Shown one piece after another: positions 1-64,000 of a DNA stretch of 64,000 bases. A model generated the notes under the pieces. That model did no database searches, had not been told where the DNA came from, and saw nothing but the letters and a program-made list of their open reading frames with translations. This DNA is from Polyangiaceae bacterium (lineage in GTDB: Bacteria; Myxococcota_A; Polyangia; Polyangiales; Polyangiaceae). Position 1 is the stretch's first letter, and every line of letters begins with the position of its first letter. The translations under genes were made by a program, and so were the position numbers. The stretch is taken from the NCBI GenBank assembly GCA_947475525.1, contig CANJMI010000006.1:124001-188000 (forward strand), read 5' to 3'.

Positions 1-920
1 GTGCCGCGCTCGCTCGATACCGCTTCGGGCATGCGCTCGCCCTGCCCGCCAAGGCTCGGGGCCTGCGCCTTTTCACTGGGCGTGGCGACGCGGCCGATGC
101 GGCTCTCGGGGCTGAGTGGACTGCGCGCAGTCGGCGACGTTTCGTGGTCGGGGCCATGCTCGAGGCCCGGGTGCGGCGCGCCATCGCCTTTCGTTGCGAC
201 CGAGTGACCACGCTCGTCCGTATCGGCGTTGCCCGGTTTTTGCTCGGGTCCCTCGTGGGGGCTTCCGCCGCCGGTCGGCTTCGGGGCGTTCTGGTCGTAC
301 GAGCGGAGGGCGGCTTGGCGCTCCTCTTCGGTGGTGTTTGCGTTGTCCGCGATTCGACTCGCGTTGGGATTGTCCTGCTGATTTGGGTCGAGCGTCGGGT
401 CGTTCTGTACCGCGATTCGCCCGTTCGGAAGGACGGGTGCGAGGGGCGGTGCGGGCGGCAGCGGCGCGGCTGGCGCCTCGAGCTTCGGGGGAGGCTTTGG
501 CGCTTCGCCCGGCGGCGTTGGGGGGGCGGCCTTTTTTTCCGGCTCGGGCTCGGGCTTGGGTGGCGCTGGCACCTCCGCTGCTTTCGGCTCGGCCGTCGGT
601 TGGGCCGTGGGGACGGGCAGCGGACCCGGTTCTACCTCGGACGGTGAGGAGGCTTCATCGGGTACGCCGGGACTCGCTTCGGTTGGAGGCAGCGGCGGCG
701 CCTCGTCGAGAATCTCAATCTCGCTCGGTCCGCTCGAGCCGTCGACGGACGCTGCAACTTGCGAGCGCACGCCGCGCGAAAACCGCAGGATCGAGGCCCG
801 TTCGGCCACGTTGACCGCCATCTCGGATGCACCCGTCCCGCCGCCAAGATGCAGCATCGCTGCTGCGGGCAGCCACAGCAGGATCGGAATATGGGCTTCT
901 CGAAGCTTGCTGCGCGACAT
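1..920 (-). CDS. Proline-rich TonB-like/AgmX-like envelope protein, C-terminus off the left edge
   Basis: The frame opens with ATG at 920-918 and stays open to base 1, so 306 codons are visible and the C-terminus lies outside the window. Residues about 10-30 form a hydrophobic stretch (IPILLWLPAAAMLHLGG) that could be a single membrane anchor. Residues about 70-165 are rich in Pro, Glu and Ala, with runs such as PKPEPEPEKK. A polar segment follows (GRIAVQNDPTLDPNQQDN). N-terminal anchor, stiff Pro-rich spacer and polar region is the layout of periplasm-spanning TonB-like energy transducers and of myxobacterial AgmX-type proteins. The family call is inference, because the diagnostic C-terminal domain is missing. 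It is transcribed alone, leftwards. That the frame is real is well supported by amino-acid composition; the function is not. Confidence 0.65.
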   Translation of the reverse strand, partial: MSRSKLREAHIPILLWLPAAAMLHLGGGTGASEMAVNVAERASILRFSRGVRSQVAASVDGSSGPSEIEILDEAPPLPPTEASPGVPDEASSPSEVEPGPLPVPTAQPTAEPKAAEVPAPPKPEPEPEKKAAPPTPPGEAPKPPPKLEAPAAPLPPAPPLAPVLPNGRIAVQNDPTLDPNQQDNPNASRIADNANTTEEERQAALRSYDQNAPKPTGGGSPHEGPEQKPGNADTDERGHSVATKGDGAPHPGLEHGPDHETSPTARSPLSPESRIGRVATPSEKAQAPSLGGQGERMPEAVSSERG

Positions 921-977
921 GGACCTGGGACCGAGCCCGTCTCAGTTTAGCGGTTCCACGGCCATCTGCCGTGCAAT

Positions 978-1820
978 TCAGACCTTCGTTATCGCGTCCC
1001 AATTCTCGGCGATTTCGTTGGCCGTCCACACCTCGTTTCCGTCTTTGAACTTTCCCTTCGCTTCGACGACTTTGTACGCGTACATGCGGCTGCCGCTGAC
1101 GGCGAGCACATGGCCTGTGCGGTCGGCGCACAGGGGTGAGGCGAGAAAGAGCACCGCGGGGGCGATGTGTTCCGGCGTCAGCGTGTCGATGCCCTGAAAC
1201 ATCGGGAGGTCATCGGTCATGCGCGTCTTCGCGATAGGGGCGATCGCGTTGACGGTGATGCGGTGCTTCTGGAGCTCGATCGCGGCAGTGCGCGTCAGTC
1301 CGTAAATACCCGCCTTCGCGGCTGCGTAGTTCGCTTGCCCGAAGTTGCCGAGTAGGCCGGAGACGCTGGTCGTGTTGACGATGCGGCCGCCCTCCCCCTG
1401 CGCCATCAGCTGCTTTGCCGCGGCTTGCGTGCACAGGAAGGTGCCTTTCAAATGCACCGCGATGACCGAGTCCCACATCTCTTCGGTCATCTTCATCAGC
1501 GACTTGTCGCGCACGATGCCCGCATTGTTGACGAGCACGTCGAGCCGACCGAACGCGGTCACCGCGGCCAAGACGATGCGGTGCGCACCCTCCGCCGTAG
1601 CCACGCTGTCGAAGTTCGCGACGGCCTCCCCGCCCGCGGCGCAGATCTCCGCCACCACTGCGTTCGCTGCGGCATCATCGGCTCCGACTCCGTCGCGTGC
1701 CCCACCGACATCGTTGACGACGACCTTCGCGCCTTCACTCGCCAAGAGCTTGGCTTCCGCGCGACCGATGCCTCCGCCCGCGCCCGTCACTACGACCACT
1801 TTTCCGTCGAGAAGTCCCAT
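978..1820 (-). CDS. Short-chain dehydrogenase/reductase (SDR)
   Basis: A 280-residue classical SDR. The dinucleotide-binding motif TGAGGGIG is at residues 12-19, NNAG at 98-101, and the catalytic set Ser152, Tyr165, Lys169 (YAAAK) is complete. Asp37 after the second strand (VVVNDVGG) fits the peroxisomal multifunctional enzyme type 2 / 3-hydroxyacyl-CoA dehydrogenase-like branch, where NAD is the usual cofactor, but 3-oxoacyl-ACP reductase activity cannot be excluded. The substrate is therefore open; a role in acyl-CoA or polyketide metabolism is likely. The ATG start at 1820 sits directly before the conserved first strand. It stands alone, divergent from metG across 196 bp with no other feature. 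Confidence 0.88.
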   Translation of the reverse strand: MGLLDGKVVVVTGAGGGIGRAEAKLLASEGAKVVVNDVGGARDGVGADDAAANAVVAEICAAGGEAVANFDSVATAEGAHRIVLAAVTAFGRLDVLVNNAGIVRDKSLMKMTEEMWDSVIAVHLKGTFLCTQAAAKQLMAQGEGGRIVNTTSVSGLLGNFGQANYAAAKAGIYGLTRTAAIELQKHRITVNAIAPIAKTRMTDDLPMFQGIDTLTPEHIAPAVLFLASPLCADRTGHVLAVSGSRMYAYKVVEAKGKFKDGNEVWTANEIAENWDAITKV

Positions 1821-2016
1821 GCGGCCCGCACCCTACACCGATGCGCTCGCGTCGCGGGAGCAGGTTCGTCACGCGGGGCTGCGCGGTTTTCGACTATGCT
1901 GCGGCCGCCTGTGAAAGGGTCCCGCCGACGGCCCTGCCGCCTTCTCTCACGTCGACGATGACGCCCGCATCCGCACGCACCCGCACGCTGACACCCCACC
2001 CCTGCGCGAACTACCG

Positions 2017-4035
2017 ATGAGCACGTATTACGTCACCACGCCGATCTATTACATCAACGACGTTCCGCATCTCGGCAGCGCCTACACGACCGTCGTGTGC
2101 GATGTGCTCAAGCGTTACCGAGCGCTCCGCGGGGACGATGCGTTTTTTCTCACCGGCACCGACGAGCACGGACTCAAGATACAGCGCGCCGCAGAGGAGC
2201 GCGGGATCGCACCGAAGGCACTTGCGGACGACGTGAGCCGCGTCTTCGAGGAAACGTGGCCGAAGCTCGGCTGTGAGCCCAATGACTTCATCCGGACGAG
2301 CTCGGAGCGTCACAAGCGCGGGGTGCAAGAGCTGTGGCGTCGCATCGCCGCAAACGGCGACATCTACCTTGGGCACTACGAGGGGCTCTACTGCGTCGGT
2401 TGCGAAGGCTACTACACCGAGAAGGAACTCGAGCAGCCCGGCAATCGTTGCCCGATCCACAAGGCGCCGGCCGAAGTCGTCAAAGAGGAGAGCTACTTCT
2501 TTCGACTCGCGAGCTACGGCGAGCGCCTGCTGAAATTTTACGAAGACCATCCTTCGTTCGTCGAACCCGAAGGTCGCATGAACGAAGTGAAGAGCTTCGT
2601 TACGGCAGGCCTGCAAGACCTCTCCGTGTCACGCACGACGTTCGATTGGGGCGTACCCGTTCCGGGCGACCCGAAGCACGTCATGTACGTGTGGTTCGAT
2701 GCGCTCTCGAACTATTGGACGGCGCTCCAAGATCCGGAATCTCAAGCAAAATACTGGCCGGCGAGTGTGCACGTCGTGGGCAAAGACATCCTGCGGTTTC
2801 ACGCGATTTATTGGCCAGCGTTCTTGATGGCGGCGGGTTTCTCGGACGACGAGTTGCCGCGCAAGGTGCTCGCGCATGGCTTCCTCACCTATGGCGGCCA
2901 CAAGATGAGCAAATCGCTGCGAAACACGGTAAGCCCGGTGGCGCTTGCCGAAGCGGTGTCGCCGACGGTCGGGGTCGATGTCGTTCGCTATTGCTTGATG
3001 CGCTCGATCTCGTTCGGTCAAGACGGAGACTTTTCTATCGACGATGTGCTCGGGCGCTATGGCACCGATCTCGGCAACACGTTCGGCAATCTTCTCCATC
3101 GCATCCATCCATTCGCCGGGGAAACGCTCGCGGTTGCGAACGACGGGCCGCTCGAGACCGGGCTGCGCGAGGCGGCGAAGAATGCGGCGCGCGCGGCGGC
3201 AGAAGCGTTCGATGCAAGCTCGCCTACCCGCGCCCTCGAGGCGATCTGGGTGGGGCTGATGGCGGCCAACGCTTACGTCGACAAGGTTGCACCTTGGGCT
3301 CTGCGCAAGCAAGGCGATGAGACGCGCGTCTCCGCGGTCGTGACTGCGATGGCCGAGGTCCTCGAGGCCTATACGGTGATGGTCGCGCCGGTGATGCCGA
3401 AAGTCGCGGCGCTGATGCGCGAGCAACTCGGCCTCGCGGCGGTCGCGCCGGTGGTGGGTCGCGACGCGTGGCCGTTCGAGGTGCCGACGCGGCGGGAAGG
3501 GAGCCGTCTCATCAAAGGCGAGCCGGTGTTCCCGCGGCACGACAAAGACGTCGCCGCAGCGATAAAGCAGCAATTTACGCCACCGAAAGCAGAGATCACG
3601 CCCGTGACCATGGTGACCGAGAAGCCGACCGCCGTTGCTGGAGCGCCCGCTCTTGGCGCCCCGACGGCTCCCGAGACGAAGCCCGAGACGGCTCCCGAGA
3701 CGAAGCCCGAGATCACTTACGAAGACTTCGCGGCGATCGATCTGCGGGTCGGCGTGGTCGTCCAGGCCGAGCGCATCCCGCGCAAAGACCGCCTGCTGTC
3801 GCTCAAGGTCGATGTAGGCGAAGCCGAGCCGCGGAGCATCATCGCGGGGATCGCTCTCGCGTACGCGCCCGAGGAGGTTCTCGGCAAGCGCATCGCTGTC
3901 CTCTGCAACTTGGCGCCGCGCGACTTCGGTAAAGGCCTGATCTCGCATGGCATGCTGATGGCTGCGTCGCACGGCACGGTGCTCAAGCTTGTGGCCGTGC
4001 CGGACGAGCTGCCGCCCGGTTCGCCGATCAAGTAA
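2017..4035 (+). CDS. metG: Methionyl-tRNA synthetase with C-terminal tRNA-binding domain
   Basis: Charges tRNA-Met with methionine in the cytoplasm; essential for translation. A 672-residue class I synthetase. The HIGH-type motif reads HLGS (18-21) and the second signature is KMSKS (296-300). The zinc knuckle ligands appear to be Cys126, Cys129, Cys145 and His148, so this knuckle has a CxxC...CPIH form. A linker with TAPETKPE repeats (about 540-565) leads into a complete EMAP-II/Trbp111-like tRNA-binding domain from about residue 566 to the end, as in the dimeric E. coli-type enzyme. The start matches the family N-terminus (YYVTTPIYYIND). It is a single gene, convergent with the small lipoprotein downstream. 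Confidence 0.97.
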   Translation: MSTYYVTTPIYYINDVPHLGSAYTTVVCDVLKRYRALRGDDAFFLTGTDEHGLKIQRAAEERGIAPKALADDVSRVFEETWPKLGCEPNDFIRTSSERHKRGVQELWRRIAANGDIYLGHYEGLYCVGCEGYYTEKELEQPGNRCPIHKAPAEVVKEESYFFRLASYGERLLKFYEDHPSFVEPEGRMNEVKSFVTAGLQDLSVSRTTFDWGVPVPGDPKHVMYVWFDALSNYWTALQDPESQAKYWPASVHVVGKDILRFHAIYWPAFLMAAGFSDDELPRKVLAHGFLTYGGHKMSKSLRNTVSPVALAEAVSPTVGVDVVRYCLMRSISFGQDGDFSIDDVLGRYGTDLGNTFGNLLHRIHPFAGETLAVANDGPLETGLREAAKNAARAAAEAFDASSPTRALEAIWVGLMAANAYVDKVAPWALRKQGDETRVSAVVTAMAEVLEAYTVMVAPVMPKVAALMREQLGLAAVAPVVGRDAWPFEVPTRREGSRLIKGEPVFPRHDKDVAAAIKQQFTPPKAEITPVTMVTEKPTAVAGAPALGAPTAPETKPETAPETKPEITYEDFAAIDLRVGVVVQAERIPRKDRLLSLKVDVGEAEPRSIIAGIALAYAPEEVLGKRIAVLCNLAPRDFGKGLISHGMLMAASHGTVLKLVAVPDELPPGSPIK

Positions 4036-4077
4036 GAGGCGCGCCGTCGGGTCGGGCGGTGAGGTAGGGACGCGGAG

Positions 4078-4500
4078 TCAGGGCGTCGGGACACGCTCGA
4101 TGGAACCCGTACCGCGCCAAGGCTCGTTTTTGCAGTCGAATAACAGGCGATTCGGTCCGCTGAAGCGCGCCCATGACTCGTACTCGAGACCTTGGCCGTC
4201 GCTTAGCCAGATGCGGAACGTGTCGCCGACCGGCGGCTCGATCCGGTAGGTGCGATCGAACGTGAAGTCCGGAGTGGTGCTTTTCATGTGGCCATTCGCG
4301 AACGTGGCGAGGACGCGCCCCGTTTGAATTGCGGCGAGGAGCGCGCCTGTCATTGGCTGAGTTGGCGTGTAGTTCGAAAGCTGCCAGGTCCCGGCGAGGG
4401 CTGCATCCACGCTGAGCCGAGCTTGTTCGTCCGCGCTCGGGCCGACGTCACGCGGGTGCACGCAGCCGGCGAGCGCCAAGAGAAGGATCCAGAGCCGCAT
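4078..4500 (-). CDS. Small lipoprotein of unknown function
   Basis: A 140-residue protein with a short signal peptide and lipobox LALAGC ending at Cys13, so probably an outer- or inner-membrane lipoprotein. The mature part has alternating hydrophobic and aromatic residues (TWQLSNY, DRTYRIEP, FRIWLSDG) consistent with a small beta-rich, lipocalin-like fold; that fold is inference. I do not recognise a named family. It lies just downstream of xseA on the same strand (9 bp after the xseA stop is its ATG), so it may be co-transcribed with xseA. Confidence 0.7.
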   Translation of the reverse strand: MRLWILLLALAGCVHPRDVGPSADEQARLSVDAALAGTWQLSNYTPTQPMTGALLAAIQTGRVLATFANGHMKSTTPDFTFDRTYRIEPPVGDTFRIWLSDGQGLEYESWARFSGPNRLLFDCKNEPWRGTGSIERVPTP

Positions 4501-4509
4501 TGCGCGAGT

Positions 4510-5913
4510 CTACACGGTTTCGATTGGAGTCGTTGACTCCACACGCGCCGTGAGGCGACCGTCTTCGAGTCGCACCTCGACGACATCTCCTACGGAAACG
4601 TCGCTCGCCTTGCGAAGAACGCGCCCTCCTGCGGTCGTGGCGAGGGCGTAACCGCGGCCGAGCACCGCGAGCGGTGACATCGCGTCAAGCCTGCCCGCTT
4701 CGCTCGCGAGCGCGCCTGCCCCCACCGCGATACGACGTCGCATCGCGGTGACCAAGCGGGGCCGCAGCGGGGCGAGCTCTTCTCGTGCCGCGCCGAGCAC
4801 GCGACGAGGGTGCTGCGCTTCGAGCCGACGGGTGTCCGAGATCCACGCGTCGCGCCGTCGACGCAACTTCAGCCCCATCGCGCGTTCGAGCCGAGTGAGT
4901 GCGTCATCGATGCGTTGAGCCTCCTCGAGAAGGCGGCGGCGCGGCTCGCCGAGGCGGCGTTCGAGGCGGATCATTCGCTCGCGATCGCGGGTCAGTCGAT
5001 GCTGAATTGCGCGGCTCAGGCGCTCGCCCAAGTGCCCGAGGGCTTCGAGGCGCTCGCGCGAGTCCGGCACCAAAATTTCGGCGGCCTGCGATGGCGTAGC
5101 GGCGCGCACGTCGGCTACGAGATCACAGAGTGAGATGTCGACTTCATGTCCAACCGCCGTGACGACCGGCGTCGTTGCCGCCGCGATCGCGCGGACCAGG
5201 GTTTCATCGTTGTAGGCGGCAAGATCTTCGAGCGAGCCACCTCCTCGGGTGATCACGATGGCGTCGATGCCGGGCAGGCGGTCGGCCCAGCGGAGTGCAC
5301 GCGCAATTCGCTCGCCGGCGCCCGGCCCTTGCACCGGCGTTGGCACGAGCAGGATCTCCACAGGTCCGCGTGAAAATGCGACTCGACACACGTCGTGGAT
5401 CGCGGCGCCATCACGGCTCGTCAGGACCGCGATCCGCTTTGGCTCGCGCGGCAGCGGCTTCTTCTTCTCGCGATCGAAGAGGCCTTCCGCCTGGAGCTTC
5501 GCTTTCAATTGCTCGAGAGCTTCGAGCAGTTCCCCGCGACCCGCCTCAAGGACCGCTTCGAGGACGAGCTGAAGTCGGCCGCGCGGCGCGTACACGGTGA
5601 CGCGTCCTTCGACAACGACGCGCTCCCCTTCGGCCAATCGGCTGCCCCCACGCGAGGTCGCTCCGCGGTACATGACGCAGTCGACGATCGCGTCTTCTCG
5701 CTCGTCCTTCAGAGTAAAATAAACGTGGCCGCTCGAAGCGCGGTGAAGGCCGCTGACCTCGCCGCACACGCGAACGTTTTGAGTGGCTCCCTCGACGAGC
5801 TGCTTCAGCATCCGATCGAGCGCCGCAACGCCGAGCACCTCGCGCTCTTCCCGCGGGCCAGGCCCGGCGCCGAACGCGATCTCGAATTGCGGGGGGGAGA
5901 CACGCTTGACCAC
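4510..5913 (-). CDS. xseA: Exodeoxyribonuclease VII large subunit
   Basis: The catalytic large subunit of ExoVII degrades single-stranded DNA in both directions during repair. An N-terminal OB-fold (VRVCGEVSG...GHVYFTLKD) is followed by the exonuclease VII core with PKRIAVLTSRDGAAIHD, then VITRGGGSLEDL and GHEVDISLCD, all family signatures. A long coiled-coil region and a small C-terminal beta domain follow. From GTG at 5913 the product is 467 residues, close to the E. coli enzyme. An ATG at 6021 would add 36 unsupported residues and overlap the divergent lipoprotein gene, so the internal start is preferred. No xseB is seen nearby. Confidence 0.93.
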   Translation of the reverse strand: MVKRVSPPQFEIAFGAGPGPREEREVLGVAALDRMLKQLVEGATQNVRVCGEVSGLHRASSGHVYFTLKDEREDAIVDCVMYRGATSRGGSRLAEGERVVVEGRVTVYAPRGRLQLVLEAVLEAGRGELLEALEQLKAKLQAEGLFDREKKKPLPREPKRIAVLTSRDGAAIHDVCRVAFSRGPVEILLVPTPVQGPGAGERIARALRWADRLPGIDAIVITRGGGSLEDLAAYNDETLVRAIAAATTPVVTAVGHEVDISLCDLVADVRAATPSQAAEILVPDSRERLEALGHLGERLSRAIQHRLTRDRERMIRLERRLGEPRRRLLEEAQRIDDALTRLERAMGLKLRRRRDAWISDTRRLEAQHPRRVLGAAREELAPLRPRLVTAMRRRIAVGAGALASEAGRLDAMSPLAVLGRGYALATTAGGRVLRKASDVSVGDVVEVRLEDGRLTARVESTTPIETV

Positions 5914-6030
5914 GGCCTTTATGCATAGCCGATCCGTGCGGCCGAGGGGAGGACCCCGCAACGACCCCGTGCGAGCGTGAACGCCACCGTCGCCATAGCG
6001 ACTTACGAAAGGACGAGGCATGCTGCCCGC

Positions 6031-6987
6031 GTGCGACTCCCCCCCAGCATCTTTGCGGTTGTTGTGTCATCCACGCTCGGGTGGGGCTGCGGCACGGACA
6101 GCCCGTCCGCGAGCGGCGGCGGCACCACGAGCGCACCTCCTGAGATCGGCACCGTCGAAGCCTTCGCCGAGTTGACCGGTTCGAGCGAGGGGCTCGCTTT
6201 CGGCCCGGGCCCTGACGGCAGCACCGTGCTCTACGTCGGCTCGCGTGACGGGAAAATCGTCCGCGTCGCAGCGGATGGAAGCGTGAGCAACGTGGTCGCA
6301 CTCCCCCACCCTGTCGGCCTCGCGTCGAGCGCAGACGGGACCTTGCTCGCGTGCGGCAGCGCCGACGAAAGCGACAACGCTCCCACGGTCATCTGGCGCA
6401 TCACGAAAGAGGGCGAGAAGTCTGTCCTCGTCGACGGCGGCGCGGAGCCGTTTCAGCAAACGAACTTCGTCGCGGTCGCCCCGAATGGATCCATCCTCTT
6501 CACCGACTCGAAGGCGAACCGCATCTACCGCGCCGACGGCGATGGCACGCACCTTCAACTCGTCAGCGACAGCGTCTCGTTTCCGAACGGCATCGCGTTC
6601 TCGAAGGACGGCGCCACGGCGTACGTCGCATCTTGGGACGCCAAAAAAGTGATGGCCTTTCCGTCCGGCGCGGACGGCACGTACGGTACCCCAGCCGTGT
6701 TTTCGAACGATGTGCCGAGCGTCGATGGCATCGCCACGTTCGCGTCCGGGGATTTGCTCTACATTGCGACTGGAGACGGGGTCCTTCGCTACGGCCAGAA
6801 CGGAGTAAAAACGACCTACGCCCCCGCCCCAGCGATCGGCCTGCCTGCCAATGGCGCATTCGGTGTCGGCGCGTTCGGCGAAGGCTGGGTGTACATCACG
6901 AGCCTCATCAGCAAGACGCTCTGGCGAGTCTACGTTGGCGAAGCGGGCGCACCACTGCCGGCAGGCTCAGCGAGCGCGGCACCGTGA
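6031..6987 (+). CDS. SMP-30/gluconolactonase-like beta-propeller lipoprotein
   Basis: Secreted or membrane-anchored beta-propeller of about 318 residues. GTG at 6031 gives a signal peptide ending in a Cys (TLGWGCG), a plausible lipobox. Repeated blades have the pattern GLAFGPG.., GLASSADGTLLACG, FVAVAPNGSILFTDSKANRIYR and NGIAFSKDGATAYVASWDAKKV, written here in part; the last two match SMP-30/gluconolactonase/strictosidine-synthase-like propellers. The enzymatic activity is unknown, since lactonase residues cannot be assigned by eye. An upstream ATG at 5977 would run the gene into the xseA promoter region. It stands 78 bp upstream of accC on the same strand. Confidence 0.82.
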   Translation: MRLPPSIFAVVVSSTLGWGCGTDSPSASGGGTTSAPPEIGTVEAFAELTGSSEGLAFGPGPDGSTVLYVGSRDGKIVRVAADGSVSNVVALPHPVGLASSADGTLLACGSADESDNAPTVIWRITKEGEKSVLVDGGAEPFQQTNFVAVAPNGSILFTDSKANRIYRADGDGTHLQLVSDSVSFPNGIAFSKDGATAYVASWDAKKVMAFPSGADGTYGTPAVFSNDVPSVDGIATFASGDLLYIATGDGVLRYGQNGVKTTYAPAPAIGLPANGAFGVGAFGEGWVYITSLISKTLWRVYVGEAGAPLPAGSASAAP

Positions 6988-7065
6988 GCCCGGTGGCTCC
7001 GCGCAAGAGTGGAGTCGCGCGTGGATGCTTCGCGAACCGTGCGAGGCTGTGTTAACTCTCCTTCC

Positions 7066-8559
7066 GTGTTCCGCAAGGTCTTGATCGCCAACCGCGGCGA
7101 AATCGCCGTTCGAGTCATTCGCACCCTTCGCGAAATGGGCATCGCGTCCGTCGCCGTATTCAGCGACGCCGACCGCGAAGCCCTCCACGTGAGGCTCGCG
7201 GACGAGGCTATCCACATCGGTCCGCCCCTCGTGCGAGAGAGCTACCTCTGCATCGACAAAGTCATCGCTGCGGCGCAGCGCACCGGCGCCGAGGCGATTC
7301 ACCCGGGTTATGGCTTTTTGTCGGAAAACGCTGCATTCGCGCAAGCATGTGCCGACGCGGGGATCGCGTTCGTGGGTCCCCCGGCGGCGGCCATATCGGC
7401 GATGGGCAGCAAGACCGAGGCTCGCGCGCGCATGATCGAGGCGGGTGTTCCGGTCGTCCCCGGCGGTAGCGCGGACACCCTCGAGGAGGCCCGCGAGACG
7501 GCCCGGCGCATCGGCTACCCCGTGATGGTGAAGGCGGCGATGGGCGGCGGCGGCAAGGGGATGCGGCTGTGCCTGCACGAAGCGGACCTCGAGCGAGCCG
7601 TCGACCGCGCGCGGAGCGAGGCGGAGAAGGCTTTCGGCGACGGTAAGGTCTACCTCGAGAAGGCGATCATGAAGCCGCGCCATGTCGAGATTCAGGTGCT
7701 CGGCGACAAACATGGCAACGTCGTCCACCTGTTCGAACGCGACTGCTCGATTCAGCGGCGTCACCAGAAGGTCGTCGAAGAAACGCCGTGCCCTGCTGGA
7801 AATCCGGCACTGATCGCGGCCATGGGGGATGTGGCTGTGCGGGCCGCCAAGGCCGTCGATTATTGCTCGGCGGGGACGATCGAGTTCTTGCTCGACCAGG
7901 ACGGATCCTTCTACTTCCTCGAGATGAACACCCGGCTTCAAGTGGAGCATCCGATCACCGAGTGGGTGACGGGCATCGACCTCGTCCGGGAGATGGTGCG
8001 CGTGACCGCAGGCGAGCCTCTCGGTTACGGCCAGGACGACATCGTGCGCCGCGGCGCTTCGATCGAGTGTCGGATCTACGCGGAGGATCCGGCAACGGGG
8101 TTCTTGCCGAGTCCGGGCCGCATCACGGCGCTCGTGACACCGAGCGGTCCTTTCGTGCGCGATGACGGCGGCGCGTATCCCGGCGCGGAAGTGTCCAGCC
8201 ACTACGACCCGTTGGTCAGCAAATTGAGCGTTTGGGCGCCTACGCGCGCGCTCGCGGTCGAACGGATGCGGCGGGCTTTGAGCGAATATGTCGTGACCGG
8301 GATCCGCACGAACCTGCCGTTTCATGATCGGCTCTTTCGGCAAGCGGACTTCGTGGCGGGCAACTACCACACGGGCTTCATCGACGAGCACAAGGCTGAG
8401 CTCCTGCAAGGCAAGGAGACGCCGACCGATGAGGCCACGCTGGCGGTCGCACTCGCCGTCGCGATGTCCCAGAAACGCAAGCGCGTCGAACCCATCGCTC
8501 AAGGGAACTCGGGCGTGTCGCCCTGGCTCGCTCAGCATCGCACCCGTCAGCTTCGCTGA
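7066..8559 (+). CDS. accC: Biotin carboxylase subunit of an acetyl-/acyl-CoA carboxylase
   Basis: ATP-dependent carboxylation of biotin carried on a carrier protein, the first half-reaction of acetyl- or acyl-CoA carboxylases. GTG at 7066 places the family N-terminus (FRKVLIANRGEIAVR) at residue 2; 497 residues, about 50 more than E. coli AccC. The ATP-grasp glycine loop (AAMGGGGKGMR) follows Lys156, and the catalytic signature EMNTRLQVEH is at 286-295. The extra length is a C-terminal tail. No biotin carrier or carboxyltransferase gene is near, so the partner subunits must be elsewhere. It could serve propionyl- or other acyl-CoA carboxylase rather than fatty-acid synthesis. Confidence 0.94.
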   Translation: MFRKVLIANRGEIAVRVIRTLREMGIASVAVFSDADREALHVRLADEAIHIGPPLVRESYLCIDKVIAAAQRTGAEAIHPGYGFLSENAAFAQACADAGIAFVGPPAAAISAMGSKTEARARMIEAGVPVVPGGSADTLEEARETARRIGYPVMVKAAMGGGGKGMRLCLHEADLERAVDRARSEAEKAFGDGKVYLEKAIMKPRHVEIQVLGDKHGNVVHLFERDCSIQRRHQKVVEETPCPAGNPALIAAMGDVAVRAAKAVDYCSAGTIEFLLDQDGSFYFLEMNTRLQVEHPITEWVTGIDLVREMVRVTAGEPLGYGQDDIVRRGASIECRIYAEDPATGFLPSPGRITALVTPSGPFVRDDGGAYPGAEVSSHYDPLVSKLSVWAPTRALAVERMRRALSEYVVTGIRTNLPFHDRLFRQADFVAGNYHTGFIDEHKAELLQGKETPTDEATLAVALAVAMSQKRKRVEPIAQGNSGVSPWLAQHRTRQLR

Positions 8560-8602
8560 GCGCGGCGCAAACCGCTCGGTCTCGCGGATGCACGCAGGAC
8601 GG

Positions 8603-9055
8603 CTAGCGAATGGGGCGACCGAGTCCGCGTTTGTCGAGCCACTGCTGCAGTACGATCGCGGCCGACGCGCTGTCGACGCTCGCCATCACCGCGCGCCCTT
8701 TTTTTCCTTGTTCATGGAGGCGCCGCGTCGCCTCTACCGTGGTCAAGCGCTCGTCGACGAGCTCGACCTCGCAGCCGGTCGTGTCCGCGAGTTTCTGGCA
8801 AAACCGGACCGCGCGCTGCGCCGACACCCCTTCGGTTCCGCGCATGTCGAGCGGCAAGCCCACCAAGAAACGAGCGATGCGCTCTTCGCGGGCAAGGGAG
8901 CCGAGCGCCTGCAAGAGCGCCTTCAAGCTCGACCCGTCGAGCGCCGTGCGTGGATGCGCGAGCAAGCCGAGATCGTCCGAGACGGCGAGGCCGACGCGGA
9001 CTTTGCCGAGATCGATGGCCGCGACGCGGGCCCGGGAGTGACCTTCTCGAGACAT
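8603..9055 (-). CDS. ruvX: RuvX/YqgF-family RNase H-fold nuclease
   Basis: A 150-residue RNase H-fold protein. The family motifs are all present: AIDLGKVRVGLAVSDD near the N-terminus (first catalytic Asp), FLVGLPLDMRGTEG in the middle, VDERLTTVEA (catalytic Glu region), and VDSASAAIVLQQWLD near the end with the last Asp. Members act in pre-16S rRNA 5' processing (YqgF) or as putative Holliday junction resolvases; sequence alone does not decide between them. It is convergent with accC and divergent from hisS, with about 68 bp between starts. Confidence 0.93.
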   Translation of the reverse strand: MSREGHSRARVAAIDLGKVRVGLAVSDDLGLLAHPRTALDGSSLKALLQALGSLAREERIARFLVGLPLDMRGTEGVSAQRAVRFCQKLADTTGCEVELVDERLTTVEATRRLHEQGKKGRAVMASVDSASAAIVLQQWLDKRGLGRPIR

Positions 9056-9123
9056 GGTTTTTCGGGGGGTTCAGCCCTCCAGAGCTTGACCCAGCGCCTT
9101 GCTCCTACCATAAGCCGGCCTGC

Positions 9124-10428
9124 ATGGAGCTTCGAGCCGTTCGCGGGATGAAGGACATCCTGCCCGAGCAAGCCGTTCGCTGGCAGCGGCTCGAGCAGAC
9201 CTTCAGGAGCCTTGTCGGTCGACACGGCTATGGCGAGGTGCGGACCCCGCTACTCGAATCAACCGAGCTTTTCGTCCGTGAAATCGGGGAGGATACCGAC
9301 GTCGTCTCGAAAGAGATGTACTCGTTCGAACGGCACGAAGACCGCCTGACGGTGCGCCCCGAGGGTACGGCCAGCGCGGCGCGTGCCTACGTCCAGCACA
9401 ACGTGGCGGCGCTCGAGCCGGTGAGTCGTTGGTTTTACGTCGGTCCGATGTTCCGAGCGGAGCGCCCGGCGAAGGGGCGTTACCGGCAGTTTCACCAGGC
9501 AGGCTGCGAGCTCTACGGCGATCCTGGGCCGGCCTGCGATGCGGAGATGATCGACATGTGCGCGGAGCTCGTGGGCGAGCTTGGCGTCAAAGACTTCATC
9601 ATCCACGTCAACTCGATAGGCTCGGGCCCGACTCGCGCCCGTTACCGTGAGGCGCTCGCGGCGTACTTCGAGCCGCACCGCGCGGCGTTGAGCGAAGACT
9701 CGCAGCGGCGCCTCACCACCAACCCACTTCGCATTCTCGATTCGAAGGCTCCCGGTGATCGGGAACTTTCGGCCAACGCGCCGAGCGTCGTCGAGGTGCT
9801 TGCCGACGATGATGCCCAACACTTTGCGATGCTCCGACGCCATCTGGACGCGTTGAAGGTTCCGTACATTGTCGATCCGAAGCTCGTGCGCGGCCTCGAC
9901 TACTACACCCGTACGTTGTTCGAATTGAAGATCACGACAGGGCAACTCGGCGCTCAAGATGCGCTGCTCGGTGGCGGCCGCTACGACGACATGATCGGCA
10001 ACCTCGGCAGCAAAAAGGCTGTCCCCGCGATCGGTTTCGCGATGGGCATCGAGCGGGTGCTCGAAGTGACCGCGCGTGAAGAAGCGAAGCTCGGACCGGC
10101 GTGCTACCTCGCTCCAATGACGGCTGAAGCGATAGGCCCAGCCCTCGTGCTCGCGAAGGCGCTGCGTGCGGAAGGCCATTGGTGCGAGGTCGACGGTCGC
10201 GGTCTCAGCTTGAAGGCCATGCTGCGGCGAGCCAACTCCTTGGGAGCTCGTCTCGCGCTTTTGATGGGCACGGACGAGCTCGCGGAAAACCAGGTCACGG
10301 TGAAAGATCTCGGGCGCCACGAGCAAGAACGCGTGGCCATAGGGGGGCTCACCGTCGCGGTGCGCGCGCGCCTCGCCATGCCGTGCGTGCCGTCCGAGCT
10401 CAGTGAGAAAGCGAGCCCGGGCGGATGA
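9124..10428 (+). CDS. hisS: Histidyl-tRNA synthetase
   Basis: Charges tRNA-His with histidine. A 434-residue class II synthetase. The start ATG at 9124 is chosen because RAVRGMKDILP is the canonical N-terminus; longer upstream frames overlap ruvX. Motif 2 region (FYVGPMFRAERP.KGRYRQFHQ), the histidine-A loop LVRGLDYYTRT (254-264), and motif 3 (IGFAMGIERV) are all visible, followed by the anticodon-binding domain. Its stop overlaps the next gene in ATGA, so the two are translationally coupled. Confidence 0.97.
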   Translation: MELRAVRGMKDILPEQAVRWQRLEQTFRSLVGRHGYGEVRTPLLESTELFVREIGEDTDVVSKEMYSFERHEDRLTVRPEGTASAARAYVQHNVAALEPVSRWFYVGPMFRAERPAKGRYRQFHQAGCELYGDPGPACDAEMIDMCAELVGELGVKDFIIHVNSIGSGPTRARYREALAAYFEPHRAALSEDSQRRLTTNPLRILDSKAPGDRELSANAPSVVEVLADDDAQHFAMLRRHLDALKVPYIVDPKLVRGLDYYTRTLFELKITTGQLGAQDALLGGGRYDDMIGNLGSKKAVPAIGFAMGIERVLEVTAREEAKLGPACYLAPMTAEAIGPALVLAKALRAEGHWCEVDGRGLSLKAMLRRANSLGARLALLMGTDELAENQVTVKDLGRHEQERVAIGGLTVAVRARLAMPCVPSELSEKASPGG

Positions 10429-12188
10429 CGTGGAGGGGGGGTGTTGTCCGCATCGCGGTGCTCCTCGCCGTCCTTGCCACGACGGGTGAACTCCGCGCGC
10501 AGTCGCCGCTCGACCCTTCGAGCGGCCCAGCCAGCGTCGGCGGTGCTCTGCCCGCGCTCCCGCAACCGAAAGGCGGCCCTTCCGCCCAACAACAGGCCGA
10601 GCTCGGCGGCGCCGCGTCGGGTGGTGAGCGTCCCTCCCAGCTACCGACGCACCAAGCGCAGCTGCCCGAAGATCCGAACGCGATCCCGAAGGCACTCGCC
10701 CCGAAGCTCGCGAGCGATTTCGATCCCGAGCTCGTCGAGGCCTCCCGCGGGAGAGTCACGCGTTACAAGTTTCTTGGCGTCTATTACGACGAGCAAAGCG
10801 AGGGATACCGCTTTCGCAGCACGCTCCCTCCGCTGTGGATGGAGCGCACCCAACAAGTTCCCGGCGGCACGGATCGCGGCTCGCTTTTCGGGCTCAGCTA
10901 CTTCAACCGCAGAAGCCCGCTCCACGACGCCGACATTTTATTTCCGCTCTTCTGGCACCTGCGCGAGGACAAAACGCACACGACGGTGGTCGGTCCGGTT
11001 GTCCACCGAGAGGGGCCCGAGGGCCACGACAACTGGGTCGCGCCGCTGTTCTTCGAAGGTTCACGCTCCGCGATGGCGAGCTCGTCTACGGGGCCATCGT
11101 CGCGCAAGACCGGCCGTGAATACCTGTACATCCCACCGCTCTTGACGTTCCACCATCGCGACGCTGACGGGGGCTTCTCGATGGTGGGTCCCGCATACTG
11201 CAGCTGGGAAGGCAGCTCGTTTTGCGACGGCCGCACCGCCAAGAAGCTCGAGATGGGTGTCGCTCCCCTCTACTTCTACGGCCGCGATGAAGAGAGCGAG
11301 CACGAGCTCATCCCGCCGCTCCTGCACTACTACCGCTACAGCGAGAAGACCCAGCGGCTGCTCGATGTGTGGGGTCCGTTCTGGCGCGAGAAGGACAAGC
11401 TCGGCGGCTCGATCAACGTGGCTCCGCTATTTTTTCACCGCTGGAACGATCACGGCACGCGCACAACGGTGTTGCCATTTTTCCACTACAGCCACATCGA
11501 CGGAGAGCGACTGCTCGCGACGCCGCTCTTTGTGGACCACAAGGCCCCGGACGGTAGCAGCACCTTCGCCACTTACCTCTACGCGCGTCACCGCGGCCGC
11601 ACCGAGCTCGACATGTTCTCGCCGCTCGTTTGGCTCTACCGCGATCCAGATATCCAGCAGAAAAGCTTGATGGTGTTGCCGTTCTTCTACCGCAACACCT
11701 CGAACCGCAGCCACGACATCGTCGCCTTCCCGTTCTACGCAAACTTCAAGCGCTTCGGTCTCTACGACAGCCACTGGGTGACGCCGCTCTTCAACTACGA
11801 GTCGAACGTGAACGGCTGGAGCACCAAAGCCCTGCCCATTTTCTACGCGGGTCGCGACAACGACTCGACCCACTTCGTGCTGGCTCCGCTCGTGTGGGAC
11901 TTCGCCTCGCCGCGTGCACGCCAGACCGTAGTGTTCCCGTTTTTCTGGCGCTTCGCAGACACCAAGGGTGTCACGCAGGTGATCGGAAACACGTTCTACT
12001 TCGAGGAGAAAACTCCGAAGGGCAAGGATTGGCAGTTCCACCTTTTCCCGCTTATCTCCTTCGGCGGCACTCCCGATGGTCACTGGTGGAATCTGCTCTA
12101 CGGGCTCGCGGGCTACACGCGCGAAGGCACGATGGCGAAGATGCGCCTCGGCTACATTCCGATCGAGCTCAGCAAAAAAGAACGCTGA
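10425..12188 (+). CDS. Secreted protein made of repeated aromatic P-L/F-F strands, coupled to hisS
   Basis: A 587-residue protein starting in the ATGA overlap with the hisS stop. The N-terminus has a signal peptide (VRIAVLLAVLATTGELRAQ), then a Pro/Gln/Ala-rich linker to about residue 105. From about 135 to the end there are many short repeats, each 17-22 residues, in which a Pro followed by hydrophobic and aromatic residues (VAPLFFHR, VLPFFHYS, ATPLFVDH, VLPFFYRN, AFPFYANF, VTPLFNYE, ALPIFYAG, VFPFFWRF) recurs. Alternating aromatic and polar residues suggest a beta-repeat structure, either an outer-membrane barrel or a solenoid; this is inference. I do not know a characterised member. Translational coupling to a tRNA synthetase is probably an accident of gene packing. 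Confidence 0.8.
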   Translation: MTWRGGVVRIAVLLAVLATTGELRAQSPLDPSSGPASVGGALPALPQPKGGPSAQQQAELGGAASGGERPSQLPTHQAQLPEDPNAIPKALAPKLASDFDPELVEASRGRVTRYKFLGVYYDEQSEGYRFRSTLPPLWMERTQQVPGGTDRGSLFGLSYFNRRSPLHDADILFPLFWHLREDKTHTTVVGPVVHREGPEGHDNWVAPLFFEGSRSAMASSSTGPSSRKTGREYLYIPPLLTFHHRDADGGFSMVGPAYCSWEGSSFCDGRTAKKLEMGVAPLYFYGRDEESEHELIPPLLHYYRYSEKTQRLLDVWGPFWREKDKLGGSINVAPLFFHRWNDHGTRTTVLPFFHYSHIDGERLLATPLFVDHKAPDGSSTFATYLYARHRGRTELDMFSPLVWLYRDPDIQQKSLMVLPFFYRNTSNRSHDIVAFPFYANFKRFGLYDSHWVTPLFNYESNVNGWSTKALPIFYAGRDNDSTHFVLAPLVWDFASPRARQTVVFPFFWRFADTKGVTQVIGNTFYFEEKTPKGKDWQFHLFPLISFGGTPDGHWWNLLYGLAGYTREGTMAKMRLGYIPIELSKKER

Positions 12189-12228
12189 TTGGCGGGCGAG
12201 CGCTCCCAAGCTCTACGCTGCCGGTTGG

Positions 12229-13764
12229 CTAGTCGTCGCCGGTCGAAGCAAAGCTCGCGAGAGCCAGGATGATCCCGAGGCCGACGGCGAGAGCTCCGAA
12301 CCAGCGAAAGCGTAGCGGACCGATTGCGGCCGGGGTCTTAAGCGCCCAGCTAAGCCCGACGTCGAGGAGCACGAGCGCGACGCCAACCCCGATGATGCCG
12401 AGAGGGCGTGCTAGCGGTGAGCCGCTGGCCTTGCGGACGTGGGAGGCGTGTGGGCGAGCGGCCAGCGCCGCGGGACGTCGTCGAGTTTCTGGCGCGCCGG
12501 CGATGGCGGAGGACGCCGATCGATGCACGTGCGGCAGTTCGTGAACCGGGAGGTCGAGGGCGATCGGGAGGGTCGTCGTCGTGACGGACGAAGGCGCCGC
12601 GATCGGCTGCGAATACGGCACGGTCGCGCCACGATGCTCCGTCGCCGCGCGGTCGCATCCCTCTACTTCGAGGTCGAAGGCGAACTCGAGGGCGGCAGGA
12701 GCGGCTTCTCGGCGCGCTTCAACTTGGACCGCCTCGTAAGAGGGACTAGCAGGGCGTTGCAACTCGCTCGCGAATGATGGCGGGACCCCCGCGGCGTGCT
12801 CGATGGCGCTCCAGAACGTGGCCATCTCGGTGAAGCGATCGCGCGGATCGACCGCGAGCGCTCGGGCGAAGACCGCTTCGACGTCGTCGCTTATTCTCGC
12901 GCCTTCATTCCTGGGCGTAGGCCGTCGCTTCGGATCGAGCGCCGTTCCCATCATGCCTTGAATGTCGCCATCGATCGGCGGATGGCCGATCAGGCATTCG
13001 ACGAGGGTGAGCGCCATCCCCCACACGTCGGTCCACGGGCCCGTCGTTCCGAACGTCTTCGGGAGCCATTGCTCCGGTGCCCCATAGCCGGGAGTGAACG
13101 GACGCGACCCGTTGACGTCGGTGATGCGGCCAAGCGCGCTCGTTGCCAACGCCCGCACCTTCGCGATGCCAAAATCGAGGAGCTTCGCGGTGACTGGGCC
13201 GCGCTCGCATATCAGCACGTTCTCGGGCTTGAGGTCGCAATGAACCACCGTCACGGTGCTGCCTGCCGTCGCTTCGAAGCGGTGCGCCCGCGCGAGAGCG
13301 TGCGCGATTGGCGTCAACATCGTGATCGATTCAGCAAGCCCGAGCGGCGGCAGCCCACGTCGCTCCCGCGTGAAGATGAGCGAGTCGAGCGGCGTGCCGT
13401 CCACCCACTCCATCGCGATGTAGGGCATCAGGATTCCGTTCGGGAGCTGCACCGCGTCGGCCTGGAGCGGCCGGACGACTTCGGGGATTTGCGCAGACAG
13501 GTGGAAGAGCATCTCCGCCTCTTCACGAAAGCTCTCGAGCAAGCCAACGTGTTGCTCGGCGGTTATCGCGGTCGGAATTTTCAGGCATTTCAGAGCGACG
13601 GGCGCCCGAAACGTCACGTGTTCAGCGCGGTACACGACGCCGAATCCCCCTTCAGCCACGACGCATTCCACGAGAAACGTGCCCGAGAGGGTGGTCCCAA
13701 CGATGCCGAAGACGTCCTTAGCCAAGCGTGAACCTTGCGCGCGCGAACACGAAGCACCCCCCAC
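12229..13764 (-). CDS. Membrane-anchored Ser/Thr protein kinase (non-RD type)
   Basis: Hanks-type kinase of 511 residues. The glycine loop (AEGGFGVVY), the ATP-binding lysine (VALKCLK), the catalytic loop HCDLKPENVL, DFG (LLDFGIA) and the APE equivalent (GAPEQW) are present. The catalytic loop has Cys where most kinases have Arg (HRD), so this is a non-RD kinase, usually not activated by activation-loop phosphorylation. A Pro/Ala-rich linker of about 130 residues follows, then two C-terminal membrane helices (LGIIGVGVALVLLDVGLSWAL and FGALAVGLGIILALASF, quoted in part). The start is GTG at 13764; a TTG at 13725 is an alternative. It is divergent from the thiolase, and an inverted repeat lies between them. 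Confidence 0.9.
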   Translation of the reverse strand: MGGASCSRAQGSRLAKDVFGIVGTTLSGTFLVECVVAEGGFGVVYRAEHVTFRAPVALKCLKIPTAITAEQHVGLLESFREEAEMLFHLSAQIPEVVRPLQADAVQLPNGILMPYIAMEWVDGTPLDSLIFTRERRGLPPLGLAESITMLTPIAHALARAHRFEATAGSTVTVVHCDLKPENVLICERGPVTAKLLDFGIAKVRALATSALGRITDVNGSRPFTPGYGAPEQWLPKTFGTTGPWTDVWGMALTLVECLIGHPPIDGDIQGMMGTALDPKRRPTPRNEGARISDDVEAVFARALAVDPRDRFTEMATFWSAIEHAAGVPPSFASELQRPASPSYEAVQVEARREAAPAALEFAFDLEVEGCDRAATEHRGATVPYSQPIAAPSSVTTTTLPIALDLPVHELPHVHRSASSAIAGAPETRRRPAALAARPHASHVRKASGSPLARPLGIIGVGVALVLLDVGLSWALKTPAAIGPLRFRWFGALAVGLGIILALASFASTGDD

Positions 13765-13798
13765 GCCGACGCGTAAAAGAACGCTCTCAAGAACGCAA

Positions 13799-13826
13799 GT
13801 TCAGATCGTTGATGCACGATCCGAAC
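13799..13826. promoter_or_regulatory. Inverted repeat between kinase and thiolase genes, possible operator
   Basis: Arms GTTCAGATCGT (13799-13809) and ACGATCCGAAC (13816-13826) are complementary at 10 of 11 positions, with a 6-base spacer TGATGC. The site lies in the 185-bp divergent region, about 125 bp upstream of the thiolase start and 35 bp upstream of the kinase start. Its size fits a dimeric repressor site (TetR-like or similar), but no regulator gene is next to it and it may be chance. Confidence 0.3.
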
Positions 13827-13949
13827 GTACGAGAAGTCGCGGGGAAGCTCTGCCGCACGGCTCGTGGTAGGACTCTCGCCCATCGCTCCACGCGCCGCCG
13901 CGCTCGTGGACCAACGCTCACCATCACGACGCAACGAGGCACGACGGAC

Positions 13950-15149
13950 ATGGCCAAACTCGCACGAGAGATCGTCATTGTAGGCGCGAAGCGCACGGCA
14001 TTCGGCACCATGGGCGGGGCCTTGAAGGCTCTGACCGCAACGGACCTTGCGGTTCACGCGGCGAAGGCCGCGCTCGCGCAGAGCGGCATCGATGTCGCGT
14101 CGATTGGCCATGTCATCGTGGGCAACGTGATGCAGACGAGCGCTGACGCAATCTACTGCGCGCGTCACGTCGGTCTTCGCTCGGGCGTGCCGGTAGAGGC
14201 CCCTGCCCTCACCGTCAACCGGCTCTGCGGCTCGGGCTTCGAGGCCATCATTCAGGGTGCGCAGCAAATCCTTCTCGGCGAAGCGGAAGCGGTGCTCGTC
14301 GGAGGCAGCGAGAACATGAGCCAGGCGCCGCACATCCTGCGTGGCGGGCGCGACGGTTACGCCTTCGGCAAAGCCCCGGCCCTCGAGGACTCGCTCTGGA
14401 GCGGCCTCACCGATAGCTACTGCAACGCGCCGATGGCCATCACCGCCGAGAACCTCGCGGTGAACTACGGCCTTACGCGCGCCGACGTCGATGCCTATGC
14501 GGTGCAATCGCAACAGCGCTGGGCCAAGGCTCACGAAGAAGGCGCGTTCGCCGATGAGATCGCGCCCATCGAGCTCCCCGGAAAGAAGGGCGCGCCTGCC
14601 ACGAGCTTCGCCGTCGACGAACACCCGCGGCCGAAGTCGACTCTGGAGAGCCTCGGCAAGCTCGCGACGGTCTTCAAGAAAGATGGCGTCGTAACGGCGG
14701 GCAACGCGAGCGGCATATGCGACGGCGCGGCGATGCTCGTGCTCACTTCGGCCGAGTTCGCCGCGAAGAACGGCCTGACGCCCCTCGCGCGCGTCGTGTC
14801 GTGGGGCACCGCGGGAGTCGAGCCTTCGCTCATGGGCATCGGCCCGGCCTTTGCTATCCCGAAGGCCCTGACGCGCGTCGGCCTGACGATGAACGACGTC
14901 GATCGTTTCGACGTGAACGAGGCCTTTGCGCCACAATGGCTCGCTGTGGCAAAGCACCTCGAACTGCCGATGGACAAGTCGAACGTGTGGGGCGGCGCCA
15001 TCGCGCTCGGTCATCCGCTCGGCGCTTCGGGCGCGCGCATCACCACGAGCCTCATCTACCAATTGAAGCAGGCCGGCAAGTCGATCGGCGTTGGCAGCGC
15101 GTGCATCGGTGGCGGCCAAGGCAGCGCCGTGGTGATCGAAGCGCTCTGA
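13950..15149 (+). CDS. Acetyl-CoA acetyltransferase (thiolase)
   Basis: Condenses two acetyl-CoA to acetoacetyl-CoA, or cleaves 3-ketoacyl-CoA. 399 residues from ATG at 13950. The nucleophile Cys93 (RLCGSG), His355 (LGHPLGASG) and Cys385 (ACIGGGQG) form the complete catalytic triad of the family. Length and motifs fit the biosynthetic, acetyl-CoA type, but fatty-acid degradation thiolases look alike. Longer upstream frames are rejected because they add residues without similarity. It is convergent with the hydrolase-like lipoprotein, which is related to PHB depolymerases; the link is only suggestive. Confidence 0.95.
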   Translation: MAKLAREIVIVGAKRTAFGTMGGALKALTATDLAVHAAKAALAQSGIDVASIGHVIVGNVMQTSADAIYCARHVGLRSGVPVEAPALTVNRLCGSGFEAIIQGAQQILLGEAEAVLVGGSENMSQAPHILRGGRDGYAFGKAPALEDSLWSGLTDSYCNAPMAITAENLAVNYGLTRADVDAYAVQSQQRWAKAHEEGAFADEIAPIELPGKKGAPATSFAVDEHPRPKSTLESLGKLATVFKKDGVVTAGNASGICDGAAMLVLTSAEFAAKNGLTPLARVVSWGTAGVEPSLMGIGPAFAIPKALTRVGLTMNDVDRFDVNEAFAPQWLAVAKHLELPMDKSNVWGGAIALGHPLGASGARITTSLIYQLKQAGKSIGVGSACIGGGQGSAVVIEAL

Positions 15150-15177
15150 GGGCTCGTGCCTTCGGGCGCGCTTGCGA

Positions 15178-16215
15178 TCAAGGCAGATCGAGGCTGAATC
15201 GGCTGAGAAACTCCAGCACGGCTCGGTCTCGACCCTTCGGCCATCGGTAGTGATTTCCTTCGCCAGAGCTCTTCGTACAGCTCGACGCGTCGAGATCGCA
15301 GGAGGGCTCGGTGAGGTTGGCTGCATTGAGCCGAAACGCGAGGGTTGGCGCGTGTTGTTGTTCACGCGCCGCCAGCCATTGCTCGACGTCGAGGCACGAG
15401 GTCACCGCGTCGCATGCGCGGTACAAGACGGCGGCCGGAGGGGGCTCACTTGGGCACGTCCACTTCAAGTGGGAGGCGTCGGAGCCGAAGGTTGCGAACG
15501 CCGCGACGCGGTCGGGGCGCAGCATCGTCCAGAGCGCAGCCATCTCGCCGCCTTTACCAGAGCCAACCGCATAGACGCGCCGTGGATCGATCCAGCCGCG
15601 CTTGGCGAGTTCATCGATGAACCGTTCGGTGGCGCGCACGTCGTCGTTTTCGGGGGAGACATACCCGACGTCGAATCCGACGCGTAGTTGGATCCGGCGC
15701 GCCTGCGGAGCGAGCACGAGGAAGCCGCGATGCTTCGGATCGCCGGTGAGATCCAACTCACCACCCAAGTCGAGAATGTCCGTCTCCCGCGCCACTTTCC
15801 CTGGCGACTCGTCTTGACCGTGGAAAAACACGATCAACGGAAGCGGAGCGCGCTTCTCGACGCCCGTTGGTGGAAACACGCACGCGTACCGTGGAGCGCC
15901 GTCTGGTCCGCGGTGCTCGAGGATCTCGGCGCGACGGCACGAGGGGCGGCGAGCACGTCGTTCGTCGGTGTGTGAAGCTTCGCCGCTCGGCGCGAGGCAC
16001 GGGCCGCGTACGATCGCGCGGCGATTGTGTGCAACGGGTGCGTCCAGACTCGGTGCGCCCGAGGCCGATCCGTGAGGTCGGGCGCTCGAAGCCGAGGCCG
16101 TCATGGTCGGCGCGACCGACGCTGCGCTGTTGAAAACGCCGCGCAAATCATTGGGATCGCCGCGTTTTGAACGGCACGACGCCAGGAGAGCGAGACACAG
16201 AACGGCGCGCTTCAC
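15178..16215 (-). CDS. Lipoprotein related to PHB depolymerases/LpqC, serine nucleophile replaced by Gly
   Basis: 345 residues from GTG at 16215, with lipobox LALLASC. The alpha/beta-hydrolase core shows the oxyanion strand (PLPLIVFFHGQDES), the region before the elbow (DEL..RGWIDPRRVYAVGSGKGGEMAALW, in part) and a late His (NHYRWP) in the spot of the catalytic His. In PHB depolymerase/LpqC-like enzymes the elbow reads G-x-S-x-G-G; here it reads G-S-G-K-G-G, so the Ser nucleophile position is Gly. The codon is GGT and read twice. This suggests a non-catalytic or differently acting protein. It starts 8 bp after the oppF stop, so it is probably the last gene of the opp operon. Confidence 0.8.
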   Translation of the reverse strand: MKRAVLCLALLASCRSKRGDPNDLRGVFNSAASVAPTMTASASSARPHGSASGAPSLDAPVAHNRRAIVRGPCLAPSGEASHTDERRARRPSCRRAEILEHRGPDGAPRYACVFPPTGVEKRAPLPLIVFFHGQDESPGKVARETDILDLGGELDLTGDPKHRGFLVLAPQARRIQLRVGFDVGYVSPENDDVRATERFIDELAKRGWIDPRRVYAVGSGKGGEMAALWTMLRPDRVAAFATFGSDASHLKWTCPSEPPPAAVLYRACDAVTSCLDVEQWLAAREQQHAPTLAFRLNAANLTEPSCDLDASSCTKSSGEGNHYRWPKGRDRAVLEFLSRFSLDLP

Positions 16216-16222
16216 GCGGGCC

Positions 16223-17196
16223 TCATGGGGCGCGATCCAAATGACACGCCACCTCATGACCCGGCTCGCGCTCCCGAAGCAAGGGGGTCTCACTCCGGCA
16301 CCGATCGAAGACGTGAGGGCACCGCGGATGAAAGGCGCAGCCCGAAGGCGGGTCAAGTGGACTTGGGGGCTCGCCGACGAGGCGCAGACGTTTGCGCGCG
16401 CGCTCGACTACCGGATCAGGACAGGGCACGGCTGCGAGGAGCGCTTGCGTGAATGGATGCTGCGGAGCGGCGAAGAGCTTGGCTGTAGGCGCGCGCTCGA
16501 CGACGCGCCCGAGCACCATCACCGCGACGTCGTGGGAGAGGTGCCGGACCACGGCGAGATCGTGGGCGATGAACAGGTAGGCGACGCCGAGGTCGCGTTG
16601 CAGTTCAGCCAGCAGGTTCACAATTTGGCATCGAATGCTGGTGTCGAGGGCGCTCACGGGTTCGTCCGCGACGACGAGACGCGGCCCGAGTGCGAGTGCC
16701 CGCGCGATCCCGATCCGTTGCCGCTGTCCCCCCGAAAACTCATGCGGGTAGCGGCGCATCGCGGCCGCTTGGAGGCCGACCCGCTCGAGCAACTCGCCTA
16801 CGCGGCGCCGGCGCTCGACGTCGCCGCGGACGAGGTTGTGCGTGTCGAGCGGCTCGGCGACGATATCGAGCACGGTCATGCGCGGGTCGAGGCTCGCGTA
16901 GGGGTCCTGAAACACCATCTGCATCGAACGTCGCGCGGCCTTGAGGGCCTTGCCAGCGAGCTTCGCTACATCCACGCCGTCGACGAGCACGCTTCCCGTC
17001 GTCAGAGGAATGAGTCGCAACGCCGCGCGGGCCATCGTCGATTTTCCACAGCCCGACTCGCCAACGAGGCCAAGCGTGCGCCCCGCCTCCACGCTGAGCG
17101 TGACCGAATCGACGGCCTTCACGGTCCCTACGATCCGCTGCAGCCAGCCGCGTCGCACGGGAAAATGCACCGAGACATCATGCAACTCGAGCAGGC

Positions 17197-17200
<4 letters not shown>
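16223..17200 (-). CDS. oppF: Oligopeptide/dipeptide ABC transporter ATP-binding protein OppF
   Basis: One of two ATPases energising the peptide importer. 325 residues from the GTG at 17200, which overlaps the oppD stop by 4 bp (GTGA). Walker A GESGCGKST, the ABC signature FSGGQRQRIG and Walker B (LVVADEPVSALD) are intact. The C-terminal peptide-transporter extension with a Cys-containing motif (PPSGCAFHPRCPHVFDRC) is present; these cysteines are typical of Opp/Dpp ATPases. An earlier in-frame GTG lies inside oppD and is rejected. Confidence 0.95.
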
Positions 17201-18179
<979 letters not shown>

Positions 18180-18183
<4 letters not shown>

Positions 18184-19193
18184 GAGCGCCCCTCGTGCGT
18201 TTGGGGGTCGAGAGCATCGCGCAGGCCGTCACCGAGGTGGTTGAATGCGAAGAGTGTCAGCGCGAGTGTCGCCGCCGGAAATAGCAGCGTCCATGGGTGA
18301 ACATCGAGGGCGTCGGCGCCGGCCGCAGCGAGCGAACCCCAGCTCGACAAAGGCTCCTGCGTGCCGAGGCCGAGGAAGCTCAAGAATGCTTCTGTCAGCA
18401 TGATCTCCGGCACCGTCAACGTCGTGTAGACGATGATGGGTCCAAGCGCGTTCGGGAGTAGATGGCGAAAGATGATGGCGGCGTGACCGACACCGAGCGA
18501 GCGCGCCGCCTCGATGAACGGCTGCTCTCGGAGCGTGAGGACTTGCCCGCGAACGATGCGCGCCATCGTCAACCACGAGATACAGCCGAGCGCGGCAAAG
18601 ACGAACACGATCTGAAACACAGGGAAATACGAGGGTTCCCGCGCTTCTGGGATGAAAACCCCTACGGTGCTTCCGAACGCGCGATGCAGCACGCCGCCCT
18701 GGTTGGCGAAGAACACTTGCAGCACGATGACGAGGATGAGGAACGGAAACGTGTAGAGGACGTCGACGATGCGCATCATCACAGCGTCGACGGTCTTGCC
18801 GAAGTAGCCGGCGGTCGCGCCCCAACTGCAACCGATTGTGAAGCTGATAACTGTTGCGACGAGGCCGACCGCGAACGAGATCCGCCCGCCGAAGAACAGC
18901 CGCACGAGCAGGTCGCGTCCCATCGCGTCCGTGCCCATCCAATGGGCCCAAGATGGAGGCACGGCCCCGAGCGCCAGATCGGTTGCGTCATAGCGGTAGG
19001 AGGACACCATCGGCACAAGGATGCTCGCCACGAGCAATGCGAGCAGCACCACCGCAGACGCCGTGGCTGTCCGGTTCTTGCGTAAACGACGCCACGCGTC
19101 CGATGCGAGGGTCGCACCGCGCGCCGGTTCGCCTTCGGGCAGCGAGCCGACTCGTGGTGGAGGCTTCGCGCCCGCGTTTGGTTGCGCGCTCAT
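18180..19193 (-). CDS. oppC: Oligopeptide/dipeptide ABC transporter permease OppC
   Basis: Inner-membrane permease, 337 residues from ATG at 19193, which overlaps the oppB stop in ATGA. An N-terminal cytoplasmic extension precedes the first helix (ATASAVVLLALLVASILVP). The binding-protein-dependent transport signature (EAARSLGVGHAAIIFRHLLP, EAA loop) that docks on the ATPases is present, and further helices follow. An alternative upstream start is rejected because it lies within oppB. Confidence 0.95.
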
Positions 19194-20113
19194 TTTTCGT
19201 CGAGCCTCACGCGGGGATCGAGCCACGCGTAGGCGACATCGACGAGCGTATTGAGCGTCATCAGGATCCCCCCGTACACGAGGGTTATCCCCATCACCAA
19301 GTTGTACTCACGGTTCGAGGCGGCTTCGACGAAGTAGCGACCCATGCCGGGGATGTTGAAGATGCGCTCGACGACGAGCGAGCCAACGAGCAGGCCGGAG
19401 AACCCCGGTCCGAGGTAGCTCACCACCGGCAAGAGGCCGCCGCGGAGCGCATGGCGCACGATGATGGTTCGCTCGGAAAGCCCCTTTGCGCGCGCGGTAC
19501 GAATGAAGTCGCTCTTCAGGATCTCCAGCATTCCGCCTCGCGTAAGACGCGCGATCGTGGCTGACGACGGCAAGCCCGCGGCAAGCACCGGCAAGATCAT
19601 GTGGCGCCAGCTCTCCCACCGCGCGACGGGGAGCCAGTAAAGTTTCAGCGAGAAGACGAGCACGAGGAGCGGCGCGAGAACGAACCTCGGAATCGAGATG
19701 CCGAACATCGCGACCGTCATCGAGGCGGAGTCGACCCACGTGTTGTGGCGGAGCGCACCGAGGATCCCGAGTGGGACGCCAACCGCAAGCGCGAGCGCCA
19801 TGGCCATCGCGCCGAGGTGCATCGACACCGGAAGACTCATCGCGATGAGCTCGTTCACGGTCCGGCCGGGGTAGCGGAAACACGGTCCGAGATCGCCGCG
19901 AAGAAGTCCGGCGAGAAAGTCCACGTACTGACGCCACAGCGGATCGGCCAGATGGTACTTCATCTCCAGAGCCCGCAGCGCCTCGGCCGGAACGGCACGC
20001 TCCCCGTCGAACGGGCCGCCAGGGGCGAGCCGCAGCAGGAAGAATACCAGCGTCACGGTGACCCACAGCGTTGGCACGAGCCACGCGATGCGGCGGAGCA
20101 CGAACCGGATCAC
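19190..20113 (-). CDS. oppB: Oligopeptide/dipeptide ABC transporter permease OppB
   Basis: Inner-membrane permease, 307 residues. GTG at 20113 overlaps the oppA stop (GTGA) and gives the family N-terminus, a first helix followed by LRLAPGGPFD. The EAA loop (RTARAKGLSERTIIVRHALR) and several helices are visible. Pairs with OppC to form the channel. Confidence 0.95.
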   Translation of the reverse strand: MIRFVLRRIAWLVPTLWVTVTLVFFLLRLAPGGPFDGERAVPAEALRALEMKYHLADPLWRQYVDFLAGLLRGDLGPCFRYPGRTVNELIAMSLPVSMHLGAMAMALALAVGVPLGILGALRHNTWVDSASMTVAMFGISIPRFVLAPLLVLVFSLKLYWLPVARWESWRHMILPVLAAGLPSSATIARLTRGGMLEILKSDFIRTARAKGLSERTIIVRHALRGGLLPVVSYLGPGFSGLLVGSLVVERIFNIPGMGRYFVEAASNREYNLVMGITLVYGGILMTLNTLVDVAYAWLDPRVRLDEK

Positions 20114-22353
20114 TCGAGCCTCCCAGGCTTGGCCAACATGAGGGGTTCGTACGCCAGCTCCGCGGTCGAACGGCTGCGCCACTCGGAGTCGATCCACATC
20201 CAGCGTACGGGATGCCGGTTCATGGGGTTCGGATGAAGGCCCCGCAAGTACGGTTTTGCGAGCGTGGCTTTGCTGTAAAAATAAAGCGGCAGCCTTGGCA
20301 TCGCTTCGAGCGCGACGCTCTCGGCTTGTCGGTAGAGATCGATGCTCTCGGCGGAGTCCGACGTTGCCGTAGCGCGCGCGAGGAGCGCATCGAACTCAGG
20401 GCTTTTCCAGCGCGTCCAGTTGTTCGGGCTCGTTTGCGCGAAGGTCTCCAAATACGTATGCGGATGGTTGTAGTCGGCGCTCCAGCCGAGTCGTGCGATC
20501 TGAAAATGGCCATCGCGCATGTTCTTCAGCATGACCTTCCACTCCTCGTTGCGGAGGGTCGCGCTGATGCCGAGGTGCTCACGCCAAAGCGACTGAATCG
20601 CGACCGCGATCGCCGGGTGACCTGACGTGGCTCCAGCGGCGCCGTTGTAGAGAATCTCCAGCGCCGGAAAGCCCGCCGTCACCCACCGCTCGCCACGCCG
20701 CTGCACATCGTAACCGGCTTCGCGCAGCAGGCCTCGTGCGGCTTCTGGATCGAACTGCCAGCGCCCCGCGTCGAAGGGATCGCCGGCTTTTTTTGCGGCC
20801 TTCGCGGCATCGTCATAACCGGAGCCTGTGTAATCCGGCACAAAATGGGTCGCGGGAGTTTGTTTGCCATGCGTGACGCTGTCGATGAGTCGCCGCTTGT
20901 CGATGGCCATGTTCAACGCGCGGCGCACGCGCACGTCATCGAGCGGGGGCTTCTCGACGTTGAGTTCGTACCAGTAGCTCGATTGCCAGGGCGTCTCAGA
21001 GAAGTCGCGCTGCGTTCGCAGGAGCGGCACGTACTTCTCGGGAACGGCCGAGACCGAGCCGAGGTAATCGAGCTCGCCGCCTTTGTAGAGTGCGAGCGCG
21101 GCCTCGTGGCTGCCGACCTCGAGCCACACCACTCGATCGAGCTTGAGCTTGTCGGCGGCCCAATAATGAGGGTTCTTTGCAAACACGATCTCGTAGCGAA
21201 AAGCGTGCTTTTCGAGGACGAACGGGCCGTTGGACACGATGTTTTCGGGGCGCGTCCAGCGGTCCACGTCGCCGGCGGCCGCCGCGCGCTCGATGACGTC
21301 GCGGCGAACCGGAAAGTACGCATGATTGCTGAGAAGCTCGAGAAAATACGGGGTCGCGCGCTCCAGCTGTACTTCGAGCACACGCGGCGAGACGGCTCGC
21401 ACGCCAAGAATCGATCCGTCGAGGCGGAGGCTACCCCGTTCGAGAAAACCGGAACGAACGGCCGGCACTTCACTCGCGACTTCGGGACGGAAGGTCGGCA
21501 TGCCGCCGAAGGTCGAGACGTACGCCGTGTGCGCGTTCGGCTCCGACACGAGGGCGCACGTTGGCAAGTGACCGCGCTGCCCCCCGGCGAGGACCTCGAG
21601 CATGACGTCGTCCTCCTCGTTGCAGCGGGTTTTGCCTACGACTCCGAGCACCGTGACCGTGGCTCGAGCCTGCAGTGCCTGCGTCGGGCGTCCTGCGACC
21701 GTAAGCTCGGCTGTGCCGCCAACCTTGCCAGGCGTCGTCCCAAGCTCGCCGGACGGAACCGTGACGAAAGGGACAGCGGTCGTGCTGGCTGGCAAGAGGA
21801 CGTGCACTCGAAATGGCGCGCCTGATGGGTAGGCGATGCCGGTTTGCGCGTCCGGCATCGGGCGCAAGAGAAGTGGTTCGGTGGCGACGAGCACGCGGCC
21901 TTGGCGAAACAGGTGCGCGTTCTTCAATGGTTCGAGCATCGACACGGAACGTGAACCCGTCTCAGGCCGCAGCACGCGTTGCCATGCGTAGACGAAATCC
22001 TCGGCTACAACGTCGCGACCGTCGGACCAGCGCGCCGTTTCGCGGAGGTGAAAGCGGTAAAAGCGATTGTCGTCGCTCTGCTCGTAACGTTCGGCCACGC
22101 CCTCGATGGGCTGAAGCGTGCGAGGATGTTGTTCGACGAGTCCCTCGAAAAGATCGGAGACGAGGCACCCCCCGGCCTGTTCACTGACGAGACCGGGATC
22201 GAGGTACTCGGGCTCATCGCCGTTGTTGACGTAGAGCGTGCGCGGGTCGTGCCCGTGGCGCGAAACCGTTCCGTAGAAGCCAGGCTCGCTCTCGTTGCGA
22301 CAGGATGCGACGAGAAGCGCGACCGCGAACCGCGCGCCGGACGGCACCCTCAC
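20110..22353 (-). CDS. oppA: Oligopeptide-binding lipoprotein OppA with a ~165-residue inserted domain
   Basis: Periplasmic peptide-binding lipoprotein that feeds OppBCDF. GTG at 22353 (or 22347) gives a signal peptide with lipobox LLVASC, Cys18; 747 residues, about 200 more than usual. The family core is clear: EPEYLDPGLVSEQAG, SDGRDVVAEDFVYAWQRVL before the insert, and ATPYFLELLSNHAYFPV after it, then RRALNMAIDKRRLI. Between residues about 150 and 315 lies an extra segment in place of the usual short link; it has beta-strand-like character and a Cys pair (KTRCNEEDDV...HLPTCALV), resembling a small SH3-like domain. It is the first gene of the opp operon, 51 bp from a divergent lipoprotein. 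Confidence 0.92.
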   Translation of the reverse strand: MRVPSGARFAVALLVASCRNESEPGFYGTVSRHGHDPRTLYVNNGDEPEYLDPGLVSEQAGGCLVSDLFEGLVEQHPRTLQPIEGVAERYEQSDDNRFYRFHLRETARWSDGRDVVAEDFVYAWQRVLRPETGSRSVSMLEPLKNAHLFRQGRVLVATEPLLLRPMPDAQTGIAYPSGAPFRVHVLLPASTTAVPFVTVPSGELGTTPGKVGGTAELTVAGRPTQALQARATVTVLGVVGKTRCNEEDDVMLEVLAGGQRGHLPTCALVSEPNAHTAYVSTFGGMPTFRPEVASEVPAVRSGFLERGSLRLDGSILGVRAVSPRVLEVQLERATPYFLELLSNHAYFPVRRDVIERAAAAGDVDRWTRPENIVSNGPFVLEKHAFRYEIVFAKNPHYWAADKLKLDRVVWLEVGSHEAALALYKGGELDYLGSVSAVPEKYVPLLRTQRDFSETPWQSSYWYELNVEKPPLDDVRVRRALNMAIDKRRLIDSVTHGKQTPATHFVPDYTGSGYDDAAKAAKKAGDPFDAGRWQFDPEAARGLLREAGYDVQRRGERWVTAGFPALEILYNGAAGATSGHPAIAVAIQSLWREHLGISATLRNEEWKVMLKNMRDGHFQIARLGWSADYNHPHTYLETFAQTSPNNWTRWKSPEFDALLARATATSDSAESIDLYRQAESVALEAMPRLPLYFYSKATLAKPYLRGLHPNPMNRHPVRWMWIDSEWRSRSTAELAYEPLMLAKPGRLE

Positions 22354-22404
22354 ACGTTTGGTCGTAACACAGGGGTGCAGGCGGATGTGGAATACTCCGC
22401 CACT

Positions 22405-25400
22405 ATGCGTGCATGGATTGTCCTCGCGATTGCGCTCGTCGTCTTTGGATGCGCACCTCCGAAGCTCGCCGCAAAACCAGATTCGGAGTGCGCCGGAGAC
22501 CGCGGGGCGGCCTGCGAGGCGAAGCTCAGCGCGCTCGCCGCAGCGTTCGAGGCTCCGAGTGACGTGCTCGCGAAGTCGGCGAGCCTCCTCGTCGCGGCAC
22601 TCGACGCGGCCCACGGTGCGAGCGACCTTGCGGCGCTGCACGCGGCGTTGGCGAAAGCTCGGGGCGCCGTTCCCATCGTCAGAGTCGGCGGCGTTTCGTG
22701 TGTGTCGTGTGACGACCTCGTGCGAGGGAGCGCATCCTCCGGAACGCTGCGCTTCGTCGCGGTTTCCGCCTCGCCTACCCTTGCCGTGGGCCTTCAGAAT
22801 CCCTACGGAGTGCTCGCCGGAATCGCGAGACTCGCCGGGGTTGACGAGTTCATCATCGTCGAATCTTCAGGGATATCACAGCTCTTCGCGAACGATCCGC
22901 TCGCGTCACAGATGGCCGGAGCGACCCCGCGTATTGAGCTCGATGCGAACGCGCTCGAACAGGCCGCTACGTTGTCGGCCACACTGCGGCGCGCGTACGT
23001 TGCCGCCGGCGATGGGCGCGCCGTCGAGGCCGCGGGCGAAGCGGGAGCGCTTCAGGAGCGACTCGCCACCTCGCTCGTGGAGAACGAAGCGACCGCACGG
23101 GCACGCGCAGGACTCACCTTGCTCGTGCGCGCAGGCCTCACGTGGGTGCAGGCCGAGTCGGCTGTCCCCGCAGCACAACGCGCCTCGGTGGCGCCGCAGG
23201 TGTCCGGTGCCTACGGGGCGTTGGCCTGGTTGAAAACGGCGGGCGAGGAACGCGCCGAATGGTTCGCCGCACTGAGGCCCAAGCTCGCTCGAGAAGTCTC
23301 GGAGCCCCGACTTCGGGCACTCGACCGGCAGTGGGCCGCCACTCCCCCGTGCGACGCGGAGACGCCGCCCTTGTTCCGCGAACCGGCCGATCTCGGTTTG
23401 CTCGACGACCTCGCCGGCGCGCTTGCACAACCCGATGCGAAGGCGGGCACCGTTGTGCCCGGCAAGTTGCCGCGGGACGCGTGGCTCTCGCGGTACGACG
23501 CCGCCGTTTCACTCGTCCTCGCGGGGCGGCTCGGATGGCTGACGCTGCCGCAATTGCTCTTGGAACGCGGCGTCGATGGCGGCGCCGACCTCGCCGCAAG
23601 CGCGACGTGGCGGCGGGTGAGCAAGCTCGGAAGAGACCACCTCGACGCTTTGCGCGCGCTCGCCTACGCGCGTCCGGAGGCGTTCAGTCTCCTGCCGCTC
23701 GCGAGCCTTGCGGCGATGCCCGGCACAGCCCGCGACCCCGCGTTCCGTGATGCGCTCGTCCACTTGATGACCGACGCTGTGCGCGCGCGCATTCGCGTGA
23801 CCCGCAATCCGAGCGACCTCTTCGAGGCGGGGGTAGCGACGCTGGCCCTAACGATGGCCGCACCGGGATTTGTGCAAGGCCCGCAACTCGCAGCGCTCGC
23901 CGAGGCGCTAGGCGCGAAGCTTTCGGGGGAGTTCGCACGCGAGCAGGGCTGGACGAGTGCGGCACTTCACGTCGCCCACGCGGCGCTCTCGTGGCTCCTC
24001 GGTGACAAGGCTGCGCTCGCGCCCGTCGCACACAACCTGGCGACCGCGCTCGGTGGTGCCGAGCTCGCCTACCCCATGCTCGGTCAGCTTTTGGTCGTCG
24101 GCGTCACCTACGCCGATCTCGCCCTGCAAGGAAAACTCGAGCTCGAGCTCGCGAACCCGAAGCTCATGTCCTCTGGCCGCTCGGCCGCGCGTGGCGCCCT
24201 CGCGCGCGCGATTGCCGACCTGGCGAAAGGCGGCCCCACTTCGCCGCCCGAGCGCGATCTTGCGCTCGAACTCGGTGACTTTGGAGACGCGGCGATCGCA
24301 GCTGCAATTGCGGCATTTCGTGAGCCTGCACCCTCGCAAACCTGCGCAAAAGACGAACGTCCGCGCGGTCCAGCGGTTCGAAGCGCACTCGACCGCGCCA
24401 CGAAAAAGCGCAATCACGTGCTCACGCTCCCCGCGATGCGCGACGGCAATGGCGCGTGGGTACGCCGTGCGCGCGTGTTGGTTTTGCTCGGCTCCGATGT
24501 GCTCGACACGCTCGACTCGATCAAGCCCGACCGCCCCTTCGCCGTGCCGCACGCGGACGCGGAGAGGCTCACGGCTCAAGGCCTCGATGGGTGGGTCGAA
24601 GGCCCCGTCGGTGACCTCGCTTCGATCACCTACCGCGTCGCCAGGACCTTCGCTGCTGGCCGCGCCAAGGTGGACGCCGTGCGCCTCGGAACCGACGTGG
24701 TTCGCGGCATCGGTGCGCTGCGCAAGTTGTTCGCCGTAGAGGGGACGCGCTCGCTCTTCGGCTTTCTCGACGACGCACTTGGAAGCGGCGTGCTCAAAAG
24801 AGAGCTTGCCGTCTCCGCGCTCTCCGACGGTTCGTTAACGGGCGTGGTCCTCGCCTTAGCGCGTCGCGCTTACGCGGAGCACGCCCCCGATCAAGGCGAC
24901 GTGCTGCTCTTGTCGCTGCTCCTCGTGACCGGCGCCACCGACGGCGCCGCCCTCGTGCCGCGCTCGGCGCTTGCCCTTGCGCGCGAGTACGACCGCCCCG
25001 TCGTGCTGGCATTGGCGCTTCGTGACCCCGAGGTGAACGCTGGACGGGACCCCGCGGCCCTTGCCGAAGCCGTAGCGCGCGCGACAAAGGGCGTGTGCCA
25101 TCCCGCCGATTCGCGCGGGGTTCTCGACGTCGAAGATGCGCTTGGCCAAGTAAAACGTGGGGATCGCAGCGGGGCCGTCACGCGACTTGTGTCCGTGCTC
25201 GACCGAGCCGAGGCCTCGGGTCTCGTCGTTCCACGGCAGTCGGTTCGGTATCGAGAATCCGCGGGGCGGTGGGAGTTCAACATCGAGATGGGCTCGTCGC
25301 TCGCTCACGATTTTCTGAACGGCGCCAGCACGTTCAATCTCGGGCTCGGTACCGGCTCGACATCGAACAAACCCGCCGGGACCGTGAGCTCCTCGTTCGT

Positions 25401-26724
25401 TGCGAATGACAGCACCGCGAGTGGTCGCGAAGAAGCAGCGAGGCATTACGCTCACGTGGCGTTGCTCACGTCCATTCTCGCGCGGCTCGATGGCCAGCCC
25501 CGCCTCGCGAGCAGCACCGCGCATCGTGCCGTCGCGACGTGGCTCACCGGCGTGCGGCTCGGCCACGAGGCCATCGTGCCAAGTAGCGACTCCGCGGCAT
25601 GGTCGCGTGATGCCGCGAGCGCCATCGCTATCGCCGCGCAGCAAGCGGTGGATGCTGAGGAGCCCTTCCTCGCGGGGAGCCTGTGGGGCCTCTTGCCGCG
25701 CGCGCTCGGCGCCGCCGCGACCGATGAAGACGTCGCGGCCCTGACGCGCGAGCTTCCCCCGACGCTGGCCGGCGTAGCGGACCTCGACGCCGTTGCGAAA
25801 CGAGCGAAGACCGCCGCGGAGACGCTGTTCGCACCCCTCAGTTGCACGAAAAACCCAGGTGCGCCTGCAAGCTTTTCCCGTGTGACTTGCGAGAGGTACC
25901 CGCTCGCTTTGTCGCTGCGCATCGGCGAAGGGTTGTCCGCTCTGCCGCGCCTTGGCCCTGTGCGCCCAGGCGAGGGTCCGGTCTGCGAGGCCTGGCGGGC
26001 ACTCGACGCGTTCCTCGGCGCGGCCGACGAGCGGCGCTACGATCCCGATGCGTTCACACGGGCGGTAGGACTCTTGCGGCGCGCCGGCAAATTCGGAGAC
26101 GCGGCTGTACTCCTCGCGAACCAGCGGCATCCGCAGCATTGCTCGCCGGAGCTCGTCGACCACGCGCGAAGCCTCTCGCGTGAGGACGCCCTCGGCCTCT
26201 ACTTGCGCTCCGACATGGCGAGTGTTGCCGTCACGTGCGCAAAGGTTGCGGCAGGATTCTCGAGTTCATCGCGGGCCTACATCGAGGACCTCGCTATGCT
26301 CGACGAACTCACGGCGCGGCACACCCTGCCCTTGCGTAATTTCGAGCTGCTCGTGTTCGCCGCCGACCTCGCGAGATCAGGCGATCCCGGCGCGCTCTAC
26401 GCCATGACGCATCGCGAAGACTTTCTCGACCGCTGGCGACGCATGTCCCCAGACATGGGCGCGCTCGCGTTGCTCGCCCAATCGGCCGCCGAGGCCCTCA
26501 CCGGACGCACCGAGGATGCGCTCGCCTCCTTGCCGACCTACACGATCCTGTGCACGACGCACGCTTCGCCCGAGCTTCAGCAGCCGTGTAGCGTGATCGC
26601 CATGCTGCGTTCGTCCGACCGCGAGACCGCACGGACTCGAGGCCCGGCCGCGCTCGACCGGTTCATCGAGCTTGCGCGCCAGGTCCTCGAGCCGCACAAA
26701 ACGCCGCGCGCAACGCAACCCTAA
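22405..26724 (+). CDS. Giant lipoprotein (1439 residues) of unknown function
   Basis: ATG at 22405 gives a signal peptide with lipobox VVFGC (Cys16). The mature protein is long, Ala/Leu/Arg/Glu-rich and reads as mostly helical throughout, as in helical-repeat (TPR- or HEAT-like) scaffolds, but no clean repeat period is visible. A CxxC pair (VSCVSCDD) lies near residue 95. Near 950-1020 is a polar, Gly/Ser/Thr-rich segment (TFNLGLGTGSTSNKPAG) that could be a loop. No enzyme motif is recognised. It faces the opp operon across 51 bp, so both could share a regulatory region, and it is convergent with the SUMF1-like gene 6 bp beyond its stop. Confidence 0.85.
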   Translation: MRAWIVLAIALVVFGCAPPKLAAKPDSECAGDRGAACEAKLSALAAAFEAPSDVLAKSASLLVAALDAAHGASDLAALHAALAKARGAVPIVRVGGVSCVSCDDLVRGSASSGTLRFVAVSASPTLAVGLQNPYGVLAGIARLAGVDEFIIVESSGISQLFANDPLASQMAGATPRIELDANALEQAATLSATLRRAYVAAGDGRAVEAAGEAGALQERLATSLVENEATARARAGLTLLVRAGLTWVQAESAVPAAQRASVAPQVSGAYGALAWLKTAGEERAEWFAALRPKLAREVSEPRLRALDRQWAATPPCDAETPPLFREPADLGLLDDLAGALAQPDAKAGTVVPGKLPRDAWLSRYDAAVSLVLAGRLGWLTLPQLLLERGVDGGADLAASATWRRVSKLGRDHLDALRALAYARPEAFSLLPLASLAAMPGTARDPAFRDALVHLMTDAVRARIRVTRNPSDLFEAGVATLALTMAAPGFVQGPQLAALAEALGAKLSGEFAREQGWTSAALHVAHAALSWLLGDKAALAPVAHNLATALGGAELAYPMLGQLLVVGVTYADLALQGKLELELANPKLMSSGRSAARGALARAIADLAKGGPTSPPERDLALELGDFGDAAIAAAIAAFREPAPSQTCAKDERPRGPAVRSALDRATKKRNHVLTLPAMRDGNGAWVRRARVLVLLGSDVLDTLDSIKPDRPFAVPHADAERLTAQGLDGWVEGPVGDLASITYRVARTFAAGRAKVDAVRLGTDVVRGIGALRKLFAVEGTRSLFGFLDDALGSGVLKRELAVSALSDGSLTGVVLALARRAYAEHAPDQGDVLLLSLLLVTGATDGAALVPRSALALAREYDRPVVLALALRDPEVNAGRDPAALAEAVARATKGVCHPADSRGVLDVEDALGQVKRGDRSGAVTRLVSVLDRAEASGLVVPRQSVRYRESAGRWEFNIEMGSSLAHDFLNGASTFNLGLGTGSTSNKPAGTVSSSFVANDSTASGREEAARHYAHVALLTSILARLDGQPRLASSTAHRAVATWLTGVRLGHEAIVPSSDSAAWSRDAASAIAIAAQQAVDAEEPFLAGSLWGLLPRALGAAATDEDVAALTRELPPTLAGVADLDAVAKRAKTAAETLFAPLSCTKNPGAPASFSRVTCERYPLALSLRIGEGLSALPRLGPVRPGEGPVCEAWRALDAFLGAADERRYDPDAFTRAVGLLRRAGKFGDAAVLLANQRHPQHCSPELVDHARSLSREDALGLYLRSDMASVAVTCAKVAAGFSSSSRAYIEDLAMLDELTARHTLPLRNFELLVFAADLARSGDPGALYAMTHREDFLDRWRRMSPDMGALALLAQSAAEALTGRTEDALASLPTYTILCTTHASPELQQPCSVIAMLRSSDRETARTRGPAALDRFIELARQVLEPHKTPRATQP

Positions 26725-26730
26725 CCGGCC

Positions 26731-27966
26731 TTACTTGATGTCGTGCCGCGACCGGTGCGGCACGCGGGTCGCGCTGCTTGCGTCTTTCGCACCCGGGGCA
26801 AGCAAGGTCCCGCACATCGTGTCGCACAAGTACGGCGGCGAGCGCTTGAGCGCGACACCCGCGAGCTTGTTGTCGTTGCAGGTGCAGGTGCCCTTTTGCT
26901 TCAGCTCAAGGGCTTGCTTCATCTGCTCGGTCGTGAAACCGGCGAGGCGCTCCACCTCGGACCAAGCGGTTCCGTCTTTCTTCTGCTTCGGCGTTTCCGC
27001 TTCATTCGGCGCGCCGTCCGGGTTCGCGCAGCAGCGAAAACTCAAGAAATAGTAATAAAAATCCTCGGCGTGCGTGTAAACCTTGGGGCGGCACTGGTTG
27101 CGCACGCCGCTGTACCAAGGACCGCCGGTGTTGACCGCCGCGAACTTCGCTTTCGGGGCCTCGCCCGCGCAGACCTCGTCGGCATTGCCGGGCATGTCCT
27201 CGACACCGAAGTCGCTTACGCAGTCCTGCGTGCCGCTCGGAACGCCTTTCCACAACCGCGCGAGCTCTTTGCCGTCGCGCTTGGCGACCTTCTTCATGTC
27301 CGGCCCATCCCACTGGTGGTCACCGTTGCAGCGCGACGGGTCGCGCGTGTAGCCGTACGGGAAAGGCTTCATCTCAGGGCCCTCGCAGGCGAACGTCCAT
27401 TCGGTCTCGGAGCACATGCGCTTGCCGGCCGCGGCGCACTTCACCTGCGCCTGATAGAACGTGTTCATCACCTCGGGCCGCACGCCCTTTTGGTTCGGCC
27501 ACTCGAACTTATCGACGCAGTATCGCTTGTGGACACGGGCGCCGACGCACGTCGCTTTGGGCTCGAATTGCTCGCAAATGACCTTCTTGTTTTGCGGCGC
27601 GTACCACTCGATGAGGCACTTGTGCTCGACCTCCGTGCAGTAATCGCCTTCGACCATCAGCATGCCCGTAGGACAGCTCCCGTCGGCTTGCGGCGTTTTC
27701 GCATTTGGAGGCGGCGTGCCCGCTCCGGCAAGCGCTGCCGATGAGGGGCTCGCGCTCGGCGCGCTCATGGTGAGGAGTCCCGCGGCGGTAGGCGGCGGCG
27801 CGGCGGCCGCTGGATCGGCGGACCACATGCTTGCGGAACTCGAGCTCGTAGGAGCCGCGGCTGAGAGTGGAGACTTCGCAGCCACCGGCGCCGCGGAGCA
27901 AGCGGCGACGACGGCTATGACGGCGGAGAGCGAAACTGGAACGGAGACGACGGGGGGCAGCTGCAT
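26731..27966 (-). CDS. SUMF1/FGE-like domain lipoprotein
   Basis: 411 residues from ATG at 27966. Signal peptide ending VVAACSA (lipobox), then a Ser/Ala/Pro-rich linker of about 80 residues, then a Cys-rich domain. The formylglycine-generating/sulfatase-modifying fold is recognisable by order: YCVDKFEWPNQKG, then CAAAGKRMCSETEWTFACEG (like G-x-RLPTEAEWEYAARG), FPYGYTRDPSRCN, MPGNADEV (in the place of GNVWEW) and an end FRCCANPDG (GFRCA). The RGGSW element is degenerate (NTGGPWYSG). Members of this superfamily are often carbohydrate- or peptide-binding rather than enzymatic; a catalytic role here is doubtful. Confidence 0.82.
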   Translation of the reverse strand: MQLPPVVSVPVSLSAVIAVVAACSAAPVAAKSPLSAAAPTSSSSASMWSADPAAAAPPPTAAGLLTMSAPSASPSSAALAGAGTPPPNAKTPQADGSCPTGMLMVEGDYCTEVEHKCLIEWYAPQNKKVICEQFEPKATCVGARVHKRYCVDKFEWPNQKGVRPEVMNTFYQAQVKCAAAGKRMCSETEWTFACEGPEMKPFPYGYTRDPSRCNGDHQWDGPDMKKVAKRDGKELARLWKGVPSGTQDCVSDFGVEDMPGNADEVCAGEAPKAKFAAVNTGGPWYSGVRNQCRPKVYTHAEDFYYYFLSFRCCANPDGAPNEAETPKQKKDGTAWSEVERLAGFTTEQMKQALELKQKGTCTCNDNKLAGVALKRSPPYLCDTMCGTLLAPGAKDASSATRVPHRSRHDIK

Positions 27967-28043
27967 AGGCGCCGTGAACTTGGCAGTCCCCGGGCCCGAG
28001 GACAAGTTCGTAGCCGAACGACGTGACCCCACGCGCTCGCGCG

Positions 28044-29126
28044 CTACGGTGGCGCGCCGACCGCCGCAGACCGACCGTAGGTGATCGGATAACCGCGACG
28101 GATCCACTCGAAAATCCCTTCGTCGATCACGGCGGTCCGCGGAAAACCCTCGCGGCGCAAGGTGTCCATCACGCTGCCTGAGGCGGCATGCGGGCATCCG
28201 CAGTACGTGAGGATCCACGTGCCATCGCGCGGCAGCTTCGCCGTCATGCGGTTGGAATCGTAGTACGGGACTGGCAGTGCGCCTGGGATGTGAGAATTCA
28301 GCCACTCGGAGGTCGGCCGGGCGTCGAGCAGCACGAGCTTCGCCCCTCGAGCGAGCGCGTCCTTCACCCGTTCCGCGGCGATGAAGCGCCCTTCGCGCAG
28401 CGCGGGAAAGTTCGGATCGGGACCGTTCGGATGAATGACGGCCTGGTCGAACGTCGGGGGCATCTCACCGCGCGGCGCCGAATCGACGTTGCGGGCAAGC
28501 GAGCGCAAAAACGAGGTGAGGTCCTCGATGGATTTGGGCTCGAGGTCCCCTGCGAAGGCTGGCATCGGAGTGCCACTGCGTCCGTGCTCGATCGCGTAGC
28601 GAAGGTAGCCGTCGCTCGCCGTGAGCAAAAAAACCGGATTGTTCAAGCTGAGGGCCGTGCTCCCTTGGGCCGTCTCGCCGTGGCACCCGCTGCAGTGCTC
28701 CTGGAACAGCGTCGCGCCCCGCGTGGCGTCACCTGATGCAAGGCCCGGCTCGAGCCGCGCCGAAGGCTTGGTCTGCAGGCTCCGCAAGTAGGCGACGATC
28801 GTGTGCTCTTCGGCGTGAGACAACGGACCGCCGAAGGTCTTGCCGTAGGCAGCCATCGGGGTCCCGGGTCGGCCCTGATCAATCGCCATCTGCAAGAATC
28901 CATCGCTCGCTGCCTGAAGGAACTCGGGGTTCGCGAGTTGATTGGCGTCGTCAGCCGCGTAACCCTTCCCACCCTCGGCGTGGCAAAGCTTGCAGTACTT
29001 ATCGTAGAGCTGGTGGCCTTCCGCGACCACGTCGCCGTCGGGCATGGCCTCGATCACCGTTGTCTCTACCCGCGGTCCGCAGCCCAGAAGGAGCCATGCG
29101 CCGACGATCCATCCGTAGTGCCGCAC
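28044..29126 (-). CDS. Dihaem c-type cytochrome fused to a rhodanese domain, lipoprotein
   Basis: 360 residues, GTG start at 29126. A signal peptide with lipobox LLLGC is followed by two class I cytochrome c domains: haem sites C45-x-x-C48-H49 (CKLCH) and C145-x-x-C148-H149 (CSGCH), with axial Met candidates M91 and M188 in the matching context GTPM. From about residue 245 a rhodanese-like domain follows, with LLDARPTSEWLNSHIPGA and an active-site-like loop TYCGCPHAASG (Cys309 and Cys311). It sits in the periplasm or on the membrane; electron transfer coupled to sulfur chemistry is a reasonable inference, but no partner oxidase or sulfur gene is adjacent. Confidence 0.88.
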   Translation of the reverse strand: MRHYGWIVGAWLLLGCGPRVETTVIEAMPDGDVVAEGHQLYDKYCKLCHAEGGKGYAADDANQLANPEFLQAASDGFLQMAIDQGRPGTPMAAYGKTFGGPLSHAEEHTIVAYLRSLQTKPSARLEPGLASGDATRGATLFQEHCSGCHGETAQGSTALSLNNPVFLLTASDGYLRYAIEHGRSGTPMPAFAGDLEPKSIEDLTSFLRSLARNVDSAPRGEMPPTFDQAVIHPNGPDPNFPALREGRFIAAERVKDALARGAKLVLLDARPTSEWLNSHIPGALPVPYYDSNRMTAKLPRDGTWILTYCGCPHAASGSVMDTLRREGFPRTAVIDEGIFEWIRRGYPITYGRSAAVGAPP

Positions 29127-29153
29127 GCCTCAGACACTAGCCTCGCGGCGGAC

Positions 29154-29627
29154 TCAGCGCCAGCAGCTCGGGAGGCGAGACGGTGGGGCCAGCGTCGCCG
29201 TGGCTCCGAGTGGAAGAGCATCGTGACGGGCGACCGGTCGGCGCCGCCGCGGGACGGGCAACTGATGGTTTGCGAGCCACCTGTCGAGGCGCTCGCGCTC
29301 GCTCGTTGCGAGGTCCAAAAGTTCGAGGCCCATCCCGACGCCGGGGGTATCGTCGGTGGCCTCGCGAGCGGTCATGACTCGCGCGACCGACGCGAATACC
29401 AGCAATTCACGGGAGATTCCGTCTTCGGGACGAAAACACACGACCACGGTCTCGCCCGTGCGCACAGGGTCAACGGTCTGCAACCAGATGCCGCCCACCG
29501 AGACGTCGGTGGCTCGGTAGCGCACCGGCCGATCGTTCCGAGTCGAGATGACCTCGCAGCCGAGTGCGACCGCGCGGCGTATCGCGCGGCGCGACCCCAC
29601 GGGTGTCTGTGAACGCGAAGTGTCCAT
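29154..29627 (-). CDS. PilZ-domain protein (putative c-di-GMP binding)
   Basis: 157 residues. The PilZ signature is complete: an R-x3-R motif (SRRAIRR) near residue 13-18 and, after the next strand, DVSVGG (D-x-S-x-x-G), the residues that bind cyclic di-GMP. The rest is a beta-barrel-like sequence followed by a helix. Candidate receptor for c-di-GMP; the target is unknown. It lies 27 bp before the cytochrome-rhodanese gene start on the same strand, so may be co-transcribed with it. Confidence 0.85.
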   Translation of the reverse strand: MDTSRSQTPVGSRRAIRRAVALGCEVISTRNDRPVRYRATDVSVGGIWLQTVDPVRTGETVVVCFRPEDGISRELLVFASVARVMTAREATDDTPGVGMGLELLDLATSERERLDRWLANHQLPVPRRRRPVARHDALPLGATATLAPPSRLPSCWR

Positions 29628-29669
29628 AGAGCGGATCGTTCTACGCGGCGCTCGAAACGGCCAACTTGT

Positions 29670-30035
29670 TCACCGCACGCCGGCCGCGCGCGCGATAGCG
29701 TCGTGAAGTTCAGGGGGGTCGAAGCCCACGACAATCGTCCCGCCGACATCGAACGTAGGCACATTGCCAGACGGGCTCAGCCGGCGCAGTCGCAACGCGG
29801 CCCGCAAGTCTTGCTCCACGTCGAGCGGCCGGTAGGAGTACCCACGCTCCTGCAGCCAGATGCGCGCGCGTGCGCAGGCCGGGCACCAGCTCGTCATGTA
29901 CACGACCACCGGAACGTTTTTCATCGCCGCGTCCACCGCGGCCCGCGTGGGAGCATCGATTGTGCGCGTGCCGGCAGCCGGCGATACGCAACCCGCGAGC
30001 GCGAGCACCACGGAGATCGCGAAGAGAGAGCGCAT
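29670..30035 (-). CDS. Glutaredoxin/thioredoxin-like lipoprotein
   Basis: 121 residues. Signal peptide with lipobox LALAGC (Cys16). A thioredoxin-like fold begins at about residue 40 (VPVVVYMTSWCPACARA); the active site is C51-P-A-C54. Then YRPLDVEQD, GNVPTFDVGGTIVVGFDP with the cis-Pro equivalent in VPTF. Short length and the LQERGY..LDVE pattern fit glutaredoxin-type proteins. Expected outside the cytoplasm, attached to a membrane by its lipid anchor. Its start is 114 bp from the divergent nth gene. Confidence 0.85.
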   Translation of the reverse strand: MRSLFAISVVLALAGCVSPAAGTRTIDAPTRAAVDAAMKNVPVVVYMTSWCPACARARIWLQERGYSYRPLDVEQDLRAALRLRRLSPSGNVPTFDVGGTIVVGFDPPELHDAIARAAGVR

Positions 30036-30149
30036 CTTCGTCAGCCTACGCGACCGAATCACCGAGGGCGAACCGGAGTTGGCTGCGCCTCCACTTGTAC
30101 GAAACGCCACAGCGCCGCGGGCGCCAATGGGTGTAGGACTGCCCCCATC

Positions 30150-30869
30150 ATGAAGTCCGTATCCGGTGGCTGCGAGATCCCGCGAGAGCTTACCCTCCGC
30201 CTCCGCCGCGCGATCCCTGAGCCTTTTTGCGAGCTCGAGCATGCGAACGCCTGGCAGCTCTTGGTGGCGACGATCCTGAGCGCACAGAGCACCGACAAGA
30301 CCGTGAACCGCGTGACCCCGGAGCTCTTCGCGCGATGGCCAGGGCCGGCCGAGCTCGCTCGGGCCGACCTCGCCGCTGTCGAGTCCGTCGTCAAGCCAAC
30401 CGGCTTTTTTCGAAACAAGGCGAAGGCGATTCGCGGCACAGCCGAGGCCGTCATGGCGCTCTTCGACGGCGAAGTCCCGCGATCCATCGAGGAGCTGACG
30501 AAGCTCCCCGGCGTCGCGCGCAAGACCGCCAACGTCGTGCTCGGCACCGCCTTCGGACTCGCGAGCGGCATCGCGGTCGATACTCACGTCGGACGCGTGG
30601 CGCGGCGCCTTGGGCTGACCGACGAGAGCTCCCCCGAAAAAGTCGAGCGGGCCCTCTGTGAAGCCATCCCGCGGGAAGCCTGGGTCGCAGACGGTCATCG
30701 TTTGCTCCTCCACGGACGCTACGTGTGCCTCGCCAAGACGCCGGGCTGTGAACGCTGCCCGCTCAATGAACTCTGCCCGAGTCGTGATGGTTCGCCAGAC
30801 GGCCCTTGGGATGAACGCGCCGAGCTCGAGCGACGCTCGGTCGAGTCGCGCGGCGCGCAATTGGTGTAG
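30150..30869 (+). CDS. nth: Endonuclease III (DNA glycosylase/AP lyase)
   Basis: Removes oxidised pyrimidines and cuts at abasic sites. 239 residues from ATG at 30150. The helix-hairpin-helix (LPGVARKTA) includes catalytic Lys125, and Asp144 (VDTHVGR) is the second catalytic residue (E. coli K120 and D138). The [4Fe-4S] cluster is complete: C193-x6-C200-x2-C203-x5-C209. Upstream starts overlap the divergent gene and are not used. It ends 13 bp before glnS, so the two may share a transcript. Confidence 0.96.
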   Translation: MKSVSGGCEIPRELTLRLRRAIPEPFCELEHANAWQLLVATILSAQSTDKTVNRVTPELFARWPGPAELARADLAAVESVVKPTGFFRNKAKAIRGTAEAVMALFDGEVPRSIEELTKLPGVARKTANVVLGTAFGLASGIAVDTHVGRVARRLGLTDESSPEKVERALCEAIPREAWVADGHRLLLHGRYVCLAKTPGCERCPLNELCPSRDGSPDGPWDERAELERRSVESRGAQLV

Positions 30870-30882
30870 GCTCCGCGGCCCC

Positions 30883-33174
<2,292 letters not shown>

Positions 33175-33273
33175 CGCAGCGCCCTGGTTTTTTTGGCGCG
33201 CCCCTTCGTTTCGCACGCAAATGCGGGCCCACTGCGGCTCTCAGCTTGCATCGATCCGCCATTGCCCCATAAA

Positions 33274-35016
33274 ATGAAGGCTATGCTTGGATCTGCACGC
33301 CGCACCTTTTCTTGGCGCAACTCCCTCAAACTCGCGTGCGTTGCGCTCGGCGGACTGGGCACGATAGGCACGTTGACCGGCGCTTGTTACGAGCCGTCGG
33401 ACACCTTTCCGAACTGGTCCTTCAACACCGTGACCCACAGCTCCTCCTCGACCGGGACGGGTGGGGCCGGCGGAATGGGCGGAATGGGCGGAATGGGCGG
33501 AATGGGCGGGAGCGGCGGCAGCGTGGCTGAGCTCGACTGCTCGACGACGAGTCCGCTCGACAATCGCACCTATTTCGTCGAGTGCGTTCTCGGCAATCCT
33601 CAGAAAAACCTCGCGCCGGGCGGCGGCATGAAGTCGGACGGCGTCGAAGGCAACTGTGTCAGCGGCAATTGCCACCTCAGCGGCAACATCAATTTCCTCG
33701 CGCTCGACGGCATCGAGTACGAGACGATTTCCGCCTTCCTGTCCGAGTCGACGGGCAAAGGTTTCATCGTCAAGAACCCGCTGACGAAGAGCCGCCTCAT
33801 CACCTACCCAGGACTCCTCGACCACGCCGGCGGCAGGAAATGGAAGCCGGAGGATCCCAAAGACCCTCTCTACCAGCTCTACGTGAACACGCTGACGTGG
33901 CTCGAGCGCGAAGCCCTCAACGTCAAAGAAGAGACCGTCATCGAGACGGAGATCGTCAATCCGAAAGGCCCATCGGACACCGAGCACCCGACGCCGGAAG
34001 GCTTCGTCTACCTCCCGCTCGACTACGTCGCCGACCAAACCGGTGACGTGAAGCTCGTCGGCGCGGCAATCTCCTTCTTCTCGATTGCCCACTCGGATTC
34101 CCTGCTCGAGTTATCGGACATCAAAGTCTGGCCGGCGCCTGGGGTGGGCATCGAGATCAAGGACATGGGCATCAAGGTCGTCCCGCCGCCAAGCAGCCAA
34201 AAGCCCGCCTCGCTCAACACGCAACTCTACGGTGACGCCGTGAAGTTCGTGGCACCGAAGAACGTGACTTACGGGTCGGGCCAGATCCTCCTGACGAACT
34301 GGCAGAAGGGCGGCAGCATGTTCATCCAGTTCAAGAGCATCCGTTCTCTTCTCGCCGATAAGTTCGGCAACGCCTTCGAGCCGTGCGTCGACAGCGGAGC
34401 CTTCGCCGCTGCAGTCAAGAAGCTCCCCTACGACAAGTTCAACTGCGACAAGCCGAACGGGCTCGCCTACTGCGGTCGCATGTGTCACGGCGGCTCCGAC
34501 TACACCGTGGACACGACGAAGCTCTCGACGAAGATGAACCTCTACCCGATCTTGTCGGCTTCGCAGGACATCGAACTCGCGTGCGCGATCGCCCGCCCCT
34601 ACATCACCCCCGGTGCTCCCGCGACATCGATACTCGTGGGCCTTCCCGATCCGGCGGTTCCCGGCAACCTCGCCGACAAGAAGACGCATGCGTTCTTCAA
34701 GTTTTGTGGTTCGACGACGTCGCACGCCACCTTCAAGAACACGATGTCTCCGTGGATCTGCGCCGAGAGTGTCACCTCCCTCTGCGGCAGCAAATGCGTC
34801 GACACAAAGACGAGCCTCACGAACTGCGGCTCCTGCGGCACGACGTGCAGCGGCATGGCGAACGAAGTGTGCTCAGACGGCTTCTGCACCTGCGCTAAAG
34901 GTGCAAAGGTGTGCAGCAACGTGTGCCTGGACGTGCAGAAAGACGTGAACAATTGCGGCGAATGCGGCAAGGTTTGCGCAGCGCCGATGACCTGCAGCGC
35001 CGGCGTCTGCAAGTGA
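33274..35016 (+). CDS. Cys-rich lipoprotein with CX4CH and CX3CH motifs
   Basis: 580 residues from ATG at 33274 (a second ATG lies at 33283). Signal with lipobox LTGAC, then a Ser/Gly linker with GGM repeats. Residues 128-134 read CVSGNCH (C-x4-C-H) and 400-405 CGRMCH (C-x3-C-H), each followed by sequence with the layout of membrane-associated planctomycete-type cytochrome domains (PGLLDHAGG...WLEREA; ITPGAPATSILVG). The C-terminus (about 505-580) has Cys repeats of type NCGSCGTTC and NCGECGKVC, a pattern common in secreted myxobacterial proteins. Haem binding through widened spacings is possible but unproven. No named family is assigned. Confidence 0.82.
   Translation: MKAMLGSARRTFSWRNSLKLACVALGGLGTIGTLTGACYEPSDTFPNWSFNTVTHSSSSTGTGGAGGMGGMGGMGGMGGSGGSVAELDCSTTSPLDNRTYFVECVLGNPQKNLAPGGGMKSDGVEGNCVSGNCHLSGNINFLALDGIEYETISAFLSESTGKGFIVKNPLTKSRLITYPGLLDHAGGRKWKPEDPKDPLYQLYVNTLTWLEREALNVKEETVIETEIVNPKGPSDTEHPTPEGFVYLPLDYVADQTGDVKLVGAAISFFSIAHSDSLLELSDIKVWPAPGVGIEIKDMGIKVVPPPSSQKPASLNTQLYGDAVKFVAPKNVTYGSGQILLTNWQKGGSMFIQFKSIRSLLADKFGNAFEPCVDSGAFAAAVKKLPYDKFNCDKPNGLAYCGRMCHGGSDYTVDTTKLSTKMNLYPILSASQDIELACAIARPYITPGAPATSILVGLPDPAVPGNLADKKTHAFFKFCGSTTSHATFKNTMSPWICAESVTSLCGSKCVDTKTSLTNCGSCGTTCSGMANEVCSDGFCTCAKGAKVCSNVCLDVQKDVNNCGECGKVCAAPMTCSAGVCK
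33469..33504 (+). repeat. Four tandem 9-bp units encoding Gly-Gly-Met
   Basis: GGCGGAATG is repeated four times without change in the coding sequence of the linker behind the lipobox. Exact copies suggest recent slippage, so the number of units may vary between strains. It is in frame and length changes by 3 residues per unit. Confidence 0.85.
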
Positions 35017-35036
35017 GCATCGTTCGACCCGCACGG

Positions 35037-35062
35037 CGCCCGGGGGCTTTACGACCCGGGCG
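35037..35062. terminator. GC hairpin between convergent genes, possible bidirectional terminator
   Basis: CGCCCGGG (35037-35044) and CCCGGGCG (35055-35062) form an 8-bp perfect stem with a 10-base loop, placed exactly between the stop of the Cys-rich lipoprotein gene and the stop of the PLD-like gene that points the other way. There is no T run on either side, so it is a weak intrinsic terminator or only a pausing or processing site. Confidence 0.45.
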
Positions 35063-36310
35063 TCAGTTTGCGATGCGTGGCGGCTCGTAGCCTTTATCGG
35101 GGTCGACAGCCTCGCTCAACGGACTCGCGACCAAACCTTCGAAGACCGTCGTCAGCTGCCGTGCGAGCCGTAGTGAATTCACGAGCGCGCCGACGTTGCG
35201 GCTCTTGAAGAAATAGTCTCCACCCCAGTTGCTGGTGCCGAGCCAGACTTGGGTGTCATCGATCACCATGTACTTCGCGTGAACCACCCGCGCGAAGGGG
35301 ATGTGGCCTCCCGCGGCCTCGGGGATGTTGACGAACCGCACGGCGATCCCTGGAACGCGCGCGAGGGCGAGCGCGGCGCCGAGTTTCTTCGGCGACTTTT
35401 GCCAATTCGAAAGCATCACCTGTACCTTGACGCCGCGCACCGCCGCACGGCGCAAGGCTGCGTCGAGCACGTCGAACGTTGCGCCATCGTGGCCGACCGT
35501 CTCGAAGCTGAGCAGCTGCACGCGCACGTCCGTTTTCGCCGAGTCGAGCGCCGAGACAATACGGTCGAGGTCCCAGAACCGCGGCTCCGCGACGTAGCCT
35601 CTCGGACTGAGCAGCGGCCAGACGGCCTCGTCGCCGAGGAGCTCGGGCGTCATCGGATCACCGAGCGCGCGCGCCGCAGCCGCCTCACCACCGGAGGCCG
35701 CCCAGTCGGCATCGAACGCCGAAAGAAAGACGCCGGCGACGCGACGCGAACGAACACGCAGCCCGAGTTCGTGGATGTGGTCGAGTGAACGCCAGTCGAA
35801 ATTCGCGCTTCCGAAGTAGGCGTCTTCTTCGTCGATCACCATGTATTTTGCGTGCAAAACGCCACCCATCGACTTTGCGGCATCGAACTCGCGGATGGAA
35901 ACGCCAAGCCCTCGCAACCGCTCCACGGAGGCTGGATACTTCTTCGAGAAACTCGCATCGACAAGGAAGCGCACGTTGACTCCGCGCTTCACGGCAAGAG
36001 CGAGCTCGTCAATCACCGGCTGCAGGCGGTCCGTGCCCGCAACCTCGGCGGGCTTCTCCGAGACGTAGAACTGCCCAATCGCCACCGTGTGTTTGGCGGC
36101 CGCAATCATCTCGCGCCAGGTCGCGTCCGTGTTGGCGATGGCCGGATCGTCCGCCATCGAACCTTGCGGCACAGACTCGACAAGCGTCACCGCGCGAACG
36201 GGTTGGGCGCGAACTTCCGAGCGACCCGCCCTAGCCTCGATTCGCGCCGTCACTGGAACCGGTCCGCACGCGAGGAGCGCGCAGGACACCCAAAAAATCG
36301 ACCGAGCCAT
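35063..36310 (-). CDS. PLD3/PLD4-like phospholipase D-superfamily lipoprotein
   Basis: 415 residues. Signal peptide with lipobox LLACG (Cys15). Two HKD motifs: H153-x-K155-x4-D160 (HAKYMVID) and H344-x-K346-x4-D351 (HAKYMVID). Order and wording follow the PLD3/PLD4/poxvirus K4 family: LVESVPQG near the start, FGSANFDWRSLDHIHELG after the first HKD, RGVKVQVMLSNWQKS in the middle, IPFARVVHAKYM before the second HKD, and GTSNWGGDYFF after it. Family members are membrane-anchored nucleases or lipid-transphosphatidylases. Its activity here is unknown. It lies 38 bp after the TssC-like gene on the same strand. Confidence 0.88.
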   Translation of the reverse strand: MARSIFWVSCALLACGPVPVTARIEARAGRSEVRAQPVRAVTLVESVPQGSMADDPAIANTDATWREMIAAAKHTVAIGQFYVSEKPAEVAGTDRLQPVIDELALAVKRGVNVRFLVDASFSKKYPASVERLRGLGVSIREFDAAKSMGGVLHAKYMVIDEEDAYFGSANFDWRSLDHIHELGLRVRSRRVAGVFLSAFDADWAASGGEAAAARALGDPMTPELLGDEAVWPLLSPRGYVAEPRFWDLDRIVSALDSAKTDVRVQLLSFETVGHDGATFDVLDAALRRAAVRGVKVQVMLSNWQKSPKKLGAALALARVPGIAVRFVNIPEAAGGHIPFARVVHAKYMVIDDTQVWLGTSNWGGDYFFKSRNVGALVNSLRLARQLTTVFEGLVASPLSEAVDPDKGYEPPRIAN

Positions 36311-36348
36311 CGGGCGGCAGCATACCTAAAGTGAAGGCGAGCGAGGGG

Positions 36349-38172
36349 TCACTCCTTGTCGAGGCGGCCGACGAACCCCACATCAAATTCCGCACCCATG
36401 TAACGAAAGTGCGGGCGCAAGACGACGTCGACCTTGTACCAGCCGGCGTTTCCCGCGACGTCACTCACGCTAATTTTCGCCTTGCGCAGCGGACGTCGCG
36501 CGCGGACGCCGGGGGCCACGGAAGCCTGGTCGGCGACGAATTGATTGATCCATTTTTGCAGCTCGCGCTCGAGATCTTGGCGCTCTTTCCACGCGCCGAT
36601 CTGTTCTCGCTGAAGCACCTTCAGGTAGTGCGCGATGCGACTGCTGATGAACAGGTACGGCAGCCGCGTGCCGAGTCGGTGGTTCAGCCCGGCTGTACGA
36701 GCCTCGTCGCTGATACCGAAGTATTTCGGCTTCTGACAGCTATTCGCCGAGAAAAAACACGCGTTTTCTGTTTCGCGCCGGTACGTGAGTGGGATGAAGC
36801 CCTGCTCGGAGATCTCGAACTCGCGGCGCTCCGTGACGACAATTTCGGTCGGAATTTTGGTCTGGATCGCCCCCATCGCTTCGAAGCGATGCAGCGGGAG
36901 GTCTTCGACGGTGCCCCCGGTGTTGGGTCCCACGATGTTTGGGCACCAGCGAAAGCGCGCGAAGCTATCGGCTACCCGTGTCGCAAAGGCGAAGGCCGCG
37001 TTGCCCCACAAATAGCGGTCATGGCAGCCGACGACGTCCTCTTCGTATTCGAAGGCTCGCACGCGCGTCGTCGTCGGGCCATATGGGAGGCGTAAGAGGA
37101 AGCGCGGCATGCAGAGCGCGACGTAGCGGGAGTCGTCGGAGTCTCGGAATGCGCGCCATTTCGTGTATTGCGGACCTTCAAAGAGCGACGTGATGTCGTT
37201 CAATTGCGGCAGCCCGAGGACCTCATCGAGACCGAAAAATTTCGGCCCGGCCGCGGCGATGAAAGGCGCGTGGGCCATCGTGGCGACCGACGCGCACTTG
37301 TCGAGGAGGAAGATGTCCTGAGCGAGCGGAGTGAAATCGTAGTTCGCGACGAGCAGTCCGTAAGGCCTGCCACCGAACACGCCGTATTCGGCCGAATAGC
37401 AGATCTTGTACATGCCGCTCTTGGCGACTTCGGGGGAGTCTTGAAAATCTTCGAGCAAGTCACGCTTGCTGACGTTCAAGAACTCGATGCGAATGTTCTC
37501 GCGAAAGTTCACGCGGTCGACCACGAACTGGAGTTGACGCCATGCGGCCTCGAGCGCCTGAAATCCCTTATCGTGCAAGATCAGATCGATTTGCAGCGTC
37601 ATGCTCGCTGTCATCGACGCGATCAACAGATCGACCAGGGGGTTGTCTACGAGTGAGGCATCGATACCGAGGCTGGTGACGTAAGCCAGGATGCTGCGCA
37701 GCCCGACATCGACGAGGTCATGTTGCGGCACGCCAGCGGGAATGCCGGAGAGCGCGAGCAGCTCATCGATAAGCCCCTTTGAGGTCGAGGCCTCCGCGAT
37801 CTCGTCGAGGCTCGGGGCCGTCGCGACGTTATCGAAACTCGGCGCACTCGAAGCGACGCTCGGGAGCGGCGGTGGCGCGGAGGCTTGCGGCGGCGCGGAG
37901 GCTTGCGGCGGCGCGGAGGCTTGCGGTGGCGCGGAGGCTTGCGGCGGCGCGGAGGCTTGCGGCGGTGGCGCGGCAGCTTGCGGCGGCGGCGGCGCGGAGG
38001 CTTGCGGCGGCGGCGCGGAGGCTTGCGGCGGTGGTGCGCCCCAGCCTGGCGGCGCGGAGGCTTGCGGCGGTGGTGCGCCCCAGCCGGGCGGCGCGGAGGC
38101 TTGCGGCGGTGGTGCTACGGCTGCGAGCCCTGTATCTGGCGAGGAACCATCCTCTTCGCGCTCACCTGCCAT
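36349..38172 (-). CDS. tssC: TssC (VipB-like) contractile sheath protein, orphan, with QASAPP-repeat N-terminus
   Basis: 607 residues. The C-terminal ~495 residues match the type VI sheath large subunit: FQALEAAWRQLQFVV, YGVFGGRPYGLLVANYDF, RDSDDSRYVALCMPRFLLRLPYG (in part), EIVVTERREFEISEQGFIPLT, CFFSANSCQKPK, SRIAHYLKVLQREQIG and LRPHF near the end, all in the family order. The first ~110 residues are a Pro/Gln/Ala-rich region built from ten QASAPP-like repeats, which normal TssC lacks. No tssB, hcp, clpV or baseplate gene is in the window. It follows a PilZ gene by 56 bp and precedes the PLD-like lipoprotein gene by 38 bp, all on the same strand. Confidence 0.92.
   Translation of the reverse strand: MAGEREEDGSSPDTGLAAVAPPPQASAPPGWGAPPPQASAPPGWGAPPPQASAPPPQASAPPPPQAAAPPPQASAPPQASAPPQASAPPQASAPPQASAPPPLPSVASSAPSFDNVATAPSLDEIAEASTSKGLIDELLALSGIPAGVPQHDLVDVGLRSILAYVTSLGIDASLVDNPLVDLLIASMTASMTLQIDLILHDKGFQALEAAWRQLQFVVDRVNFRENIRIEFLNVSKRDLLEDFQDSPEVAKSGMYKICYSAEYGVFGGRPYGLLVANYDFTPLAQDIFLLDKCASVATMAHAPFIAAAGPKFFGLDEVLGLPQLNDITSLFEGPQYTKWRAFRDSDDSRYVALCMPRFLLRLPYGPTTTRVRAFEYEEDVVGCHDRYLWGNAAFAFATRVADSFARFRWCPNIVGPNTGGTVEDLPLHRFEAMGAIQTKIPTEIVVTERREFEISEQGFIPLTYRRETENACFFSANSCQKPKYFGISDEARTAGLNHRLGTRLPYLFISSRIAHYLKVLQREQIGAWKERQDLERELQKWINQFVADQASVAPGVRARRPLRKAKISVSDVAGNAGWYKVDVVLRPHFRYMGAEFDVGFVGRLDKE
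37873..38108 (-). repeat. In-frame 18-bp tandem repeats (QASAPP units)
   Basis: About ten units of an 18-bp period encode QASAPP or QAAAPP, with some units interrupted by GWGAPP or extra Pro codons. The period is 6 residues and the copies are nearly identical at DNA level, so slippage is likely and the region is a candidate for strain-to-strain length variation. On the opposite strand it gives a Gly/Ala/Cys-rich frame that is not a gene. Confidence 0.9.
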
Positions 38173-38228
38173 CGTTCATTCCGCAGTTCCGAGAAGACAC
38201 CGATGCTAACGCGTTTTCAGAGCGGGCG

Positions 38229-38636
38229 TCACGTGCTGCGGCGCGTCGGGCCGGCCGAACGCGCAACGGATTCAGCTGCCGCGATAGCTTCCATCAGCAG
38301 GTGGACCTCGCGGTCGCCCAAGCGGAAAAATTGAACGCCCACTGCCGTACGTCGGTCCCAACGGACGACGGAACGGAGGCTTATCTCCTCGTCGATTCCG
38401 AAAACCCGCATGAAAATCCGCAGTCGCGTGCCGAGCTCGAACGAGCCTCCGCGTGAGGTTTCAAGCATCGCGCCCGCGAGGGTGAACTCGCTCAGCCAGC
38501 CCGGGATCCGTTCATCGACCCCGATGACCTGAAATTCGACGGGCAGAGGCTGGGGCCGCCCAGGGCGCCGCTTCGATATCGCTCCAAGTTCTTCCGCCAT
38601 GTCCTTGCCCGGCGCGAAGTCTACCCCGACGCGCAC
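38229..38636 (-). CDS. PilZ-domain protein
   Basis: About 135 residues with GTG at 38636; an ATG at 38600 would remove 12 residues. R-x3-R is visible (KRRPGRP), and beta-strand patterns of a PilZ barrel follow (PLPVEFQVIG, TLAGAMLET, LRIFMRVFG, SVVRWDRRTAVGVQF), but the second signature D-x-S-x-x-G reads as EFTLAG, so c-di-GMP binding is uncertain. It is the first of three same-strand genes, PilZ - TssC - PLD-like, with short gaps; probably one operon. Confidence 0.75.
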   Translation of the reverse strand: MRVGVDFAPGKDMAEELGAISKRRPGRPQPLPVEFQVIGVDERIPGWLSEFTLAGAMLETSRGGSFELGTRLRIFMRVFGIDEEISLRSVVRWDRRTAVGVQFFRLGDREVHLLMEAIAAAESVARSAGPTRRST

Positions 38637-38713
38637 GCCTTAGGCGAATTCTCCCTGACCGAAGGCCGTAATTGCATCGCGGTTCGGAAGCCCCGCCATG
38701 TAGGATCGCGCGG

Positions 38714-39067
38714 ATGTACACCATCCCGCCCGCCGGCGTACACCCCACGATGCCCCCGCCCCCAGCGCACCGGGCGAAACGTGCGTTGGGATTTGCCGTC
38801 GCTGGCGTCGCGCTGCTCCTCGGTGCGATCGCTGCCAGCAGGAGCGTGCGGCCCGATGCGGCGCGCGTGTTCGCGGGCAGCAACGATTTCGAGCTCGCGG
38901 CGGCGCTCGCAAAACTCCTCTTCGGAGCGAGCGGAACCGCACAATTTGCCAGTGTTTTGTACGCTTTTTTGTCGTTTCGGCGCGCACGCAACACCTCGAG
39001 CCTGGCGTTGACTGTCGCCACCGGGTGGGTCGCCATCGTCGCCTTCTGGCTCTACAAGAGTGGCTGA
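38714..39067 (+). CDS. Small membrane protein of unknown function
   Basis: 117 residues from ATG at 38714. A Pro-rich N-terminus (MPPPPAHRAK), a hydrophobic helix (ALGFAVAGVALLLGAIAA), then a second half with alternating hydrophobic segments (AAALAKLLFG; ASVLYAFLSF; TVATGWVAIVAFWLY) that can form one or two further helices. No family recognised. It is divergent from the PilZ gene by 77 bp and convergent with the DUF1552 gene. Confidence 0.6.
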   Translation: MYTIPPAGVHPTMPPPPAHRAKRALGFAVAGVALLLGAIAASRSVRPDAARVFAGSNDFELAAALAKLLFGASGTAQFASVLYAFLSFRRARNTSSLALTVATGWVAIVAFWLYKSG

Positions 39068-39164
39068 CCCGCGTGCTCGCGTTCAACCCGCCGCCGCGAG
39101 AGCCGCCGTGGCCGTTTGACCCACGGTTCTGCCGCGCGAGTCTCCTGTCACAAAGTTCACGACG

Positions 39165-40535
39165 CTAGAGCGCCTTGAGCGGTGCGAACGGCGTGTTCGA
39201 ATACGGGTCCTCGGAGCCCACCTCGGTGGCAGCCGGGTCGAACACCTGTCGGAGCGTCAGCAGCACATCGGTGGGATTCTCGCCGGACTTCGACGCGTAG
39301 TGAAAGCCGGGGTGGGTGAGCTTTCCGCCGCCGCCGCCGGCCACGATCATCGGCTGCATGTCCACCGAGTGCGACACGCCTTCGCTGCAGTCCGAACTAC
39401 AAAACACGACCGTGTTATCGAGAAGATTCGCGGCGGGGCCATCCGCTTCTTGCTTCAGCGTCGTCAGCAGCGTCGCGAGCCGCCCCATCGCGTAGACGAC
39501 GCCATCGTTCACCTGTCCGTTCTGAACCGACGGCGTGTCGTCATGCGTGTACCAGTGGTGCGCCGTGTCATGGCCGAGGTCGGTGAAGATGGTGTTACCG
39601 GCCCCTTCGGCGAAGAGAATGCTCGCGACCCGCGTGATGTCGCACTTGAACGCGTAGGCCGTGAGCAGGCTCATCGCGTCCATCACGGCGATGATCGGCT
39701 CCTTGCCATCGACGTCGAGGTTCGCTTCAACGGGCTTTCCGGGCTTTTCGCAAATTGGCGGTAGCGCGGCGATCTTTTTCTCGAGCTCGGCGACGCCGTC
39801 GAGATGCGCCTGCATGCGCTGGCGGTCGGCTATGCCGAGGCGCTTGTCCAACCGCGCGAGGTTGTCTTTGACCATCGCGAGCACCGCGAGGCGCGGCGGC
39901 CCTGACGGATCCTTTGCAGGCGTGAACGAGTCGAAGAGGGACGTCCAGACGGCTTGCGGATCGTGCTGCGGTGGCAGCGGCTTCAAGTAGCCAGCGTGCG
40001 ACATCGCGTGCATCGTCGTGCCGAAGTCGACTTCGCTCGGGCGCTTCGAGATGCCGAGCTGGATCGACCTTATGGGGGTCTTGTCGCCGACGCCCTTCGT
40101 GTTCGCGATCACCTGGTCGAGTGTTGGGCCGCCCGCGTTCGAGTAGAACCCCTGCCCTTCACCGACGTTCTTGTTGTTGTAACCGCTAAAGATCACCATC
40201 CCCTCGTGATGGGTAATCTTGTTTGACGGGTTGCAATGGTTGTTAAAGCCCGTGAGGACGGAGACGTACGGCTTAACTGCGCCGAGCGGTGCGAGCGCCG
40301 AGGTCAGCGGGTAGTCGGCCCCCTCGATCGGCGGAACGAACTTCGAGAGGTTCACGCCGTTGCCAAAAAAGAACGAGATGAACCGCAGCGGCAGTGGTTC
40401 GCCGTCGGCGAGCGCCTCGCCATGGCTGTCGAGCATCGCGTCGAGCAGCGGCAGCGCGAGTGCGGCGCCGAAACCGCCGAGCACACCCCGCAAGAGGGTT
40501 CGACGATGAAGCGGTTTGGAAGGAATCAGCACCAT
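39165..40535 (-). CDS. DUF1552 protein (secreted, Tat-like signal)
   Basis: 456 residues from ATG at 40535. The N-terminus has a twin-Arg stretch (HRRTLLRGVLGGFGAALALP), a Tat-type signal. The body shows the DUF1552 wording (PLRFISFFFGNGVN, GFNNHCNP, THHEGMVIFSG, CSSDCSEGVSHSVDMQPMIVAGG in part), a periplasmic protein family found with DUF1592-type partners in Planctomycetes and Myxococcota; function unknown. It follows the DUF1592-type gene by 13 bp, so the two are co-transcribed. Confidence 0.88.
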   Translation of the reverse strand: MVLIPSKPLHRRTLLRGVLGGFGAALALPLLDAMLDSHGEALADGEPLPLRFISFFFGNGVNLSKFVPPIEGADYPLTSALAPLGAVKPYVSVLTGFNNHCNPSNKITHHEGMVIFSGYNNKNVGEGQGFYSNAGGPTLDQVIANTKGVGDKTPIRSIQLGISKRPSEVDFGTTMHAMSHAGYLKPLPPQHDPQAVWTSLFDSFTPAKDPSGPPRLAVLAMVKDNLARLDKRLGIADRQRMQAHLDGVAELEKKIAALPPICEKPGKPVEANLDVDGKEPIIAVMDAMSLLTAYAFKCDITRVASILFAEGAGNTIFTDLGHDTAHHWYTHDDTPSVQNGQVNDGVVYAMGRLATLLTTLKQEADGPAANLLDNTVVFCSSDCSEGVSHSVDMQPMIVAGGGGGKLTHPGFHYASKSGENPTDVLLTLRQVFDPAATEVGSEDPYSNTPFAPLKAL

Positions 40536-40548
40536 GGTTTCGACCTCC

Positions 40549-42213
40549 CTACTTGGGCTCCCCCACGAGCCGGAACGCGGGGCTCGCGACAATCTCGACG
40601 AGCAACTCACGGACCTTGAAACCGCGCGCCTCGAAGCGCTGATGCAGGTCGTCTATCGCGGGTTCTTCGCCTTTCGTCTCGAGATGGCCCATCGAGTTTC
40701 GGAAGAGGTTGCGCACCATGCAGTCGGGCGCCTTGTAGCTCTCAGCGAGCAGCTCGCCGAGCTCTCGCGGGCCGTTGAACGTCCCGACGTTCGCGCTGTC
40801 ACCGCTCGTGTCGATGGGTATCCCGTTGTCGGTCGTGCGGTATCGACCGATGGTATCGAAGTTCTCGAGCGACAAGCCGAGCGAATCGAAGGCCGCATGG
40901 CACGTGCGGCAGTTTTCATCCTTCACATGTTGGGCGAGCAAGTCCTTCTTGGTGAGTGCACCTGCCGGATCGTCGGGCAACTGCGGCGTGACTGCGGCCG
41001 GAGGCGGCGGGACCGAGTCGCAGAGGATGGTGCGACGAATGAAGACACCGCGTTTGGTCGGCGACGTCATCGCGGCGTGGGAAAAAACAGAGAGGAACGC
41101 GGCCGATCCGAGGAGGCCCATTCGTTGCTGCTCGGTGGGCAGCGTAACTTTCACGAGTCCCGCGCTCGCGGGAACGCTGACGCCGTAGAGTGGTGCGAGG
41201 TTCGCGTCGACGAAGGCGTGGCTCGCGGTGAGCATCGTGCGGGCGTCGGCGTTCGCCGTCCACACGAGGTCATCGAGGAAGGCGCGCACCGAGGCGTGAA
41301 TGGACGTTTGGAGGGCCGGTGTCCACTCGGGGAAGAGCTCATTGTTCTTTACCGTGACGTCGAGGAGTCCGAACCGGAACACCTCGTCGTAGAACGAGCC
41401 CAGCGCCGCTCTCGCTTCCGGTCGCGCAAGCAGCGCCTCCGCAGCGCTCCGCATGCCCTCGTCACTGTCGAGTTCGCCGGCGTCGGCGGCGTCGAGCAGC
41501 GCCTCATCGGGCGGTGCATCACCGAGAAAAAAAGCCATCCGACTCGCCAATTCGGTGCCCGTCAGTCGTCGTCGCTCGGGCGTTGCGACGTCGGCCTCAC
41601 CGACCTCGACGAGGTAGAGAAAGTCGGGCGCTTGCAGCAGCGCGATCAGCGCGTAGCTGAGCGCTTTGTCGACGGAGTCGTAGGCCACCCCGGCTTGCGT
41701 CGCGATCCCGCCGATCACACCGACTTCCGAAGGCTGGAGGGGGCGACGCCAAAGTCTTCTTCCAGTCTTAGCGACAAACGATGCGAAGCAGGCTCCATCC
41801 GTCGGCCCAGTTGGCTGACACGGCAAGAGCGCCGCGAGCCCAGCCGGATCGCCAACGACCGCTTTGGCGATCGCGCGCGCCGAGGCTTCGAAGGCCTCGA
41901 CGTCGGGCGGAGAGAGCGCGAGCTCGGCGGCTCCAATGCTTGAAAATCCGTGGAGCGCGAGCTCCTTCGGGGGCGTGGCCACGGCGGCGGCCGCGTCACC
42001 GAACACTGCCCGAACCGACCCTATGTACTGACGTGCGAGGAGTCGCCGCGCACCGCCGGGGGCGGGAACAATCCGGTCTTCGAGCGGTTGCTCGACTGAG
42101 CCGCCAACCCCCGCGGCCGTAAAGACAGGCGCCTTCGAGTCCGCACACCCTGGCCCTGAAGCGGCGAGCACGGCTCCGAGCGACACCAAGAACGCGACCG
42201 CGAATTGCCGCAT
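40549..42213 (-). CDS. DUF1592/DUF1588-type secreted protein with CxxCH
   Basis: 554 residues from ATG at 42213. Signal peptide with possible lipobox (AASGPGC). The domain order is as in the DUF1587/1595/1592/1588/1585 proteins: RLLARQYIGSVRAVFG near the start, AFFLGDAPPDEALLDAADAGEL in the middle, then FIRRTILCDSVPPPP and a haem-like CRTCHAAFDSLGLSLENFD (CxxCH). Found in operon with DUF1552 partners in Myxococcota. Role unknown; an extracytoplasmic redox or polymer-related role is only a guess. Confidence 0.88.
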   Translation of the reverse strand: MRQFAVAFLVSLGAVLAASGPGCADSKAPVFTAAGVGGSVEQPLEDRIVPAPGGARRLLARQYIGSVRAVFGDAAAAVATPPKELALHGFSSIGAAELALSPPDVEAFEASARAIAKAVVGDPAGLAALLPCQPTGPTDGACFASFVAKTGRRLWRRPLQPSEVGVIGGIATQAGVAYDSVDKALSYALIALLQAPDFLYLVEVGEADVATPERRRLTGTELASRMAFFLGDAPPDEALLDAADAGELDSDEGMRSAAEALLARPEARAALGSFYDEVFRFGLLDVTVKNNELFPEWTPALQTSIHASVRAFLDDLVWTANADARTMLTASHAFVDANLAPLYGVSVPASAGLVKVTLPTEQQRMGLLGSAAFLSVFSHAAMTSPTKRGVFIRRTILCDSVPPPPAAVTPQLPDDPAGALTKKDLLAQHVKDENCRTCHAAFDSLGLSLENFDTIGRYRTTDNGIPIDTSGDSANVGTFNGPRELGELLAESYKAPDCMVRNLFRNSMGHLETKGEEPAIDDLHQRFEARGFKVRELLVEIVASPAFRLVGEPK

Positions 42214-42249
42214 TGCCTCAACGATACTCCAAACCTTGCGCGATGAATC

Positions 42250-42287
42250 ACAAAACGAAAGCGGCGGCACCACCCGGGTACCGCCGC
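42250..42287 (-). terminator. Intrinsic terminator of the superoxide dismutase gene
   Basis: Reading the minus strand after the sodB stop, GCGGCGG...CCGCCGC (arms at 42281-42287 and 42261-42267) forms a 7-bp stem extended inward by ACC/GGT across one mismatch, and is followed by the T-rich run TTTCGTTTTGTG. Stem plus T run is the classic Rho-independent layout and separates sodB from the DUF1592 gene downstream. Confidence 0.75.
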
Positions 42288-42310
42288 GACGAAGCAAAAA
42301 AGACCGCGGC

Positions 42311-42904
42311 TCAGCCGAGGCTTTTGCTCGCGAGGTTTTTGTTGGCGAAGTCCCAGTTGACCAGGTTCCACCACGCTTCGACGTACTTCGCGCGGGCATT
42401 GCGGTAGTCGACGTAATACGCATGCTCCCACACGTCGCAGGTAAGGAGAGGCTGCTTGCCCTGCGTGAGGGGGCAACCCGCGTCGTGCGTGTCGACGATG
42501 GTGACCTTGTCGCCATCCTTGACGAGCCAGGCCCAGCCCGACGCGAAGTGCCCGATGGCGGTCTTCGAGAATTGCTCCTTGAATGCGCCGAAGCTGCCGA
42601 ACGACGCGTCGATCAACGTGGCGATGGCACCGGTCGGCTCGCCGCCGCCCTGGGGGCTCAAGCTGTTCCAGTAGAACGTGTGGTTCCAAATTTGGGCGGC
42701 GTTGTTGAACACCGGGCCTGTCGCGGAGAGGATCAGATCCTCCAGCGATTTACCTAGGATCGACGGGTCCTTCTCGGCAAAACCATTGAGGTTGTTGACG
42801 TAAGTCGCGTGGTGCTTGCCGTGGTGAAACTCGAGCGTCTCCTTGGAGATGTGGGGAGCGAGCGCGTCGATTGCGTAGGGCAGCGGAGGCAGGTTGAACG
42901 ACAT
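42311..42904 (-). CDS. sodB: Superoxide dismutase, Fe type
   Basis: Converts superoxide to hydrogen peroxide and oxygen in the cytoplasm. 197 residues from ATG at 42904, preceded by a good ribosome-binding site (AAGGGAAC). Metal ligands are His27 (EFHHGKHH), His75 (WNHTFYW), Asp157 and His161 (DVWEHAYY). Gln70 in NNAAQIWNH and the overall wording fit the iron enzyme (SodB). An intrinsic terminator follows. Confidence 0.96.
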   Translation of the reverse strand: MSFNLPPLPYAIDALAPHISKETLEFHHGKHHATYVNNLNGFAEKDPSILGKSLEDLILSATGPVFNNAAQIWNHTFYWNSLSPQGGGEPTGAIATLIDASFGSFGAFKEQFSKTAIGHFASGWAWLVKDGDKVTIVDTHDAGCPLTQGKQPLLTCDVWEHAYYVDYRNARAKYVEAWWNLVNWDFANKNLASKSLG

Positions 42905-42965
42905 GGTTCCCTTTGGGTAAATGTTACGATTGGGAAGGTTGGGATAAGCGCGCCGAAGCCACCGG

Positions 42966-44795
42966 TCAAGAGGTCCGCTCGGCATCGCGCCGCGGTCGCA
43001 CGTTCCCGGCCAGGATCTTTTTGCGAACGCGCAGCGCGTCGGGGGTCACTTCGAGCAGCTCGTCGCGGTCGATCCACTCGAGCGCGGTCTCGATGGTGAG
43101 GTTCTTCGGGGTCGAGAGGATGATGTTCTCGTCACGACCGGCGGCGCGAATGTTCGTCAGTTTCTTCTCGCGGGCGGCGTTGACGTCGAGGTCATTCTCG
43201 CGGCTGTGCTCGCCGACGATCATGCCTTCGTAGATGTTCGCGCCGGAACCGACGAAGAGGATGCCGCGGGGCTGCAGGTTGAAGAGCGCATAGGGGGTTG
43301 TCACGCCGGTGCGATCGGAGACGAGCGCCCCAACCTTGCGGCGCAGCACCACGCCCGCGTACGGAGCCCAGCCCTCGAACAACGTGTTCAAGAGGCCCGT
43401 TCCGCGCGTATCGGTGAGAAACTGCGAGCGGTAGCCGATGAGGCCACGGGCCGGGACGCGGAACTCCATGCGGGTACGCCCGAAACCGAGGTTCTGCATC
43501 TTGTCCATCTGACCCCGGCGCTCCCCGAGGCGCTGGGTTATCGCGCCGACGTACTCGTCCGGCACGTCGATGACCACCCGCTCGACGGGCTCGAGGCGTT
43601 CGCCGTCGACCTCGCGCAGGACGACCTCCGGCATGCCGAGCGCGAACTCGTAGCCTTCTCGGCGCATCGTCTCGGCGAGCACGGCGAGCATCAACTCACC
43701 GCGGCCATAGACCACGAACGCATCGGGGCTGTCGCCGTCTTCGACCTTGAGTGCGAGGTTGCGCTTCGCCTCGCGGTAGAGACGCTCGCGAACCTGGCGG
43801 GACGTCACCCACTTGCCGCTCTGCCCCGCCATCGGCGAGTTGTTGACGACGAAGCGGATCTTGATGGTCGGCTCTTCCACCGTGATGCGCGGGAGGGCCT
43901 CTTGCACTGCGGGACTGGAGAGCGTGTCGCCAATCTGAGCGCCTTCGGCACCCGCGATGGCGCAGATGTCACCCGCCTCGACGATTGGCACATCGACGCG
44001 GTTCAGGGCCCGAAACCCGTAGAGTTGCTTTACGCGAAAGTCCGACGCCTTGTTTTCTTGCAGGACCGAGATCATGTCGCCGACAGCGACGCGTCCGCGG
44101 GTGAGTCGCCCGACCGCGAGCCTTCCGACGTAATCGTCGTGGATCACGTTGGTGACGAGCATCTGAAAGGGTTCGTCGGCGTTGGGGAGCGGAGCTGGGA
44201 CACGTGCGAGAATCGTGTCAAAAAGCGGCGAGAGGTCGACGTTCGGGTCCTCGAGCTTCAGCTTCGCGATGCCCTGCTTACCGATCGCGTAGAGCACTGG
44301 GAAATCGGTCTGCGCGTCCGAGGCTTCGAGCTCGCAGAACAGGTCGAATACCTCGTTTAGCACCTCTTCTGGGCGCGAATCCTGGCGGTCGATCTTGTTG
44401 ATGCAGACAATCACCGGCATCCCGAGCGCGAGCGCCTTGTGCAGAACGAAGCGCGTCTGCGGAAGCGGCCCCTCGGCCGAGTCGCAGAGCAGAATGGCCC
44501 CGTCGGCCATCATCAGGGTGCGCTCGACTTCACCGCCGAAGTCGGCGTGGCCTGGCGTGTCGATGATGTTGATCCGGGTCCCCTTGTAGTCGACGCTCGT
44601 TTGCTTCGCGAGGATGGTGATCCCCTTCTCGCGCTCGAGGTCCCCCGAGTCGAGGGCGCACGTGGCAACCTGCTCGTTGGCGCGAAACGCACCGGTTTGG
44701 TGCAGCATCGAGTCGACGAGCGTAGTTTTGCCGTGGTCGACGTGCGCAATGATTGCAACGTTTCGGAGCCGTGGGGACGTGGGAACAATGGTCAT
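42966..44795 (-). CDS. typA: Ribosome-associated GTPase TypA/BipA
   Basis: Translational GTPase that binds ribosomes under stress. About 609 residues from ATG at 44795; an earlier start at 44816 would add 7. G1 AHVDHGKTT (17-25), G3 DTPGHADF, G4 NKIDRQ and the C-terminal TypA-specific domains (NMRREGYEFALGMPEVV in part, GYRSQFLTDTRGTG, GANIYEGMIVGEHSRENDL) are complete. It is the gene upstream of sodB on the same strand; a 61-bp gap separates them. Confidence 0.96.
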   Translation of the reverse strand: MTIVPTSPRLRNVAIIAHVDHGKTTLVDSMLHQTGAFRANEQVATCALDSGDLEREKGITILAKQTSVDYKGTRINIIDTPGHADFGGEVERTLMMADGAILLCDSAEGPLPQTRFVLHKALALGMPVIVCINKIDRQDSRPEEVLNEVFDLFCELEASDAQTDFPVLYAIGKQGIAKLKLEDPNVDLSPLFDTILARVPAPLPNADEPFQMLVTNVIHDDYVGRLAVGRLTRGRVAVGDMISVLQENKASDFRVKQLYGFRALNRVDVPIVEAGDICAIAGAEGAQIGDTLSSPAVQEALPRITVEEPTIKIRFVVNNSPMAGQSGKWVTSRQVRERLYREAKRNLALKVEDGDSPDAFVVYGRGELMLAVLAETMRREGYEFALGMPEVVLREVDGERLEPVERVVIDVPDEYVGAITQRLGERRGQMDKMQNLGFGRTRMEFRVPARGLIGYRSQFLTDTRGTGLLNTLFEGWAPYAGVVLRRKVGALVSDRTGVTTPYALFNLQPRGILFVGSGANIYEGMIVGEHSRENDLDVNAAREKKLTNIRAAGRDENIILSTPKNLTIETALEWIDRDELLEVTPDALRVRKKILAGNVRPRRDAERTS

Positions 44796-44873
44796 GAGCG
44801 AGCGGCCAGCTACCATGCTCGGCAGTCGTTGTCACCCTATGGCGTTGGAATGTCACGCGAAGGCCAGCTTCGA

Positions 44874-45389
<516 letters not shown>

Positions 45390-45438
45390 CGACGTCGAGC
45401 ATAGCGACCTCCGGCCTTGTCGTGAATAATGCGCCGCG

Positions 45439-46608
45439 ATGGATACGCTGTTGCAGAAGCTTTTCGCTCAGACCGAACTCGTTCCCGAATCGGCGGACCT
45501 CGCTTTGATTGGCTCGCTATCCGCCCGTCACGTCAACCTCGGGACGGCGCGCATCACGGCGGCCGCGCAAGATCCCTCTTGCAGCCCCATCGTCGACGCC
45601 GCGCTCCACTGGGCCCAGAAAAACGTCGGCAAAGGCAGCAACCGCAAGCTCGTCGCGATGCGGGCCGTGGAGCGGCTTTCCGTCGAATTCGCGCGAGCGA
45701 TAGCTGAGCGCATTCAAGGCTATGTGACCGTGGAGCTCGACGCGCGGCTCGCTTACCAAAAGCGCGCGACCATCGACAAAGCGAGAGAGCAAGTTCAGCA
45801 ACTCGAAGAGCTTGGCGTCAGCAAGGAACGAGTGATCGTGAAGCTGCCAGCCACGCTCGAAGGGCTCGAGGCGGCGCAAGTCCTTCGGGCCAAGAGCGAC
45901 ATCCGCTGCCAGATGACGTTCGTCTTCGGTGTTCACCAGGTCGCGGCCAGCGCCGACGCGGGAGCCCACTCGATCGCCCCGCCGGTCGGACGGATAAGCG
46001 ACTGGCACAAGCAAAACGGCGGAGCCGCAACCGGGCATGACGACCCCGGAGTGCTCGCAGTTTGGTCGATGCGCGACTACCTCCGCACGTACAGCTACGA
46101 CACATTCGTGATGCCCTGCACCTTCCGCGGCATCGAGCAGGTGCTGGCACTTGCTGGCATCGAGGCCATGTCGCTGCCATCGGCTCTCATCGACGAGCTG
46201 CGTTCGCGCCACGACGACTTGCCTCCGCTCTCGTCGCGCATCGCGGAGGCACAGGAGGTTCGCGAGCGCTTGACGGTCGACGCGGCCACCTTCAATCGAC
46301 TTCACGCGGCCGATCCCATCGCGAGCTCGAAGCTGCAGGAGGGAGTGCGAAACCTTGGATTTGCGGCGGTCTCGCAGCAGCAACAGCTCGGCGACTGGAT
46401 CGCGAAACGTCAGGACGCGGGGGCCGAGAGCGCCTTGCTCGCGTACTTCCAGGTGTGGGATTACGACGGCGATGGGTACATCGATCGCGAGGAGTGGAAC
46501 GGCACGGAGATTGTATTCAACGCCCTCGACCGCGACAAAGACGGGCGGATATCCATGGACGAGCTGGCCCTCGGACTAGGCGCGCCGCCGCGATCGCAGG
46601 AGCCGTGA
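45439..46608 (+). CDS. Transaldolase-like protein with two C-terminal EF-hands, several catalytic positions changed
   Basis: 389 residues. The transaldolase barrel is recognisable (VTVELDARLAYQ, RVIVKLPATLEGL, APPVGRISDWHKQ, DTFVMPCTFRGIEQVLALAG). The Schiff-base Lys is kept at 135. Compared with E. coli TalB, positions for Asp17, Asn35, Asn154 and Ser176 read Glu, Gly, Gln and Ala; the hallmark TTNPS is absent (NLGTARIT). At 350-361 DYDGDGYIDREE and at about 372-383 DRDKDGRISMDE are two canonical EF-hand loops. Transaldolases with EF-hands occur in cyanobacteria. Calcium control and loss or change of activity are both plausible. The stop overlaps the next gene in GTGA. Confidence 0.88.
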   Translation: MDTLLQKLFAQTELVPESADLALIGSLSARHVNLGTARITAAAQDPSCSPIVDAALHWAQKNVGKGSNRKLVAMRAVERLSVEFARAIAERIQGYVTVELDARLAYQKRATIDKAREQVQQLEELGVSKERVIVKLPATLEGLEAAQVLRAKSDIRCQMTFVFGVHQVAASADAGAHSIAPPVGRISDWHKQNGGAATGHDDPGVLAVWSMRDYLRTYSYDTFVMPCTFRGIEQVLALAGIEAMSLPSALIDELRSRHDDLPPLSSRIAEAQEVRERLTVDAATFNRLHAADPIASSKLQEGVRNLGFAAVSQQQQLGDWIAKRQDAGAESALLAYFQVWDYDGDGYIDREEWNGTEIVFNALDRDKDGRISMDELALGLGAPPRSQEP

Positions 46609-47300
46609 CGCGCGGCCTCGGCGGGGGCACTCCGAGTTCCGCGCTCGAACGGTGCCGCGTCGCGCTCTTCGACATGGACCGCACCCTTGTTCGCACCGAC
46701 ACGGCCACGCTTTACGTGCGCTACCAACGGCGTATCGGCGAGGCCGGGCTCCGCGACGTTGCGAAGGTTGCGTGGTGGATGCTGCAGTACACGTTCGGTG
46801 TGATCGATGCCGAAGCCATCGCAAAGTCGGTCGCGGCTGGGTATGCCGGCCAGAGCGAAGCCGCGATGATCGAGAAGTGCCTCGACTGGTACCGGACGGA
46901 CGTCGTCCCACAGGTGTGCGATGCCGCTCGCCGTGCGGTGGCAGCCCACCACGCAGCCGGACGCATCACGGCGATTGTGACCGGCGCCACACGGTACGCC
47001 GCCGAGCCCCTCGCCGCCGAGCTCGGGATCCCGCACGTCCTCTGCACGCGTCTCGAGGTCGACAACGGAGCCTTCACCGGCAAGGTGATCCCGCCGATGT
47101 GTTACGGCATCGGGAAGATCGAGCTTACGCGCGCGCTGGGCAAACGAGTCGGGTTCACACTCGACGAAGCCGCGTTTTATTCGGACAGCATCACCGACCT
47201 GCCGCTGCTCGAGCACGTAGGCTGCCCGGTGGTCGTCAATCCCGACGCGCGTCTCCGTCGCATCGCGAAACAGCGCGGCTGGCCGATCGAGGCTTGGTAG
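46605..47300 (+). CDS. HAD-superfamily IB phosphatase (SerB-like)
   Basis: 231 residues starting at GTG 46605 in the GTGA overlap with the transaldolase-like stop. HAD motif I DMDRTLVRTD (residues 23-32, in DxDxT form), motif II around VTGATRYAAE, and motif III/IV SDSITDLPLL are present, in the pattern of family IB (phosphoserine phosphatase-like, CDP-diacylglycerol-linked PAP2-type) enzymes. Substrate unknown; translational coupling suggests a shared process with its neighbour. It ends 2 bp from the convergent GCS2 gene. Confidence 0.88.
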   Translation: MTRGLGGGTPSSALERCRVALFDMDRTLVRTDTATLYVRYQRRIGEAGLRDVAKVAWWMLQYTFGVIDAEAIAKSVAAGYAGQSEAAMIEKCLDWYRTDVVPQVCDAARRAVAAHHAAGRITAIVTGATRYAAEPLAAELGIPHVLCTRLEVDNGAFTGKVIPPMCYGIGKIELTRALGKRVGFTLDEAAFYSDSITDLPLLEHVGCPVVVNPDARLRRIAKQRGWPIEAW

Positions 47301-47302
47301 GT

Positions 47303-49273
47303 TCAATCCCTCGGAACGCCACGACCGGATTTGCGCGGTGGCGCGGCGTCTTCGCCTTCGCCCCGGAGAAAGTCTTCGAGCACCTTCTCGGCAACCTCGA
47401 GCAGATCGTAAACGGTGACGGCACCGAGCAGCCGGTCCTCGCCGTCGACCACCGGCAAACAGCCGATGTTGTGCTCGCGCATCATCTCGAGCGCCTGGAG
47501 CGTCGGGGTGTCCGGGTGCGCCTTGACCGGATCGCGCATCATCACGTCTTGCACGGTCAGTTCTTGGAAGTTTACGCCCTTGCCGCGCGCGACGATCGGT
47601 AGCAGCGCGCGAATCGTCAGGAGCCCGACAAGCTTGCCGTTGTCATCCTCGACCGGCACGTGGCGCGTCTCCTGCCAGTCCATCACCTGCGCCGCAAGCT
47701 CGACCGGATCGCTCGCGCGGACCGTGAAGAGCTCGGTGCTCATGAACTGCCCGAGCGTGCGGTAACTCGGGAACCAGTCGCGTGTTCGATGCAGCTCGGC
47801 GAGCGGCCAAGTGTGCACGGGCTCCCCGCTCTTTTGCTGGGCCTGCATCGCGGAGGTGAGGCTGCGCATGCGCACATCGATCGGGGCTTGGGCCATCTTG
47901 GCGAGAGATTTAAGGGCCCATGTCGAGCCCGTTTGCAGCGACTCGACGCGTGCCTCGATGACGCCAAGGTAGCGGTCGATGTCACACGCTTCGATGCCGT
48001 GCGTGCGGAGGCCTTCTCGTGCGGCCGGCAACAATTCTCCGATGATGAGGTCGCGGGCGGTGACGGTCTTCTGACCGATCCAGTTGAACTGCGCTTGCAG
48101 ACCGTGGCGGGCCGCCGCGTAAAAATTGTTCTTCGCGTCGTCGAAGGAAAGCTTCTCATGGATGCGGGGGTACACGTCCGCGAGCTGCGCCATCATGCCG
48201 AAGAAGAAGGCGGCGTTTGCCACTTCATCGAGCACCGTCGGTCCGCTCGGAAGGATGCGGTTTTCAATGCGAAGGTGTGCTTTGCCCTCGCTGACTCCGT
48301 AGCATGCGCGATTCCAACGCCACACGGTGCTCGTGTGCATGCGGAGCGCACGGAACTCGGGGAGCCCGCCGTCAGCGAGCACCTTCGCCGGGTCCTCGTC
48401 GAGGTTGTCGGTCGAGAGCATGATTCGGAACCGAGAGATGTCGTCTTTGTAGATCTCGAGGATGCTCTCCTTGATCCACGCGTTGCCGAAACTGACTCGC
48501 GGCGGGGCGGCACGAAGTTTGTGAGCCGCGGAGCGCGCGTCCACGGAGCGCTGAAAGAGCGCCACCCGCGTCTCGTTCCAGAGTCTTTGTCCGAAGAGCA
48601 GCGGAGAATTTACCGCGGAAGCCAAGAGCGGCGCGCTGATCGCCTGAGCGATGTTGTAGAGCATCGCGAACTCGTGGGGCGCCACCTGGAAGTGGACCTG
48701 GAAGCTCGTGTTCGCGCTCTCGAGCATCACGTTGTCATGGCTGATGTCAATTTCATCGAGGCCCTTGATGACGATGTTGAAGGTGCCCCCAGCGAGTGCC
48801 GATGCGGCGCGATTCAGCTCGAAATAACGCGGATTGGGCGTCATGTTGTCGAGATGAAGGTGTCCGAGACGGAGCGTCGGCAAGATGCCCGTGAGCGCCG
48901 TCGACGCGCCGATCCCCACGGCGGCCTCGTCGATCTTGCCGAGAAGTTCATCGAGCTCGTCTTCCATTCGGCGAAGGCAGCGATCGCCGAAGACCTGTGG
49001 CGTCAAGTTGGCCTCGAGGTTGAAGCGCGCAAGCTCGGTCGTGATGCGTTTGTCGTCCTTCAGCCGGTCGAGCAGAGCCATCGCGACGGGCGCGGGTTGG
49101 CGGGCAGCGTCCACGAGGAACATCTCCTGCTCGGCGCCGATGCGGCGAACCCCGCGCTCGAAGCGGTCCTGCTCGATCATCTGCTCGAGCCCTCGCAAAT
49201 CCTTCAGTACGGCACGAGTAAACGCGCGCATCTGGATCTCGCTCGCACTCGTCGCAACGCCTTGGTCACCCAT
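47303..49273 (-). CDS. GCS2-family carboxylate-amine ligase fused to two CBS domains
   Basis: 656 residues. The N-terminal ~450 residues match glutamate-cysteine ligase type 2 / YbdK carboxylate-amine ligases: RRIGAEQEMFLVD, ARFNLEANLTP, MLESANTSFQVHFQV, SAVNSPLLFGQRLWNETRVALF, LRIENRILPSGPT. After a link, two CBS motifs follow (about 515-640): FMSTELFTVRASDPVEL...DDNGKLVGLLTIRALLP and VQDVMMRDPVKAHPDTPTLQALEMM..GCLPVVDGEDRLLGAVTVYDLLE, written in part. CBS pairs usually sense adenosyl ligands and regulate the fused enzyme. The substrate may be glutamate plus an amine; glutathione or related synthesis is possible but not shown. Confidence 0.9.
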   Translation of the reverse strand: MGDQGVATSASEIQMRAFTRAVLKDLRGLEQMIEQDRFERGVRRIGAEQEMFLVDAARQPAPVAMALLDRLKDDKRITTELARFNLEANLTPQVFGDRCLRRMEDELDELLGKIDEAAVGIGASTALTGILPTLRLGHLHLDNMTPNPRYFELNRAASALAGGTFNIVIKGLDEIDISHDNVMLESANTSFQVHFQVAPHEFAMLYNIAQAISAPLLASAVNSPLLFGQRLWNETRVALFQRSVDARSAAHKLRAAPPRVSFGNAWIKESILEIYKDDISRFRIMLSTDNLDEDPAKVLADGGLPEFRALRMHTSTVWRWNRACYGVSEGKAHLRIENRILPSGPTVLDEVANAAFFFGMMAQLADVYPRIHEKLSFDDAKNNFYAAARHGLQAQFNWIGQKTVTARDLIIGELLPAAREGLRTHGIEACDIDRYLGVIEARVESLQTGSTWALKSLAKMAQAPIDVRMRSLTSAMQAQQKSGEPVHTWPLAELHRTRDWFPSYRTLGQFMSTELFTVRASDPVELAAQVMDWQETRHVPVEDDNGKLVGLLTIRALLPIVARGKGVNFQELTVQDVMMRDPVKAHPDTPTLQALEMMREHNIGCLPVVDGEDRLLGAVTVYDLLEVAEKVLEDFLRGEGEDAAPPRKSGRGVPRD

Positions 49274-49364
49274 CGTCTTTACGCCTCTCGTCCGTTGGAG
49301 CGGTACCGTACCATAGGCGCCGGGCCACCCAAGATTGGTTGCGCCGATTCGGCCGCCGTAGCCT

Positions 49365-50186
49365 TCAGACGACTCGTAGCAACGTCCCGAAGCGCTCGGT
49401 CAGCGCGTCGTGATAGTGGACGAGGCGACTCGGAATCGGGACGCTCGCGGCAACGTCGACCCCGAGCGTCGCCACGGTCTCGAGGAGGACGTCGCGCTCG
49501 GACTCCGTCTGCGACAAGACCAGTAAACTACCCTTCGGCGTGCATTCGATGGCTTTCGCGAAGAGGCGTTTCGGCTCGAAGAATCGCGTTGGCAATCCCC
49601 AGCGCACGAGCGCGTGACGTGTCACGAATGGGAAGAGCAGCGTCGCCACATCGAACGAGTCGCCTTCGATCGAGCAAAAGTCGGCGACACGATAAGCGAC
49701 TCGCGGGTTTTCGGTTTGGCGCACATAGGCCTCGGCGTAATCGCAGCGGGCGCGCCAATCGCGGTAGACAACGTGACCGTCGAGCTCGACGCCGAGCAAA
49801 GCGACCTCGGAACGGGGGCCCGCACGGTTGCGGAAGAACCGCTCGAGAGCGAACGCGTAGTTGAAGTTCTTCGAGCCGACATCGACGATTCGCAGGGCTT
49901 CGCCAGGCACGCGAGCAGCGAACGTCTCTCCGCCGATGATCGTCTCCAAGGCATCGAGCAGGTAGACGTTGTCGCGGTAGTCAAACCGGGTGGAGCACGC
50001 CGCGAGCGGCTCGAGCGCGTAACGTTTGCGAAGCTCCCGTTCGCGCGCTTCGGCCCGCTTGGCCGCGCCTCGCTCGAGGTAATCGAAGAGCTCCGTTTTC
50101 GGCTCTTGGAGCAAGGTCGGCGGTCCGCGCCGAAACCCGAGGGCGTTCCGTACGGAGAATCGCAGGGCGTTCAGCTGCGTGCGCAC
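49365..50186 (-). CDS. Methyltransferase-like protein (Rossmann fold)
   Basis: 273 residues, GTG start at 50186. A possible SAM-binding strand-loop is RIVDVGSKNFNYAFALERFF, followed by VALLGVELDGHVVYRDW (acidic residue at the end of strand 2) and a later strand VAYRVADFCSIEG, the order seen in class I methyltransferases. The later half has no diagnostic motif. Substrate unknown. It is 8 bp after the HIT gene and 91 bp before the GCS2-CBS gene on the same strand. Confidence 0.6.
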   Translation of the reverse strand: MRTQLNALRFSVRNALGFRRGPPTLLQEPKTELFDYLERGAAKRAEARERELRKRYALEPLAACSTRFDYRDNVYLLDALETIIGGETFAARVPGEALRIVDVGSKNFNYAFALERFFRNRAGPRSEVALLGVELDGHVVYRDWRARCDYAEAYVRQTENPRVAYRVADFCSIEGDSFDVATLLFPFVTRHALVRWGLPTRFFEPKRLFAKAIECTPKGSLLVLSQTESERDVLLETVATLGVDVAASVPIPSRLVHYHDALTERFGTLLRVV

Positions 50187-50194
50187 GACGGAGG

Positions 50195-50620
50195 CTACGC
50201 GGCCGGGGACGCGAGCTCCGCGGTAACCTCGGCGGCAAGCGACGCCGCGTCAGCGTGGTCGAGCGAGCCTGCCGGCCAGCGAATCCCGAGGCCACCGACG
50301 TCCGATTTCGGGATGATGTGAAAATGCACGTGAAAGACAGCCTGGTGTGCCGAGGCTCCGTTGTTTTGCAACACGTTGTAGTCGCGGACTCCGGTCACTT
50401 TGGTGAGCGCGCGGCACAGACGAGGCAGCACTCGACCGAGTGCCGCGGCCGATTCATCGGAGAGGTCACCCAACGTGACGGCGGGCTCCTTCGGGAGCAC
50501 GAGCGCGTGCCCGCGTGACAGCGGGCCGATGTCGAGGAACGAGAGGACCCGGTCGTCCTCGTAGAGCTTGTGGCAAGGGAGCTCTCCCCGGATGATTCTC
50601 GCGAAGATGGTCTCCGACAT
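50195..50620 (-). CDS. HIT-family protein
   Basis: 141 residues. The histidine triad HVHFHI (H-x-H-x-H) is near residue 98, preceded by the family wording IFARIIRGELPCHKLYEDD, SFLDIGPLSRGHALVLPKEP and VLQNNGASAHQAVFHVH. A nucleotide hydrolase or transferase of the Hint/GalT-like superfamily, cleaving AMP from lysine or amine substrates in characterised members; its own substrate is unknown. It sits between the QueD-like and methyltransferase-like genes with gaps of 8 bp. Confidence 0.92.
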   Translation of the reverse strand: MSETIFARIIRGELPCHKLYEDDRVLSFLDIGPLSRGHALVLPKEPAVTLGDLSDESAAALGRVLPRLCRALTKVTGVRDYNVLQNNGASAHQAVFHVHFHIIPKSDVGGLGIRWPAGSLDHADAASLAAEVTAELASPAA

Positions 50621-50628
50621 GGCGTGAC

Positions 50629-51165
50629 TCAGAGCGGACGATATTCGGCGTAAAGCTCGGATGGGTGGAGCGACTCGTAGATGCGCGCGCTCACGATTTT
50701 GATGCGCTCGTCAGCGATGGTCATCGCGGCCATACGGTACAGCCACTCCGCGAGGCGCTCCGATGTCGGAGTGAATGGGAAGACGGCAACTTTGATCCCA
50801 CCGGGCCGCTCGTTACGCGCGCCACAGAGGTCTCCGCTGAACATCGCCTGGCAGGTGCCGAGGTTTCCGAGTGTCTCGAGGCGCGAGGCGACAAGCTTCT
50901 CGCCGAGGGATTCGAGATCCCCTTTCGTGTCTTCCCAAGTCGCGACGCCGAGAGCGAGCGAGTGGTCGAGAAGTTGGAAACAGGGATCGAACACCAGGGC
51001 CTGCATGCGGTCAAAATCGAGCACGAAACCTTGGTTGTCGAGCGTCTCGGATGCGGCGCAGAGTTCGAATTTCCACGTGTGTCCATGCAACGAGATGCAT
51101 GGCCCTTCGTGACCGCGGACGTGGTGCCCGAACTGGATGAAAATGCTGCCCGTTATCGTGTACAT
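50629..51165 (-). CDS. QueD/6-pyruvoyl-tetrahydropterin synthase-family protein
   Basis: 178 residues, somewhat longer than usual QueD (about 120). Zinc ligand candidates: His14 or His15 and the pair His27, His29 in SLHGHTWKFE; the catalytic Cys23 is four residues before His27, and DH is in QLLDHSLAL. A central insertion (about 85-130) contains the Cys residues QAMFSGDLCGARN. The family converts dihydroneopterin triphosphate to CPH4 (queuosine) or to tetrahydropterin. No queuosine pathway genes (QueC, QueE) are near. Confidence 0.88.
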   Translation of the reverse strand: MYTITGSIFIQFGHHVRGHEGPCISLHGHTWKFELCAASETLDNQGFVLDFDRMQALVFDPCFQLLDHSLALGVATWEDTKGDLESLGEKLVASRLETLGNLGTCQAMFSGDLCGARNERPGGIKVAVFPFTPTSERLAEWLYRMAAMTIADERIKIVSARIYESLHPSELYAEYRPL

Positions 51166-51211
51166 CGTAGGCGGACGCTAGCACGACTCGCCCCATCAGG
51201 CTTCCCGGGCA

Positions 51212-52237
<1,026 letters not shown>

Positions 52238-52250
52238 GGTGCCTCGACGT

Positions 52251-53312
52251 CTAGAGGGTCACGCGGAAGAGCTGCTGCCCCATGAGAAGAATGTCGCCAT
52301 TTTTCAATTCATGGTCGCCGAGCAATTGGACGAAGGTCCCGTTCGAGCTGCCGAGGTCAGTGACGAAGACCTCGCCGTTCTCTTGGTTGACGCGGCAGTG
52401 CAGCCCCGAGACGTAGCCGTCGTCGGCGAACGTCACGTCGCCCCGCTCGCGGCCGAAGTGAAGCCCGTGCGCGGGAACAGGAACGCTGGGCGCGCGCGTT
52501 TTACGGCCGATGACCAGGCTGACGCGGCCGATGATCCCGTCGAGCGCCGCGCCTTGGTGAACGACACCGTCGGCATCGGCTTCACGGCCCGAAAGCGTCT
52601 CGAATACGAGCAATTCCTGGCCAATTCGGAAGCATTGACCAGGCTTTAGCGGCGCGCGCTGCTCGGCGAGCAACTTGCGGAAGACGCCGTTGAGCGAGGC
52701 GGCATCGCCTACCGTGACGCGCCCGTCGTTGGCAACGAATCGCGCGTGCTTCGGCGACAAGAAGGCGTCATTTCCGAAGACCCCACCGGTCTCGCGCCCG
52801 ACGAAGCTCTCGCCGCGCGGCAGTTCATGGCGGCCGATGTCATTGCCCTCGGCATCGAGCGCAACCAGGACGACTCCGCTCGTTTCAACTGGAGTGACCG
52901 GCTTCGCGCTTGGAGCGAGAACGGCCTTTTTTACCTCCAGCTTGCAGCCGCACGACGCGCAAAAACGGTTCGATGGCGGGTTGTCTGTTTTGCACTCGGG
53001 GCAAAGCCCGGGTGGGCTCTCCGGGGCTACGGGCATCGGGGCCGGAGCTACGGGCATCGCGGCCGGAGCGGCCTGCGGCGCCGCCGAGCGTGGAGCCGAG
53101 GACCCAACGGCCGAGCGCGTCACGGGAGAGGCCGAGCGCGTCACGGGAGAGGCCGAGCGCGTCGACACGGCCACACCGCTGCCGAGCGTGGTCGGGTCCT
53201 CGATGGCGGGCTCCGGTTTCGCGGCAGTACCGCGTGAAAGCTCGGCGCCGCAACCGAGACAAAATCGGTAGTGGTCTTGGTTTTGCTTAGCGCAGGATGA
53301 GCAACTGATCAC
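52251..53312 (-). CDS. Protein with two zinc ribbons and two FHA domains
   Basis: 353 residues, GTG start at 53312. Two CxxC pairs near the start (CSSCAKQ...CLGCGAE) and again at about 100-125 (CPECKTD...CASCGCK) form zinc ribbons, separated by a Ser/Pro/Ala-rich linker with SASPVTR repeats. At about 155-225 an FHA domain (FVGRETGG..LSPKHARFV) and at about 270-340 a second (FGRERGDVTF..VSGLHCRVN, GSSNGTFVQ) follow. FHA domains bind phosphothreonine, so it may link to the Ser/Thr kinases. Common domain set in Myxococcota signalling proteins. Confidence 0.88.
   Translation of the reverse strand: MISCSSCAKQNQDHYRFCLGCGAELSRGTAAKPEPAIEDPTTLGSGVAVSTRSASPVTRSASPVTRSAVGSSAPRSAAPQAAPAAMPVAPAPMPVAPESPPGLCPECKTDNPPSNRFCASCGCKLEVKKAVLAPSAKPVTPVETSGVVLVALDAEGNDIGRHELPRGESFVGRETGGVFGNDAFLSPKHARFVANDGRVTVGDAASLNGVFRKLLAEQRAPLKPGQCFRIGQELLVFETLSGREADADGVVHQGAALDGIIGRVSLVIGRKTRAPSVPVPAHGLHFGRERGDVTFADDGYVSGLHCRVNQENGEVFVTDLGSSNGTFVQLLGDHELKNGDILLMGQQLFRVTL
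53109..53150 (-). repeat. Two 21-bp direct repeats in the FHA gene linker
   Basis: GGCCGAGCGCGTCACGGGAGA occurs twice in tandem (53109-53129, 53130-53150), with part of a third copy after it, encoding the SASPVTR repeats of the linker. It is in frame and identical at DNA level, so it is a recent duplication. Confidence 0.8.
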
Positions 53313-53342
53313 GGCGCGCCTCTCGAGTCGAAGGTGGTAGCC

Positions 53343-53358
53343 AAACCGAAGGTTTCGG
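53343..53358. other. Overlapping short inverted repeats upstream of the FHA gene
   Basis: AAACCGAAGGTTT (53343-53355) and CCGAAGGTTTCGG (53346-53358) are both perfect inverted repeats (5-bp arms, 3-base loop) sharing sequence, so only one can form at a time. A 12-bp palindrome ATCGCGCGCGAT is at 53402-53413. All lie in the 136-bp gap between divergent genes. They may be operator-like or chance; a GC-rich palindrome of this size is not rare here. Confidence 0.25.
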
Positions 53359-53448
53359 AGGGCCGGGAATGGGTAGCTTGGGTTTGCTCGGATTGCAATT
53401 TATCGCGCGCGATCTCGCTGCCGCTTCGGCTCGTGTAAGCTCGCCTAC

Positions 53449-54081
53449 GTGCAACCTTGTGTACGACGCGGCGGGCCCTGGTCCCGAGCGGCGCTAATTG
53501 GCGCTGTCGGGCTCGCCGTTGGAGCCGCAGCACTCGGCGTCGGGTGCCGCGCGACGTTGCCCGACGAGCCGAGCCCCGCCCTCCCCGCCTCGATGCGCGA
53601 AGTCGCGAAACGGGAACGCCACGCCCGCGCCGCTGCCCGGCACGAACAACCCCAATCGAGTCCGAGTGCGCTCGTCACCCCGAGCGCCACGGCTACCTCC
53701 GCCGCCAGCTTCGCCCCAAGCGCGCTCCCAGCCGATTCAGCCGTGACCGCGCCACCCGTGCCACCGCCGGAGACGCCGGCCGCAGACGCGTCAGCGCGAG
53801 CGCCGAGCCCGACCAAGAAAACTTCGGATGACCTCTGCGACCGCCTCTGTGAGCGGACCGTAGGCTGCGCGTTTGATGCACTCAGCGGCTCATTCTCGAG
53901 CGATGACGTCGGTGACGCACGAGAGCTTCGCGGGCAGCGGGATTTCGGGGTGCAGGAGTGCGTAAAGCGCTGCGCGAAAGAGATCGCGACTTCGCGGGCG
54001 GCACTTGAAGCGTGCGAGCCCTTGAAGGATTGTGAGCCACTGATCGAGTGCTTCGCCAACGCGACCGTGCGGGACAATTAA
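53449..54081 (+). CDS. Secreted lipoprotein with Cys-rich C-terminus
   Basis: 210 residues, GTG start at 53449. A signal peptide ending in AALGVGC (lipobox) is followed by a long Pro/Ala/Ser/Thr-rich segment, then a short Cys-rich domain from about residue 128 (LCDRLCERTVGCAF; VQECVKRCAKEI; ACEPLKDCEPLIECF) with seven to eight cysteines probably in disulfides. No family recognised; this design is common in Myxococcota envelope proteins. A long antisense frame covers it, but its content (low-complexity) does not resemble a protein. Confidence 0.7.
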   Translation: MQPCVRRGGPWSRAALIGAVGLAVGAAALGVGCRATLPDEPSPALPASMREVAKRERHARAAARHEQPQSSPSALVTPSATATSAASFAPSALPADSAVTAPPVPPPETPAADASARAPSPTKKTSDDLCDRLCERTVGCAFDALSGSFSSDDVGDARELRGQRDFGVQECVKRCAKEIATSRAALEACEPLKDCEPLIECFANATVRDN

Positions 54082-54157
54082 CGCTCATACGTCAGCGCAG
54101 GGTGAAGGCGCGGTGCCCCCGTTGACGCCTCGCGTGAGGCCCGCTAAGCGCCGGACC

Positions 54158-54478
54158 ATGAGCGATCAGGTTCAAGCTTCCCACATCCTCCTCATGTACT
54201 CAGGGTCGATGCGCTCGCGGGCCTCGCGGAGCAAAGATGACGCCGAAAAGCTAATCGAGTCGCTCAAGCAGCAACTCGACGGCGGTGCCGAATTCGCCGC
54301 ATTGGCGCGCGCGAACTCGGACTGCCCGTCGTCCGCCCAAGGCGGCGACCTCGGAGCCTTTGGTCGCGGGCAAATGGTGAAAGCGTTCGAGGACACGGCG
54401 TTCGCGATGCCGGTCGGCGCGGTGAGCGGCGTCGTCGAGACCCCCTTCGGCTACCACCTGATTCAGCGTACCGCCTAG
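54158..54478 (+). CDS. Small parvulin-type peptidyl-prolyl isomerase
   Basis: 106 residues from ATG at 54158. The parvulin fold is complete: ASHILLMY at the start, EFAALARANSDCPSSAQGGDLGAFGRGQMVKAFEDTAF (in part) and VETPFGYHLIQ at the end. There is no signal peptide, so it should be cytoplasmic, a small PpiC-like enzyme. Its stop TAG shares bases with the stop of the convergent membrane protein gene. Confidence 0.92.
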   Translation: MSDQVQASHILLMYSGSMRSRASRSKDDAEKLIESLKQQLDGGAEFAALARANSDCPSSAQGGDLGAFGRGQMVKAFEDTAFAMPVGAVSGVVETPFGYHLIQRTA

Positions 54479-55479
54479 AAGCTGCCGACGAGCGACAGTC
54501 CGACGAGCGACGGCGCGAGGATCGGCCGAACGACGAGTGCCTGAGGCGCGCCTTCGTCCGTCGGCTCACGTCCGAGTTGCGCGGCGATCAGCAGCACGAC
54601 GCCCGCCGCGGAAACGACCCCACCGGATGCGAGGAGCACGCTCGCGGAGTTTGCGGTGAACGTCAGGCGGTCGACGTCGCCGCTGCGAGCTGTCTCGCAT
54701 GCGCGCGCCCCATCCGAATCGGGTGGTGTACAAACGTGTTCGAGGGTGCGGTCCATCTCCACGGAGCGCACGGCTTGCACAGCCCCGGCGAGCAACGCCG
54801 CCAGGCCAACGCCGCCGAGCACAACTCCCGCAATGACTTTTTTACGCCCCGCGTCCGACTCGCCCTCGCGCTCGGCGAGGACGGGCACAAGGACGGTGAG
54901 TCTCGAGCCGTCCGCCGCGATGGGCACCATTGATGACCACGGCGCGTAGCCTTTGGCGCTCGCCTCGACGAGATGCTCTCCAGGGTCCACTGGGAGCGGC
55001 ACCCCGAAACCCACCGCGGGGAGCGATTGCGAATCGATGCGCACGGCAACATCCGCGTGCTGCGGCGAGACCTCGACGCTGATGCGCGACAAGGTCTTCT
55101 CGAGGGTGTCGGCGAGGTCCTGGGCTCCGCGCCTTCGACCCTCATCGCCGCGCTGGTTCGCGAGGGTCGCGGCCGCGCGGAACTCGGTCCACGCGGTCGC
55201 AGTCTTGCCGTTTTTTTCGTGGCATCGCGCGACATTGAGCAGCGCTCCGACGGACGGATCGGCCGCCTGGCTTGCGCTGAATGCCGCGCACGCCGCCGCC
55301 TCATCGCCCCGCGTGAGCGCGACTTTCCCTTCCTCGAAAAGTTGCTCTGCGAGCGCCGGGTTACGGCGCCCTCCGCCTGCCGCGAAGGACGCGGAACTGA
55401 GCAAAAACGCTAGGCCACCGAACACGAGGGGAATGGCCACGTTGCGCGGCCGCGTTAGGCGAAGCACCACACGACGCAC
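54475..55479 (-). CDS. TPR-like membrane protein, PEGA-like beta domain and two C-terminal helices
   Basis: 334 residues with GTG at 55479, just after the kinase stop and with AGGTCC as a possible ribosome-binding site. An N-terminal membrane or signal helix (VAIPLVFGGLAFLLSSASFA) is followed by a tetratricopeptide-like region (ALAEQLFEEGKVALTRGDEAAACAAFSASQAADP), a domain like PEGA (VDPGEHLVEASAKGYAPWSS) and two C-terminal membrane helices (VIAGVVLGGVGLAALLAGAV; SVLLASGGVVSAAGVVLLIA). TPR plus PEGA proteins behind Ser/Thr kinases are common in Myxococcota. Same operon as the kinase. Confidence 0.8.
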   Translation of the reverse strand: MRRVVLRLTRPRNVAIPLVFGGLAFLLSSASFAAGGGRRNPALAEQLFEEGKVALTRGDEAAACAAFSASQAADPSVGALLNVARCHEKNGKTATAWTEFRAAATLANQRGDEGRRRGAQDLADTLEKTLSRISVEVSPQHADVAVRIDSQSLPAVGFGVPLPVDPGEHLVEASAKGYAPWSSMVPIAADGSRLTVLVPVLAEREGESDAGRKKVIAGVVLGGVGLAALLAGAVQAVRSVEMDRTLEHVCTPPDSDGARACETARSGDVDRLTFTANSASVLLASGGVVSAAGVVLLIAAQLGREPTDEGAPQALVVRPILAPSLVGLSLVGSF

Positions 55480-55492
55480 CGCTCGCTGGACC

Positions 55493-57463
55493 TCAGTCGA
55501 TCGTCGTCGGGATTTTCCGCTTGCCGCTAATGACGCCATGCTCCGGCACCGCTGCACGGTCGGACCCTACCACCGAGTTTGCCCCAGGCGGCTCGACAAA
55601 GCGTGCCGAACCGGCTCCGCGGGCGGGGACGATGATCCGCGTCACGCTTGAGGCCTCCGCGCGAGGCGCAGCGAGGACGTCGACGGGATCGATCGGCGGC
55701 GCGTGGCTCATCGCGGTCAACGGCACCGCGCTCACGTCGGAGGCTGCCGTCGAGCGTCGCCCGGTGTTGACCATGACCACGACCGCGAGCACGACGACGA
55801 GCAGAGCGAGTCCGACAAAGAGGGTCACCAAACGACCTTGTGCTCGTCGCGGATTCAGATGGATTCGCGGTGCGGTCGATGGGTTCGTGCCCACGGCCAC
55901 CATCGTCGGGGCGCGAGCCTGGGACTGCCCTGCGACGGCGACGGCGACATCAGCGGGTGCACCCGCCCATGGTGAACCGAGAGGTTCTGGGGCAGCGACG
56001 GCAGCGGGCGGCGACGGGCGCGGCAGCTCGTCGGGCAGCGGGCGAGGTGCCGCGAGTGTTGGAGACCGGTTCGGGTCAAACGCGGCCGTCGGAGTGTCGG
56101 CGCGCGGGCGCATCGGCGGCGAAGCCAGAACAGGCGGGCGCATCGGCTGCGAAGCCAGACCGGGCGGGCGCATCGGCGGTGGAGCCCGACCGGGTGGGCG
56201 CATCGGCGGTGGAGCCCGACCGGGTGGGCGCATCGGCGGCGGAGCCAGACCGGGCGGGCCGACCAACTTGGCTTCGGGGGCGACGAGCGCAGCAGTTGGC
56301 GACGCCGCTCGTTCGGCCGCATCGAGCACCGCGTGCGCACGTCGAATTTCGGTGGCGAGCGCGGCGTCCGACGCCAGGTCCGCCGTCAGGACTTCCCCGA
56401 GGTTTTGTGTCGCGTCGCTCGTGGGTGCAATCGTCAGCGACTCGATCGTCCCATCGACTTCGATTCCAGCGCTGCGCAGCACCAGGGAGGCACGCTTGGC
56501 CGCGACGCGCCCTTCGCGGTGCGCGAAAGGACTCAGCCGGACGGCGAAGTCACCTACGTTCGGGAAGCGCTTGGTCGGGTCTTTTTGCAAACACGCACGC
56601 AGCACGGCCTCGAGCGCTATCGGTACTTCGCTGCGGTAGAGGGCCATCGGAGGCGGCTCCGCGTCGAGCACCCGCGCGCAAATTTCGGCGAGTTTGTCGC
56701 CCCGGAAGGGAGGCTGCCCGGTGATCAGTTCATACAGGATCACGGCGAGCGCCCAGAGGTCGGCCGGCGGCCCCACATCCGCTGCACCCAACCATTGCTC
56801 CGGAGACATGTAATGCGGCGTACCCATCACTTGGTTGGCGGTGGTCAGCGCGCGCGCGCCGGAAGACGTTCGGACCTTCGAGAGCCCGAAGTCCAGGACC
56901 TTCACCGCTGGCGAGCCATCGGGTCGATGGGTCACGAATAGATTCTCGGGTTTCAGATCGCGGTGGACGATCCCTTGGGCGTGAGCCTCCGCCACCGCGT
57001 CGCAGGCTTGCAAGATGTAGTCGACCGCATCGCCGATCGGCAGTCGCTTGAGCTCAGCGAGGATGTCCGCGAGATCGGACCCTTCGAGGTACTCCATCAC
57101 GATGAACGGCATGCCGGATTCGGTCTCGCCGACGTCGATGACGCGCACGGCGTGCTCGCCTTTGAGCTTGAAAGTCGCCCTGGCCTCACGTCCGAAACGC
57201 TCGCGCGCTGCCTCCGCGTCCCCGCCCGTTGGCAACAAGAACTTGATGGCCACGCGCTCGTCGAAGTCGAGGTGCCACGCCTGGACCACGACCCCCATGC
57301 CGCCGCGTCCGATCACGCGCTCGACGCGGTACTTCTGCGCCACGACATCTCCCGGAGAGAGGGCGCCGCCTAGCGTGTCTTCCCAGGAGTTTCGTTCCAG
57401 CATGGCAGGTGCTGCGCTCCGCTCAGCGCCAAAAAACCGAAGGATAGCACGAGTCAGCCCCAT
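55493..57463 (-). CDS. Membrane Ser/Thr protein kinase with 5x PPG-repeat linker
   Basis: 656 residues. The kinase domain (about 45-320) has the glycine loop GRGGMGVV, lysine in VAIKFLL, catalytic loop HRDLKPENLF, DFG (LDFGLSK) and SPEQW. The linker contains a Pro-rich array with the repeat PPGRAPPPMR (five 30-bp units), then a single membrane helix (LVTLFVGLALLVVVLAVVVMV) and a short extracytoplasmic tail. An RD kinase, so probably autophosphorylated. The downstream TPR/PEGA gene starts 13 bp after its stop. Confidence 0.92.
   Translation of the reverse strand: MGLTRAILRFFGAERSAAPAMLERNSWEDTLGGALSPGDVVAQKYRVERVIGRGGMGVVVQAWHLDFDERVAIKFLLPTGGDAEAARERFGREARATFKLKGEHAVRVIDVGETESGMPFIVMEYLEGSDLADILAELKRLPIGDAVDYILQACDAVAEAHAQGIVHRDLKPENLFVTHRPDGSPAVKVLDFGLSKVRTSSGARALTTANQVMGTPHYMSPEQWLGAADVGPPADLWALAVILYELITGQPPFRGDKLAEICARVLDAEPPPMALYRSEVPIALEAVLRACLQKDPTKRFPNVGDFAVRLSPFAHREGRVAAKRASLVLRSAGIEVDGTIESLTIAPTSDATQNLGEVLTADLASDAALATEIRRAHAVLDAAERAASPTAALVAPEAKLVGPPGLAPPPMRPPGRAPPPMRPPGRAPPPMRPPGLASQPMRPPVLASPPMRPRADTPTAAFDPNRSPTLAAPRPLPDELPRPSPPAAVAAPEPLGSPWAGAPADVAVAVAGQSQARAPTMVAVGTNPSTAPRIHLNPRRAQGRLVTLFVGLALLVVVLAVVVMVNTGRRSTAASDVSAVPLTAMSHAPPIDPVDVLAAPRAEASSVTRIIVPARGAGSARFVEPPGANSVVGSDRAAVPEHGVISGKRKIPTTID
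56101..56250 (-). repeat. Five 30-bp tandem repeats in the kinase linker
   Basis: Exactly five 30-bp units run from 56101 to 56250; each encodes a ten-residue unit of PPGRAPPPMR type. The three right-hand units differ by only a few bases, the two left-hand ones by more, consistent with recent expansion at one end. Length can change by 10 residues per unit without frameshift. Confidence 0.9.
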
Positions 57464-57491
57464 TCATCGCATTGGAGGCGACGGCGGGCGG

Positions 57492-57872
57492 TCAGCCGCC
57501 GCGTAATTTCCCCATGTCTCGCCGGTCGCGTTTCGTTGGACGACCCGCGCCGCGTTCACGTCGGGCGAAGGGCGCGGCGTACTCGCGTGGGGGAGGCGGC
57601 GGACTGTGGTCGTCGTAGAGCGCACGCGCCACGGGAGCCCCGCCCCGCACTTCAGAGAGGCCCTTCACCTCGAGGATGCGCAATCCTCCAGGCGTCACGA
57701 TCTCCAATGTTTCGCCGCTACGTACGACCTTCGAGGGCTTCACGTTCTCACCGGCGACTTTGACGTGCCCAGCGTCGCAAGCCTTCGCCGCAAGCGACCG
57801 TGTCTTGAATATCCGCGCGGCCCAGAGCCACTTGTCGACGCGAACCCCGCCGAGCGGCATCGAGGTCGTCAC
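57492..57872 (-). CDS. S4-domain RNA-binding protein (HslR-like)
   Basis: 126 residues, GTG at 57872 in the GTGA overlap with the permease stop (an ATG at 57860 is an alternative). The S4 motif is complete: RVDKWLWAARIFKTRSLAAKACDAGHVKVAGENVKPSKVV in order, written in part. The family binds stalled or disassembled 50S ribosomal subunits (Hsp15/HslR) or other RNA. The C-terminus is basic and Pro-rich (DDHSPPPPPREYA; RREGAGRPTKR-like). Coupling to the permease is probably positional. Confidence 0.85.
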   Translation of the reverse strand: MTTSMPLGGVRVDKWLWAARIFKTRSLAAKACDAGHVKVAGENVKPSKVVRSGETLEIVTPGGLRILEVKGLSEVRGGAPVARALYDDHSPPPPPREYAAPFARRERGAGRPTKRDRRDMGKLRGG

Positions 57873-59164
57873 CGTACGAGCCTCCAGACGAGGAGGCCCG
57901 CAGCAACGGTCCCCAAGCCAACGAGCCCCGCCGCAGGGCGCGCGTACAGGCCCATCCCGGCACTCCATAGCGCGATAGCGACGAAGATCGCCGGGGCGAC
58001 CGGATAGCCGGGCATGCGGAAAGCACCGACGAGGCCTCGGCGCCGCAGCACGAAGATGCTCCCGACCGCCAGAGCCTCCATGATGGCGAGCGTGAAGCCA
58101 ATGTACTCGAGGAGGCGGTTTACATCGACGTGCAGCATCGCGAGCGCGATGACTCCCTGCGCCAAGGTGGCAGCGAAAGGACCACCGCTTCCGCGCCGCT
58201 GCGTAAGCCAGTTGAGCCGAGGATAGTCCCGTCCGGCGGCTTCGTAGACCCGCGGGCCGGTGACGATCATCGCGCCTGCCGTCGAGACCAGTCCCATCGC
58301 GATGATCCCTGCGACGATGCTGCCTCCACGCTCGCCGAACAAATGGACCGCGGCCACCCGAGCGATCTCGAAATTTCCGCGCAGCTCGCTCATCGGTGCC
58401 GACGACAAGAACGCCGCATTGATGAGAACGTAGAGAATGGTGACGAGGAGCGTTCCGCCGACGAGTGCACGCGGCAGCACCTTCTCGGGATTCTTTATCT
58501 CGCCTGCGACGTAACTCGACGAACCCCAGCCCGTGTACGCGAAGCTCACGACGAGCAGACCGAGCGCGAAGTTTGGCGTGCAGACAACTGCCGCCACAGG
58601 TTGCTCACCGGCTGCGATTCGCGAAGGCTGACCGAGCAAGAGTCCGACAACCGCGAACCCGAGGACGAGCAGCACCTTGCCGATCGTCATCGCATCTTGA
58701 AACCCCGCGCTCGCCGAGACGCGCCACATGTTGAGGACGCTCAACAAAACGATGAGGACCGCGGCGACGTTTGTCGGGTCGAGCTCGGGAAAGAACCCGC
58801 GCATGTACAAACCAAACACCTTGGTTATAGCCGCCGTCGGCGCGGCGAACCCGACGAGGAGCGAGACCCATGCGGACACGAAGCCGAGCGCGGGATGATA
58901 GAGCTTGCTGAGAAACTGGTACTCTCCGCCGTTGCTGGCGAGCGTCACGCTGAGTTCAGCATACGTAAACGCGCCGCAGAGGGCGTACGCCCCCCCGATG
59001 ACCCAACAGAGGAGGACCGCCATCGGTGACGGAATGGTCGTCAGCAAGTTGCCGGTCGTGATGAACACGCCGCCGCCGATCATGCTCGCGACGACGAGCG
59101 CGGTCGCGGTCAGCGTGCCAATCGTTCGCTTTGGCTCCAGGGATGCCTGGTCTGCGCTCGACAT
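57869..59164 (-). CDS. Amino acid/polyamine permease (APC family)
   Basis: 431 residues, about 12 membrane helices by hydrophobicity. The APC first-helix signature is present (ALVVASMIGGGVFITTGNLL), then AYALCGAFTYAELSVTLASNGGEYQFL and FAYTGWGSSSYVAGEIKNPEKVLPRAL (in part), both hallmarks of APC antiporters and permeases. Substrate cannot be inferred. Its stop overlaps the S4-domain gene start. Confidence 0.9.
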   Translation of the reverse strand: MSSADQASLEPKRTIGTLTATALVVASMIGGGVFITTGNLLTTIPSPMAVLLCWVIGGAYALCGAFTYAELSVTLASNGGEYQFLSKLYHPALGFVSAWVSLLVGFAAPTAAITKVFGLYMRGFFPELDPTNVAAVLIVLLSVLNMWRVSASAGFQDAMTIGKVLLVLGFAVVGLLLGQPSRIAAGEQPVAAVVCTPNFALGLLVVSFAYTGWGSSSYVAGEIKNPEKVLPRALVGGTLLVTILYVLINAAFLSSAPMSELRGNFEIARVAAVHLFGERGGSIVAGIIAMGLVSTAGAMIVTGPRVYEAAGRDYPRLNWLTQRRGSGGPFAATLAQGVIALAMLHVDVNRLLEYIGFTLAIMEALAVGSIFVLRRRGLVGAFRMPGYPVAPAIFVAIALWSAGMGLYARPAAGLVGLGTVAAGLLVWRLVR

Positions 59165-59218
59165 TTCCGCAGACTATTCCACGAATTGGTCGGTCGTGCG
59201 ACAAAGCCTTCGCCGCTT

Positions 59219-59248
59219 ATGAACGACCCGAACATGAACGACCCGAAC
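59219..59248 (+). repeat. 15-bp direct duplication at the start of the ABC ATPase gene
   Basis: ATGAACGACCCGAAC occurs twice in tandem (59219-59233, 59234-59248). Each copy starts with ATG in the same frame, so the first five residues are duplicated and either ATG could initiate. The exact copies suggest a recent slippage event. Confidence 0.85.
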
Positions 59249-60013
59249 GTCGTCATCGCCGCCGAGAGTCTCGGCAAGAGTTACGGCGCGCTTACCGCCG
59301 TTGCGGGAATCAACTTTCGCATTCACCGGGGCGAGTGCTTCGGCTTTCTCGGGCCCAATGGGGCCGGCAAGACCTCGACTATGCGGATGATGCAGGCGGT
59401 CATGGCCCCGACGTCCGGGACGCTTCGGGTCCTCGGGCTGGACGTTGCCCGCGAAGGCAAAGCCGTGCGTCAGCGCATCGGCGTCTGCCCCCAAACAGAC
59501 AACCTCGACGTCGATCTGCGCGTTCGCGAGAATCTGCTCGTCTACGCGAGTTACTACGGCCTATCGAGGAGCGAGCGCGAGCGCCGCGCAGATGAATTGC
59601 TCGTCTTCGCGGATCTCGAAGCGAAGGCGAATGCGCGAGTTCCCGAACTCTCCGGCGGCATGAAGCGGCGACTCACGATCGCCCGGGCGCTCGTCAACCG
59701 CCCCGAAGTGCTGCTCCTCGACGAGCCGACGACCGGCCTCGATCCGCAAGCGCGCCAACAACTCTGGCAAAAGCTACGCGAGCTGAAGGAATCCGGCGTG
59801 ACGATGGTCCTCTCGACCCATTACATGGAGGAGGCCGAACGGCTCTGCGACCGCCTCGTGATCATGGACCACGGAAAAATCCTCACGGAAGGCACTCCAC
59901 GCGCGCTCGTCGAGAGTCACGTCGGCCGCGAGGTCGCGACCCCAAGTCAGGTGCGACCGGCCGGCCTCGAGGATGTCTTCCTCCACTTGACCGGACGGGG
60001 CCTCGACGCGTGA
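59219..60013 (+). CDS. ABC exporter ATP-binding protein (NodI/DrrA-like)
   Basis: ATPase of an ABC-2 exporter, 264 residues from ATG at 59219. Walker A GPNGAGKTS, signature LSGGMKRRL, Walker B (VLLLDEPTTGLD) and the H-loop (LSTHYMEEAERLC) are intact. The first 30 bases are a direct repeat, see the next entry, so the second ATG at 59234 is another possible start. Longer upstream frames are without support. The stop overlaps the permease start in GTGA. Confidence 0.93.
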   Translation: MNDPNMNDPNVVIAAESLGKSYGALTAVAGINFRIHRGECFGFLGPNGAGKTSTMRMMQAVMAPTSGTLRVLGLDVAREGKAVRQRIGVCPQTDNLDVDLRVRENLLVYASYYGLSRSERERRADELLVFADLEAKANARVPELSGGMKRRLTIARALVNRPEVLLLDEPTTGLDPQARQQLWQKLRELKESGVTMVLSTHYMEEAERLCDRLVIMDHGKILTEGTPRALVESHVGREVATPSQVRPAGLEDVFLHLTGRGLDA

Positions 60014-60789
60014 GGCGCGCGAAGATGCAGCCATTCTTTCGAGGAGCGTGGGCGGTGGCCGCGCGCAACCTTCGGGTGTGGCGCACGATGGCCCTCGCGA
60101 GCGTGCTCGGAAACTTCGGCGAGCCGATCCTCTACTTGCTCGCGATGGGGTTCGGCCTCGGTCGGGTGGTTCCGCCCCTCGACGGCATGACGTACGCGGA
60201 GTTCATTGCGCCGGGGCTCGTTGTCTCGACTGTGATGTACACCGCCACCTTCGAGATGACCTACGGCTCGTACACGCGGATGGCCGAACAAGGTGTCTGG
60301 GACGCGATCCTCGCCACGCCCGTCACGCCAACGGAGCTCTGCATGGGGGAGCTTATCTACGCTGGAGTCAAGGCGGGGGTAGGTGCGGTTGCGGTGTTGC
60401 TCGTCGTCGCCGCGTTCGGGCTCGTGCAGTCGCCGCTGGCGGTGTTCGTCCTGCCGCTCGGCTTCGTCGCGGGCGTGCTGTTCGCTTCGATGGCGCTTGC
60501 CGTCACCACGGTCTCGAAGAGCTACGAGGCGTTCAATTACTATTTCACGCTCGTCGTCGCGCCGATGTTCCTCTTCAGCGGGATCTTCTTCCCGCTCGAG
60601 GGCTCTCCGCGCTGGTTGAAGCTCTTCGCTCAAGTGCTGCCGCTAACGCACGTCGTCCAGGTGTCACGCGCCTGCCTGCGGGGCACGTTCGACGGGACCG
60701 CCGCGGTCCACGTGGCCGTGGTCCTCGCGATGACGTGCGGGGGGGTCGCCCTGGCCGCGGCGGGAGCTCGCCGGAGGCTCAATCACTGA
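60010..60789 (+). CDS. ABC-2 permease (NodJ-like)
   Basis: 259 residues, GTG at 60010 in the GTGA overlap with the ATPase gene (an ATG at 60025 is an alternative). Six membrane segments by hydrophobicity; the ABC-2 wording LASVLGNFGEPILYLLAMGFGLG, YAEFIAPGLVVSTVMYTATFE and MFLFSGIFFPLEG (in part) matches NodJ-type exporters. With the ATPase it forms an exporter, usually for lipooligosaccharide or a drug-like molecule; the substrate is unknown. Its last bases overlap the convergent YwaF-like gene. Confidence 0.9.
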   Translation: MRRAKMQPFFRGAWAVAARNLRVWRTMALASVLGNFGEPILYLLAMGFGLGRVVPPLDGMTYAEFIAPGLVVSTVMYTATFEMTYGSYTRMAEQGVWDAILATPVTPTELCMGELIYAGVKAGVGAVAVLLVVAAFGLVQSPLAVFVLPLGFVAGVLFASMALAVTTVSKSYEAFNYYFTLVVAPMFLFSGIFFPLEGSPRWLKLFAQVLPLTHVVQVSRACLRGTFDGTAAVHVAVVLAMTCGGVALAAAGARRRLNH

Positions 60790-61465
60790 GTCGCTCGGGA
60801 CGGAATAACCGAAGCGGCGCACAGGCGACGCAAAAGACCGCGAGCGCAATCCATTCGCACGTCACGATGTAGAGCGGCCAGGGTCCGAACCAGTCGAGAG
60901 GCGTCGCCGTCCCTGGTTTTTGTCGCAGATACATGAAGTTCGCGCCGCTCACCCAGTCGACTGCGCCGATGCCGAGAGCCACCACGTTGAGCCACAAGAG
61001 CGCGCGAAGCGGTGTCCAGGCGCGTGGCCGAATGCCCATCGCAACGAGCGTGCCGGCAGCCACGACGAGCCCGCCGTGCTGCGCGAAGTAGAGCAGCCAT
61101 CGCCAATGCGGAAAGCCCTCGGCGACATCGGGAGTGAGGAGCGCCGGGAGTGTTCCCGCAATGCTCCAAGCGTAGGTGAGTTCAAAGGCGAGCGGGTGGC
61201 GCGTGAGAAGCGCGACGACCGCAAGCGGGACCGCGACATCGCAGAGTTGCAAGGGAGCGTAGGAACGCCAGGACACGCCGGCACGCGCGTCGAGGATCAT
61301 CAAGAGGAGGAGGGCTAGCGGCAACGTGACGGCGAGGATGCCGCGGATTGTCGCCGCCGCGCGCGGCCCCGAACGGACGCCAAACGCGCACGCTGCCGTG
61401 ACGGCACCCACGATGCCGAGCGCGACCAGGTGAGCGAAAGCAAACGGCCGTAGCGGGGCGTCCAC
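60779..61465 (-). CDS. YwaF-like integral membrane protein (TIGR02206 type)
   Basis: 228 residues from GTG at 61465; an earlier start at 61531 has no support. Six or seven hydrophobic helices, and the wording SYAPLQLCDVAVPLAVVALL, SIAGTLPALLTPDVAEGFPHWRW (in part) and YLRQKPGTATPLDWFGPWPLYI is typical of the YwaF/TMEM164 family of membrane proteins. Function unknown in bacteria; TMEM164 is an acyltransferase-like protein in animals. The last 11 bases overlap the convergent exporter permease. Confidence 0.82.
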   Translation of the reverse strand: MDAPLRPFAFAHLVALGIVGAVTAACAFGVRSGPRAAATIRGILAVTLPLALLLLMILDARAGVSWRSYAPLQLCDVAVPLAVVALLTRHPLAFELTYAWSIAGTLPALLTPDVAEGFPHWRWLLYFAQHGGLVVAAGTLVAMGIRPRAWTPLRALLWLNVVALGIGAVDWVSGANFMYLRQKPGTATPLDWFGPWPLYIVTCEWIALAVFCVACAPLRLFRPERLSD

Positions 61466-61581
61466 GGGAAGCAGTCTGGCCGACCTCGGCTGTGCGGGGA
61501 ACCTCCTCGATCGCGGAAGAGGTCGCCTCACGCTCGCCCCTTCCCGCTTGACCCCCTCGCGGTCGCCGTTTACCCGAAGGC

Positions 61582-62325
61582 ATGCGCGCCTTGATTCTCG
61601 CCGCCGGCGTCGGCAGCCGACTCATGCCTTTGACCGCCGACCGACCGAAGGCGCTCGTCTTGGTCGCGGGGGTCGCGCTGCTCGAACGGATGCTCGCCGC
61701 GTGTGCCAAGGCGGGCGCCGACGAAGCCGTCGTCGTGACGGGATACCTCGACAAAAAGCTGGACGCCTGGCTCGAGGCGACCCCGCTTCCGCTGCCCGTC
61801 CGCACGGTCTTCAACCCCGAACACGCCACGATAAACAACGCTCACTCGTTGTGGGTCGCGCGCGCCGCCCTGGCAGGAGACGACTTCGTCAAGCTCGACG
61901 GCGACCTCTTGCTCTCGCCGGCGCTACTCACCCGTTTGATCGATGCGCCTTGGCCCACAGCGGCCCTCGTCGATGCACGGGCGCACCTCGACGCTGAAGC
62001 GATGAAGGCGGTCGTTCGCCCCGACGGGACAATCGGCGCGTTTGGAAAATGGCTCACCGTGGCTGAATCTACGGGGGAGTCGATCGGTGTCGAGCGCATC
62101 GGCCGCGCGGACGCTGGGGCTCTCTTCGACGCTATCGAAGAGGTCGTGCACCGCGAAGGCAATCACTCGGCTTACTACGAGGACGTCTACCATCGGTTGA
62201 TTCAGCGCGGCTGGCAGATGGGCTCGCTCGACACCGGCGGCTTACCGTGGACGGAGATCGACGATGCGGTCGACCTCGAGCGCGCGCACGGCGTGGCAGA
62301 GCGCATCGCGGAGGCTCGAGCATGA
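61582..62325 (+). CDS. Nucleotidyltransferase (LicC-like, probable CDP-alcohol donor synthase)
   Basis: 247 residues. The Rossmann N-terminus has the NTP-transferase loop LAAGVGSRLMPLTADRPKAL, GYLDKKL, NNAHSLWVARAAL and DGDLLLSPAL (metal-binding DxD-like); the end shows GLPWTEIDDAVDLERA, typical of phosphocholine- and inositol-1-phosphate-type cytidylyltransferases. The gene overlaps the CDP-alcohol phosphotransferase in ATGA, so it probably makes the CDP-activated headgroup or polyol for that enzyme. The exact substrate is unknown. Confidence 0.88.
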   Translation: MRALILAAGVGSRLMPLTADRPKALVLVAGVALLERMLAACAKAGADEAVVVTGYLDKKLDAWLEATPLPLPVRTVFNPEHATINNAHSLWVARAALAGDDFVKLDGDLLLSPALLTRLIDAPWPTAALVDARAHLDAEAMKAVVRPDGTIGAFGKWLTVAESTGESIGVERIGRADAGALFDAIEEVVHREGNHSAYYEDVYHRLIQRGWQMGSLDTGGLPWTEIDDAVDLERAHGVAERIAEARA

Positions 62326-63314
62326 CGGAGAGCGTCGGCGTCGAAACCCCACGGCCGCGCGGGCTCGTTCAGCGCTGGCGGGCGACGCGCAAAGGCTTCA
62401 AGCCTTCCGACGTCGAAGAGCCGATCGATTTTCATTGGCATCGACCACTCGCGGGGCTGCTCGTCCAGACCATCCAAGACTGGCCGGTGACCCCGAACCA
62501 GGTGACGCTCGCATCGGGAGCGGCGAGCCTGGTCGCGGGCCTGCTTATCGGCCTCGGCGGATTTTACGGACCAGGGCTGGCCGTCGCCGGCGGCGTGATG
62601 TTGCTCGTCTCGATCGTGCTCGACTGTGCCGACGGCCAGCTCGCACGCATTCGTGGAGTTTCATCCCCCATCGGGCGCGTGCTCGACGGCTTTGTCGACA
62701 TCGTCGCGCCGTTCTCGGTGATGAACGGGTTCGCGGTCTACCTCCTCCGGCTCGGCTATCCGCATGCAGCCGTGTGGCCCATCGGCTTGGTCACCTCGTT
62801 GAGCTTGGTCTGGCACGCGGGCGCGTACGACGTGCAGAAAAACATCTACCTCCACTGCGCGACGCCGAGCTTCAGCCTGGGAGGCGCAACGCTTCTGACA
62901 CTCGACGACATCCGCGGATACGAGTCCGAACACCGTGCGAAAGGTGAGCATTTTTACGCATTTTTGATGAAAGTGTTCGCCAAGTGGACCCTCCCTCAGA
63001 TGGGGACGATCACGCCGTGGCTTGAAGCGCGGCGCCGTCCAAACACCGACGCCGAGCGTGAACTCTTCCGAGCGAGCTTCAAGACACGCATGGCCACGAT
63101 GGCCTGGCTCGGCTTCGGAACGCACCTTTTCTTACTGACCCTCGCGTGCTGGTTTGCACCCCTCGGCGGCGCGGCCATTTGGGGCGCATGGTTCGTCATG
63201 TTTGGCCCGATGAACGTCGCCTGCATCTGGATCGTGCTGACTCAAAAGCGAGCGGAGCGCGACTTCGAAGAGCGCTTAGCCGAGTTGCGAGCTAGGCCGC
63301 CGGCGTCACGGTGA
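62322..63314 (+). CDS. CDP-alcohol phosphatidyltransferase-family membrane enzyme
   Basis: 330 residues from ATG at 62322. The family motif D101-x2-D104-G105-x2-A108-R109-x8-G118-x3-D122-x3-D126 is complete, followed by several membrane helices. An N-terminal extension (about 60 residues) precedes the first helix. The family moves a phospho-alcohol from CDP-alcohol to a lipid or another alcohol. With the coupled cytidylyltransferase it could make an inositol- or other polyol-phosphate-containing lipid or solute; the pair resembles the split version of bifunctional IPCT/DIPP synthases. The last 23 bases overlap the convergent oxidoreductase. Confidence 0.9.
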   Translation: MTESVGVETPRPRGLVQRWRATRKGFKPSDVEEPIDFHWHRPLAGLLVQTIQDWPVTPNQVTLASGAASLVAGLLIGLGGFYGPGLAVAGGVMLLVSIVLDCADGQLARIRGVSSPIGRVLDGFVDIVAPFSVMNGFAVYLLRLGYPHAAVWPIGLVTSLSLVWHAGAYDVQKNIYLHCATPSFSLGGATLLTLDDIRGYESEHRAKGEHFYAFLMKVFAKWTLPQMGTITPWLEARRRPNTDAERELFRASFKTRMATMAWLGFGTHLFLLTLACWFAPLGGAAIWGAWFVMFGPMNVACIWIVLTQKRAERDFEERLAELRARPPASR

Positions 63315-64000
63315 CAGGCACACCCGAGAACGCGACGACGCCGGTCAATGGGTCGATGCGCTCTTCATCGGTGATGTCGTTGATGCTCTTACCAGGCTGG
63401 ACGCTCGCCACGCGCAGGGCCATGCCGTCGCGGTCGTGACCGAAGCCGTGGGGCAAGCTTACGACCCCTCGGCGCATGCGATCGATGAGCTGGAGCGGCA
63501 CCTCGATCGAGCCTGTGCGCGAGGTGAGCACGACACGTTGGCCGTGTACGAGGCCACGCGAGGCCGCGTCTTTCGGGTGCATCAGGAGCGAGCAGCGGTC
63601 GCGTCCTTTCGCCATGCGCGGACTGTTGTGGAGCCACGAATTGTTGGTGCGAAGCTGGCGTCGTCCGATCAGCACCAGCCCCCCGTCATCGACGGGCCGC
63701 GCGAGCTCACGTTCGAGCCGGGCAACGTCTGCGGCGAACGCATCCGGAACCAGCGCAATCCTCCGATTCGGCGTAGCGAGACGCTCGGGAAACCGCGACA
63801 CGAGGGCGCCAAGATCGACGCCGTGCGTGGAACGACGCAGCCGCGACAGCGTAACCCCAGCGCGCTTCCAGGGGCGTGGCCCGTGCGGTCCGATGCGCAG
63901 CCCGACATCGAGAATTCGCTCGGGACCGAGGCCCTCCGCGGCTTTTCCGAGGGCCTGCGCGAGGCCTTGCAGTGGCCGAGCAAGCACGCCGCCCCCCGGC
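63292..64000 (-). CDS. Molybdopterin oxidoreductase, C-terminal part, cut by the right edge
   Basis: The frame is open through base 64000 on the minus strand, so the N-terminal and catalytic parts are outside. What is visible is the molybdopterin-dinucleotide-binding region: LRTNNSWLHNSPRMAKGRDRC, LLMHPKDAASRGLVHGQRVVLTSRTGSIEVP (in part) and SLPHGFGHDRDG, all near the C-terminus of the formate dehydrogenase/BisC/nitrate reductase family. The substrate cannot be inferred. The stop lies inside the end of the CDP-alcohol phosphotransferase gene on the other strand. Confidence 0.85.
   Translation of the reverse strand, partial: PGGGVLARPLQGLAQALGKAAEGLGPERILDVGLRIGPHGPRPWKRAGVTLSRLRRSTHGVDLGALVSRFPERLATPNRRIALVPDAFAADVARLERELARPVDDGGLVLIGRRQLRTNNSWLHNSPRMAKGRDRCSLLMHPKDAASRGLVHGQRVVLTSRTGSIEVPLQLIDRMRRGVVSLPHGFGHDRDGMALRVASVQPGKSINDITDEERIDPLTGVVAFSGVPVTVTPAA

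Follow-up and report, generated by a model that had tools for sequence, protein, structure and literature searches.

A dispersed TssC paralogue in Polyangiaceae as a candidate surface-altered accessory subunit of T6SS sheaths

Introduction

What is the role of a T6SS sheath gene that lies outside any T6SS locus? The T6SS is a molecular harpoon, and TssC is the large subunit of its sheath. The window, a 64 kb stretch of DNA from a Polyangiaceae bacterium, contains a full-length tssC gene between genes for a PilZ protein and a PLD-family lipoprotein. An earlier note on this DNA offered two readings: a divergent TssC paralogue under c-di-GMP control, with a T6SS elsewhere, or an undescribed system in which a sheath subunit has been recruited for an envelope structure.

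Results

The locus has the following features:

33193..35016, plus strand: cysteine-rich (Stig1/MXAN_6577-like) protein, convergent, adjoining the PLD gene (PF04885, 28 bits; synteny)
35063..36310, minus strand: PLD-family protein, 415 aa, with a lipobox-like start and two HKD motifs (PF13091, 124 bits)
36349..38172, minus strand: dispersed, putatively accessory TssC paralogue, 607 aa (VipB and VipB_2, TIGR03355, tree, dN/dS)
37834..38172, minus strand: N-terminal extension of the window TssC, about 113 aa, proline-rich (alignment; residue counts; repeats)
38229..38636, minus strand: PilZ-domain protein, 135 aa, with RxxxR and without [DN]xSxxG (PF07238, 28.7 bits; motif scan)

Open reading frames and profiles confirmed the three minus-strand genes that had been described; by ORF coordinates, the gaps are 38 bp (PLD to TssC) and 56 bp (TssC to PilZ). 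The cysteine-rich neighbour scores 56.7 bits with NF041328, under its cut-off of 100. A promoter/terminator scan of the locus was uninformative (0 against 0.4 expected; 3 against 3.7). When the genome's own T6SS-locus proteins were searched against the 64 kb window (tblastn, E 0.01), TssA, B, E, F, G, J, K, L, M, Hcp and ClpV gave no match; apart from TssC there were only one 35-bit FHA match and one 27-bit match. The VgrG-type profile PF05954 had no match on contig C6, to which the window belongs. Within the window, tssC is thus an orphan, as had been claimed.

The proposed genome-wide search for tssB and other T6SS genes located a complete T6SS on another contig, C7, which supports the alternative of a T6SS elsewhere. 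The C7 locus has its own TssB and TssC; the window protein is not the only TssC, and its gene, on C6 with no tssB adjoining, is not part of that locus. Only two proteins in the genome match the VipA profile: the C7 TssB and, through its TssB portion, a fusion protein. The genome also has about 20 scattered frames of the VgrG type.

The window TssC scores 396.7 bits with VipB and 135.4 bits with VipB_2, passes TIGR03355 over residues 144-605 (613.7 bits; cut-off 271.5) and matches the TssC of PDB entry 5urw, which we take to be the M. xanthus protein, at 648.7 bits. Its identity with the C7 TssC is 64% across 474 residues. The VipB plus VipB_2 architecture is that of canonical TssC/VipB (5urw; V. 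cholerae VipB), and the equivalents of K223 and D333 are kept. K223 of VipB is needed for sheath assembly and D333 for contraction (PMC5797969). These positions, mapped onto the copies by alignment in the present analysis, are K and E in all 17 dispersed copies described below; canonical TssC proteins have K in 84 of 85, and E in 75 and D in 10 of 85. Unlike canonical TssC, the window gene lies outside a T6SS locus with no tssB beside it, and its product has a diverged domain 3 and a proline-rich tail.

This tail is present in the window TssC and absent from the C7 TssC in the alignment. Residues 1-114 include 37 prolines and 29 alanines, and the coding DNA has tandem repeats of about 18 and 39 bp within 37869-38115. 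The copies in Sorangium have no such tail if read from the ATG preceding the first helix. The tail is an addition of the window's lineage.

Phylogenetic trees place the window TssC among the T6SS TssC proteins of Polyangiaceae. It is a duplicate, as the paralogue alternative had supposed, and on this nesting an origin from a distant T6SS was rejected. As to a single origin of all copies, FastTree with LG grouped the 17 with a support of 0.369. Of 200 bootstraps of mixture-model trees none recovered this group, with the 17 copies and likewise with 13 of the 17, and the AU test spoke against a single origin, with p = 0.0475 for the 17 copies and p = 0.0096 for a reduced set (13 of 17 copies, 15 of 24 Polyangiaceae T6SS TssC). 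The mixture-model trees therefore favour, but do not prove, two separate duplications. The two clades have four changed near-invariant sites in common (hypergeometric 0.008, computed post hoc after the trees).

At least 17 of the 108 genomes of the family carry a dispersed copy; they cover six genera and include all five members of the window's genus. The count is a lower bound, as neighbours were inspected for part of the VipB matches (sets of 6, 19 and 18 stretches, the last with 17 new loci, picked by score and frame length). At four loci (L127, L128, L139 and L142) the contig breaks off within the gene or a little upstream of it, and an adjacent tssB is possible there; these were counted as copies by tree position. 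For two of them, in genomes G001 and G004, a matching PilZ gene stands at the end of another contig. L128, which is N-terminally cut, is excluded from the 16-sequence counts. The matches are free of internal stops. T6SS sheath matches occur in 65 of the 108 family genomes and, besides the copy, in all 17 carriers found; this coexistence is partly expected, since the duplicate arose in genomes with a T6SS, and the counts ignore kinship. We found no shared operon, and no neighbour family is common to all 17 carriers.

The copies are under purifying selection. In four genome pairs their dN/dS is 0.06-0.23, against 0.02-0.11 for the C7-type TssC in the same pairs, so the copies evolve faster; with a dS of 0.6-1.4 for the TssC pairs, these ratios are rough. 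In the same comparison, PLD gave 0.14 and 0.26 and PilZ 0.15 and 0.48; the row for TssB versus G004 (misaligned, 14 columns) was excluded.

Domain 3 of TssC is the outer, ClpV-contacting layer of the sheath. At conserved columns of the core, agreement with Polyangiaceae TssC is 0.825 for 16 copies and 0.828 for 39 core-matched bona fide TssC; at those of domain 3, it is 0.303 and 0.550 (the canonical sets exclude 13 divergent TssC). The domain 3 score lies under those of all 39 matched proteins in seven of eight copies of the window's clade and in three of eight of the Sorangium clade. By this measure the copies keep the sheath-wall core, and domain 3 has diverged clearly in the window's clade and partly in the Sorangium clade. 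A domain 3 helix of P. aeruginosa TssC contacts the adjacent protofilament (PMC5807055); the divergence could therefore have cost the copy its fit in the sheath. The LLDEII-type motif of the ClpV-binding N-terminal helix (PMC4239648) reads LIDELL in the window copy and LLDEVA to LVASIM in the others, the D being kept in 5 of 16. Residues 61-212 fall inside the part of TssC sufficient for TssB binding in other species (PMC3840085); here agreement is 0.794 in the copies versus 0.863 in 16 distant canonical TssC.

The PilZ protein passes PF07238 (28.7 bits; cut-off 22.5). PilZ domains that bind c-di-GMP have the motifs RxxxR and [DN]xSxxG. The window protein has RxxxR at residues 23-27, but a motif scan found no [DN]xSxxG; by eye, the position reads E/K-x-T-x-x-G in three PilZ sequences, including that of the window. 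The case for c-di-GMP control of TssC, as the earlier note had it, is weak. Matches reach 85-176 bits in sister species and at best 50 bits outside the genus. The PilZ gene is directly upstream of the TssC copy in three of the five genus genomes; in the other two it stands at a contig end in a fitting orientation.

The PLD protein has two complete HxKxxxxD motifs (HAKYMVID at 153 and 344) and, by eye, a lipobox-like start, LLAC. We considered DrmC of DISARM and rejected it: the score is 90.1 bits against a curated cut-off of 133, and 81.5 bits for the best PADLOC DrmC (the search for DISARM partner genes covered six proteins). The PLD gene adjoins cysteine-rich and GlnS-type genes both in the genus and in G054. 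Six of the 17 carriers have it no more than about 3 kb from the copy, namely the five of the genus and G054, the only such carrier outside it; in 7 of 17 there is no PLD match at E 1e-20. Conservation of the three-gene order in related Polyangia was thus found in part: the genus keeps it, with one interruption in the sister species G003, where an opposite-strand ketoacyl synthase separates TssC from PLD, but it does not extend beyond the genus. Other genera keep the TssC copy without linked PilZ or PLD, and PLD in turn is kept without the copy. The three-gene order is, on this comparison, genus-level synteny, with PilZ and PLD as local neighbours; a three-gene system is rejected beyond the genus. 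The reading as an undescribed system is not supported.

Discussion

The reading that we favour, and hold to be somewhat probable, is that the copy acts as an accessory TssC with an altered surface and is built into T6SS sheaths, its TssB being provided in trans. From sequence we infer the steps of pairing, sheath entry and an effect on recycling. Most likely, the accessory TssC would pair with the sole separate TssB, that of the C7 locus, and would enter T6SS sheaths in a minor share or under certain conditions. Because the wall-forming core is kept while domain 3 is changed and a proline-rich tail added, such sheaths should have a different exterior, with consequences for their recognition by ClpV and their recycling and for how protofilaments touch in the outer layer.

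It is unlikely that the copy is instead a regulatory decoy or sheath poison, binding TssB or capping growing sheaths and so damping the T6SS. The kept core, the altered outer layer and the bulky tail of the window's lineage would suit this role, as would a single separate TssB gene available for titration. However, no positive evidence points to it, and the Sorangium copies, tail-less if read from the ATG named above, mean that the tail cannot be a common mechanism. We think it quite unlikely that the copy is a slowly decaying duplicate of little function: its faster evolution and repetitive tail fit decay, but dN/dS is far under 1, the matches are uninterrupted and the copy persists throughout the genus. 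A copy acting without TssB in another polymer or scaffold near the envelope, together with the PLD lipoprotein, is very unlikely. Its position outside the T6SS locus, the strong change of domain 3 in the window's clade and the PLD gene only 38 bp downstream speak for this role; against it, PLD is near the copy in a minority of carriers, the core and the assembly and contraction residues are retained, and none of the 17 carriers is without other T6SS sheath matches. A genus-specific module in which PilZ senses c-di-GMP and tunes TssC is most improbable, the adjacency of the two genes in the genus being outweighed by the altered motif and the poor matches outside it.

How does an accessory TssC compare with known cases? 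Another family of the same taxonomic order has a T6SS locus with a tandem tssB-tssC-tssC, so a second TssC can occur inside a T6SS cluster. Domain 3 of the in-cluster second TssC of G115 is 35% identical to that of the first and no more diverged than in two ordinary T6SS pairs at like core identity (34 and 41%), which counts against the favoured reading. In Agrobacterium, where a single T6SS has two TssC and one TssB, the consecutive TssC40 and TssC41 are both listed as essential for Hcp secretion (PMC3702570); TssB is not destabilised when TssC40 is lost, and an extra TssC therefore need not partner TssB. That pair is consecutive in a T6SS operon and of limited mutual homology, unlike the dispersed window copy with its 64% identity to the C7 TssC. 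A 2017 overview calls the implication of additional tssC unclear (PMC5813230), and the phrase 'orphan tssC' did not occur in the literature searched.

A wider idea, which we find doubtful, is that Polyangiaceae deliberately mix sheath subunits, with TssB/TssC, a TssB-TssC fusion and dispersed TssC in one cell. Accessory subunits would mark or modify particular sheaths externally, for example as ClpV-resistant or one-shot sheaths, and dispersed TssC would have arisen independently at least twice. A dispersed, selected, surface-altered TssC, probably of more than one origin, offers a direct test of tuned sheath composition. The case also shows how local synteny can be misread as a three-gene 'system'.

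Extra sheath proteins beyond tssB and tssC are likewise found in the two-tssC clusters of Tateyamaria and in roseobacter TssCL (PMC9515649); these sit within the T6SS cluster, unlike the window copy, and the Tateyamaria pair of TssC, sharing 34-37%, was assessed as not derived from duplication. Roseobacter TssCL is closer in kind to the TssB-TssC fusion than to the window copy. Such a fusion protein is present in at least 33 of the 108 genomes, near a T6SS in 22 of the 33.

The surplus TssC and the T6SS of its genome

The three adjacent genes of the window are present as the earlier note had described them, and the identities it assigned (PilZ protein, full-length TssC, PLD-family protein) were borne out. 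The PLD-family protein begins with a lipobox-like sequence and contains two HKD motifs. A motif scan of the PilZ protein found RxxxR and no [DN]xSxxG; the second motif is degenerate also in both sister sequences compared. The TssC does stand alone, as we sought further T6SS core components in the 64 kb and found none. The FHA protein encoded with the T6SS on contig C7 has a weak match (35 bits) at 52332-52424, probably an unrelated FHA domain.

The whole genome (G000) comprises 5.15 Mb and is 98.9% complete. Searching it with VipB gave four match rows in three proteins, namely the window TssC, the TssC on contig C7 and a divergent protein adjoining the latter. VipA matched the C7 TssB and the same divergent protein, a TssB-TssC fusion, and nothing else. 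The features are:

C6:124001-188000 (the window), 35063-38636, minus strand: PilZ, TssC and PLD genes
C7, about 191-218 kb: T6SS locus with TssB, TssC (494 aa), TssA, TagF, TssJ, an FHA protein, TssM (scanned in part), TssL, TssK, a ClpV-type AAA+ protein, Hcp, TssE, TssF and TssG
C7:191350-193317 (L005:11351-13318): TssB-TssC fusion protein

From these matches and the contents of the C7 locus, the genome holds one conventional T6SS with its own TssB and TssC, as one of the two alternatives originally proposed had it, which leaves the window TssC as an extra one. VgrG-type matches (PF05954; 21 rows in 20 frames) are scattered over many contigs, against one T6SS core.

Distribution among relatives

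Conventional TssC, window-like TssC and divergent protein occur together in all five genomes of the genus. VipB and VipA are each present in 65 of the 108 family genomes, and at least 17 family genomes (G000-G004, G011, G020, G054-G056, G071, G099-G104) carry a TssC without tssB in the examined stretch, the upstream flank being missing in four of the 17. Every carrier has a VipA match and 16 have a conventional full-length TssC; in G104 the latter is truncated by a contig edge, and the fusion provides the only VipA match. The chance of all 17 falling within the 65 is 6.8e-5 under an assumption of independent genomes that does not hold. Across the order, two or more strong TssC-core matches were found in 18 of 183 genomes. 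These are all 17 carriers except G104, which has a single match, plus G115 and G133, where the TssC copies sit in T6SS loci.

A GTDB scan found TssB in 75 of 80 loci. Those without it are genus copies (L007, L008, L015), L024, whose contig is that of the G020 copy, and L056, which is cut just upstream of tssC and has Hcp, TssE and TssF beside it. One sister species of the genus has a second, different T6SS (L130, G002 C38). In the T6SS-like loci L161, L162 and L163 (G060, G086, G059), TssC adjoins TssK and four TssB queries found no TssB, which is perhaps very divergent there.

The proposed three-gene order held in part. Within the genus, PilZ lies directly upstream of TssC in three of five genomes and, in fitting orientation, at a contig end in G001 and G004. 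PLD follows TssC in all five, with an opposite-strand beta-ketoacyl synthase intervening in G003. Outside the genus the PLD arrangement is not kept: only in G054 is PLD within about 3 kb of the copy, with a ketoacyl synthase and a cysteine-rich gene between them. At E 1e-20, 36 of the 108 genomes have a PLD relative, including 10 of the 17 carriers (absent from G020 and G099-G104) and seven genomes without a VipB match (G016, G058, G062, G063, G068, G095, G096). Nine PLD stretches elsewhere, two of them <8 kb, had no TssC near the unlinked PLD, and in the Sorangium clade genes for an M13 peptidase and for a P-type ATPase recur near the copy. Given this distribution, the TssC copy stands as a gene of its own, and the triplet reflects local synteny. 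At window positions 30658-36310, a GlnS-type gene, the cysteine-rich protein and PLD stay close in the genus and G054 despite the varying position of TssC; G055 has the cysteine-rich gene together with PLD on a contig that lacks TssC.

Origin of the copies

A FastTree phylogeny of 115 TssC grouped all 17 copies, with weak support (0.369), within Polyangiaceae T6SS TssC. Mixture-model trees of the core split them in two. Clade A comprises the copies of the window's genus with those of G020 and G054-G056, and adjoins T6SS TssC from that lineage; clade B comprises those of G099-G104, G011 and G071, and lies within the Sorangium-side group. The clades were joined in 0 of 200 mixture-model bootstrap trees, and a single origin had an AU p of 0.0475 (0.0096 on a changed sequence set). 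G115, from another family of the order, has a tandem tssB-tssC-tssC in a T6SS locus (L212, C37:56000-74000); its second TssC groups with TssC of other T6SS loci and apart from the dispersed copies.

Sequence divergence and possible role

For the same four genome pairs, dN/dS was 0.06-0.23 in the copies versus 0.02-0.11 in conventional TssC. All 16 complete copies keep 98 of the 156 columns that are near-invariant in 85 canonical TssC. Over 303 conserved core columns, agreement with Polyangiaceae TssC was 0.825 for the copies versus 0.828 for 39 canonical TssC of like divergence. The equivalents of VipB K223 (assembly) and D333 (contraction) are kept in 17/17 copies, and serine 355, present in 84/85 canonical TssC, is threonine in 16/17 copies of both clades.

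Residues 1-60 (32 columns) agreed at 0.303 in the copies (A, 0.227; B, 0.379) versus 0.550 in the matched canonical TssC. Seven of eight clade A copies, versus three of eight in clade B, lie below every matched canonical TssC (range 0.375 to 0.688), which makes the shift clear for clade A and partial for clade B. Identity between the window copy and the conventional TssC of the same genome is 13% over residues 1-60 and 68% over the core; two pairs of separate T6SS TssC, 74-75% identical in the core, reach 34 and 41% over those first 60 residues. By our mapping of residue numbers from other species, this segment corresponds to much of outer domain 3, which comprises a bundle formed together with part of TssB, a helix reaching a neighbouring protofilament and a ClpV-binding helix (PMC5807055, PMC5797969, PMC4239648, PMC5048182). 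A proline-rich tail has been added in the window's lineage (37 P in 114 residues, over a tandem repeat).

The kept sheath wall, the selection, the occurrence only beside a T6SS and the altered outer layer make an accessory sheath subunit the preferred reading of the copy. Such a subunit would pair with TssB and might affect ClpV recycling. Mixing of subunits is possible in principle, given that non-contractile mutant sheath subunits of V. cholerae are described as co-assembling with wild type (PMC5797969). In Agrobacterium, a second TssC is reported to be essential for Hcp secretion, yet TssB is stable without it (PMC3702570). Extra TssC genes are known from within T6SS operons (Agrobacterium, Tateyamaria), whereas those of the Polyangiaceae carriers are dispersed; we met no precedent in the literature searched for a dispersed copy whose domain 3 has been remodelled.

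The TssB-TssC fusion

The fusion of G000 matches VipA at 61-184 and VipB with 132.9 bits, and lacks VipB_2. A similar fusion, TssCL, is reported from roseobacters by authors who detected none outside Alphaproteobacteria (PMC9515649). A hand count of same-frame VipA and VipB matches put the fusion in at least 33 of the 108 family genomes. In 22 of these it sits no more than 15 kb from the conventional TssC; on Sorangium chromosomes the distance is about 100-370 kb.
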